A stretch of 37,270 bases of DNA. It comes from Helicobacteraceae bacterium (GTDB lineage Bacteria; Campylobacterota; Campylobacteria; Campylobacterales; SZUA-545). The stretch's first letter is position 1; every line of letters begins with the position of its first letter. The stretch spans positions 1 through 37,270 of the forward strand of contig JAISOU010000043.1 of NCBI GenBank assembly GCA_031275395.1. The letters run 5' to 3'. Positions 1 through 37,270 of the stretch are shown here, one piece after another. The translations under genes were made by a program, and so were the position numbers. The notes under the pieces were generated by a model. It was not told the DNA's origin and searched no databases. It was given only the letters and a program-made list of their open reading frames with translations.

Positions 1-1
1 T

Positions 2-331
2 CGCGGTTTAACGGCGCGAGATCGCGGCGATTGGCAAGAAGCGATCAAACAATATACGGAAACGATCAAGATCGATCCAAAATATACGTGGGCTTACATT
101 AATCGCGGATACGCTTACGGAAGATTAGGCGATTATTCCAAAACGATCGCGGATTTTAATCAAGCGATCAAGCTCGATCCGAATTATGCGGACGCTTACA
201 ATAATCGCGCCGAAGCTTACGCAAAACAAAGAAACTACAAAGAAGCAACGCAAGACGCAAGAAAAGCGCGCGAATTAGGCAATGGCGAAGCGTTGCAATA
301 TTTAAGCGAGAATAAGCTAATTCAAGATTAG
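2..331 (+). CDS. TPR-repeat protein, 3' end only
   Basis: The reading frame is open from the window edge to a TAG at 329-331, so only the last 109 residues are visible. They contain about two and a half tetratricopeptide repeats. The hallmark spacing is clear: a W-A-Y-I-N-R-G helix followed by A-I-K-L-D-P-N-Y-A-D-A-Y-N-N-R-A, then a final helix with K-A-R-E-L-G. TPR arrays are protein-interaction scaffolds; no enzymatic domain is seen, so partner and role cannot be given. The decayed gene at 16010-16240 carries the same TPR style and the same K-A-R-x-L-G tail, so the two were probably paralogues. The N-terminus, and any signal peptide, lie outside the window. Confidence 0.8.
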   Translation, partial: RGLTARDRGDWQEAIKQYTETIKIDPKYTWAYINRGYAYGRLGDYSKTIADFNQAIKLDPNYADAYNNRAEAYAKQRNYKEATQDARKARELGNGEALQYLSENKLIQD

Positions 332-441
332 AAATTGGGTTGTAATTCGTTGTTTTGTTATAGGCAAATCTGTCGTATTCGGCAATTCCCGCGACTTTAG
401 CTTGTTCGTAATAATATGAAATGGGTCGGTTCGGTTGTCTT

Positions 442-467
442 TATATCCCGCCGATCGGCGGGATATA
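442..467. repeat. Perfect 26-bp palindrome between convergent genes
   Basis: The 13-base arm TATATCCCGCCGA is followed directly by its exact reverse complement. It lies between the end of the TPR gene and the end of the catalase reading frame, which converge here. It could fold as a hairpin and act as a bidirectional transcription stop, but neither strand has a good U-run after it, so a plain intrinsic terminator is not secure. A perfect palindrome could also be a binding site for a dimeric protein. Confidence 0.6.
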
Positions 468-473
468 GCGTCG

Positions 474-1989
474 CTATGAGGAGGGACGGGTGGCTTTCAT
501 TAACTCGCTATGGCTAAGTTTTGATAGCTCGATCGTTTCGTTTAGATCGAGGTTTAACGCTTTTGCCAAGCGTTCGCCGTAATTTTTATCGGCGTTATAG
601 CAGTGCGCGGTGTGGCGCAACTGTACATTTTTGGTTACGCCGTCGATATTGCGCGCCGTGTTTTCGATCAGCGCTTGCTTTTGGCTCTCGCTCATCAGTC
701 GGTAGAGATCGCCCGCATAGATAAAGTTGTCGTCGCTTTTGTCGTCTTTTGGCTCGTAGTGGTCCATCGCGCCTTGAATCTCTAGCGGCGGCTCTCTAAA
801 CTCCGGCTGTTCCGCCCACCGATCGTAACTGTTTGGCTGATAAGCGGTAGTCGCGCCGTAGTTGCCGTCGACGCGCATCTGCCCGTCGCGGTGATAAGAA
901 TGCGCGCGGGTTTTCGGCGCATTGACGGGAATCGAGTGGTGATTGACGCCAAGTCGGTAACGTTGCGCGTCGCCGATATGAAAAAAGCCGCGCCTGCAAA
1001 AGTTTATCGGGCGACAAACCAACGCCCGGGACGATATTCGCGGGATTAAACGCGACTTGCTCCACGTCCGCAAAGTAGTTTTCCGGATTGCGGTTTAACT
1101 CTAAAACGCCTACGTCGATCAGCGGAAAATCCTTATGCCGCCATATTTTGGTAATGTCGAAGGGGTTGTCGCTATGTTTTCGCGCCTGTTCCTCGCTCAT
1201 TATTTGAATCTTCATATTCCAACGCGGGAACTCGCCGCGCTCGATCGAATCGTATAGATCGCGCTGGTGGCTCTCCCGATCATGCGCGATAATCGCCGCC
1301 GCTTCGCCGTCGGTTAGGTTTTTGATCCCCTGTTGCGACTTAAGGTGAAACTTTACCCAAACGCGTTTGTTTTTGTCGTTGATCAAGCTAAACGTGTGGC
1401 TTCCAAAGCCGTGCATATGCCGATATGTGGCTGGTATGCCACGATCAGACATTGTAATAGTAACTTGGTGGAGCGCCTCTGGAAGCATAGTCCAAAAGTC
1501 CCAATTATTTTGCGGCGATCGTAAGTTAGTCTTTGGATCGCGCTTAACGGCGTGGTTAAGATCGGGAAAACGTAGCCCGTCGCGCAAGAAAAACACGGGC
1601 GTGTTATTGCCTACAAGATCCCAGTTGCCCTCTTCGGTATAGAATCTAACGGCAAAACCGCGAATATCCCGTTCCGCGTCAGCCGCGCCGCGTTCGCCCG
1701 CGACTGTGGAAAAACGGGCGAAAACCTCCGTCTGTTTGCCGACCTGCGAGAAAATCTTAGCCCTCGTGTAGCGCGTAATATCGTTTGTAACATTAAACGT
1801 TCCAAACGCGCCCGATCCTTTCGCGTGCATACGCCGCTCCGGAATCACCTTCCGATCAAAATGGGCAAGTTTTTCTATAAACCACGGATTTTGTAGCGTC
1901 ATAACGCCGCGTTCGCCCGCCGTGATAGAGTTGGTATTATCTACAACGGGCGCTCCCGCCGCCGTTGTAAGCCCTGTCGAATCGCTCAT
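474..1989 (-). pseudogene. katA: Catalase (KatA-type), split by a +1 frameshift
   Basis: Monofunctional heme catalase, which dismutates hydrogen peroxide. The first frame (from the ATG at 1989) carries the N-terminal motif R-M-H-A-K-G with the catalytic His55, Asn128 in V-G-N-N-T-P, and the heme-binding motif R-L-F-S-Y with the proximal Tyr338. Directly after that tyrosine the homology jumps one frame: G-D-A-Q-R-Y-R-L-G continues in the next frame to a stop at 474. Removing one base near position 975 would give a single protein of about 504 residues, the usual length for small-subunit catalases. A T6 run precedes the site, but dropping a T there would lose the conserved tyrosine, so an extra C near 975 fits better. 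The downstream half shows no other damage, so this is either a very recent mutation or a sequencing/assembly error. A GGAG-type ribosome site precedes the ATG. Confidence 0.85.
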
Positions 1990-2027
1990 TGAAACTCCTT
2001 TGTAGTTTTTGCTTTTACAAGCTTTAG

Positions 2028-2033
2028 ATTATA
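2028..2033 (-). promoter_or_regulatory. -10 element of the catalase gene
   Basis: TATAAT on the minus strand, about 38 bases upstream of the catalase ATG and followed by AAAGGAG. The upstream DNA is very A/T rich and no clear -35 is visible. A PerR-type operator would be expected for a catalase, but I cannot point to a convincing one. Confidence 0.5.
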
Positions 2034-2195
2034 GCCCAATTTAGAAAAATTATTGATTAGTTAAGATTTTTATTCTATTTACTTTCCTTTGATCAAAGAA
2101 ATAATGCGCCGATCGTCAAAACGAAGGCGCTTGTGAGATTTGCGTAAAAATTAGGCAAAAAGAGCGGCTCGGATGTCGCACTCTTGCTTACGGTC

Positions 2196-2204
2196 TGATA
2201 TAAT
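2196..2204 (+). promoter_or_regulatory. Extended -10 promoter of the PDC-sensor gene
   Basis: TGATATAAT matches the extended -10 consensus TGnTATAAT perfectly and lies 23 bases before the ATG at 2228. No good -35 is visible, which is usual for extended -10 promoters. AAAGGA follows as the ribosome site. Confidence 0.55.
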
Positions 2205-2227
2205 GCCGCCGCAATTAAAGGAATAAA

Positions 2228-3136
2228 ATGACGATCAGAGATATTCAACGATTTTCGGAGATTCGCTACCAAGCTAGGGCTTATCTATGCTATATCTTTT
2301 CAAGAAACTTTCAAAACCATATGCCCGAACCCGTTCTTAATCACGTCTTGACAAGGCTTGATAAGATTGCTCACGAGGTCGATAGTTTCGAAGCTCTATA
2401 CGTGATCGATCCAAAGGGCGAACAGGTAACGAACAATATATCCAAAAACGCCGCTTTTATGATCGGACAAGGGGTCGATCGAAGCGCAAAAGCCTATTTC
2501 TATCGCGCCGTAAAAGAAAAACGCTGCGTATTAACCGATCCGTATCCCTCTAGTCTTACCAATAATTTATCGGTAACGGCTTCATTTCCCATCTACGACA
2601 ATAAAGGGGTTTTGCTCTACGTCGTTTGTATAGATATATCTCTAAAAGATATTCTGAATATTTCCGGCTCTACGAAGTTAGATCGTTTTTCAATCAACTT
2701 TTCAAAATTCGTCTATTCTCTTTTTGCTTTGGCGCTTTTTCTCGTTTCGTCTATCGTATTTTTTCACGGAATTGAGAGCGTTATAATGGGAGGGATAAAC
2801 CTGTTCGTTATAAATGTAGAGGAGCTATTTAAGGCGACGATATTATTAACGCTTTCTTTAGCGATATTCGATCTAGTGAAAACCATCTTTGAAGAGGAGG
2901 TGCTGGGACATAGCAAAAAGGAGCGCAACGGCATACATAAAACAATGGTGAGATTTCTTGGCTCGATCGTGATAGCGCTTGCGATCGAATCGTTGATGCT
3001 GGTGTTTAAGTTTGCCGCCAAAGAGCAAACGGAAAACATCGGTTACGCCGTGTTATTGCTCGTGGGCGTTACCTTTCTTTTGGTGGGGCTTTCGACATAT
3101 CTTAAATTTGTCAATAAAAAAGGCGACAATCTATGA
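2228..3136 (+). CDS. PDC/Cache-type sensor membrane protein
   Basis: The 302-residue protein has two parts. Residues about 45-145 look like a PDC (Cache-like) ligand-sensing fold: Y-V-I-D-P-K-G-E-Q-V-T-N-N, then R-S-A-K-A-Y-F-Y-R-A-V, D-P-Y-P-S-S-L-T-N-N-L and a strand pattern ending in C-I-D-I-S-L. Four hydrophobic helices follow at about 161-182, 199-221, 240-263 and 272-293. There is no methyl-accepting, kinase or GGDEF output domain, so how a signal leaves the protein is unknown. Proteins with this layout are common in Campylobacterota and are usually annotated only by the PDC domain. No N-terminal membrane helix precedes the sensor, so the sensor's side of the membrane is uncertain. The gene stands alone behind its own promoter and converges on the PhoH gene. 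Confidence 0.65.
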   Translation: MTIRDIQRFSEIRYQARAYLCYIFSRNFQNHMPEPVLNHVLTRLDKIAHEVDSFEALYVIDPKGEQVTNNISKNAAFMIGQGVDRSAKAYFYRAVKEKRCVLTDPYPSSLTNNLSVTASFPIYDNKGVLLYVVCIDISLKDILNISGSTKLDRFSINFSKFVYSLFALALFLVSSIVFFHGIESVIMGGINLFVINVEELFKATILLTLSLAIFDLVKTIFEEEVLGHSKKERNGIHKTMVRFLGSIVIALAIESLMLVFKFAAKEQTENIGYAVLLLVGVTFLLVGLSTYLKFVNKKGDNL

Positions 3137-3194
3137 CCGTTTAATTCGCTTTCGCGCTTACGCAAGACGACGGTTTATAAAGAAGCGGATATAT

Positions 3195-4556
3195 TTACAG
3201 GTTCTGTCCAAACCAGCGCGAAATATCAGATCTGATCGTATTGCGTAGCAAAACGCCCGCGATAAAATCGCCCGTATGCGCTTTTTTTAGTAGCGTAACC
3301 AGCCCGTTGCGATCTTGCGTTAGATACGGATTGTCCACCTGCTCCAAATCGCCCATAAACACAATGCGCGATCCTTTGCCAAGTCGCGTGCCAAGCAGTT
3401 TTATGTCGGCGATCGAAGCGTTTTGCGCCTCGTCGAAAATGACGAATTTGCGCGAAATTGTAACGCCGCGCGCATGCGCCAGATCGACCATTTCTATATT
3501 GTTTTTTTCCATAAAGCGTTTTGTGGCGGCTTTGCTTTCCATCGTATTTACGTCGCCGCTATATTCGATCGCGTTTTTGATTGATTTTTTACGCAACTCT
3601 TCAATAATCAGATTGATCGCGCTAAAAAGCGGATACATAAAATAGCTTAATTTTCGCTCTTCGTCGCCCGCTCTATATCCTAAACGCTCGGCGCTCGTAA
3701 CCGCTTCGACCGTATTTCTTAGATATACGATTCCGTCGACGATTTCCTGCTCGCATAAAATTAAGCCCGCCTGCAAAGCCATTAAGGTTTTTCCGCTACC
3801 CGTGCTGCCGCTGATCGCCGTTACTTTGTTTTGCGGGTGCGTCAAAACGTTTAACATAAACTTTTGTTCCAAATTGTGCGGCGCGACGATCAAAGCGTTG
3901 TTTTCATAGAGCTTATCGAAACGCTGCTCCTCTTTGTGTCCGCCAACCTCTATATAAAAGCGCGGTCGTCCGTTTTCGTCGGTTTCTTCATATTGCGCCC
4001 ATTCCGTTTTGCTTGCGTTTGGATTATTAACGCCCGCTTTATGAAAAAACTCAAGAGTTTTATAATCGCTTACGGTATCTTCGCTAAAAAGCTCGCTTGT
4101 TACCCCTCTTGTCAGCGCGATAATCTTAAACGATATATCGTTCGTGATCAATTTTAGGTTGTAACTCTTAGCGACTTCTAAAATCTTTAAATCGTTTCGA
4201 TCGTTTTGTTCATCGTAGTTTTCGCGGTGAATTACGACGATTTTTAATTTGCCTTTTTCGCCGCCTTGATCGCAAGAAAACTCGTAGAAGCGATCGCCGT
4301 CTTTGCTTTTGCCTTTTAACTTGGCGCTCGCCTTTGCGGCGCTACCGATAAATATGCGGAAAAAAGAGCGGGCAAAAAAGCCGATATTAGCGCGTTCCAT
4401 CTTTTTGCGATCAAGTTCTTCTAAAACGATATTGGTGATATACACGCTATTTTCGCCGCCGCTTGATAGGGAGTAGAGATTGTCGGGATTATCGAGTATA
4501 ACCGAAGTGTCTATTAGAAAGCGTTTTCGCAAGATTTTCTCCGTTACTTTTCGCAT
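3195..4556 (-). CDS. PIN-PhoH family protein (RNase plus ATPase)
   Basis: Two-domain protein of 453 residues. The N-terminal PIN nuclease domain (about 11-150) shows the expected acidic residues: Asp16 in L-I-D-T-S-V-I-L, Glu46/Glu47, Asp122 and Asp140 in I-T-N-D. The C-terminal PhoH ATPase (about 215-453) has a Walker A motif G-S-T-G-S-G-K-T at 250-257 and a Walker B motif V-I-F-D-E-A-Q-N with Asp375-Glu376. Proteins of this layout (PhoH2 type) unwind and cleave RNA in mycobacteria, where a small antitoxin-like gene sits upstream. No such partner is seen here; the gene follows the sulfatase-fold gene by 21 bases and is probably co-transcribed with it. The ribosome site is weak, so the exact start is less sure than the product. 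Confidence 0.85.
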   Translation of the reverse strand: MRKVTEKILRKRFLIDTSVILDNPDNLYSLSSGGENSVYITNIVLEELDRKKMERANIGFFARSFFRIFIGSAAKASAKLKGKSKDGDRFYEFSCDQGGEKGKLKIVVIHRENYDEQNDRNDLKILEVAKSYNLKLITNDISFKIIALTRGVTSELFSEDTVSDYKTLEFFHKAGVNNPNASKTEWAQYEETDENGRPRFYIEVGGHKEEQRFDKLYENNALIVAPHNLEQKFMLNVLTHPQNKVTAISGSTGSGKTLMALQAGLILCEQEIVDGIVYLRNTVEAVTSAERLGYRAGDEERKLSYFMYPLFSAINLIIEELRKKSIKNAIEYSGDVNTMESKAATKRFMEKNNIEMVDLAHARGVTISRKFVIFDEAQNASIADIKLLGTRLGKGSRIVFMGDLEQVDNPYLTQDRNGLVTLLKKAHTGDFIAGVLLRNTIRSDISRWFGQNL

Positions 4557-4579
4557 TTTTTAGCAATTTGCGTTCCAAC

Positions 4580-6358
4580 TTAACGCGCCTCTTGATCGCA
4601 ACACACGCGATCTTCTTGTTCAAGCGACTTTATATAGCGCAAAAGCCGCTCCTCGCTTTTGGCGCGACTAAAATCGGTTCTATTAACTTCGCCGCTCAAT
4701 CGATCGACTATTAACAATTCGTCGCCATACGAGCCAATTGTTTTTGGACTTTTGTTTTCGCCCAACATATTCGACCCGAGTAAATGATCGTAGGTTATGG
4801 AGTTAATGCCCGCTAACGCCAAAACCGTTTTGGCTAGATCTATGCTGGTGGCGTTAGCTTCAACAACCGTCTTTTGTTTTGCATTCTTAAAAGCAAGAAT
4901 AAAAGCTATTTTATTCAGTCGGCTCGGAACAAAATCGGCGCTCGCCGCATCGACAAACTCAACGCTGGGCAAATGCGCGTGATCAGCCGTTAGAATAAGA
5001 ATAGTTTCGCGTTTGAAATCCAAGCCGTCATATGCGGATATAAACTCGCCAAAAGCCTGATCGAAGCGATGCAACACGTTCAAAACTCTGCTATTTCCGT
5101 CTCCGAATCGATCCGCTTGACTATCCAATCCAGGGTGCGTACCAACGGTGGAAACGGCGATAAAAATCGGCTCTTTTTCATCGTAGTTTTTCAGATAGTT
5201 TATTAACGCAGTCAGCATTTGCCGATCGCCAAGACCATAGCGTCCAAGTTCGGGCGGTTCGTTATCTAGCAGGCGTTTGGACAGATCTTCAAAAAATAGC
5301 GTCTCGGTAAAACCCGTCGCCTTCATCTGTTCTTCAAAAAAAGTATACGACGGATGCGAATAGCCTAAATATACGCTTTTATAACCGGCTTCGTTTAGAT
5401 GGGTAGGAAGGCAGCGCATTAGCGCTTGACGCGGCGCCACAAGCATATTTTGCCACTCTCCCGCAGTGCGAGAAGGATAGGTTGAACATAGTTGCCCTTT
5501 TAGTCCGACAATTGTGGGGAAAGCGTGATTGTAATAATTTGCTATCAGCACATTGTCCGTCGCAAAACGATCGATATTGGGGGTTAAGCGCGTTCGCCCC
5601 CCCCCCCCATAAGCGCCAATCAGATCCGCGGATAGGCTTTCAACAAACAAGATAATAATATTTGGCGCGTCTTCTGGAGTCGCAGTTTCTTGCGCGCCGA
5701 TATTAAGAATGGGAAACGAGGCGTTTTGCTCAATCGTCCAGCCGTAGCGCTCCGCCGCGTTTAAGTCTTGATCGTTTAAGACGATTCGCTCGTTTGATTT
5801 GCCGTTCTCTTTAATCAGCGTTTTGAATAGGGCTAACGTGTACGAAACTTTATTCGCCTGATACGTATATTTTGCGTTTTTCAGAATATAAACGGAATTT
5901 ACCGCGATAAGAAAAACGGCGGTAATCGCAAAGGGCGTCGCGCCAAAAATTGGCGAGATTCGCGGCGCGTTTAATAAAAACAAAACGGCGATCGCGCCAA
6001 ACGCCAAAAATATCGCCGTTATCGACAACGAAACCGCGTCGATCATAAAGCCTATATGTTCAGCGTTGGCGAACGCTTCCGAATCCAGCAAAGCGCCAGA
6101 TTTAACGATTGATAAAGTTTGGGCGGCGTTAATTATTAAAACCGCAAACATAAAAAGCGCGGCGGCGCAAAGCGCTATCTTGCCAAATCTACGCGCAAGC
6201 GCCGCCAAAGCCAGACACGCGATAATCTCGCCAATCATAATTGAAAACGACGGAATAACCGCAAACGACGCTTTTTTATATATAACGAAAAACGCCGACG
6301 CAACGGGAAAGATAGCAAGCAGGTTAAGCGCGAGCCAATATGTATTCTGACGCTTCAT
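4580..6358 (-). CDS. LtaS-type sulfatase-fold phospho-glycerol/ethanolamine transferase
   Basis: Membrane-anchored alkaline-phosphatase superfamily protein of 592 residues. About five transmembrane helices occupy residues 8-160. The extracytoplasmic catalytic domain starts near 230 with the metal residue Glu240 in L-F-V-E-S-L-S, then T-P-N-I-D, a candidate nucleophile Thr282 in F-P-T-I-V-G, and later a metal motif T-A-D-H-A-H. Relatives move glycerol-phosphate or phosphoethanolamine from lipids onto surface glycans or lipid A; the exact acceptor here is unknown. Gly251-254 are encoded by a run of twelve G, and the frame is intact at this length, so the gene is ON in this assembly. It overlaps the upstream gene by 4 bases (start inside stop), as the two preceding genes also do, so it is the fourth gene of the hemL operon. 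Confidence 0.75.
   Translation of the reverse strand: MKRQNTYWLALNLLAIFPVASAFFVIYKKASFAVIPSFSIMIGEIIACLALAALARRFGKIALCAAALFMFAVLIINAAQTLSIVKSGALLDSEAFANAEHIGFMIDAVSLSITAIFLAFGAIAVLFLLNAPRISPIFGATPFAITAVFLIAVNSVYILKNAKYTYQANKVSYTLALFKTLIKENGKSNERIVLNDQDLNAAERYGWTIEQNASFPILNIGAQETATPEDAPNIIILFVESLSADLIGAYGGGGRTRLTPNIDRFATDNVLIANYYNHAFPTIVGLKGQLCSTYPSRTAGEWQNMLVAPRQALMRCLPTHLNEAGYKSVYLGYSHPSYTFFEEQMKATGFTETLFFEDLSKRLLDNEPPELGRYGLGDRQMLTALINYLKNYDEKEPIFIAVSTVGTHPGLDSQADRFGDGNSRVLNVLHRFDQAFGEFISAYDGLDFKRETILILTADHAHLPSVEFVDAASADFVPSRLNKIAFILAFKNAKQKTVVEANATSIDLAKTVLALAGINSITYDHLLGSNMLGENKSPKTIGSYGDELLIVDRLSGEVNRTDFSRAKSEERLLRYIKSLEQEDRVCCDQEAR
5597..5608 (-). repeat. 12-base poly-G tract inside the transferase gene
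   Basis: Twelve consecutive C on the plus strand, twelve G on the coding strand, encoding Gly251-254 just after the E-S-L-S-A-D-L-I-G-A-Y motif. Runs of 8-12 G are the known slip sites of phase-variable surface genes in Campylobacter and Helicobacter. A change of one base would shift the frame ahead of the catalytic threonine and abolish the enzyme. Confidence 0.9.
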
Positions 6359-6909
6359 TGTTTTTCTTTTGAGATTATCGCAAAAGCGAGAGCGGAGATT
6401 GGCAACGCGGACAGACCAATAAGAAACGGCGCGGGCGCGAAGGCGTCGATCGAATAAAGCGCAAAAAAGATCAGAACAAACGCCCCGTAAGCGATAAGGC
6501 GTGTCGGCGAGAACGATCGAAGCGCATACTTGGCTTTGATTTTCGGCGGGATCTTGCCGTCCGCGTCCTGTTCGCTTTCGCGCGGCGCGTCAGTCGCTTG
6601 ATTGCGGTTTTCGTCGCAAGCCTTCGCTTCGGGCGATCGCGCTTGATCGGTTTTCAGATCGGCGGCGATCGGCTCGTCCTCTTGGTATAGCTCCTCTTTG
6701 TCGTCGATCGTATCCAAAACGCCGTCGCTATTTTTTACCGCTTCCAAAACGATTTTGCGTTGCGCCGCAAACGAAGTGATCGCCACAAGAAACGAGCCGA
6801 TCGTGGCGCTAATCGCGTTAATAATCCACAAAAAACCGCCAAAAAAACCCAACGCCGCCGCGATTATAACGGCGATCGCGGCATAGACGGCGACAAAGCG
6901 CGCGATCAA
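6355..6909 (-). CDS. Membrane protein of unknown function
   Basis: I do not recognise the family. The 184-residue protein has two hydrophobic helices at the N-terminus (about 5-48), a hydrophilic acidic middle stretch (about 60-130, rich in D, E, Q and K) and two more hydrophobic helices near the C-terminus (about 133-180). The middle probably faces the cytoplasm, but this is inference. It overlaps both neighbours by 4 bases, so its translation is coupled to the AtpZ-like gene before it and the transferase after it. Confidence 0.6.
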   Translation of the reverse strand: MIARFVAVYAAIAVIIAAALGFFGGFLWIINAISATIGSFLVAITSFAAQRKIVLEAVKNSDGVLDTIDDKEELYQEDEPIAADLKTDQARSPEAKACDENRNQATDAPRESEQDADGKIPPKIKAKYALRSFSPTRLIAYGAFVLIFFALYSIDAFAPAPFLIGLSALPISALAFAIISKEKQ

Positions 6910-7196
6910 TCTTCGTCCTCGTCTTCGTCGTCTTTGTCTTTTCGTTTGTAGCGCGGGTTATTTTCCAGCTCGTTCATCTCGCGGCGCAGCTTTTTATACG
7001 CCTTTACAAAGTTCGAGATCGCCGCCGCGACCCCCAAAAAAATCCCCGCGTAAAGAAGCCATTCGTAGCCAAAGAGCCGCTTTAGCCCGATTCCTAGCCC
7101 GACGCCGATCGCTACGGCGACCAACATCGAGATCGCTAAACTTAGATCTCCCGCGCCTTTGATAATTTTCTTTGCCGCGCTATCGTTTTCGTTCAT
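6906..7196 (-). CDS. AtpZ/AtpI-family small membrane protein
   Basis: A 96-residue protein with two transmembrane helices (about 17-35 and 43-63). The first is glycine rich ([11 protein letters not shown]), and the C-terminal tail is highly charged and ends in a run of Asp and Glu. This matches the AtpZ/AtpI family, which helps assemble F1Fo ATP synthase or insert magnesium. In Campylobacterota members sit next to hemL rather than in the atp operon, as here. It overlaps hemL and the next gene by 4 bases each. Confidence 0.7.
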
Positions 7197-8479
7197 ACTG
7201 TTTCCCTCATCGCTTCCTGCGCCGCCGCGATCGTCGTTTTTATCATATCGTCGCTTGTCGCAAGAGAGATAAAACCCGTTTCAAATTGGCTCGGCGCGAG
7301 ATAAACGCCGCGTTTTAGCATAGCGCCGTGAAATCTGGCAAAACGCGCCGTATCGCTTTGCAACGCCTGAGCGAAGTTGGAAACGGGCTTTTTGTTAAAG
7401 AAAAAGCCGAACATAGAACCTCTGTATTCGATCTGCAAAGCCGCGCCAGCCGATTCCGCCGCCGACGCTAAAGCGCCTGTCAGCCGTTTCGCGCGGTTTT
7501 CCAGCGTTTCGTAAAGATCGGGCGTACCGATTAGTATCTTCAGCGCGGCGATACCGGCCGTCGTCGCTACGGGATTACCGCTTAACGTTCCCGCTTGATA
7601 GACCTTGCCGATAGGGCTAAGCGCGTCCATAATCTCCTTTTTCGCGCCGAGCGCCGCTACGGGTAAGCCGCCGCCGATTACCTTGCCAAACGTTACTATG
7701 TCGGGCAAAACGTCGGTAAAACCGCAAGCGCCGCGCAAAGAGGCTCTAAAACCGCTCATCACCTCGTCGAAAATTAGCAGAGCGCCATTGCGATCGCACA
7801 GATCCCGAAGCGCCCTCAAAAACTCTTCGTCCGCGCAAACCAAGCCCATATTGCCCGCGATCGGTTCGATAACGATCGCGGCAATATCGCTATGTTCGTC
7901 GAATAGCCTTCGAACGCCCGCGACGTCGTTATATTCCGCAAGCAAAGTATGTTTGGCAAAATCGTTGGGAACGCCGAGCGAGCTAGGAGCGCCAAAGGTC
8001 GCCGCGCCGCTACCCGCCTCGACAAGAAGGCTGTCGCTATGTCCGTGATAGCAACCTTTGAACTTGACGATTTTATCGCGCCCAGTTACGCCCCGCGCCA
8101 AACGAATCGCGGTCATTACCGCCTCCGTTCCCGAACTAACAAAGCGTAATTTGTCCAAAAAGCCATAAACCGAAAGGATCAGCTCCGCAAGCTCCGATTC
8201 GAGCAGAGTCGGCGCGCCGAAACTTAGCCCTTTTTTGGCGGTTTTGATTACCGCGTCGATTACCTCCGCGCGGGCGTGCCCGAGTATCAGCGCTCCCCAA
8301 CTTTGAACAAAGTCGATATAGCCGTTTCCCTCGATATCAAAAACCAAACCGCCCTCGCCGCGATCGATAAAAGGCGGCGTTCCCCCGACGCTCTTAAAGG
8401 CGCGAACGGGGCTATTAATCCCGCCCGTAAATAGCTTTTGCGCCGCCTCGAACGCCGATTTATTATCTATGAAAGTCAT
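7193..8479 (-). CDS. hemL: Glutamate-1-semialdehyde 2,1-aminomutase
   Basis: PLP enzyme of the C5 route to tetrapyrroles: converts glutamate-1-semialdehyde to 5-aminolevulinate in the cytoplasm. The 428-residue length is normal for the family. The PLP lysine is Lys266 in [12 protein letters not shown]. Other signature stretches are the N-terminal [16 protein letters not shown] near 116, G-C-Y-H-G-H-S-D and F-D-E-V-M-S-G-F-R. The ATG is preceded by AAGGA at good spacing. First gene of a four-gene operon with successive 4-base overlaps (hemL, AtpZ-like, membrane protein, transferase). It diverges from the binding-protein gene starting near 8.58 kb. Confidence 0.95.
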
Positions 8480-8582
8480 AAAAATCCTTACGTTTGGTAA
8501 AATACGCGTTAACTAAACAACGCGGCGATTGCGTTATACTTATCAAACGAATTATAAAAGCGTTTGGCTAAAAAGGCGTCTG

Positions 8583-9434
8583 TTGAAACAGTTTGTCGTT
8601 TGTATTCTCGCGTTTTTTCTGTGCGCCGCCGCGGGGCGCGCCGATCAAAACGATTCTTCGCCTATAAAATATAATTTTGGAATCGCTCCCTTTAGCTCCG
8701 CTCCCAAACTGATAAAAACGCATCGTCCGCTCGTCGATCATCTAATCGCCGAGCTAAACGCGCAAGTAATTCCCTATACCTCGATCGACCACGAGCGCTT
8801 TTTACAAGAGGGCATAAACGGACGCTTTCATATCGTAACCACGCCCGCGCACTTCGCGCCTTTCTTTGCCGACGCGGGTTTTACGCCGATTGTCAAATAT
8901 AAAAACGCGTTGGACTTTATCTTTATCGTTCACAAAGACGGCGCTATTTCCAAGATAGGCGATCTTAAGGGCAAGCGCGTCGGATTGACCGATTATCTTT
9001 CGCTTTATTACGTCGTGGGTTTGCGCTGGATAGACGATCATAAAGACAAGATCGGCGGCGATTATACGATCGTTAGAGAGCCTAGCCACGCGGCGGCGAT
9101 CGCCTCTGTGGCGGCAAAAAAGATCGACGCTACGATTACGGGTACGCCGCCCTATTTGATTGCCGAAGCGGAGTTTCGCGCCCAAACAAAATCGCTTATT
9201 TTTGATCCGATCGAGCTTCCGAGCTTAATCACGATGGCGCATAGTTCTTTAGGCGCGGAGGCGATCGAAGATATACGCCGCGCGCTTTATTCGTTTGCGA
9301 AAACCGACAAAGGAAAGGCGTTTTTTAAAAGCCTAAATTACGGCGGTTACGTCAAAGCGAACGAAAAAGATATACGGCTGGCAAGAGAAACATACGCGCC
9401 GTTTGTCGAAGAGTTGTTAAAGGCTAAACGATGA
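8583..9434 (+). CDS. Periplasmic PhnD/SsuA-type solute-binding protein
   Basis: Belongs to the phosphonate/sulfonate-type substrate-binding proteins: N-F-G-I-A-P-F near the mature start, then L-V-D-H-L, I-G-D-L-K-G-K-R-V-G-L and the C-lobe pattern A-A-I-A-S-V-A-A-K-K-I-D-A-T-I-T-G. I place the start at the TTG at 8583 because AAAAGG ends six bases before it and it gives a clean signal peptide (K-Q-F-V-V-C-I-L-A-F-F-L-C-A-A-A-G-R-A). An upstream in-frame TTG at 8529 would add 18 residues with no ribosome site. No ABC permease or ATPase gene lies nearby. Instead it overlaps the GGDEF-EAL gene by 4 bases, which suggests it presents a ligand to that receptor rather than feeding a transporter. The ligand cannot be read from the sequence. 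Confidence 0.8.
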   Translation: MKQFVVCILAFFLCAAAGRADQNDSSPIKYNFGIAPFSSAPKLIKTHRPLVDHLIAELNAQVIPYTSIDHERFLQEGINGRFHIVTTPAHFAPFFADAGFTPIVKYKNALDFIFIVHKDGAISKIGDLKGKRVGLTDYLSLYYVVGLRWIDDHKDKIGGDYTIVREPSHAAAIASVAAKKIDATITGTPPYLIAEAEFRAQTKSLIFDPIELPSLITMAHSSLGAEAIEDIRRALYSFAKTDKGKAFFKSLNYGGYVKANEKDIRLARETYAPFVEELLKAKR

Positions 9435-11812
9435 CCTCTTTTCTAAATCGATCGATCCGCGCAAGGTTGCTAACGGCGATCTGCGTCGTCTGCGCCGCGG
9501 TATTTCTCGTCTCTATCGCCAACGGCGCGCACCAGATGAGCCGCGCTATGAAGGCGGAGTTTGATTCTCGCGTTCGCGCTCTATCTTACGCCTATCAAAA
9601 CGCCGCAATCGTGCCGCTGGTCGTCAGGGATTACGCGACGTTAAACGACATTATCTCGGCGTTCAAAGAGGCCGGAAGCGTCGATTATATCGTTGTAACG
9701 GACGCGGATAAACGTCCTATCGTCGCGTCGGGCAGGGAGCTAGACGAACCTTTACCCGAATTAGGTCTTTTTGGCGACAAACATATCGAATCGTTTCCCG
9801 TAGAGTTTGAGGGGCAGATTTACGGCTACCTTTACATAGCGTTCTCTACCGTCTTTATCTCCGAAGCGATCGCGAATATGCTTAACCAAAACGCCTCGAT
9901 CGCCGCGATTGGGCTACTCGTTATGATCGCCCTGATCGGCTTTATCGTTATCTATCTTACTCGCGGATTAACGTTGCTAACCGACGCGGGGCGGGAGGTA
10001 GGCAAAGGTAAGTTTGACGTTCGCGTGAAAATTACCGGCAAAGACGAGATCGCCGCGTTAGCCTCCAGCTTCAACATTATGATCGATAAGGTTCAAAGCT
10101 ATATTCACGCCCTTAAAAAGAATGAACAGCGCTTTAGGGCGATCGCCGACTATACCTACGCTTGGGAAAATTGGTTCGACGCCGACGGGCAGTTGCAGTG
10201 GGTCAATCCTGCGGTCGAGCGAATTTCAGGCTATTCGAGGCAGGAGTGTATGGATATGGTCGATTTTCCGCTCTCTTTGATACACCCCAACGATATTATG
10301 CTGATCAAGCGGCAGCGAATGCGCGCTCAAAACGGGCAGAGCGGGCAGGATTTGGAGTTTAGAATCCGCAACAAACGCGGGCAGGACGTATGGGTAGCCG
10401 TTTCGTGGCAACCGATCTACGACGAACACGGCGCAAGTTTAGGCTATCGATCGTCGATTCGCGATATTACCGCCCAACACGCCGCCACGGAAGAGCTAAC
10501 CTATCAAGCCGATCACGATTCGCTTACGGGTATTAGCAACCGCCGCGCCTTTGAACGGCAGTTAAAAATGACGCTAGAATGGGCGCAAAACGATAGGCGA
10601 TCAGTCGTGGTCTTTTATATCGATCTCGATCAGTTCAAGGTTATTAACGACGTAAGCGGACACGTGGCGGGCGATCAGCTTCTTATTAACGTTTCAAAAC
10701 TGCTTTCAAGCCATACGCCATACGGGTTTTTCGCGCGTATGGGCGGCGACGAATTCGCTATTTTATCCCGCGATCTTAGTTACGAAGAGGCTATGCGCCG
10801 CGCAAATACGATCATAGACGAAATGCGAAATTATATCTTTGTTTTTGGCGGACGCACCTTTAAGATTGGCGTGTCGATCGGCGTGGTAATCGCAAGCGAA
10901 AATCTAAACACTTTAACCAAGATTTTGATCGCCGCGGACACGGCTTGTTTTGCGGCGAAAGAGCGCGGCAGAAATCAAGCCGTTTTTTACGACGAAAACG
11001 ACGAATACTTCAAAATCCGCAACGAAGAATTCAGCTCCATTACCAATATTAATACGGCGTTGGCGAGCGGACGCTTTATGCTCTACTTCCAGCGCGTAGA
11101 ACCTATGCAGGAAGGCGAGGTTAAACACGCGGAGATTCTGATCCGTTTAAGAGACGCAAACGGAAACGTGCAATCGCCTGAAAGATTTATCACGGCGGCG
11201 GAAAGATTTAATCTTATGCCCTATATCGATCGTTGGGTGGTCGATAACGTTTGCCGGCAGATTTCGGAGTGGGACGCAAATAACGTTATTTACGACGTAT
11301 ATCGTTTTGCGATCAACGTTTCTGGCGCAAGCATATCAGATCGCGATTTTCCCGAATACGTCTCGGATCGGATTAAAAAATACGGCGTCGATCCAAACCG
11401 CCTAGTTTTCGAGATCACCGAATCGTGCGCCGTTACGCAGTTAAATCTGGCGCAGATATTTATAGAGCGAATGCGCTCGGCGAAATCTTACTTGGCGCTG
11501 GACGATTTTGGAAGCGGTTTATCCTCTTTTGCTTACCTAAAACAATTCAAAGTCGATTATTTAAAGATCGACGGGCGGTTCGTAAAAAATATCGACACGG
11601 ATAAATACGATCGCGCCGTCGTAGAATCTATGGTGCAATTAGCGGACGCTTACGATCTTAAAACGGTGGCGGAGTTTGTCTGCAACGACGATATTTATAA
11701 TATTGTGCGGGATATGGGGGTTACATACGCGCAGGGTTATGCCTGCCATATTCCGGAACCCTTAATCAATTTGGTTCAAAACAACAAGGATATTTATGAT
11801 AAAAACGCATAG
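9431..11812 (+). CDS. Membrane GGDEF-EAL receptor with HAMP and PAS domains
   Basis: Cyclic-di-GMP enzyme of 793 residues. Order: transmembrane helix (about 11-31), periplasmic sensor domain (32-155), second helix (157-178), HAMP linker (about 180-232), PAS with PAC tail (about 238-350), GGDEF and EAL. The cyclase motif G-G-D-E-F at 438-442 is intact, but there is no RxxD inhibitory site just before it. In the EAL domain the signature reads E568-I-L, and the other key residues are present (N in I-N-V-S, F-E-I-T-E-S, L-D-D-F-G-S-G, L-K-I-D, V-A-E), so phosphodiesterase activity is plausible. The start overlaps the binding-protein gene by 4 bases, suggesting a periplasmic binding protein that controls c-di-GMP output, as NspS does for MbaA in Vibrio. 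Confidence 0.9.
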   Translation: MTSFLNRSIRARLLTAICVVCAAVFLVSIANGAHQMSRAMKAEFDSRVRALSYAYQNAAIVPLVVRDYATLNDIISAFKEAGSVDYIVVTDADKRPIVASGRELDEPLPELGLFGDKHIESFPVEFEGQIYGYLYIAFSTVFISEAIANMLNQNASIAAIGLLVMIALIGFIVIYLTRGLTLLTDAGREVGKGKFDVRVKITGKDEIAALASSFNIMIDKVQSYIHALKKNEQRFRAIADYTYAWENWFDADGQLQWVNPAVERISGYSRQECMDMVDFPLSLIHPNDIMLIKRQRMRAQNGQSGQDLEFRIRNKRGQDVWVAVSWQPIYDEHGASLGYRSSIRDITAQHAATEELTYQADHDSLTGISNRRAFERQLKMTLEWAQNDRRSVVVFYIDLDQFKVINDVSGHVAGDQLLINVSKLLSSHTPYGFFARMGGDEFAILSRDLSYEEAMRRANTIIDEMRNYIFVFGGRTFKIGVSIGVVIASENLNTLTKILIAADTACFAAKERGRNQAVFYDENDEYFKIRNEEFSSITNINTALASGRFMLYFQRVEPMQEGEVKHAEILIRLRDANGNVQSPERFITAAERFNLMPYIDRWVVDNVCRQISEWDANNVIYDVYRFAINVSGASISDRDFPEYVSDRIKKYGVDPNRLVFEITESCAVTQLNLAQIFIERMRSAKSYLALDDFGSGLSSFAYLKQFKVDYLKIDGRFVKNIDTDKYDRAVVESMVQLADAYDLKTVAEFVCNDDIYNIVRDMGVTYAQGYACHIPEPLINLVQNNKDIYDKNA

Positions 11813-13910
11813 AAACTTTATTAAGGCTATAAAAAAAACGTTTAGCAAAAAGTGGTCGTCGCTAGATTATTTTCAAACGATATTTGATAAATGCCCTTTG
11901 CCAATCTGTCTTACGAGCGTAAGCGACGGGCGTTTTATCGCTATTAACGACGCTTTTTCGGAATTTGCCAAATGCGACAAAGAAACTATGATCGGTCAAA
12001 GTTCCGTGTCGATAGGTCTTTGGAAAAGTGCTGAAACTCGAGCCGATCTAGTGGAACGAGTTTGCAAAGACAACGATCGTATTACAAAGTTCGTCGTTAG
12101 TTCGGATTTCGGGGGCGAAATAGCTTATACTTTTGAGATTTACTCCTCTTTGATCATTATCGACTACGAGCATATGCTCTTATCAAGCATTACCGATATA
12201 ACCGATCTAAAAAAGAAAGACGCGTTAGCCGCGCAAAACGAAAGTCGATTTAAGGAGCTTAGCGACGCGATCGGCGAATGTTATTTTGCCTGCGATATTA
12301 ACGGGCGTTTTATTAGATGCAACTTGGCGTTATGTATGCTTTTGGGATATAGTAAAAGCGAGCTTATCGGAGAATCGATCGATATAGTTTTATCGTCGAG
12401 CGCCTATAGACGCGATATAGACGTTTTTTTAACGCAGTCTAACAATCTTGGCTACCCAAAAACGATCGAGCAGGAGTGGATCTGCAAAAATAAAACCGCC
12501 GCGCAGGTTGATGTTACTCTGTTTATAGAAAGCGCCTTGAACGCGGAGGTAGGAGGTTTTTGGGGATTAGCCAAAGAGAGCGTCGTCAAGCTAGACGCAA
12601 GAGCTTTGAACTCCTACGGCGAATACCACGATTTGCTAACAAAACTGCCAAATCGCGTATGGGTTGGCGATCGTCTGCAAAGAATGATAAGACGAGCGCG
12701 AATCGTCGAAGAAAAAATCGCGCTCTTATTTATAGACTTCAAGAGTTTTAAGCTGATTAACGACGCGTACGGTTATCGCTTTGGCGATTTAACGCTTAAA
12801 GAGGCGGCAAAACTCGTAGAACAAACCTTGCGATCGACCGATCTTTTCGCGCGCGTAGGCGGCGACGAGTTTGCGATCGTCGTTAGCTCTTCTCCTATAG
12901 AACGAAGCGCGTTAAGCGTTCTTAGAAGACTTTTAGAGCTTTTCAAAGAACCGATCGCGATCGCCGAAAAGAAGATCGAGCTTAACGCGCGTATTGGCAT
13001 AAGCGTTTTTCCAGACGATAGCCCCGATTATAATTTGTTAATCTCTAACGCCGAATCAGCCGCGAAAAAAGCCTCTGAAAACGGCGAAAACTTTGTTTTT
13101 AATTCGCCGACATTAGACGCTCAATCCCGCGAACGGCTCGGCTTAGAAAAGGAGCTTTTAGATTCGCTTTCCTCCAACGCGATCTCGGTTTGCTATCAAC
13201 CCATTAACGATTTTTCAAACGATGGCGCGAGCGCTACGATAGCGCTTGAAGCGTACGCCAGATGGCGACATTCAAAAATGGGCGAACTTGCGCCAAATAG
13301 CTTTATAGATATTGCGAACGAAATAGGCGTAATCGGCGATATTGATCGCAAGGTTTTCGAGATCGCGCTAAACGATCTTTTGGCTTGGAGCAAAAAAGGA
13401 TTATCGGTAAAAATAACCGTCAATTTAGCGCAAAAAACGTTAAAAGACGCCACTTTTGCGAATTGGGCGATCGCGCTTGTGAAAAACAAGAAAATCGATC
13501 CGAAATCGATCGCTTTCGAGGTTTTATACGCCGATCTGCTAATCGAATCCGAGGCGGTCAGAAACGCGATCTTGGATTTAAGTTCGGCGGGATTTGGGAT
13601 CTGCGCGGACGATTTCGGCGCGGAATTGATATTTTTATCAAAGCTAAAAGAGTTAGGCGTTAAAACGATCAAAGTCGCGCCAAAACGTTTGCGATCGCTA
13701 GGCGACGAAGACAAATCTTTATATTCGTTAGCGTTGGTTGGAAACGTGGCGAAAACGCTTGGACTCGAACTAACGGTAGTCGGCGTAGAGAACGAAGAGC
13801 TTGATCGCAAAGTTAATGAGGCGGGCGCCATGATTAGACAGGGGTTTTTCTACTCAAAACCTATGGACGCAAAAAATATCGCGGAGTATCTAAAGGGGTT
13901 AAAAAAATGA
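11796..13910 (+). CDS. Cytoplasmic PAS-PAS-GGDEF-EAL protein with degenerate EAL
   Basis: A 704-residue protein without membrane helices. Two PAS domains (about 23-135 and 148-258) precede GGDEF (about 270-430) and EAL (about 440-700). G-G-D-E-F at 355-359 is intact, and R-S-T-D at 346-349 forms the RxxD product-inhibition site that the upstream protein lacks. The EAL domain is eroded: the signature reads E485-A-Y, L-K-I-D has become I-K-V-A, and the conserved glutamate of A-E-G-V-E is Val662 (T-V-V-G-V-E). I expect a cyclase with feedback control and an EAL domain that binds or no longer hydrolyses c-di-GMP. The ATG overlaps the upstream gene by 17 bases and has an AAGGA site, so the two are made together. 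Confidence 0.88.
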   Translation: MIKTHRNFIKAIKKTFSKKWSSLDYFQTIFDKCPLPICLTSVSDGRFIAINDAFSEFAKCDKETMIGQSSVSIGLWKSAETRADLVERVCKDNDRITKFVVSSDFGGEIAYTFEIYSSLIIIDYEHMLLSSITDITDLKKKDALAAQNESRFKELSDAIGECYFACDINGRFIRCNLALCMLLGYSKSELIGESIDIVLSSSAYRRDIDVFLTQSNNLGYPKTIEQEWICKNKTAAQVDVTLFIESALNAEVGGFWGLAKESVVKLDARALNSYGEYHDLLTKLPNRVWVGDRLQRMIRRARIVEEKIALLFIDFKSFKLINDAYGYRFGDLTLKEAAKLVEQTLRSTDLFARVGGDEFAIVVSSSPIERSALSVLRRLLELFKEPIAIAEKKIELNARIGISVFPDDSPDYNLLISNAESAAKKASENGENFVFNSPTLDAQSRERLGLEKELLDSLSSNAISVCYQPINDFSNDGASATIALEAYARWRHSKMGELAPNSFIDIANEIGVIGDIDRKVFEIALNDLLAWSKKGLSVKITVNLAQKTLKDATFANWAIALVKNKKIDPKSIAFEVLYADLLIESEAVRNAILDLSSAGFGICADDFGAELIFLSKLKELGVKTIKVAPKRLRSLGDEDKSLYSLALVGNVAKTLGLELTVVGVENEELDRKVNEAGAMIRQGFFYSKPMDAKNIAEYLKGLKK

Positions 13911-14485
13911 GCGCCGAAGCGACGCAATTACCGCCAAAAATCTGGCGCAGAACCCCGATCGGAAAATGGCTTAGACTAATTCCGCGACAAAAACAGCTTA
14001 GAAACTCGTGGCTACACAAAAAACTAGGCGATAAGTTTTTAAGATCGGAGTATTGGGAACCTAGCAGAAAAACGATCGCGAAAGGCTTTGCGATCGGCGG
14101 TTTTTGGGCGATGATTCCCATGCCGTGGCAGATGGTTCCAAGCGGTCTTTGCGCCGTATTTCTTAGGGCGAACATACCGCTTGCCCTTTTGGGCGTTTGG
14201 ATAACAAACCCAATCACGCACCCGTTTATTATCGTTTTTCAACTATGGCTTGGCGAATGGGTATTAAACGCGCCTAGCTCGCTTTCCATATTGCAAAGCG
14301 AAGGCGTTTTAGCGTTAATAAAACACGCTCCAGCGCCGATCATAACGGGCGCGCTATTATCCGCCGTCGTTTGGTCTGCCCTATCTTATTTTGTAGCGCG
14401 GTTTTGCTATGGATTTTCAATCGATATGATCGTAAAATCTTATGAAAAAAAGAAACATAAACAGATCGATGAAAAGAAAAATTAA
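13907..14485 (+). CDS. DUF2062 membrane protein
   Basis: The 192-residue protein matches DUF2062: basic N-terminus, then K-G-F-A-I-G-G-F-W-A-M-I-P-M-P-W-Q-M and the central G-V-W-I-T-N-P-I-T-H-P-F. Two or three hydrophobic segments follow. The family's biochemical role is not established. It overlaps the GGDEF-EAL gene by 4 bases and is overlapped by the small lipoprotein gene, so it lies inside the same transcript. Confidence 0.8.
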   Translation: MSAEATQLPPKIWRRTPIGKWLRLIPRQKQLRNSWLHKKLGDKFLRSEYWEPSRKTIAKGFAIGGFWAMIPMPWQMVPSGLCAVFLRANIPLALLGVWITNPITHPFIIVFQLWLGEWVLNAPSSLSILQSEGVLALIKHAPAPIITGALLSAVVWSALSYFVARFCYGFSIDMIVKSYEKKKHKQIDEKKN

Positions 14486-14693
14486 CGCCCTGTTTTTTTG
14501 CGTTTTTTTATTTAGCGGTTGCGTTAGTATAAACGAATGCGGCGTTTCGACAAAATACTATAACGATTGCGTGGAAGGCTACGACGCGCAGGGCGTTTAT
14601 TTTAAGAAATGCCCGCCTAATAATATCTATGATTCCTGCAAAAAAGAGGAAGAGGAGTTTCCATCTTTAGAGGATTGTCTAAATTGCAACTAG
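14469..14693 (+). CDS. Small cysteine-rich lipoprotein
   Basis: Predicted lipoprotein of about 74 residues. A short basic start (M-K-R-K-I-N) leads into a hydrophobic stretch and a lipobox F-L-F-S-G-C, so Cys would be lipidated after signal peptidase II cleavage. The mature part is small and has seven further cysteines. No known family is recognised. I prefer the ATG at 14469 because it gives a standard-length signal peptide; an in-frame ATG at 14442 would add nine residues. It lies between DUF2062 and cmoB and overlaps both. Confidence 0.6.
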   Translation: MKRKINALFFCVFLFSGCVSINECGVSTKYYNDCVEGYDAQGVYFKKCPPNNIYDSCKKEEEEFPSLEDCLNCN

Positions 14694-15514
14694 ACGCTTT
14701 AACGATCGAAACGCTTCGTCCGCAAGTAACGAGCGTAGATATTGGCGACCTAATCGCGATTGAAACCGCCGATCGGCAAAATTACGAAGCGTTGGCAAAA
14801 TCGCTAAAACCTTGGCGAAAGGGCGCGTTTAAGATCGACGATCTTTTGATCGATAGCGAATGGCGCAGTTTCATTAAATACAATCTTATAGAACCAAGCC
14901 TAAATATAACCGATAAAAGCGTTTTGGATCTTGGTTGCAATAACGGCTATTATCTTTTTAGAATGTTAAATCAACGCCCCGCGAAACTGACGGGCTTTGA
15001 TCCAAGCGAACTTTTTTTTCGGCAATTTTCTTTTATTAACCGATTTATCGACGCGCCGATCGACTATCAATTAAAAGGAAGCGCCGATCTGGGCGATTTT
15101 ACGGAAAGTTTCGATACGATCGTTTGTATGGGCGTTTTGTATCACAGAAGCGATCCTGTAGGAACGTTAAAATCGATCTGCGGCGCGCTAAGAAAAAACG
15201 GCGAACTGATCTTGGATAGTTTGATCATCGATCGAGAAGATCAAGTCGCGCTAACGCCGCAAAAAACTTACGCGAAAATGCCGAACGTCTGGTTTATTCC
15301 AACCCTTAGCGCTTTAAGCGCGTGGCTCGATAGAACGGGCTTTTACGATATATCTACAATCGCGATCAAACCTACAAATATAAACGAACAGCGCAAAACA
15401 GAATGGATCGACGGCGAAAGTTTGGAAAGTTTTCTTGATCCCAACGATAGCTCGCGCGCGATCGAAGGTTATCCCGCGCCTATTCGCGCATATATTCGCG
15501 CCCTAAAACGATAG
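14684..15514 (+). CDS. cmoB: tRNA U34 carboxymethyltransferase
   Basis: CmoB transfers a carboxymethyl group from carboxy-S-adenosylmethionine to 5-hydroxyuridine at the tRNA wobble position. Diagnostic stretches: L-K-P-W-R-K-G-A-F, the class I methyltransferase motif V-L-D-L-G-C-N-N-G-Y-Y, G-F-D-P-S-E-L-F, M-G-V-L-Y-H-R-S-D-P, and near the end E-Q-R-K-T-E-W-I-D with S-L-E-S-F-L-D-P, which resembles Campylobacter CmoB closely. No ATG is available; a TTG at 14684 has AGAGGA nine bases upstream, while the TTG at 14675 directly abuts that site, so I choose the former. The partner gene cmoA is not in the window. The start overlaps the lipoprotein gene, and a thioesterase gene follows 11 bases later. 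Confidence 0.93.
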   Translation: MQLDALTIETLRPQVTSVDIGDLIAIETADRQNYEALAKSLKPWRKGAFKIDDLLIDSEWRSFIKYNLIEPSLNITDKSVLDLGCNNGYYLFRMLNQRPAKLTGFDPSELFFRQFSFINRFIDAPIDYQLKGSADLGDFTESFDTIVCMGVLYHRSDPVGTLKSICGALRKNGELILDSLIIDREDQVALTPQKTYAKMPNVWFIPTLSALSAWLDRTGFYDISTIAIKPTNINEQRKTEWIDGESLESFLDPNDSSRAIEGYPAPIRAYIRALKR

Positions 15515-15525
15515 AAAGGAAAACA

Positions 15526-15996
15526 ATGCCGGACGACGAAGAGCAACAAGAAGAACAAGAAGCCTCCGCGGTTCCTACCGATTCTAGGGAACATCTGGAC
15601 TTAAAAACGCACGCGCAGATCAATCAAAATCTATGCGGATTTATCGAGGATATTCAAGACGGATACGCAAAGGTTCGCCTAGTCGCCTCCGAAGAGATGG
15701 TCGTGGATAAACGCGGTATGATCCACGCGGGTTTTTTATTTAGCGCCGCTTCGTTTGCGGCGATCGCGGCGATCAATAAGCCAAACGTCGTTTTAGTTGT
15801 AGCGCGTTGCAATTTTTTAGCGGCGTTAAAAGTTGAAGACGAGGTAATTTTTGAAGCGAAAGCTATGCAAAATACCGCGCGAAAACGCGCCGTAACGGTC
15901 GAAGGGACAATCGGCAAGATCAAAGTTTTTGACGGCGAGTTTTCCGCAGTCGTAACCGATCGCCATACTTTAAGCCTAAATCTTATAGACGAATAG
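15526..15996 (+). CDS. Hotdog-fold thioesterase (PaaI-like)
   Basis: A 156-residue protein. After an acidic, low-complexity N-terminus (about 25 residues of E, D and Q) comes a single hotdog domain. The helix motif reads M-I-H-A-G-F-L-F-S-A-A-S-F-A-A, which corresponds to the H-G-G helix of PaaI-type acyl-CoA thioesterases, with strands following (V-V-A-R-C-N-F-L, V-E-D-E-V-I-F-E-A, A-V-T-V-E-G-T-I). The substrate is unknown. It follows cmoB by 11 bases with an AAAGGAAAA ribosome site, so it closes the operon that starts with the binding protein. Confidence 0.75.
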   Translation: MPDDEEQQEEQEASAVPTDSREHLDLKTHAQINQNLCGFIEDIQDGYAKVRLVASEEMVVDKRGMIHAGFLFSAASFAAIAAINKPNVVLVVARCNFLAALKVEDEVIFEAKAMQNTARKRAVTVEGTIGKIKVFDGEFSAVVTDRHTLSLNLIDE

Positions 15997-16009
15997 TTTT
16001 AATTAGATT

Positions 16010-16240
16010 TTGGTTAAAAACGCTTCAATAAAAAAGTTTATTTGCGCCGCGTTAATCGCCCTCTCGGCGGTTTTTATTTACGCGAATAACGGCGAGTTTA
16101 GCAAAGAGTAAGCCGCGCTTATTTGAACGCGAACGACAACTCTGCGGCTATCGCCGATTTTGATAGAGCAATCGAACTCGATCCAAACCATAAATACGCT
16201 TACGGTAAAAGCCCGCAACTTGGGCGACCGCAATATATAA
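16010..16240 (+). pseudogene. Remnant of a secreted TPR protein gene
   Basis: The parts of a TPR gene are visible but no longer joined. A TTG at 16010 opens a signal peptide (K-K-F-I-C-A-A-L-I-A-L-S-A-V-F-I-Y-A) that runs into a TAA at 16109. A second stretch encodes one TPR unit (A-I-A-D-F-D-R-A-I-E-L-D-P-N-H-K-Y-A-Y), and after a frame change the typical tail K-A-R-N-L-G-D-R-N-I ends at 16238. The middle repeats are missing. The tail and repeat resemble the intact gene at the window start, so this looks like an internally deleted paralogue. Confidence 0.6.
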
Positions 16241-16320
16241 CGATCTTAAAAAAGCTAATCTCTGCGCTAATTCAAACCGTCCTTAACAAAGCAAAGCCTA
16301 CAACCGCCGTTTATTCCCAC

Positions 16321-16345
16321 GCGGAGAGAAAGCTCCGCTTTTCTT
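16321..16345 (+). terminator. Intrinsic terminator after thioesterase/TPR remnant
   Basis: Stem GCGGAG / CTCCGC with loop AGAAAG, followed by TTTTCTT on the plus strand. It would end the long operon from the binding protein through the thioesterase, just before the convergent ppx gene. Confidence 0.65.
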
Positions 16346-16359
16346 GGCGCCTTACGCCT

Positions 16360-17820
16360 CTAAATCAGGGCGATTTCTAGATCGAAAGGCGGCTTGAACC
16401 GACTGAAGGCTTCGCGGCTAAGATACGACGCGCCGGCGATCGTAAGCGTTTTGCCTTTTAGCGAATAGTCGATCTTGGGTCGCCCTCGCGCCGCGTTTGC
16501 CTTTTGCGTTACAAACAGGATTAGCGCCAGCCATCGCGCCGTTTTCGCTTCGGGCAGAAACCTTTCAAACTGTTTTGGCGGACTCCAAGCATCAAGCTCT
16601 TTTTTCTGCCTTGCCGTCAAAAGCGTAGCGATCAGAAGGCGATCGGCGTGGCTAAAGCCGTAAGAAAGCCCGTTTTGCGCCAGCGCCGCCTCTTGTTCGG
16701 CGGGGTAATAGGGGTCGATCGCCGCGCCCGTTCCTGATAGTTTCGCGGCGACAATCAGCGCTCTTTTGCGCGAATCGTCGAGTTTATGAAGCGGTTTTAG
16801 CAGATCAAAAAGCCGCGCCGCGTTTACCGCCGCCCAATGCGTCTGTCCGCCGTCGCCGCCAAAACGATCGAGTAGGCTAACGAGGCTTGGCTCTATATCG
16901 TTTGGCAGTCTGCCGCCGCTACCGCGCAACAGATCGTTTAAGAACGCGCCCTCGCGCACTCCCGCGCCGCTAATAAGCGCCTCTTTCGCGCCGATAATTT
17001 GCGCCGCTAACTTGAATATCAACGTTCCTTCGCGGATCACGTCGAAGCGATCGGATTTGAACCCTAAACCTTTTAGCCCGCTAAAATCGCTTTTAACGAC
17101 GCGATCTAAAAAATCGCCGTAGCTTTCTACGTCAAACGAAAAGCCGTGAAGCGCCGAGAGCGGATAGCTTTCGGCTTTGATAATCGCCATCGCTAACGCG
17201 CGCATTGTGCCGCCCATTCCGATAATGCGCGAACAGGCAAACGCGCCTTTTAGCGCTTCGAGCGTTTCTAAAACGAAGCTCGCGGCTTCCTTCGCGCCCT
17301 TTTTCTCGTCGAAAAAAAGCTCTTTAAGCCGCACCGTTCCTAAGTTAAACGAGATCGTATCGGCAATTTTGCCCTCTTTGATCAGCGCGAACTCCGTAGA
17401 ACCGCCGCCGACATCGATCGTAACGCCTTCTTTGAACGCGAGCAGATTCGCCGCCGCGACGCCGCCAAGCCGCGCCTCCTCTTTGCCATCGATCGCGCGG
17501 ATTTGCAAACCGCTTGCGTTTCGCGCCGCTCTTAAAAACTCCGCTTTATTTGGCGCGTCGCGCGTCGCGCTGGTGGCGATCGCGATAATTTTGCGCGCGC
17601 GGTAGGATTTGGCGATCGAGGCGAAGTCTGTTAGCGCTCCGATAGCGCGTTCGATCGCGGCGCTCTGTAAAAGCCCGCCGTTTTTGTAGGCGTTTTCGCC
17701 GATCCTCACTCGCGATTTAACCTCCGTTAAAAGATGAAACCCGTAGCGGCTGGTGCGCTCGAAGATCGCCATTCTCGCGCTATTCGAGCCTAAGTCTATA
17801 ACGGCGGTAATTCGCGCCAC
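16360..17820 (-). CDS. ppx: Ppx/GppA-family exopolyphosphatase
   Basis: Hydrolyses polyphosphate ends or converts pppGpp to ppGpp; the two activities cannot be told apart by sequence here. The 486-residue protein has the ASKHA fold: phosphate loop V-I-D-L-G-S-N-S-A-R-M at the start, E-E-A-R-L-G-G-V near 136, second phosphate loop I-D-V-G-G-G-S-T-E-F, and G-M-G-G-T-M-R-A-L. The C-terminal third is helical and HD-like, as in long Ppx forms. The start lies one base from the stop of the upstream ferredoxin gene, so the two are co-transcribed. Confidence 0.88.
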   Translation of the reverse strand: MARITAVIDLGSNSARMAIFERTSRYGFHLLTEVKSRVRIGENAYKNGGLLQSAAIERAIGALTDFASIAKSYRARKIIAIATSATRDAPNKAEFLRAARNASGLQIRAIDGKEEARLGGVAAANLLAFKEGVTIDVGGGSTEFALIKEGKIADTISFNLGTVRLKELFFDEKKGAKEAASFVLETLEALKGAFACSRIIGMGGTMRALAMAIIKAESYPLSALHGFSFDVESYGDFLDRVVKSDFSGLKGLGFKSDRFDVIREGTLIFKLAAQIIGAKEALISGAGVREGAFLNDLLRGSGGRLPNDIEPSLVSLLDRFGGDGGQTHWAAVNAARLFDLLKPLHKLDDSRKRALIVAAKLSGTGAAIDPYYPAEQEAALAQNGLSYGFSHADRLLIATLLTARQKKELDAWSPPKQFERFLPEAKTARWLALILFVTQKANAARGRPKIDYSLKGKTLTIAGASYLSREAFSRFKPPFDLEIALI

Positions 17821-17821
17821 G

Positions 17822-18073
17822 CTACTCTTCTTTTTGCATATTTTGATATTTCAAGGAAAGCTCTTCGGCGCTCTCGACGTTGTCCGGATCGGGAATAATG
17901 CAATCGACGGGACAGACCGCGACGCACGCGGGTTCGTCGTAGTATCCGACGCACTCCGTACAAGAGTCTGGATCGATGATATAAACGGGGTCGCCCTCTT
18001 CAATCGCGCCGTTTGGGCATTCGTCAAGACAAGCGTCGCAGGCGATACAATCTTCAGCGATGAGCAAAGACAT
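17822..18073 (-). CDS. 2[4Fe-4S] ferredoxin (YfhL-type), first copy
   Basis: An 83-residue electron carrier with two cluster motifs. Cluster one uses Cys9, Cys12, Cys15 and Cys19 (C-I-A-C-D-A-C-L-D-E-C-P). Cluster two uses Cys38, Cys41, Cys50 and Cys54, with the eight-residue insertion between the second and third cysteine that marks the YfhL/alvin type; Cys58 is extra. It is the downstream member of a tandem pair and carries a longer C-terminal tail than its twin. The ppx start follows after one base. Confidence 0.92.
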   Translation of the reverse strand: MSLLIAEDCIACDACLDECPNGAIEEGDPVYIIDPDSCTECVGYYDEPACVAVCPVDCIIPDPDNVESAEELSLKYQNMQKEE

Positions 18074-18164
18074 ATTTAATCCTTAATACTACATTTGAAC
18101 GCCGCTTTTTACATAACCTATACTTAAACGCTTTGAAACAAGACGCTTTTTTACCAAAAAACGC

Positions 18165-18380
18165 CTAAAAATTGAGATTATGGACGCTATCCGGATCGAC
18201 CGCGACGCAGTCCGTAGGACAGACCGCGACGCACGCGGGATCGTCGTAATAGTCCGCGCACTCCGAACAGAGATCGGAATCGATAACGTAGATAGGATCG
18301 CCCTGCGCGATCGCGCCGTTTGGACATTCGTCGATACAAGCGTCGCAGGCGATGCAATCTTCGGTAATAAACAACGACAT
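18165..18380 (-). CDS. 2[4Fe-4S] ferredoxin (YfhL-type), second copy
   Basis: A 71-residue paralogue of the ferredoxin 91 bases downstream. The two share the first 60 residues almost position for position, including all eight ligand cysteines and the insertion in the second motif (C-S-E-C-A-D-Y-Y-D-D-P-A-C). The differences are mainly acidic or small residues around the clusters and a shorter tail, so redox potential or partner may differ. AAGGATTTAC precedes the ATG. Confidence 0.92.
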   Translation of the reverse strand: MSLFITEDCIACDACIDECPNGAIAQGDPIYVIDSDLCSECADYYDDPACVAVCPTDCVAVDPDSVHNLNF

Positions 18381-18562
18381 TGTAAATCCTTAATTATTTT
18401 TTGCGCAACTTTAGCGTAATCGTCGCTTAAATACGGGCTAAAAAAATTGATCTTTGTCTAATTTCCGCGCCGTTTTGCGACCGAGCAAAAGGGGCGGGTT
18501 CTAGCCGCGATCACGTCTAAAGTCGGGGCTTTTGCGAGCAAAACGACGGGAGAGGCATCGGT

Positions 18563-18593
18563 TTTAATAGAAAGCGGGCGCGAAAACGCCCGC
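18563..18593 (-). terminator. Terminator of the sulfur operon
   Basis: On the minus strand the stem GCGGGCG / CGCCCGC with loop TTTTCG is followed by TTTCTATT. It lies 13 bases past the desulfurase stop and separates the operon from the ferredoxin genes. The rest of the 225-base gap holds no gene I can support. Confidence 0.7.
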
Positions 18594-18605
18594 AGTTCCA
18601 TAACG

Positions 18606-20039
18606 CTAGAAAGTCCTTGTTAGCTCGCGCAAACTTTCTACTAAATAATCGATCTCTTCAAAGGTGTTGTAAAAGGCGATCGACGGACGGACGCTACCCT
18701 CTAAGCCAAAATACCGTAACGCCGGTTGCGCGCAGTGATGCCCGCTTCTAACGGCTATTCCTTTGGAGTTTAGAAACTTGCCAACCCGTTCGTTTGAAAA
18801 ACCGTCGATTACAAACGAGAGTATGCTGGTTTTACGATCGGCGGTTCCAATAAGCCTAAGCCCTCTGACGGTTTTCAGTTCCCTAGCGCCGTGTTCTAAC
18901 AGCGCGTGTTCGTAAGCGAAGATATTTTCAAGCCCGATCGACGAAACGTAATCGAGCGCCGCGCCCAAGCCCGCCGCGTCGGCGATACTACCCGTCCCCG
19001 CCTCGAACTTCGCGGGCGGCTTTTGATAGATCGTGCGTTCAAAAGTTACGTCGGCGATCATATTGCCGCCGCCCTGATATACGTCCGCCTCTTCCAAAAG
19101 CTCTCTTTTGCCGTAGAGCGCGCCAATGCCCGTAGGAGCGTATATCTTATGTCCTGAAAAAACCAAAAAATCCGCGTCTAGCGCCGCGACGTTAAGCGGA
19201 ATATGCGAAACGCTCTGCGCGGCGTCAATGAGCGTTTTAACGCCGTAACTATGCGCGATAGAAACGAGCGCTTCGACGGGTACGATCGTGCCAAGCGCGT
19301 TGGATACGTGCGTAAACGCGGCAAATTTCGTGCGTGAGTTAAAAAGTTTGGCGTATTGCGAGAGAACAATCTGCCCGCTTTCATCAACCGGCGCAACGCG
19401 TAAAAGCGCGCCGGTTTCCTGCGCGATAATCTGCCACGGCACGATATTGGCGTGGTGTTCGAGTACCGTTAGGACGATTTCGTCGCCTTCTTTTAGCTTC
19501 GGTTTGACAAACGAGCGCGCTACGAGGTTGATACCCTCCGTGCTTCCCCGCACAAACGCGATCGACTCGGCGCTTGGAGCGCCCAAAAATCGCGCGGTTT
19601 TCAGCCTTGCCTCTTCGTAAGCGTCCGTAGCGCGCGCGGCAAGATCGTGCGCGGCGCGGTGTATATTGGAGTTTTCGTAGGCGTAAAAGTAAGAGAGGCG
19701 ATCGATCACCGATTGAGGCTTTTGAGTAGTCGCCGCGTTGTCAAACCAAACTAGTTGGTTTGCCCCCAACCGTTGGTTCAAAATGGGAAAATCGGCGCGG
19801 ATCGAATCTACGTTTCTTGCGCCTACCGCGCCGTATCGACTGGGCTTTGAAACGTATGCGCTCTCTTTTTCGTAATCGTTTAACGTCTTTGGCGCGTAGG
19901 CTTTCAAAGCCGCGTCGTTTGCCGCCTCCGCCCCGAGAGGCGTAAGCTCTGGAAAATAACGCGCCGCTAGCTTTTCTAGCTCCGCTTCGCTAGGCAGTCC
20001 GTAAGAGGCTAGATCGTAAAGACTATTTGCTGTAGTCAT
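18606..20039 (-). CDS. sufS: SufS-type cysteine desulfurase, probable encapsulin cargo
   Basis: PLP enzyme that takes sulfur from cysteine as persulfide. The catalytic core (about 76-477) has the PLP lysine Lys298 in S-G-H-K-I-Y-A-P-T-G and the persulfide cysteine Cys436 in R-S-G-H-H-C-A-Q-P, both as in SufS. Residues 1-75 are an extra hydrophilic region absent from housekeeping SufS. In family 2A encapsulin systems the desulfurase carries such an N-terminal disordered targeting region that loads it into the shell, and the shell gene is directly upstream here with a 17-base overlap. No sufBCD genes accompany it, which supports cargo rather than Fe-S assembly. Last gene of the operon. Confidence 0.92.
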   Translation of the reverse strand: MTTANSLYDLASYGLPSEAELEKLAARYFPELTPLGAEAANDAALKAYAPKTLNDYEKESAYVSKPSRYGAVGARNVDSIRADFPILNQRLGANQLVWFDNAATTQKPQSVIDRLSYFYAYENSNIHRAAHDLAARATDAYEEARLKTARFLGAPSAESIAFVRGSTEGINLVARSFVKPKLKEGDEIVLTVLEHHANIVPWQIIAQETGALLRVAPVDESGQIVLSQYAKLFNSRTKFAAFTHVSNALGTIVPVEALVSIAHSYGVKTLIDAAQSVSHIPLNVAALDADFLVFSGHKIYAPTGIGALYGKRELLEEADVYQGGGNMIADVTFERTIYQKPPAKFEAGTGSIADAAGLGAALDYVSSIGLENIFAYEHALLEHGARELKTVRGLRLIGTADRKTSILSFVIDGFSNERVGKFLNSKGIAVRSGHHCAQPALRYFGLEGSVRPSIAFYNTFEEIDYLVESLRELTRTF

Positions 20040-20967
20040 AGTAATCGCCTACTTCTACCTCGTCAAGCGCGGCGATCGCGTCGTCGGCTAAGATTGCCGT
20101 AGAGCAATAGAGCGAAAGCAGATAACTAGCCACGCCGTTATCGTTAATACCCCTAAAGCGCACTGAAAGCCCGCGAGAACGTTCGGAAGCCAATCCCGTC
20201 TGATAAAGTCCGATTACCCCCCGATTCGCTTCGCCCGTGCGTACGAGCAAAATGGAGGTTTTGCCCGATTGAGATTTTGGCTTTTTTAGTCCGTCTACAA
20301 AGAGCTTGTCCGTAGGTATAAGAGGGACGCCGCGCCACGTAATAAACGTTCCGCCCGCGATATTGATCGTCGTCGGAGGTACGCCGCGTCTTGTGCATTC
20401 GCGTTCAAACGCGGCAATTGCCCTTGGGTGCGCCAAGAAAAAGCTAGGCGATTTCCATACTTTGGTCAGCAACTCGTCGAGATCGTCGGGCATAGGTCTA
20501 CCGTTTCGCGTAGCGATCCTTTGCGAAGCGGGGACGTTTTTTAACAGCCCGTATTCGTCGTTATTGATAATCTGGCTCTCTTGACGCTCTTTGAGGCTCT
20601 CGATCGCAAGGTTTAACTGCTCTTCGACCTGATCGTACGGTTTGCCGTAGAGATCCGCTATACGGGTATCGACGTTGATAATCGCGCTTATGGAGTTTAG
20701 CGCGTATTCGCGCGGTTTGGTTTCGTAATCGATAAAACCTACGGGAATGGTCGATTTTTTAAGGTCGTGTCCGCACAACACGTCTAAAGGCGTGTCGCCC
20801 TCTACGACTCTATTGACGCGAAATACGCCGTTTTCTAGCCCTTTGAATTCCAAAACTTTGGTCAGCCATCGCGGGGTAAGCGCGCCGTAAATAGGCGCGG
20901 TTTTAACGGTATTGGCAAGGTTTCTTGCCGCCTCGAAACTCAAAGCGTTTAATGGTTTTTCAGCCAT
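20023..20967 (-). CDS. Family 2A encapsulin shell protein (SrpI-like)
   Basis: I recognise this 314-residue protein as a family 2A encapsulin (the SrpI / mycobacterial major membrane protein I group), an HK97-fold shell protein of about 60 copies per compartment. Supporting stretches: W-L-T-K-V-L-E, the E-loop and axial region around I-N-V-D-T-R-I-A-D-L-Y, a long helix with Q-E-S-Q-I-I-N-N-D-E-Y-G-L-L, and D-L-D-E-L-L-T-K-V-W-K-S-P-S-F-F-L-A-H-P-R-A-I-A-A-F. No cyclic-nucleotide-binding insert (the mark of family 2B) is seen. Known members enclose a cysteine desulfurase and store sulfur. A strong AAAGGAG site precedes the ATG. The position between the E1-rhodanese gene (12 bases) and the desulfurase gene (overlap) places it inside a sulfur-transfer operon. 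Confidence 0.85.
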   Translation of the reverse strand: MAEKPLNALSFEAARNLANTVKTAPIYGALTPRWLTKVLEFKGLENGVFRVNRVVEGDTPLDVLCGHDLKKSTIPVGFIDYETKPREYALNSISAIINVDTRIADLYGKPYDQVEEQLNLAIESLKERQESQIINNDEYGLLKNVPASQRIATRNGRPMPDDLDELLTKVWKSPSFFLAHPRAIAAFERECTRRGVPPTTINIAGGTFITWRGVPLIPTDKLFVDGLKKPKSQSGKTSILLVRTGEANRGVIGLYQTGLASERSRGLSVRFRGINDNGVASYLLSLYCSTAILADDAIAALDEVEVGDYYDYSK

Positions 20968-20979
20968 TCTTTCTCCTTT

Positions 20980-22134
20980 TTAATAAATTGGAATCGACGG
21001 GTCGATCTTTTGCGCCCAAGCGTTAAGCCCGCCCTCTAAATTGATCAGCCGTCCCTTGTAGCCCGCGTTTTTCAGCGTTTCAATGGCAAACTGGCTACGC
21101 GATCCGACCTTGCATACAAAAACCGCGTCGATCGACTCGTCTAGCTCGTTGATTCTACGCGTAAGTTGCCCGATTGGAATCGTTATCGCGTTTGGAAACT
21201 TTGCGATAGCGAGCTCGTGCGTTTCGCGTATATCGACAATCTGTTGCTTATAGCCGTTGTCAATGCGCGCTTTAAGCTCTTGCGGGGCGATCTGTTCGAT
21301 CTCGTTTGCGGCGACATTATACTCTCCCAATCCGCAAAACTCCTCGTAATCTATAAGCTTTGTAATCGTCGCTTTGGACGAGCAGATTGGGCAGGAGGGA
21401 TCTTTGTCGATCTTAAGCTCTCGAAACTTCACGCGCCACGCATCTACAAAAAGCAATCTGCCTATAAGCGTATCCTCTTTGTTAGCGCCGACGATCAGTT
21501 TGATAACCTCGCTTGCCTGCATACTGCCGACAATACCGGGAAGCACGCCCAATACGCCTCCCTCCGCGCAGTTTGGCACAAGCCCTACGGGGGGCGGCTC
21601 AGGATAGAGGCAGCGGTAGCAAGGCCCCTCTTTGGCGTGAAAAACGGAAACCTGTCCGTCAAACTGAAAGATCGAACCATAGACGATCGGCTTGCCCAAC
21701 AGCGCCCCCGCGTCGTTTAGGAGATAGCGGGTTGGAAAGTTATCCGTGCCGTCGGCTACGATATCGTAGTTTTGAATGATCTCCAACGCGTTTTCGCTTG
21801 TAATGCGCGTGTTGTAAGTATTTACCGTGATAAACGGATTTATACCCTTTATGCGATCTTTGGCGCTCGCCACTTTAGGGCGATCGATATCGCGCGTAGA
21901 GTGGATCACCTGTCGTTGCAGATTCGATTCCTCCACTACGTCAAAATCTACAAGCCCGATCGTTCCTATGCCCGCAGAGGCAAGATAGAGCGCCAGCGGC
22001 GCGCCTAACCCGCCCGTGCCGACAATCAAAACTTTGGCGTTTTTAAGTTTCTGTTGCCCCTCTAAACCTACCTCTTTTAAGAGCAGGTGGCGACTGTAGC
22101 GTCCGATCTCCTCAAGCGAAAGCTCGGAACTCAT
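20980..22134 (-). CDS. MoeZ-like E1 adenylyltransferase with rhodanese domain
   Basis: Activates the C-terminus of a ubiquitin-like sulfur carrier and helps convert it to a thiocarboxylate. Domain one (about 1-255) is ThiF/MoeB-type: nucleotide loop V-L-I-V-G-T-G-G-L-G-A-P at 36-46, zinc cysteines 172/175 and 248/251, and the thioester-type Cys189 in V-P-N-C-A-E-G-G. Domain two (about 285-384) is a rhodanese with persulfide Cys341 in V-C-K-V-G-S-R-S. This is the layout of mycobacterial MoeZ, which works on CysO. The ATG at 22134 overlaps the carrier's TGA by one base; a TTG just before it is possible but unneeded. Confidence 0.92.
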   Translation of the reverse strand: MSSELSLEEIGRYSRHLLLKEVGLEGQQKLKNAKVLIVGTGGLGAPLALYLASAGIGTIGLVDFDVVEESNLQRQVIHSTRDIDRPKVASAKDRIKGINPFITVNTYNTRITSENALEIIQNYDIVADGTDNFPTRYLLNDAGALLGKPIVYGSIFQFDGQVSVFHAKEGPCYRCLYPEPPPVGLVPNCAEGGVLGVLPGIVGSMQASEVIKLIVGANKEDTLIGRLLFVDAWRVKFRELKIDKDPSCPICSSKATITKLIDYEEFCGLGEYNVAANEIEQIAPQELKARIDNGYKQQIVDIRETHELAIAKFPNAITIPIGQLTRRINELDESIDAVFVCKVGSRSQFAIETLKNAGYKGRLINLEGGLNAWAQKIDPSIPIY

Positions 22135-22412
22135 CAAAGACCGCCCGCAATAGCCGGAACTAAAATCAACGTCGCGCCGTCGTTAAGCGCGGTTTTTTGA
22201 TCCTCGAGCGATTTGATATTGGTATCGCCCAAAAATATGTTGATGTAGTTTCGCAACTCGCCCGCTTCGTTATACAGGTGCTTTGCAATCGCGGGGCGTT
22301 GCGCGGCAAGCTCTTTGATCGCTTCTCCTACGTTTTTCGCCTCTACGCTAACGCTCTTTTTGCCGTCGCAAAAAGATCTTAACGCCGTTGGTATCTCTAT
22401 CGTTACCGCCAT
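22134..22412 (-). CDS. Ubiquitin-like sulfur carrier (CysO/ThiS-like)
   Basis: A 92-residue beta-grasp protein of the ThiS/MoaD/CysO type, with N-Y-I-N-I-F-L-G-D near residue 60 and L-I-L-V-P-A-I-A-G-G-L at the end. The di-glycine is followed by one leucine, whereas mature carriers end in Gly-Gly. One residue must be removed before the E1 can act, and the neighbouring JAMM protease is the obvious candidate; HcyS/HcyD of Wolinella and QbsE/QbsD of Pseudomonas are known precedents. A very strong AAGGAGGAG site, inside the end of the protease gene, precedes the ATG, which suggests high expression, as expected for a stoichiometric carrier. Confidence 0.9.
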   Translation of the reverse strand: MAVTIEIPTALRSFCDGKKSVSVEAKNVGEAIKELAAQRPAIAKHLYNEAGELRNYINIFLGDTNIKSLEDQKTALNDGATLILVPAIAGGL

Positions 22413-22828
22413 AAAATCTCCTCCTTGTCAAATTGGCGATCATAGTCGCTTAATCTGAAACTATTGATATCGGCGCTCTTGCCTTCATAAACCGACGTAA
22501 TTATATACGAGTAAAACGGTAGCGCGAAATCCAGATCATAGCCAGACGGCTGGGCTTTTGCATTTGGGTGCGAATGGTATATACCCAAAATGTCCAGCCC
22601 TATCGATCGCGCCGTTTTTTCGGCCGCCAGAAAATCCTCCGGAGTAATGAGAAAACGGTGAAAGCGCTCTTCGTCCTCGCGGGAGTTATCGATAGGCAGT
22701 AACCGCTTAATCGCGCGCGTCTGATCGGTTTCGATCTCGCCTAGCAAAAAACCGCAGCACTCGTTTGGGTATGTCCGCTCCGCGTGTAGCCTGAGCTCCG
22801 CTTCTATCTCTTTGTTAACGGCGATCAC
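22403..22828 (-). CDS. JAMM/MPN+ metalloprotease (Mec-like)
   Basis: Zinc protease of about 141 residues. Glu23 in P-N-E-C-C-G-F-L-L-G, His85 and His87 in Y-H-S-H-P, and Ser95 and Asp98 in Q-P-S-G-Y-D complete the JAMM signature. In mycobacteria Mec releases cysteine from the CysO-cysteine adduct; relatives also trim residues after Gly-Gly. I place the start at the GTG at 22828: it overlaps the cysM stop as GTGA and has GGAG six bases upstream. A TTG at 22840 is the longer alternative. It sits between the PLP synthase and the carrier gene, so enzyme, protease and carrier are translated together. Confidence 0.9.
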   Translation of the reverse strand: MIAVNKEIEAELRLHAERTYPNECCGFLLGEIETDQTRAIKRLLPIDNSREDEERFHRFLITPEDFLAAEKTARSIGLDILGIYHSHPNAKAQPSGYDLDFALPFYSYIITSVYEGKSADINSFRLSDYDRQFDKEEILWR

Positions 22829-23721
22829 GCCGCGCTCCAAAAACTCTCTGAAGCGTAGCGGTTGCCGTTATCGGCTAGGATCGTAACGACGATCGCGCTC
22901 TTTGGCAGCGTCGCCGCAAGCCTTGAGGCGGCATAGACGTTCGCCCCCGAACTGACGCCGACGTAAATGCCCTCTTTTAACGCAAGCGCTTTTGTCGTTT
23001 GATAGGCTTGCTCGGTGCTTACCTCCGTATATGAATCGACAAGGTTTTCGTCAAAGAAGCCCGAACGAAGCGTCGATTGCAGATGTTTAGTACCCTCTAT
23101 ACCGTGAAAAGGCGAATTGGGCTGAACGCTGATCGTCTGAATGTCCGCGTTGCTCTCCTTAAGTCGTCTTGCAACGCCGATAAACGTGCCGCTTGTTCCC
23201 ATAGCGCAAACAAAGTGCGTAACCTTGCCTTCGCTCTGCCTTAGTATCTCCTCGCCCGTGCCGCGATAGTGCGCCAAAGGATTAGCCTCGTTATGGTATT
23301 GATTTGGGTAGAAATAGCGCTCCGGATATCTTTGGGCTTCGGCTTGCGCAAGCAAAAACGCGCCATCCGAGCCCTCCAGCGGATCGGTCTGCACAATCTG
23401 AGCGCCAAAATGTTCCATTGTCTTTTTGCGTTCGATGGAGGCGTTAGAGGGTAGAAATATTTTGACGCCAAAGCCAAACGCCGCGCCAAACATAGCGTAT
23501 GAAATGCCCGTATTGCCGCTTGTCGCGTCGATAATCTCCTTGCCATACGTAAGTTTGCCGCGCTCGATACCATCGAGAATCATCGCTTTTGCGGCGCGAT
23601 CTTTAACCGAGCCTGAAGGATTTAGAAACTCCGCTTTGGCAAATACTCTTGCGCCGTCTGGTTCGATTAGAGTTTTGATCTCGAGAAGCGGCGTATTTCC
23701 AACCAAATCCAATATCTGCAC
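22825..23721 (-). CDS. cysM: Cysteine synthase family PLP enzyme (CysM-like)
   Basis: Type II PLP beta-replacement enzyme of 298 residues: Lys40 in N-P-S-G-S-V-K-D-R binds PLP, S-G-N-T-G-I at 68-73 binds the substrate carboxylate, and G-T-S-G-T-F holds the cofactor phosphate. It makes cysteine from O-phosphoserine or O-acetylserine. Which of these, and whether sulfide or a carrier thiocarboxylate gives the sulfur, cannot be read directly, but the next genes are a carrier, its E1 and its protease, which strongly suggests the carrier route. Start is a GTG with AAGGA upstream. First gene of the six-gene operon, 33 bases from the -10 element. Confidence 0.92.
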   Translation of the reverse strand: MQILDLVGNTPLLEIKTLIEPDGARVFAKAEFLNPSGSVKDRAAKAMILDGIERGKLTYGKEIIDATSGNTGISYAMFGAAFGFGVKIFLPSNASIERKKTMEHFGAQIVQTDPLEGSDGAFLLAQAEAQRYPERYFYPNQYHNEANPLAHYRGTGEEILRQSEGKVTHFVCAMGTSGTFIGVARRLKESNADIQTISVQPNSPFHGIEGTKHLQSTLRSGFFDENLVDSYTEVSTEQAYQTTKALALKEGIYVGVSSGANVYAASRLAATLPKSAIVVTILADNGNRYASESFWSAA

Positions 23722-23753
23722 CTAATTCCTTAATCTATATCGATTTTATAGAG

Positions 23754-23782
23754 ATTATGCCAAAAACCGTCTATTTTGTCAA
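23754..23782 (-). promoter_or_regulatory. Sigma-70 promoter of the sulfur operon
   Basis: On the minus strand TTGACA (23782-23777) and CATAAT (23759-23754) are separated by exactly 17 bases: a perfect -35 and a five-of-six -10. It is the only strong promoter seen ahead of the six genes. No operator or riboswitch structure was recognised in the short leader. Confidence 0.8.
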
Positions 23783-23932
23783 GTCTTTGCGCAAGTCCGT
23801 AACCTTTGGCGCTCTGGACGGTTTTGAACAAGGTATTTTACGGGAGTTTTCCAACCTAAGCCGCGACGGGGTTTTGACTTACTAAGAGGCGTTTTTAACG
23901 TTTTGGGGTATCTTGCATTATAATCGATAAAT

Positions 23933-24120
23933 CAAACGAGGTCGCCAAAAACGGCTTTTGCGTTTTGGGCTAAGTCAGCCATAAGTCTATTAAACGCTTC
24001 TATATCCGTAAAGAGTAAATCCTCGCAGTAATATAGAATCGCTCCCGTATAGTCCTATTGAACCTTCCGACGCTTTTGCGATATCCCGCGCCCGCTACTT
24101 TCCCGAAGCGCTAGGCGCTT
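23933..24120 (-). pseudogene. Unrecognised ORF remnant beside the CRISPR array
   Basis: The minus strand reads S-G-R-G-I-S-Q-K-R-R-K-V-Q, one TAG, then about 40 codons (D-Y-T-G-A-I-L-Y-Y-C-E-D-L-L-F-T-D-I-E-A and on to V-F-G-D-L-V-stop). The amino-acid mix looks protein-like, but there is no start codon, no ribosome site and no family I recognise. It may be the tail of a gene cut by events at the old end of the array. The rest of the 400-base gap (23783-23932) shows nothing I can name. Confidence 0.25.
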
Positions 24121-24130
24121 CCTTCAAAAG

Positions 24131-27100
24131 TGTCGCGCCCCCTCTGTCATCCCTATATGCTATAATTTATAGCGAAGGTCGCAAAATGATCGCTAAGTTA
24201 TAGGATCCGCTGTCATCCCTATATGCTATAATCTCCAACCATTCGCCGCGTCGTAGATCGGGGTTATAGGATCCGCTGTCATCCCTATATGCTATAATCT
24301 CATAAAAGCGTATAAATACACCGCCGCGAGTTATAGGATCCGCTGTCATCCCTATATGCTATAATTTATTGCCCTCCCTAAATATAACAATTGTTGTTAT
24401 AGGATCCGCTGTCATCCCTATATGCTATAATTGTCCAGTATTTTCATTCGATAAAATGCGGGTTATAGGATCCGCTGTCATCCCTATATGCTATAATATG
24501 TCGAGTTCGCCCAAGATAATGCGATCTGTTATAGGATCCGCTGTCATCCCTATATGCTATAATACGCGGCGATATTGGTGCAGTCTTTTGTTAGTTATAG
24601 GATCCGCTGTCATCCCTATATGCTATAATCTATCGCAAGCGCTATATGAGCAACTGCATGTTATAGGATCCGCTGTCATCCCTATATGCTATAATCTCCA
24701 ACCATTCGCCGCGTCGTAGATCGGCGTTATAGGATCCGCTGTCATCCCTATATGCTATAATCGCGCTTGCTGACGCTACAATAAAAGGGTAGTTATAGGA
24801 TCCGCTGTCATCCCTATATGCTATAATAAAAACAGACCGCTACAGCAAAATCTCCGAGTTATAGGATCCGCTGTCATCCCTATATGCTATAATCTAAAAC
24901 GCTTAGATTTCTATCCACATTGAGTTATAGGATCCGCTGTCATCCCTATATGCTATAATATTCTTCGGGTTTTATAACGCCTTCGGGCGGTTATAGGATC
25001 CGCTGTCATCCCTATATGCTATAATTAGTTTGCCGCTTTTGTGGGGTATTCCAGCGTTATAGGATCCGCTGTCATCCCTATATGCTATAATTATCTAGCG
25101 CGACGGCAAACTCCGTAGAGTGTTATAGGATCCGCTGTCATCCCTATATGCTATAATCGGACGATTGCGTATACGGCTATCGCGAGCGTTATAGGATCCG
25201 CTGTCATCCCTATATGCTATAATTGGATACGTGCATAATGTTAGGCGTTAACGGTTATAGGATCCGCTGTCATCCCTATATGCTATAATCGGTTCGATAT
25301 GATTATAGAACACACAATGGTTATAGGATCCGCTGTCATCCCTATATGCTATAATTAAGCCGCCTCTACAATAGGCGCTCATCTGGTTATAGGATCCGCT
25401 GTCATCCCTATATGCTATAATCGGAATTAGAGTTAAATAATGATTAGGCTAGTTATAGGATCCGCTGTCATCCCTATATGCTATAATCGGAATTATTTGG
25501 CGCGAGAGCTGGAGTTGGTTATAGGATCCGCTGTCATCCCTATATGCTATAATCGATAATATATACCCTTTCGCGGTTTTGCGGTTATAGGATCCGCTGT
25601 CATCCCTATATGCTATAATATAGCGCGCGCGCGTTAGTAGCGCAGAATAGTTATAGGATCCGCTGTCATCCCTATATGCTATAATTCCTGCTCCTGCTAC
25701 TGCTCAATGCTACTAGTTATAGGATCCGCTGTCATCCCTATATGCTATAATTCTGGTTTAATCGCGTACCTTGCGATGATTGTTATAGGATCCGCTGTCA
25801 TCCCTATATGCTATAATGAGCAGGAGAGGGCAGAAAAGGAAAAACAGTTATAGGATCCGCTGTCATCCCTATATGCTATAATGCTACGGACGCGATCAAA
25901 AACCTATTTAAGTTATAGGATCCGCTGTCATCCCTATATGCTATAATTACGTGATTGGCGGTAAAAACAAACCGTCGGTTATAGGATCCGCTGTCATCCC
26001 TATATGCTATAATGACAAAAACTAAAAGAGAAATTAAACCATAGTTATAGGATCCGCTGTCATCCCTATATGCTATAATGAAACTGATCTCCTTAGGCTT
26101 AAGCGTGAAGTTATAGGATCCGCTGTCATCCCTATATGCTATAATGCGAAAGCCGCTCACGCCAAAAGCGTGGGAGTTATAGGATCCGCTGTCATCCCTA
26201 TATGCTATAATCGATACACGCCCGACTATTAACGCCCGACGGTTATAGGATCCGCTGTCATCCCTATATGCTATAATCGAACGCGCCGCCGTTAGCGCGG
26301 AATTATTGTTATAGGATCCGCTGTCATCCCTATATGCTATAATTCGGCGGCGCTGGCGTTAGGCTCGCCGCTGGTTATAGGATCCGCTGTCATCCCTATA
26401 TGCTATAATAGTAGCTCATCTAAATAAGGCTTTGGCGCGGTTATAGGATCCGCTGTCATCCCTATATGCTATAATTTTGAAAGCTTTTGGTAATAGGTTT
26501 ACAGAGTTATAGGATCCGCTGTCATCCCTATATGCTATAATCGCCGATTGCGCCAAGTTTCTACCTATCGCGTTATAGGATCCGCTGTCATCCCTATATG
26601 CTATAATGCTCGTCGCGAAATCATAATCGCGTTTATCGTTATAGGATCCGCTGTCATCCCTATATGCTATAATAATCTTTTGCAGAACAGAGTACTGGAT
26701 GGTGTTATAGGATCCGCTGTCATCCCTATATGCTATAATACGCGAGGAATTATTAAGCTAATAAAAAGTGTTATAGGATCCGCTGTCATCCCTATATGCT
26801 ATAATATCGTAGTCCATAGCCTGCGACATACTTTCGTTATAGGATCCGCTGTCATCCCTATATGCTATAATCCTAAATATGAATCTAACCCCAAAAGAGA
26901 TGTTATAGGATCCGCTGTCATCCCTATATGCTATAATCCGAAGACGATAAACTCGTCGTTTATCGCGGTTATAGGATCCGCTGTCATCCCTATATGCTAT
27001 AATCGAAACAGGCGGAGCGATTAGAGCGCTGATGTTATAGGATCCGCTGTCATCCCTATATGCTATAATGTTGTTACCTAGACAGCGGCGATCAATATAG

Positions 27101-27927
27101 TTATAGGATCCGCTGTCATCCCTATATGCTATAATAATTGAGAGCTAAGCCTACGGCGTGGATCGGTTATAGGATCCGCTGTCATCCCTATATGCTATAA
27201 TTGCGAGATGGCATTCCGTCAGTTGTTAATTGTTATAGGATCCGCTGTCATCCCTATATGCTATAATGATGAAAGAGGACGATCGCGGATTATACATGTT
27301 ATAGGATCCGCTGTCATCCCTATATGCTATAATGCGATTTGTCCTCTACGGCAAACAGATCGGGTTATAGGATCCGCTGTCATCCCTATATGCTATAATG
27401 CCATTCGCAAACTGGCCAAAGCGGGTAAGGTTATAGGATCCGCTGTCATCCCTATATGCTATAATATGAGCAAAGCCGTCGCGTATAACGCTATCGTTAT
27501 AGGATCCGCTGTCATCCCTATATGCTATAATTAGACGAAAGCGTTAAGGCGAGCGAAGAGTGTTATAGGATCCGCTGTCATCCCTATATGCTATAATAAG
27601 TCGTTTGGAAAGTCGTTTGGTAAGTCGGTTATAGGATCCGCTGTCATCCCTATATGCTATAATGTTTTTTGGAAATTGAACAGCGTTCATTTTGTTATAG
27701 GATCCGCTGTCATCCCTATATGCTATAATATTCGACGGCGAAAAACACGCCATTTTCGTGTTATAGGATCCGCTGTCATCCCTATATGCTATAATAGCTC
27801 GCCGCCCGTAATATCGACTATCTATGTTATAGGATCCGCTGTCATCCCTATATGCTATAATCAAGAAAAAATCTCACGTGGTATCAGTCGCGTTATAGGA
27901 TCCGCTGTCATCCCTATATGCTATAAT
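24131..27927 (+). CRISPR. Type II-C CRISPR array, 58 repeats and 57 spacers
   Basis: The repeat is 36 bases, begins GTTATAGGATCCGCTG and ends ATGCTATAAT. By direct count there are 58 repeats and 57 spacers: 54 spacers of 30 bases, one of 31 (24299-24329) and two of 29 (25818-25846 and 25883-25911). Repeats 2-58 appear identical; repeat 1 (24131-24166) keeps the 3' part but its first ten bases are unrelated. Each repeat ends in TGCTATAAT, a perfect extended -10, so each spacer can be transcribed from its own promoter on the plus strand, as in Neisseria type II-C arrays. The orientation (spacer then repeat in the crRNA) is supported by pairing of the repeat with the tracrRNA at 32.5 kb. Spacers 2 and 9 are duplicates except for the last base. 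Spacer 41 encodes a tyrosine-recombinase motif. Confidence 0.98.
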
Positions 27928-27939
27928 GCCTTGCCGACA

Positions 27940-27977
27940 AATCCGCTCCTAGACTACTCTGGGAGCGGATTATTTTT
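27940..27977 (+). terminator. Terminator at the cas2 end of the array
   Basis: Stem AATCCGCTCC / GGAGCGGATT, loop of about 12 bases, then ATTTTT on the plus strand, 12 bases after the last repeat. It would stop the many repeat-driven transcripts before they run antisense through cas2, cas1 and cas9. New-spacer insertion in II-C systems is thought to occur at this end, so the A/T-rich stretch just beyond may be part of the leader. Confidence 0.7.
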
Positions 27978-27991
27978 CGTGAAAAAAGCTT

Positions 27992-28312
27992 TTAAAACAG
28001 CAAAAGTTGTTTGTGTGTAACGGTTTTTTCCTGAATCGTGGGCTTGCCGACAAGGATTTCAATGCCTGCGAATTGCTTTTCAGTGATGATTAAACTGCGT
28101 ACCGAACCTGCGGGAGGCAGATTATTTGATAGCCTCTTATTATGTTTAACGATCGAATCCGCTCCATAGATCAGTCGCGCATAGATGCTAAACTGAACCA
28201 TATCGTAGCCATCGTTAATAAGAAAACGCCTAAACTTTGCGGCAAAATACCGCTCCTTCTTGGTCAAAACCGGCAGGTCAAAGAACACGATCAATCTCAC
28301 AAAACGCCCCAT
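27992..28312 (-). CDS. cas2: CRISPR-associated endonuclease Cas2
   Basis: Small subunit of the spacer-integration complex. The 106-residue protein begins with R-L-I-V-F-F-D-L-P-V, the beta-strand and conserved aspartate of Cas2, followed by T-K-K-E-R and a helix ending F-L-I-N-D-G-Y-D-M-V-Q-F-S-I-Y as in type II Cas2. Start is the ATG at 28312; an internal GTG five codons later would also fit. It lies 67 bases after cas1 and is the gene nearest the array. Confidence 0.95.
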   Translation of the reverse strand: MGRFVRLIVFFDLPVLTKKERYFAAKFRRFLINDGYDMVQFSIYARLIYGADSIVKHNKRLSNNLPPAGSVRSLIITEKQFAGIEILVGKPTIQEKTVTHKQLLLF

Positions 28313-28379
28313 TTATCCGCCACGCTATTAAACGGCGCAGATCGTCAAGAAAACAACCGCAATAAAATTGCCAAATCGC

Positions 28380-29282
28380 TTAAGACTCTACAAAATGCGC
28401 CTCTGTTCCCAACAATATCGGTGCTTCCAATATTTCTTCCTTATTTGCATAGAGTCTAACCAAGCTTTCTACGACAAAATCGATCGCGTTTATAGCCGCG
28501 GTTTTTCCATTAGACATTTGAACGTCCGCATTCAGGAGCGTAACCAACGCGGCTTTCTCGGGCGCGTTAAAACTACGATTTTTCGCGAAAATTTCTTTAG
28601 CTACCCATAGATCGACAATAGGTCGAAACGGCTCGATCAAATCGTCGGCAAGATTAAAGGCGTTTAACTCGCTATGGTGAAAAAGTCCAAGCTCCGGATT
28701 TAAGCCGTGCGCTACTAAATTTCTAGCGATCGCGCCGCGAAAAATCGCGTAGCCAAAGTTAAGAGCAGAGTTAATCGCGTTTTCATTTCTACGATTAAAA
28801 TGATCGCCAAAAAGCTCCGCGAAATAAAAACTTGCCGCTTGCGATTCCATATTATCCGCGTCTGCCGATCGAACCTTTTCGGACATAACAAATAGACGAT
28901 CGGCATTTTTACCCATTAGCGCCAAAGTCTTAGCCTGATTTATAATTTTAGCTTTAACGATCGACGCCCAAGCGCGTTTTGCGATCGGCTTTGCAACATT
29001 TAATTGTAAACGCAACATTTTTGACGTTCTGCTAAAGGCGCTAAACGGCAGAAAAACGCCGTTTGGCAAACCGTTTTCGGCGGTAGAAAAGAGCGCTATT
29101 CCATACTCGCTACAAGCGCTCAATACGGGATGGGTAATTGTTATTTGACGATGATTTAAGATGATGACGGCAATATCTTCAAACGACACGGTTGCGTTTT
29201 TATCTTCTTGCGCGATCGACAGCGCAAAATGATCCCGCGAAAGTCTGGCGGGAGCGCTTATCATTACGCTACGCCAACCCAC
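28380..29282 (-). CDS. cas1: CRISPR-associated integrase Cas1
   Basis: Catalytic subunit of spacer acquisition, 300 residues. Metal ligands are visible as Glu146 in N-M-E-S-Q-A-A, a histidine in L-G-L-F-H-H-S-E, and the acidic patch in L-A-D-D-L-I-E-P-F-R-P. The GTG at 29282 is chosen because M-G-W-R-S-V-M-I-S matches the usual type II Cas1 beginning. It overlaps the cas9 stop by 14 bases. No cas4 or csn2 is present, which makes the locus type II-C. Confidence 0.95.
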   Translation of the reverse strand: MGWRSVMISAPARLSRDHFALSIAQEDKNATVSFEDIAVIILNHRQITITHPVLSACSEYGIALFSTAENGLPNGVFLPFSAFSRTSKMLRLQLNVAKPIAKRAWASIVKAKIINQAKTLALMGKNADRLFVMSEKVRSADADNMESQAASFYFAELFGDHFNRRNENAINSALNFGYAIFRGAIARNLVAHGLNPELGLFHHSELNAFNLADDLIEPFRPIVDLWVAKEIFAKNRSFNAPEKAALVTLLNADVQMSNGKTAAINAIDFVVESLVRLYANKEEILEAPILLGTEAHFVES

Positions 29283-32200
29283 GACGCGACTCTTTGCTCG
29301 CCGGATAAATATTTCCTAAACAATCGACGTTAAACTTTTCTATAGACAACGCCGTTTTAATTCCAATACTTTGATATTCTCCGTCTTTGCCTATTTTTTT
29401 ATCGCGATCTGGAGACCATATATTAACGGCTCCTGTGGATCTGTTTGTGCTACCATAATATCCCAAAATAGTTTTATCTTTTTGCGTAACTTTCACCAGA
29501 TCGTTTGGATAAAGCGAAAAACAAAACTCGAAACTTTTATCGATCTCTGTCCATTCGTCTTCATCTTTATAAGCCACAATCGCTCTATTAGGCGCTAAAT
29601 CCGCCGCTTTATGCCACACATAAACGGGAATCAAATAAAATCTGCCGTGTTTTGCAAATATATCCACGCGCAACATTGTATCGTTTTTGGCAATACCGTT
29701 GCGCACCGCAATACCGCTCATTTTATCAAGCTTTTTAACGCTGCGCACAATCGGGGCCTTTGACATATCCTTTGAAGGTTTATAAAACGGCTCGCTAAAC
29801 GCCTTTTGGGCGTTTCCGTTAAACTCCTCCATGCGTTTACGGATCGCTTCATAAAGCGGTTTATTTCGCTCCTGATCGACAAGTTTGTCAATATCTGATA
29901 ATTTCAGATCGTAAAGCCTAACTCTTTGCGCAATAATGCCCTCTTGATCCGTTTTAGCGTAAATAGTCTCTTTATGCGCGGCTCCTCCGTTTCGTCTTTG
30001 CGGAGCGCGAGAAACAAAAAGCGGTTTTGCGTTTTGCGCGACCTCTATTGGCGTTCCTAGCTCGATCAATTTTTCGCGTAGCTTATGCGGATCGTCTTCG
30101 TTCAATCTGCACAGTAGCTCTTCGCGAAAGTTTTCCCAAGGGTAAGGGAATTTATTTTCGACCGCTTCGCGCGCTTTGGAGTTAATAATTTCGCCAGTTT
30201 CTGGATCGACAAACCCTTCCCGTATAAATTCTAACTCTCTTCTCCTTGCATAATCGCTTAGACGCTTGACCATTGCGTGGTTGCATACGGCGATTACCGA
30301 CGCGTCCAAAGCGTGATGCCGGTCGCTTTCTCCTCTTTCTTTTGTTAATCCCCATCTAGCCCGTAAAAACGCCGTTAGGCTACCGGTTAAGACGACGACC
30401 CGCTTAGCGTCGCTATCGTCGGCAAGTTTCAAAAACCGCTCTACGTAATTTTTAAAAAAGCGACAGATATAACGCGTGTCGTTTAAGTTTCGCTCTTTAA
30501 AACCTTCGGCGGTTTTTTCATCAAAATCTTTACGTAAAAGTCGATCGCGTTTTGCCTTTCTAAAATTATGATTATTCTTAACGTATTCTTCAAATTTTCT
30601 CCAATGATCTTCGTTGTGTCCAAAATACTCAAACGGCGTTTTATTGCCCTTCTTCTGATTTTCCGCCGTTTTAACTAATACGCGATTATTTTTGGAGTTA
30701 TCGAAGCTTCTTGAATACGGCAATATATGATCGATCTGCGCATAGTCTTTATCTCCTAAAACGCTATCTATATCTAGCTTATCAACAGAGTATGCGCATT
30801 TGCAAAGTTGCTCCTTGTAAAGAAGCCATTTTTCAAACTCTTTTGCTTTCGGTTCGCGCCCTAATTTATTGCGCAGTTCGCCATATTCTCTTTCATTGCG
30901 CTCGCGATACTCTTTTTGCCCTCTTTCTATCTCTTTGCGTTCCGATAGCGAGCGAGATAAGTCCCGCGCCATTTCAATATGAACGCTTTTGGACGATCCA
31001 TATTTCTTAACGATTGTGTTTAATACCTTTCGCGCCTGATTGAGCGCTCGTAAAACGACCGGATTTCGCGGAATATCAAGCGCGTCGTTAAACTTTAGAC
31101 GACCATATTTATCGCGATCTTTATATAGCGGCGGCAAATATATTTGCTTTTCGTCTTCGTTAGAAAAATCGCTATGGCTTTTATAGCCCGCTTTCACTAC
31201 CGCTTCATCGTAGCGATCGCCCCTTTCCATAAACGGTAAAATCTTGCGAAGCGCCGTTAACGAAAGATGGTGAAACTCTTTGAAACTAACGGGCAATAAC
31301 TTTTCTATTATATCTTCGTCTAATCCGAGCTTCCTTAGTTGCGACGCTTTTTCGTTGTCCTCTTTATAAACCGTTAAAACAAAGGCGATCGAATCGAATC
31401 TATCGGGATTATTCGCGATCTCGTTAAAACGATCCTTTAGTGCTTTTTTCAACGCGAGCGTAGCCGGAAGTTTGACCAGCTTTTCCTTCTCGCCTTTAAC
31501 TGCGCTAAACGAAAAATCGTTTAATAACTTTGCCTTAACTAGCGCCGATCTTAGTTGTTCGTATTTCATCTCGCAATTTGCGTAACTATAAGCCGTTTTG
31601 ATCGCGACTTCTCGTTCCCGATCGTTTAACGCTCTACTTTTGCCGTCGATAATTATGCGAAGATTATTTATTCTCGTTAATAATACGTGTCGTTCGGCGC
31701 AGAAGCTATATTTAGGCGCTCTATATTCCTCTTTTTCAAAAACGCAACGACCCGTCATCTCAAGTAGCTTTTCGCCGCTTAGACTTTGTTTCTGGCTCCA
31801 AAAAAGCCCGCTTTTGCAATCGCCGTTTCCTAAAATAGCGGTTTGCAACTCTTTCGAGGCAAAAGCCGCGCCCAACGATCGCTGTTTTTCAAAGATCGTT
31901 TTTAACTCTTCGCCAAGCAAAACGCGCGAAAGCGCCTTATCGTACTCTTTATCTTTATTGCGTTGCGCTTGCGGAAACTCTCTTAAAATCATTTCGGCGA
32001 CGGTTCGATAGCCTTTGTCTTTCATAAGTTCCGCGTTTTTTGAAAGCGCCTCTTTAACGTCGCCGTTATCCTTATTTTCGCTTTCGGCTTTGCTTGTCCA
32101 ATAAAATCCGCGATGTTTGCAGATATGATATACGATCCGCGCAAACTCCCCTCTGTCTAGCGCGTAATCTAGCGCTTTAACGCGAAGAAGCCAAGTAGAA

Positions 32201-32478
32201 TCGCTCGGCTTTAACTCTTTGAAAAATTGCTTGCTATCGATAACGCCGCTTCGCTTTAGTAAGCGCGTCAATTTCGTAAGCCGCCATGCGCGATTATGAA
32301 GTCTGTGGCGCATTAGACGCGCGTTGCGTCGAATTAAATTGAGGCTTTCGCCCTCCTTGTCCGTTTCGGCTTTATCAAAGGCGCGAACGCCTAAACCCAA
32401 AATATTACCCTCGCCGATAACGCACCAGCCTACGCTCGCAATCCCAATATCCAGCCCCAAACGATACTCCGCTCTCAT
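29269..32478 (-). CDS. cas9: Cas9 endonuclease, type II-C
   Basis: RNA-guided DNA nuclease of about 1069 residues, a compact size like the Neisseria and Campylobacter enzymes. RuvC-I has Asp10 in L-G-L-D-I-G-I-A-S-V-G-W; an arginine-rich bridge helix follows (R-R-N-A-R-L-M-R-H-R); RuvC-II has Glu502 in H-I-E-M-A-R-D-L; the HNH nuclease has His584 in I-D-H-I-L-P-Y-S; RuvC-III has His722 and Asp725 in H-H-A-L-D-A-S. All catalytic residues are intact. The ATG at 32478 is preferred: AAGGAAAG precedes it and the protein then starts seven residues before the RuvC-I strand. An ATG seven codons upstream (32499) lacks a ribosome site. The PAM cannot be read from the sequence. Codon use resembles the neighbouring housekeeping genes, so the locus is not obviously recent. 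Confidence 0.98.
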   Translation of the reverse strand: MRAEYRLGLDIGIASVGWCVIGEGNILGLGVRAFDKAETDKEGESLNLIRRNARLMRHRLHNRAWRLTKLTRLLKRSGVIDSKQFFKELKPSDSTWLLRVKALDYALDRGEFARIVYHICKHRGFYWTSKAESENKDNGDVKEALSKNAELMKDKGYRTVAEMILREFPQAQRNKDKEYDKALSRVLLGEELKTIFEKQRSLGAAFASKELQTAILGNGDCKSGLFWSQKQSLSGEKLLEMTGRCVFEKEEYRAPKYSFCAERHVLLTRINNLRIIIDGKSRALNDREREVAIKTAYSYANCEMKYEQLRSALVKAKLLNDFSFSAVKGEKEKLVKLPATLALKKALKDRFNEIANNPDRFDSIAFVLTVYKEDNEKASQLRKLGLDEDIIEKLLPVSFKEFHHLSLTALRKILPFMERGDRYDEAVVKAGYKSHSDFSNEDEKQIYLPPLYKDRDKYGRLKFNDALDIPRNPVVLRALNQARKVLNTIVKKYGSSKSVHIEMARDLSRSLSERKEIERGQKEYRERNEREYGELRNKLGREPKAKEFEKWLLYKEQLCKCAYSVDKLDIDSVLGDKDYAQIDHILPYSRSFDNSKNNRVLVKTAENQKKGNKTPFEYFGHNEDHWRKFEEYVKNNHNFRKAKRDRLLRKDFDEKTAEGFKERNLNDTRYICRFFKNYVERFLKLADDSDAKRVVVLTGSLTAFLRARWGLTKERGESDRHHALDASVIAVCNHAMVKRLSDYARRRELEFIREGFVDPETGEIINSKAREAVENKFPYPWENFREELLCRLNEDDPHKLREKLIELGTPIEVAQNAKPLFVSRAPQRRNGGAAHKETIYAKTDQEGIIAQRVRLYDLKLSDIDKLVDQERNKPLYEAIRKRMEEFNGNAQKAFSEPFYKPSKDMSKAPIVRSVKKLDKMSGIAVRNGIAKNDTMLRVDIFAKHGRFYLIPVYVWHKAADLAPNRAIVAYKDEDEWTEIDKSFEFCFSLYPNDLVKVTQKDKTILGYYGSTNRSTGAVNIWSPDRDKKIGKDGEYQSIGIKTALSIEKFNVDCLGNIYPASKESRRGLA

Positions 32479-32507
32479 CGCCTTTCCTTCTTTAAGCATA
32501 ATTGTTC

Positions 32508-32513
32508 TATAAT
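32508..32513 (+). promoter_or_regulatory. -10 element of the tracrRNA promoter
   Basis: A perfect TATAAT, with transcription expected to start near 32520, just before the anti-repeat. No strong -35 is visible. It lies in the cas9 leader on the opposite strand, so the tracrRNA and cas9 transcripts diverge from a region of only about 40 bases. Confidence 0.6.
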
Positions 32514-32519
32514 TACAAT

Positions 32520-32616
32520 CGTAGCATATAAGGGATGACAGCCGCTGCTATAATAAGCGCGATTCGGAAGATTGCGCGTATCCGGCGGGGTTGGGTAAAA
32601 CCGCCCCGTCTTTTTA
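32520..32616 (+). ncRNA. tracrRNA
   Basis: The anti-repeat (about 32522-32554) pairs with the CRISPR repeat in two blocks. TAGCATATA and GGGATGACAGC match the repeat's 3' and central part, with one bulged A between them, and CTATAAT pairs with the repeat's first seven bases; five bases on each side form an internal loop. A hairpin follows (GCGCGA 32557-32562 with TTGCGC 32572-32577), then a G/C-rich hairpin (32584-32608, imperfect stem around GGCGG...CCGCC) and TTTTT at 32611-32615 as terminator. Expected length is about 95 nucleotides. The terminator U-run overlaps the dxr stop codon on the other strand. Confidence 0.85.
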
Positions 32617-33693
32617 CTTCAAAGCCTTTTCGTTTGTCCAGCAAAAAACCTCGTTATGCAAAGCGATCGCTTCGTCGATCGATTTTGGCGGCGCGTTAAA
32701 GCGATCGAAAGCGGCGAGAATTAAACGCGAGATCGCTCCGAAACTAATAGCGCCCGATCTAAAAAAAGATAACGCCGCTTCGTTCGCCGCGTTTAAGACT
32801 ACGCCAAGTTCGGGCGTTTTTAACAGCGCTTCTTTGATCTCCCAAACAATATAACGTTTTGCATCGATCGGCTCAAAGCAAATCGGCGGCAGATTAGAAA
32901 GATTGACCTCGCCCGCAAACGGCGATTTTACCTCGTCCATAATCGCGTAGGCGATCGCAAGGCGCATATCCGTAGGCGCGGCTTGCGCGACGATACAGCC
33001 GTCCGCAAACTCTATGAGCGCATGAAAAACCGAGCTTCGTTCGATCATAGCGTCGATCGCGCAAATATCAAAAAGCCAACGCGCCTCTAGCAGTTCAAAA
33101 AGTTTATTGACCATCGTCGCGCTGTCGATCGTGATCTTCGCGCCCATCGACCAATTCGGGTGGCGCAAAACCCGTTCGATCGAGGCGTCTTCAATGCGTT
33201 CTAGCGGTAGATCGCGCAGAGCGCCGCCGCTTGCCGTCAAAACGATCCGCTTAATCGGGCGATCTTTCGCAAGATACCAAACGCCGAAATGTTCGCTGTC
33301 GATCGGGCGAATCAAGTTTTTATCGGCGATAAAAGCGCCCGCGCACGCCAGCGATTCTTTATTTGCGAGCGCCAACCGTTTGCCGCAGGCAAGCGCTTTT
33401 AACGTGGGCGCAAGACCAAGAAAACCCGCGAGCGCATTGACGACAAGATCGCTTCGGCTCTCTTCGATCGCCTCCAAAAGCGCCGCTTCGCCGTATTTCA
33501 CGCCGTTAAAATCGACCTTTTGCGCGGCGGCGCGATCGGCTACGACGACGCGGCGCGGTTTGAAGCGCCTGATCTGATCGTTTAGCAGATCGACGTTATA
33601 ACCGGCCGCCAACGTTTCGATCGACAAATGAAAGCGCTCGGCGACGTCGAGCGTCGAGCGTCCGATCGAGCCCGTAGAACCCAATAAAACCAC
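32614..33693 (-). CDS. dxr: 1-deoxy-D-xylulose 5-phosphate reductoisomerase
   Basis: NADPH-dependent enzyme of the MEP isoprenoid pathway, making 2-C-methylerythritol 4-phosphate. The N-terminal NADPH motif is L-G-S-T-G-S-I-G; other signatures are A-L-A-N-K-E-S-L, the metal site D-S-E-H in P-I-D-S-E-H-F, T-A-S-G-G-A-L-R-D, H-P-N-W-S-M-G, K-I-T-I-D-S-A-T-M-V-N-K and N-A-A-N-E-A-A. Length 359 is near the lower family norm. Start is a GTG that shares one base with the purT stop, so the two are translationally coupled. Confidence 0.96.
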   Translation of the reverse strand: MVLLGSTGSIGRSTLDVAERFHLSIETLAAGYNVDLLNDQIRRFKPRRVVVADRAAAQKVDFNGVKYGEAALLEAIEESRSDLVVNALAGFLGLAPTLKALACGKRLALANKESLACAGAFIADKNLIRPIDSEHFGVWYLAKDRPIKRIVLTASGGALRDLPLERIEDASIERVLRHPNWSMGAKITIDSATMVNKLFELLEARWLFDICAIDAMIERSSVFHALIEFADGCIVAQAAPTDMRLAIAYAIMDEVKSPFAGEVNLSNLPPICFEPIDAKRYIVWEIKEALLKTPELGVVLNAANEAALSFFRSGAISFGAISRLILAAFDRFNAPPKSIDEAIALHNEVFCWTNEKALK

Positions 33694-34862
33694 TAGCGAT
33701 CTTTGATCTGCGCGACTAACGTTTTTACCGTTTGCAACGCTTTTTCAGCCGTAGAATCCGCCGCCAAAACGATGGCAAGCCTACGTCCTTTATGACTAAT
33801 CGGCTTGCCAAAAAGCCGCGCAAAAGAGCGATCGGTAAAGATCGAATCGGGGATTTCCAGCACGGGATTTGCGCTTTCGTTTTGCGCCTTATACGCCGCG
33901 CTTGCGCCCGACGAGATCAAACTAAAGCCAAGCGGCAAGCCCAAAACGGCGCGGATATGGAGCGCAAATTCGCTCTGATTTTGCGTGATTAGCGTAACCA
34001 TTCCCGTATCGTGCGGACGCGGGCTAACCTCGCTGAAATAGACCTCCTCGCCTTTGACAAAAAGTTCCACGCCGAAAATGCCGCGTCCGCCTAAGCCGTC
34101 CGTAACGCGCTTTGCGATCGTTTCCGCTTTTTCGCGCACGACTTCGCTTAAAGCGATCGGTTGCCAAGAGTAGATATAATCGCCGTCTTTTTGAATATGC
34201 CCGATCGGTTCGCAAAAGCGCGTTTCTTTTTCCGTGCGGACGGTTAAAAGCGTGATCTCAAAATCAAAACTGATAAACTCCTCCACAATCAGTTCGCTTG
34301 CGTCGCCTCTGGCTTCCTCTTGCGCCAACGTAAAACTGGCTTTCAGATCCTCCGCGTTTTTAGCTACGCTCTGCCCGTGTCCGCTACTGCTCATCACAGG
34401 CTTGATCACGCAAGGAAAACCGATCGCCTCCGCCGCTTGCGCAAGCTCGTCGTAAGTTTTGACAAAACGGTAAGCGCTTGTTTTCAGCCCCAGCTCTTCG
34501 GCGGCAAAGATTCTAATGCCCTTGCGATTCATTGTAAGTTCTACCGCGCGCGCGTTTGGTATCACTCTAAAGCCCTCTTTTTCCGCCTCGATCAGCGCGT
34601 CGATGCTGATCGCCTCGATTTCGGGAAGGATATAGGAAGGTTTTTCGCGGCGGATAATCTCCAAAACCTGCGACTTATCCTTTAGATCGATCGTATAGGC
34701 TTTGTTTGCGACAAGATGCGCGGGAGCGTTGGCGTAGCGATCAAGGGCGACTACCTCCAACCCCATTCGCTGCGCCTCGATCGCAACCTCTTTGCCAAGC
34801 TCGCCGCCGCCGAGCAACATAATTTTTACGCTCGCGTTTTTATAAGGCGCTCCAAAATCCAT
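33693..34862 (-). CDS. purT: Formate-dependent GAR transformylase
   Basis: ATP-grasp enzyme that formylates glycinamide ribonucleotide with formate and ATP in purine synthesis, independent of folate. Signatures: [12 protein letters not shown] near the start, [21 protein letters not shown], and [11 protein letters not shown] with [13 protein letters not shown]. Of two consecutive ATGs the second (34862) has the better distance to AAAGGA. First gene of the purT-dxr pair. Confidence 0.96.
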
Positions 34863-34885
34863 CATTTTCCTTTAATTTTTGCAAA

Positions 34886-34891
34886 ATTATA
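34886..34891 (-). promoter_or_regulatory. -10 element of purT-dxr
   Basis: TATAAT on the minus strand in the context GGCTATAATTTTGC, 24 bases before the purT start. No clear -35 is seen. Confidence 0.5.
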
Positions 34892-34975
34892 GCCTTTGAA
34901 GGGTAAGCCGAATTGAGATCGCCGCTTATTTAGCCTCAAGGGATCAAAGGCAAAACGACGGATTTGTTCAAAGAC

Positions 34976-35005
34976 TTGACAATGATAGACTAAATGTTGT
35001 ATAAT
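34976..35005 (+). promoter_or_regulatory. Sigma-70 promoter of groESL
   Basis: TTGACA (34976-34981) and TATAAT (35000-35005) are both perfect consensus, spaced by 18 bases. The CIRCE operator begins four bases after the -10, so bound repressor would block transcription initiation. Confidence 0.85.
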
Positions 35006-35009
35006 GCTT

Positions 35010-35036
35010 TTAGCATTCTAAGGTTTAGAGTGCTAA
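35010..35036. promoter_or_regulatory. CIRCE operator (HrcA-binding inverted repeat)
   Basis: Left arm TTAGCATTC, nine-base spacer, right arm GAGTGCTAA. The consensus is TTAGCACTC-N9-GAGTGCTAA, so the left arm has a single mismatch and the right arm is perfect. It implies heat-shock control by HrcA; hrcA itself is not in the window. Confidence 0.9.
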
Positions 35037-35073
35037 AATCACAATCTCAAAAATCACTCGTTAGGAGGAATCA

Positions 35074-35355
35074 ATGCTATTCACGCCTCTGGGCTACCGC
35101 ATTCTTGTAGAAAGAAGCGAAGAACCCGCAAAAACCGCATCGGGTATCATCATTCCCGACAACGCGAAAGAAAAGCCGCTTGACGGCAAAGTAGTCGCGA
35201 TCAGTAAAGCGATCAAGGAGAAAGGCGAAATCGCCGTAGGCGACGTGGTCGTTTTCGGTAAATACGCAGGTACGGAGATCAAGATCGACGGCAAAGACTA
35301 CGTTGTGTTGAACAACAGCGAAAAGAACGACGACATTTTGGGCGTTCGCAAATAA
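35074..35355 (+). CDS. groES: Co-chaperonin GroES
   Basis: A 93-residue lid of the GroEL cage. It has the usual beginning ([12 protein letters not shown]), the mobile loop around [15 protein letters not shown] and the ending D-D-I-L-G-V. A strong TTAGGAGGAATCA ribosome site precedes the ATG. groEL follows after 17 bases. Confidence 0.98.
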
Positions 35356-35369
35356 AACGCAAAGGATAA

Positions 35370-37001
<1,632 letters not shown>

Positions 37002-37040
37002 GCAAAAGGGCAAATAGCCTCTAGCTTGGTAGATTATCGC

Positions 37041-37072
37041 GATCGCGGGATAGCTCCCGCGATCTTTATTTT
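37041..37072 (+). terminator. Terminator of groESL
   Basis: Stem GATCGCGGG / CCCGCGATC with loop ATAGCT, followed by TTTATTTT. It is 40 bases past the groEL stop. Confidence 0.88.
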
Positions 37073-37181
37073 GCCGCGCCGTTATCCAAAGGCTAAAACG
37101 TCGTAAAGATGCGATCTCGCTTTTTGCGATCCTTAAAGTTTATCCCTTCGCAAAACCGAACTAAATTAGATTGCGCTTGGC

Positions 37182-37187
37182 TATAAT
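37182..37187 (+). promoter_or_regulatory. -10 element before the last partial gene
   Basis: TATAAT 36 bases before the ATG at 37224. No clear -35 is seen, so support is modest. Confidence 0.4.
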
Positions 37188-37223
37188 CGTTGGATTTTAA
37201 TACAGATAACGGCAAGGATAAAA

Positions 37224-37270
37224 ATGCGCTTTTTTTTCAATCGTTTCAAAGTTGTAACTTGCGCGATTGC
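37224..37270 (+). CDS. Start of an unidentified gene (truncated by window edge)
   Basis: Fifteen codons are visible (M-R-F-F-F-N-R-F-K-V-V-T-C-A-I), with AAGGA upstream of the ATG. The basic, then hydrophobic beginning could be a signal peptide or membrane helix. A run of eight T covers codons 3-5. The product cannot be named. Confidence 0.5.
   Translation, partial: MRFFFNRFKVVTCAI

Follow-up and report, generated by a model that had tools for sequence, protein, structure and literature searches.

Repeat-borne promoters were reportedly described by Zhang, in 2013, for the type II-C CRISPR systems of Neisseria. In Campylobacter jejuni, differential RNA-seq showed that each crRNA is started from the 3' part of the repeat that precedes it (Dugar 2013, PMC3656092); in the same account, about 89% of the mapped starts are associated with an extended -10 element of the form TGxTATAAT with no clear -35 element, one RNase III cut occurs inside the repeat, and the mature crRNAs measure about 38 nt. 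The locus considered here lies in a stretch of 37,270 nucleotides, hereafter the window, which corresponds to contig JAISOU010000043.1 of a Helicobacteraceae bacterium (assembly GCA_031275395.1) and has a G+C content of about 48%. It is a type II-C CRISPR-Cas9 locus, and it resembles that of C. jejuni, as described in PMC3656092, by its cas9-cas1-cas2 genes, its tracrRNA, a repeat with a -10 box in its 3' part and its affiliation to the same order. It differs by the number of repeats, 4 to 8 in the C. jejuni strains of PMC3656092 versus 58 here, and by the end of the repeat, which reads GGTAAAAT in C. jejuni and TGCTATAAT, the exact consensus, in the present array. With the type II-C systems of Neisseria it shares a similar repeat layout (GTTGTAG...TGCTACAAT as printed for N. 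lactamica in PMC4607530) and a Cas9 of similar length, whereas TACAAT replaces TATAAT in Neisseria, which belongs to another class of bacteria.

The reading preferred here, to which a probability of about 0.93 is assigned, is that each repeat fulfills two functions: its 5' part would provide the tracrRNA/Cas9-binding handle of the crRNA from the preceding spacer, and its 3' end, TGCTATAAT, would drive the following spacer as an extended -10 promoter of the sigma-70 type. The array is a long but ordinary type II-C array, whose core reading, a probable one, follows a mechanism already published. Its particularities are its length, the exact consensus, and the gathering of 59 of the 127 genomic copies of the motif in one locus.

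Organization of the CRISPR-Cas9 locus

The CRISPR array consists of 58 repeats of 36 nt, 57 of which are letter-identical copies of GTTATAGGATCCGCTGTCATCCCTATATGCTATAAT, and of 57 spacers of 30 nt (54 spacers), 29 nt (two) or 31 nt (one), so distributed that the 66-base spacing announced by an earlier note on this DNA is found in 54 of the 57 intervals. The crRNA strand was assigned from the pairing of the repeat with the tracrRNA strand (Table 1), and this assignment is therefore independent of the promoter motif. The array is convergent with the cas genes of the opposite strand and has a perfect last repeat and a degenerate first one, located at the transcription-proximal end, an arrangement already printed for type II-C systems (PMC4607530). 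Type II-C arrays are described as gaining spacers at the last repeat (PMC12080349; PMC12638026), and the tools used to orient them are reported to disagree (PMC12638026); by analogy, and with the perfect last and damaged first repeats as an indirect indication, acquisition would take place here at the cas2-side (3') end. No series of shared spacers was found.

The operon is organized in the order cas9-cas1-cas2, with cas1 adjoining cas2 and a DXP reductoisomerase gene beyond cas9, and contains neither csn2 nor cas4. The cas9 product scores 756.9 bits with the NCBIfam Cas9 model, and its closest solved chains, which we take to be those of the N. meningitidis enzyme, are Cas9 proteins aligned over nearly the full length, the best one over residues 4-1059. 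The RuvC and HNH parts are present, and the motifs LDIG, IDH...NN and HHALDA, those with the catalytic roles, are aligned. An alternative upstream ATG at 32499 figures in the list of open reading frames. The length of 1069 aa counted from the ATG at 32478 falls within the range of about 1,077 +/- 49 aa given for type II-C Cas9 (PMC4607530).

The tracrRNA gene is located divergently upstream of cas9, and the duplex formed by its anti-repeat with the repeat reaches -42.0 kcal/mol, versus a mean of -13.0 (sd 3.9) for the background of the window, which gives no match in Rfam at the gathering thresholds. An RNase III is encoded in the genome. The anti-repeat also contains a copy of TGCTATAAT, which could start a short tracrRNA devoid of the anti-repeat or could be a by-product of the pairing with GTTATAG; relatives with a convincing tracrRNA mostly display NGCTATAAT or TACAAT at that position, the search, performed with the arrays masked, having yielded convincing tracrRNAs in only part of the relatives.

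Table 1. Coordinates of the features of the CRISPR-Cas9 locus in the window.
Feature	Position	Strand	Basis or remark
7-bp hairpin just before the first repeat, in the would-be guide of an extraneous crRNA	24105..24121	+	folding
CRISPR array (57 spacers between 58 repeats)	24131..27927	+ (crRNA strand)	strand deduced from tracrRNA pairing
First repeat, reduced to its promoter half: nt 14-36 preserved with the extended -10, nt 1-13 lost	24131..24166	+	repeat alignment
Extended -10 elements TGCTATAAT, n=58	first 24158..24166, last 27919-27927	+	motif scan
Spacer 6	24498-24527		VirB11-like ATPase gene, 29/30, mismatch at last base
Spacer 8	24630-24659		ORF of 132 aa without family, 30/30
Spacer 42	26872-26901		start of hslU adjoining the preceding gene, 30/30
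Spacer 43	26938-26967		atpD, 30/30
Terminator downstream of the last repeat (14-bp stem followed by ATTTTT)	27940..27977	+	folding, z -5.53
cas2, 106 aa	27992..28312	-	profile searches, PADLOC
cas1, 300 aa, type II (NMENI) family	28380..29282	-	NCBIfam 278 bits, PADLOC
cas9, 1069 aa	29269..32478	-	Pfam, NCBIfam, PADLOC
Probable tracrRNA -10, TATAAT	32508..32513	+	sequence
tracrRNA gene: anti-repeat (~32521-32554), stem-loop, terminator ending CTTTTT	32520..32615	+	ends inferred from sequence
TGCTATAAT within the tracrRNA anti-repeat	32546..32554	+	motif scan

The motif terminating the repeats

The 58 extended -10 elements pointing into the following spacers, on which the earlier note was built, are all found at their exact coordinates, TGCTATAAT terminating 58 of 58 repeats on the + strand, and the sigma-70 -10 sequence gnTAnaaT at the 3' end of the repeat, a type II-C trait, is accordingly present. 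The window contains 60 copies of TGNTATAAT, 58 of them at repeat ends on the + strand, compared with a mean of 1.37 (sd 1.16, largest value 6) in 100 shuffled windows, but this excess results from the copying of the repeat and is not independent evidence for 58 selected sites. Throughout the genome (2.08 Mb), 127 TGNTATAAT sites occur versus 116 for a reversed-motif control, and the 59 sites of the CRISPR locus comprise the repeat ends and the tracrRNA copy. Beyond the locus, 38 sites were examined among the matches listed: 19 are located outside open reading frames, 13 of them with the start of a same-strand open reading frame at 400 nt or less, and, as non-ORF sequence makes up 10.4% of the window once the array is set aside (binomial p 1e-9), the motif is concentrated in the regions that hold promoters. 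The remaining 19 of the 38 sites listed lie inside open reading frames, so that the motif alone is insufficient to make a promoter and its occurrences include chance hits. The sequence gives no confirmation of the strength that the earlier note ascribed to these promoters. At the repeat ends, no -35 partner passes the bipartite sigma-70 scan (10 in total in the region versus 15.3 expected), and nucleotides 6-8 of the spacers display no purine preference (53 of 57, versus about 51 predicted from composition). By analogy, the repeat-end motif is the housekeeping promoter type of the order.

The repeats were also compared with those of relatives, which are not independent of one another. One search returned 53 cas9-bearing genomes out of 298 of the order, and further searches added more; 101 sequences, namely the window and 100 loci designated by L numbers, were scanned, of which 26 have no array, and 79 arrays were found, from which that of L068, whose repeat is not of type II, and a coding repeat at L170 were dropped. 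Among the 57 distinct repeats, 56 have 36 nt, the 35-nt repeat of L166 being excluded from the counts. Residues T31, A32, A34 and T36, which correspond to -12T, -11A, -9A and -7T, are invariant in 56 of 56, the TG is kept in 45, and TGNTATAAT is perfect in 13. PMC4607530 prints for C. jejuni the very repeat of L060, a relative from the same order, and the order is accordingly taken to be Campylobacterales. Among named genomes, a Cas9 search led only to three distant loci of Alphaproteobacteria (L039-L041), the repeats of which have no TATAAT end.

These comparisons bear on another interpretation, according to which type II repeats are terminally palindromic (GTTATAG...CTATAAT) and the TATAAT end, as one arm of the palindrome, merely serves the Cas1-Cas2 integrase and the pairing with the tracrRNA, with transcription coming from upstream. 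The two arms mirror each other here and in most relatives, the same TGCTATAAT exists in the tracrRNA anti-repeat, and a candidate promoter, TTAACG-18-TATAAT, occurs on the + strand at 23895-23924, about 200 bases before the array. However, it is at the -7 base that the two arms diverge: a T occupies the promoter end in 56 of 56 distinct repeats, whereas the 5' arm, read on the other strand, ends with C in 54 and with T in only two, and the palindrome is therefore broken precisely at this base. Because the relatives' repeats were oriented with a score that relied in part on their promoter end, T36 in 56 of 56 is partly so by construction, and the weight of the argument consequently rests on the contrast between the two ends. 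Furthermore, L062 and L074 possess non-mirrored arms (GTTTTAG...CTATAAT) and yet keep TANAAT, type II-A repeats end in C without the -7T and -12T, a contrast with type II-C already printed in PMC4607530, and the first repeat of the present array has kept its 3' end without the 5' arm. An end conserved as a palindrome arm only is thus considered very improbable.

The first repeat and the outer edges of the arrays

The nine mismatches of the first repeat are confined to nt 1-13, as would be expected from unrelated sequence there, and the 23 bases that follow are intact. The region 24085-24166, which includes the hairpin preceding this repeat, folds at -19.2 kcal/mol (z -2.68), and a different structure is preferred when 24100-24166 is folded alone (z -1.62). 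Mutations clustered in the first 15 nt, and the idea of an extra repeat that must keep its promoter, are both described in PMC12080349 (Feussner 2025), and the type II-C arrays of that study resemble the present one by these mutations, by an upstream hairpin and by an acquisition thought to occur at the last repeat; the loss of a block of 13 nt sets our array apart from those described there. In the same study the search for missed repeats was set above 70% identity, and the most eroded ones would have fallen outside it.

Among 74 arrays uncut at their 5' end, two contig-end arrays being excluded from the first-repeat counts, 36 have a changed first repeat, with 183 mismatches in nt 1-15, eight in nt 16-27 and four in nt 28-36; changes affect 2 of 76 last repeats and 12 of 1202 inner ones. 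The handle is lost in 17 of the 74 first repeats, with an intact hexamer in 17 of 17 (16 once identical rows are removed). Three further arrays (L078, L124 and L170) have kept little beyond the extended -10 at the correct spacing (3 of 73, versus 2 of 2505 control positions), in a search that required the promoter end and is therefore conditioned on it. Altogether, 20 of the 73 usable arrays, including the present one, have lost the handle end and kept the promoter end, and no first repeat retaining the handle without the promoter was found among these usable arrays; a first repeat holding an N belongs to the 74-array count and is left out of the 73-array counts. A limit of the erosion at nt 15 was considered and rejected, with one of 16 fitted boundaries beyond it and three arrays eroded further. 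In L134 and L174, which have the sole two changed last repeats, the pattern of the first repeats is mirrored: the promoter end is gone and the handle end remains.

Such half-lost first repeats could be explained either by selection or by neutral erosion. Selection would maintain the expression of the first spacer; a neutral erosion progressing from the outer edge of the array, with no selection for that expression, has in our opinion an even chance of being the right explanation. It agrees with the loss of the outer half in all 20 cases at the 5' end and in both cases at the 3' end, with 17 lightly mutated first repeats in which most changes concern nt 1-3, and with the fact that first repeats wholly lost are beyond recognition. 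The three arrays reduced to little more than the extended -10 argue against it, to the extent allowed by a search conditioned on that end.

Transcription of the array and matches of the spacers

For this array we infer the same behavior as in C. jejuni, including the start positions and the promoter strength. Transcription from each repeat would start about 7 nt into the 30-nt spacer, so that the guide would measure about 24 nt, and the transcript would cross the next repeat, where the tracrRNA would pair and RNase III would cut once. In the absence of any strong + strand terminator inside the array, read-through from unit to unit and nested co-terminal transcripts are expected, which would end at the terminator past the last repeat.

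As the earlier note had proposed, the crRNAs are probably initiated one by one from the repeats, for which dRNA-seq in C. jejuni is the precedent (PMC3656092). The 58 promoters exceed the 57 spacers, the 58th being directed into the terminator. The note also dispensed with extensive processing, which is likely reduced but hardly absent, in view of the single RNase III cut reported in C. jejuni (PMC3656092) and of the tracrRNA gene and RNase III found here. RNase III-processed 5' ends, which it regarded as the sign against individual starts, concern the wrong end of the molecule: in type II-C systems the 5' end is set by the start site, and the cut by RNase III takes place on the side of the repeat. 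As for the question that it raised on collisions of polymerases, all the promoters of the array are co-directional and no head-on collision would take place inside it; with promoters mostly 66 bp apart, the matter turns instead on occlusion and on polymerases held up by those ahead of them.

The claim that no leader promoter is needed is weakened by the candidate at 23895-23924, from which a further upstream start is possible. Both sources could even operate together, an upstream transcript spanning the array, to which the repeat promoters would add, with many crRNAs released by RNase III from long precursors. The candidate upstream promoter, the read-through expected across the array, and the presence of RNase III and of the tracrRNA are consistent with this combination, which is nevertheless held to be rather unlikely: the first repeat, devoid of a working handle and preceded by a hairpin, recalls those type II-C arrays in which a shield against transcription from outside is supposed (PMC12080349), and the C. 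jejuni precedent is one of individual starts (PMC3656092).

With initiation at each repeat, a more tentative proposal, which we consider doubtful, is that of a transcription ramp, in which read-through from the older units would add up so that the newest spacers would be represented in the largest number of transcripts without any leader promoter, the half-lost first repeat being a promoter-only cap that starts the ramp. It derives from the 58 co-directional promoters, the lack of a strong internal terminator and the presumed addition of spacers at the terminator end. Among the papers listed by literature searches on type II-C first repeats, array orientation or crRNA output, no title or opening of an abstract describes a type II-C array of this size or the idea of a ramp. 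Fifty-eight closely spaced promoters of the same direction would offer a good natural test bed for the sharing of polymerases, and the locus extends, at the level of sequence, the Campylobacter scheme of guide-RNA expression to a little-sampled family, represented by 14 species.

The whole array gave no protospacer match at E 0.1 among phages and plasmids, and exact patterns taken from pieces of spacers 2/9 and 57 with the repeat (3 of the 57 spacers) gave none in viral contigs, so that the PAM and the polarity are not readable from targets. Four of the 57 spacers match the genome of the host itself (Table 1), and Cas9, judged from its sequence, looks intact despite these self-matching spacers. 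Spacers 2 (24233-24262) and 9 (24696-24725) differ solely at their last, PAM-side base and were possibly acquired twice from the same target or from an escape variant of it.
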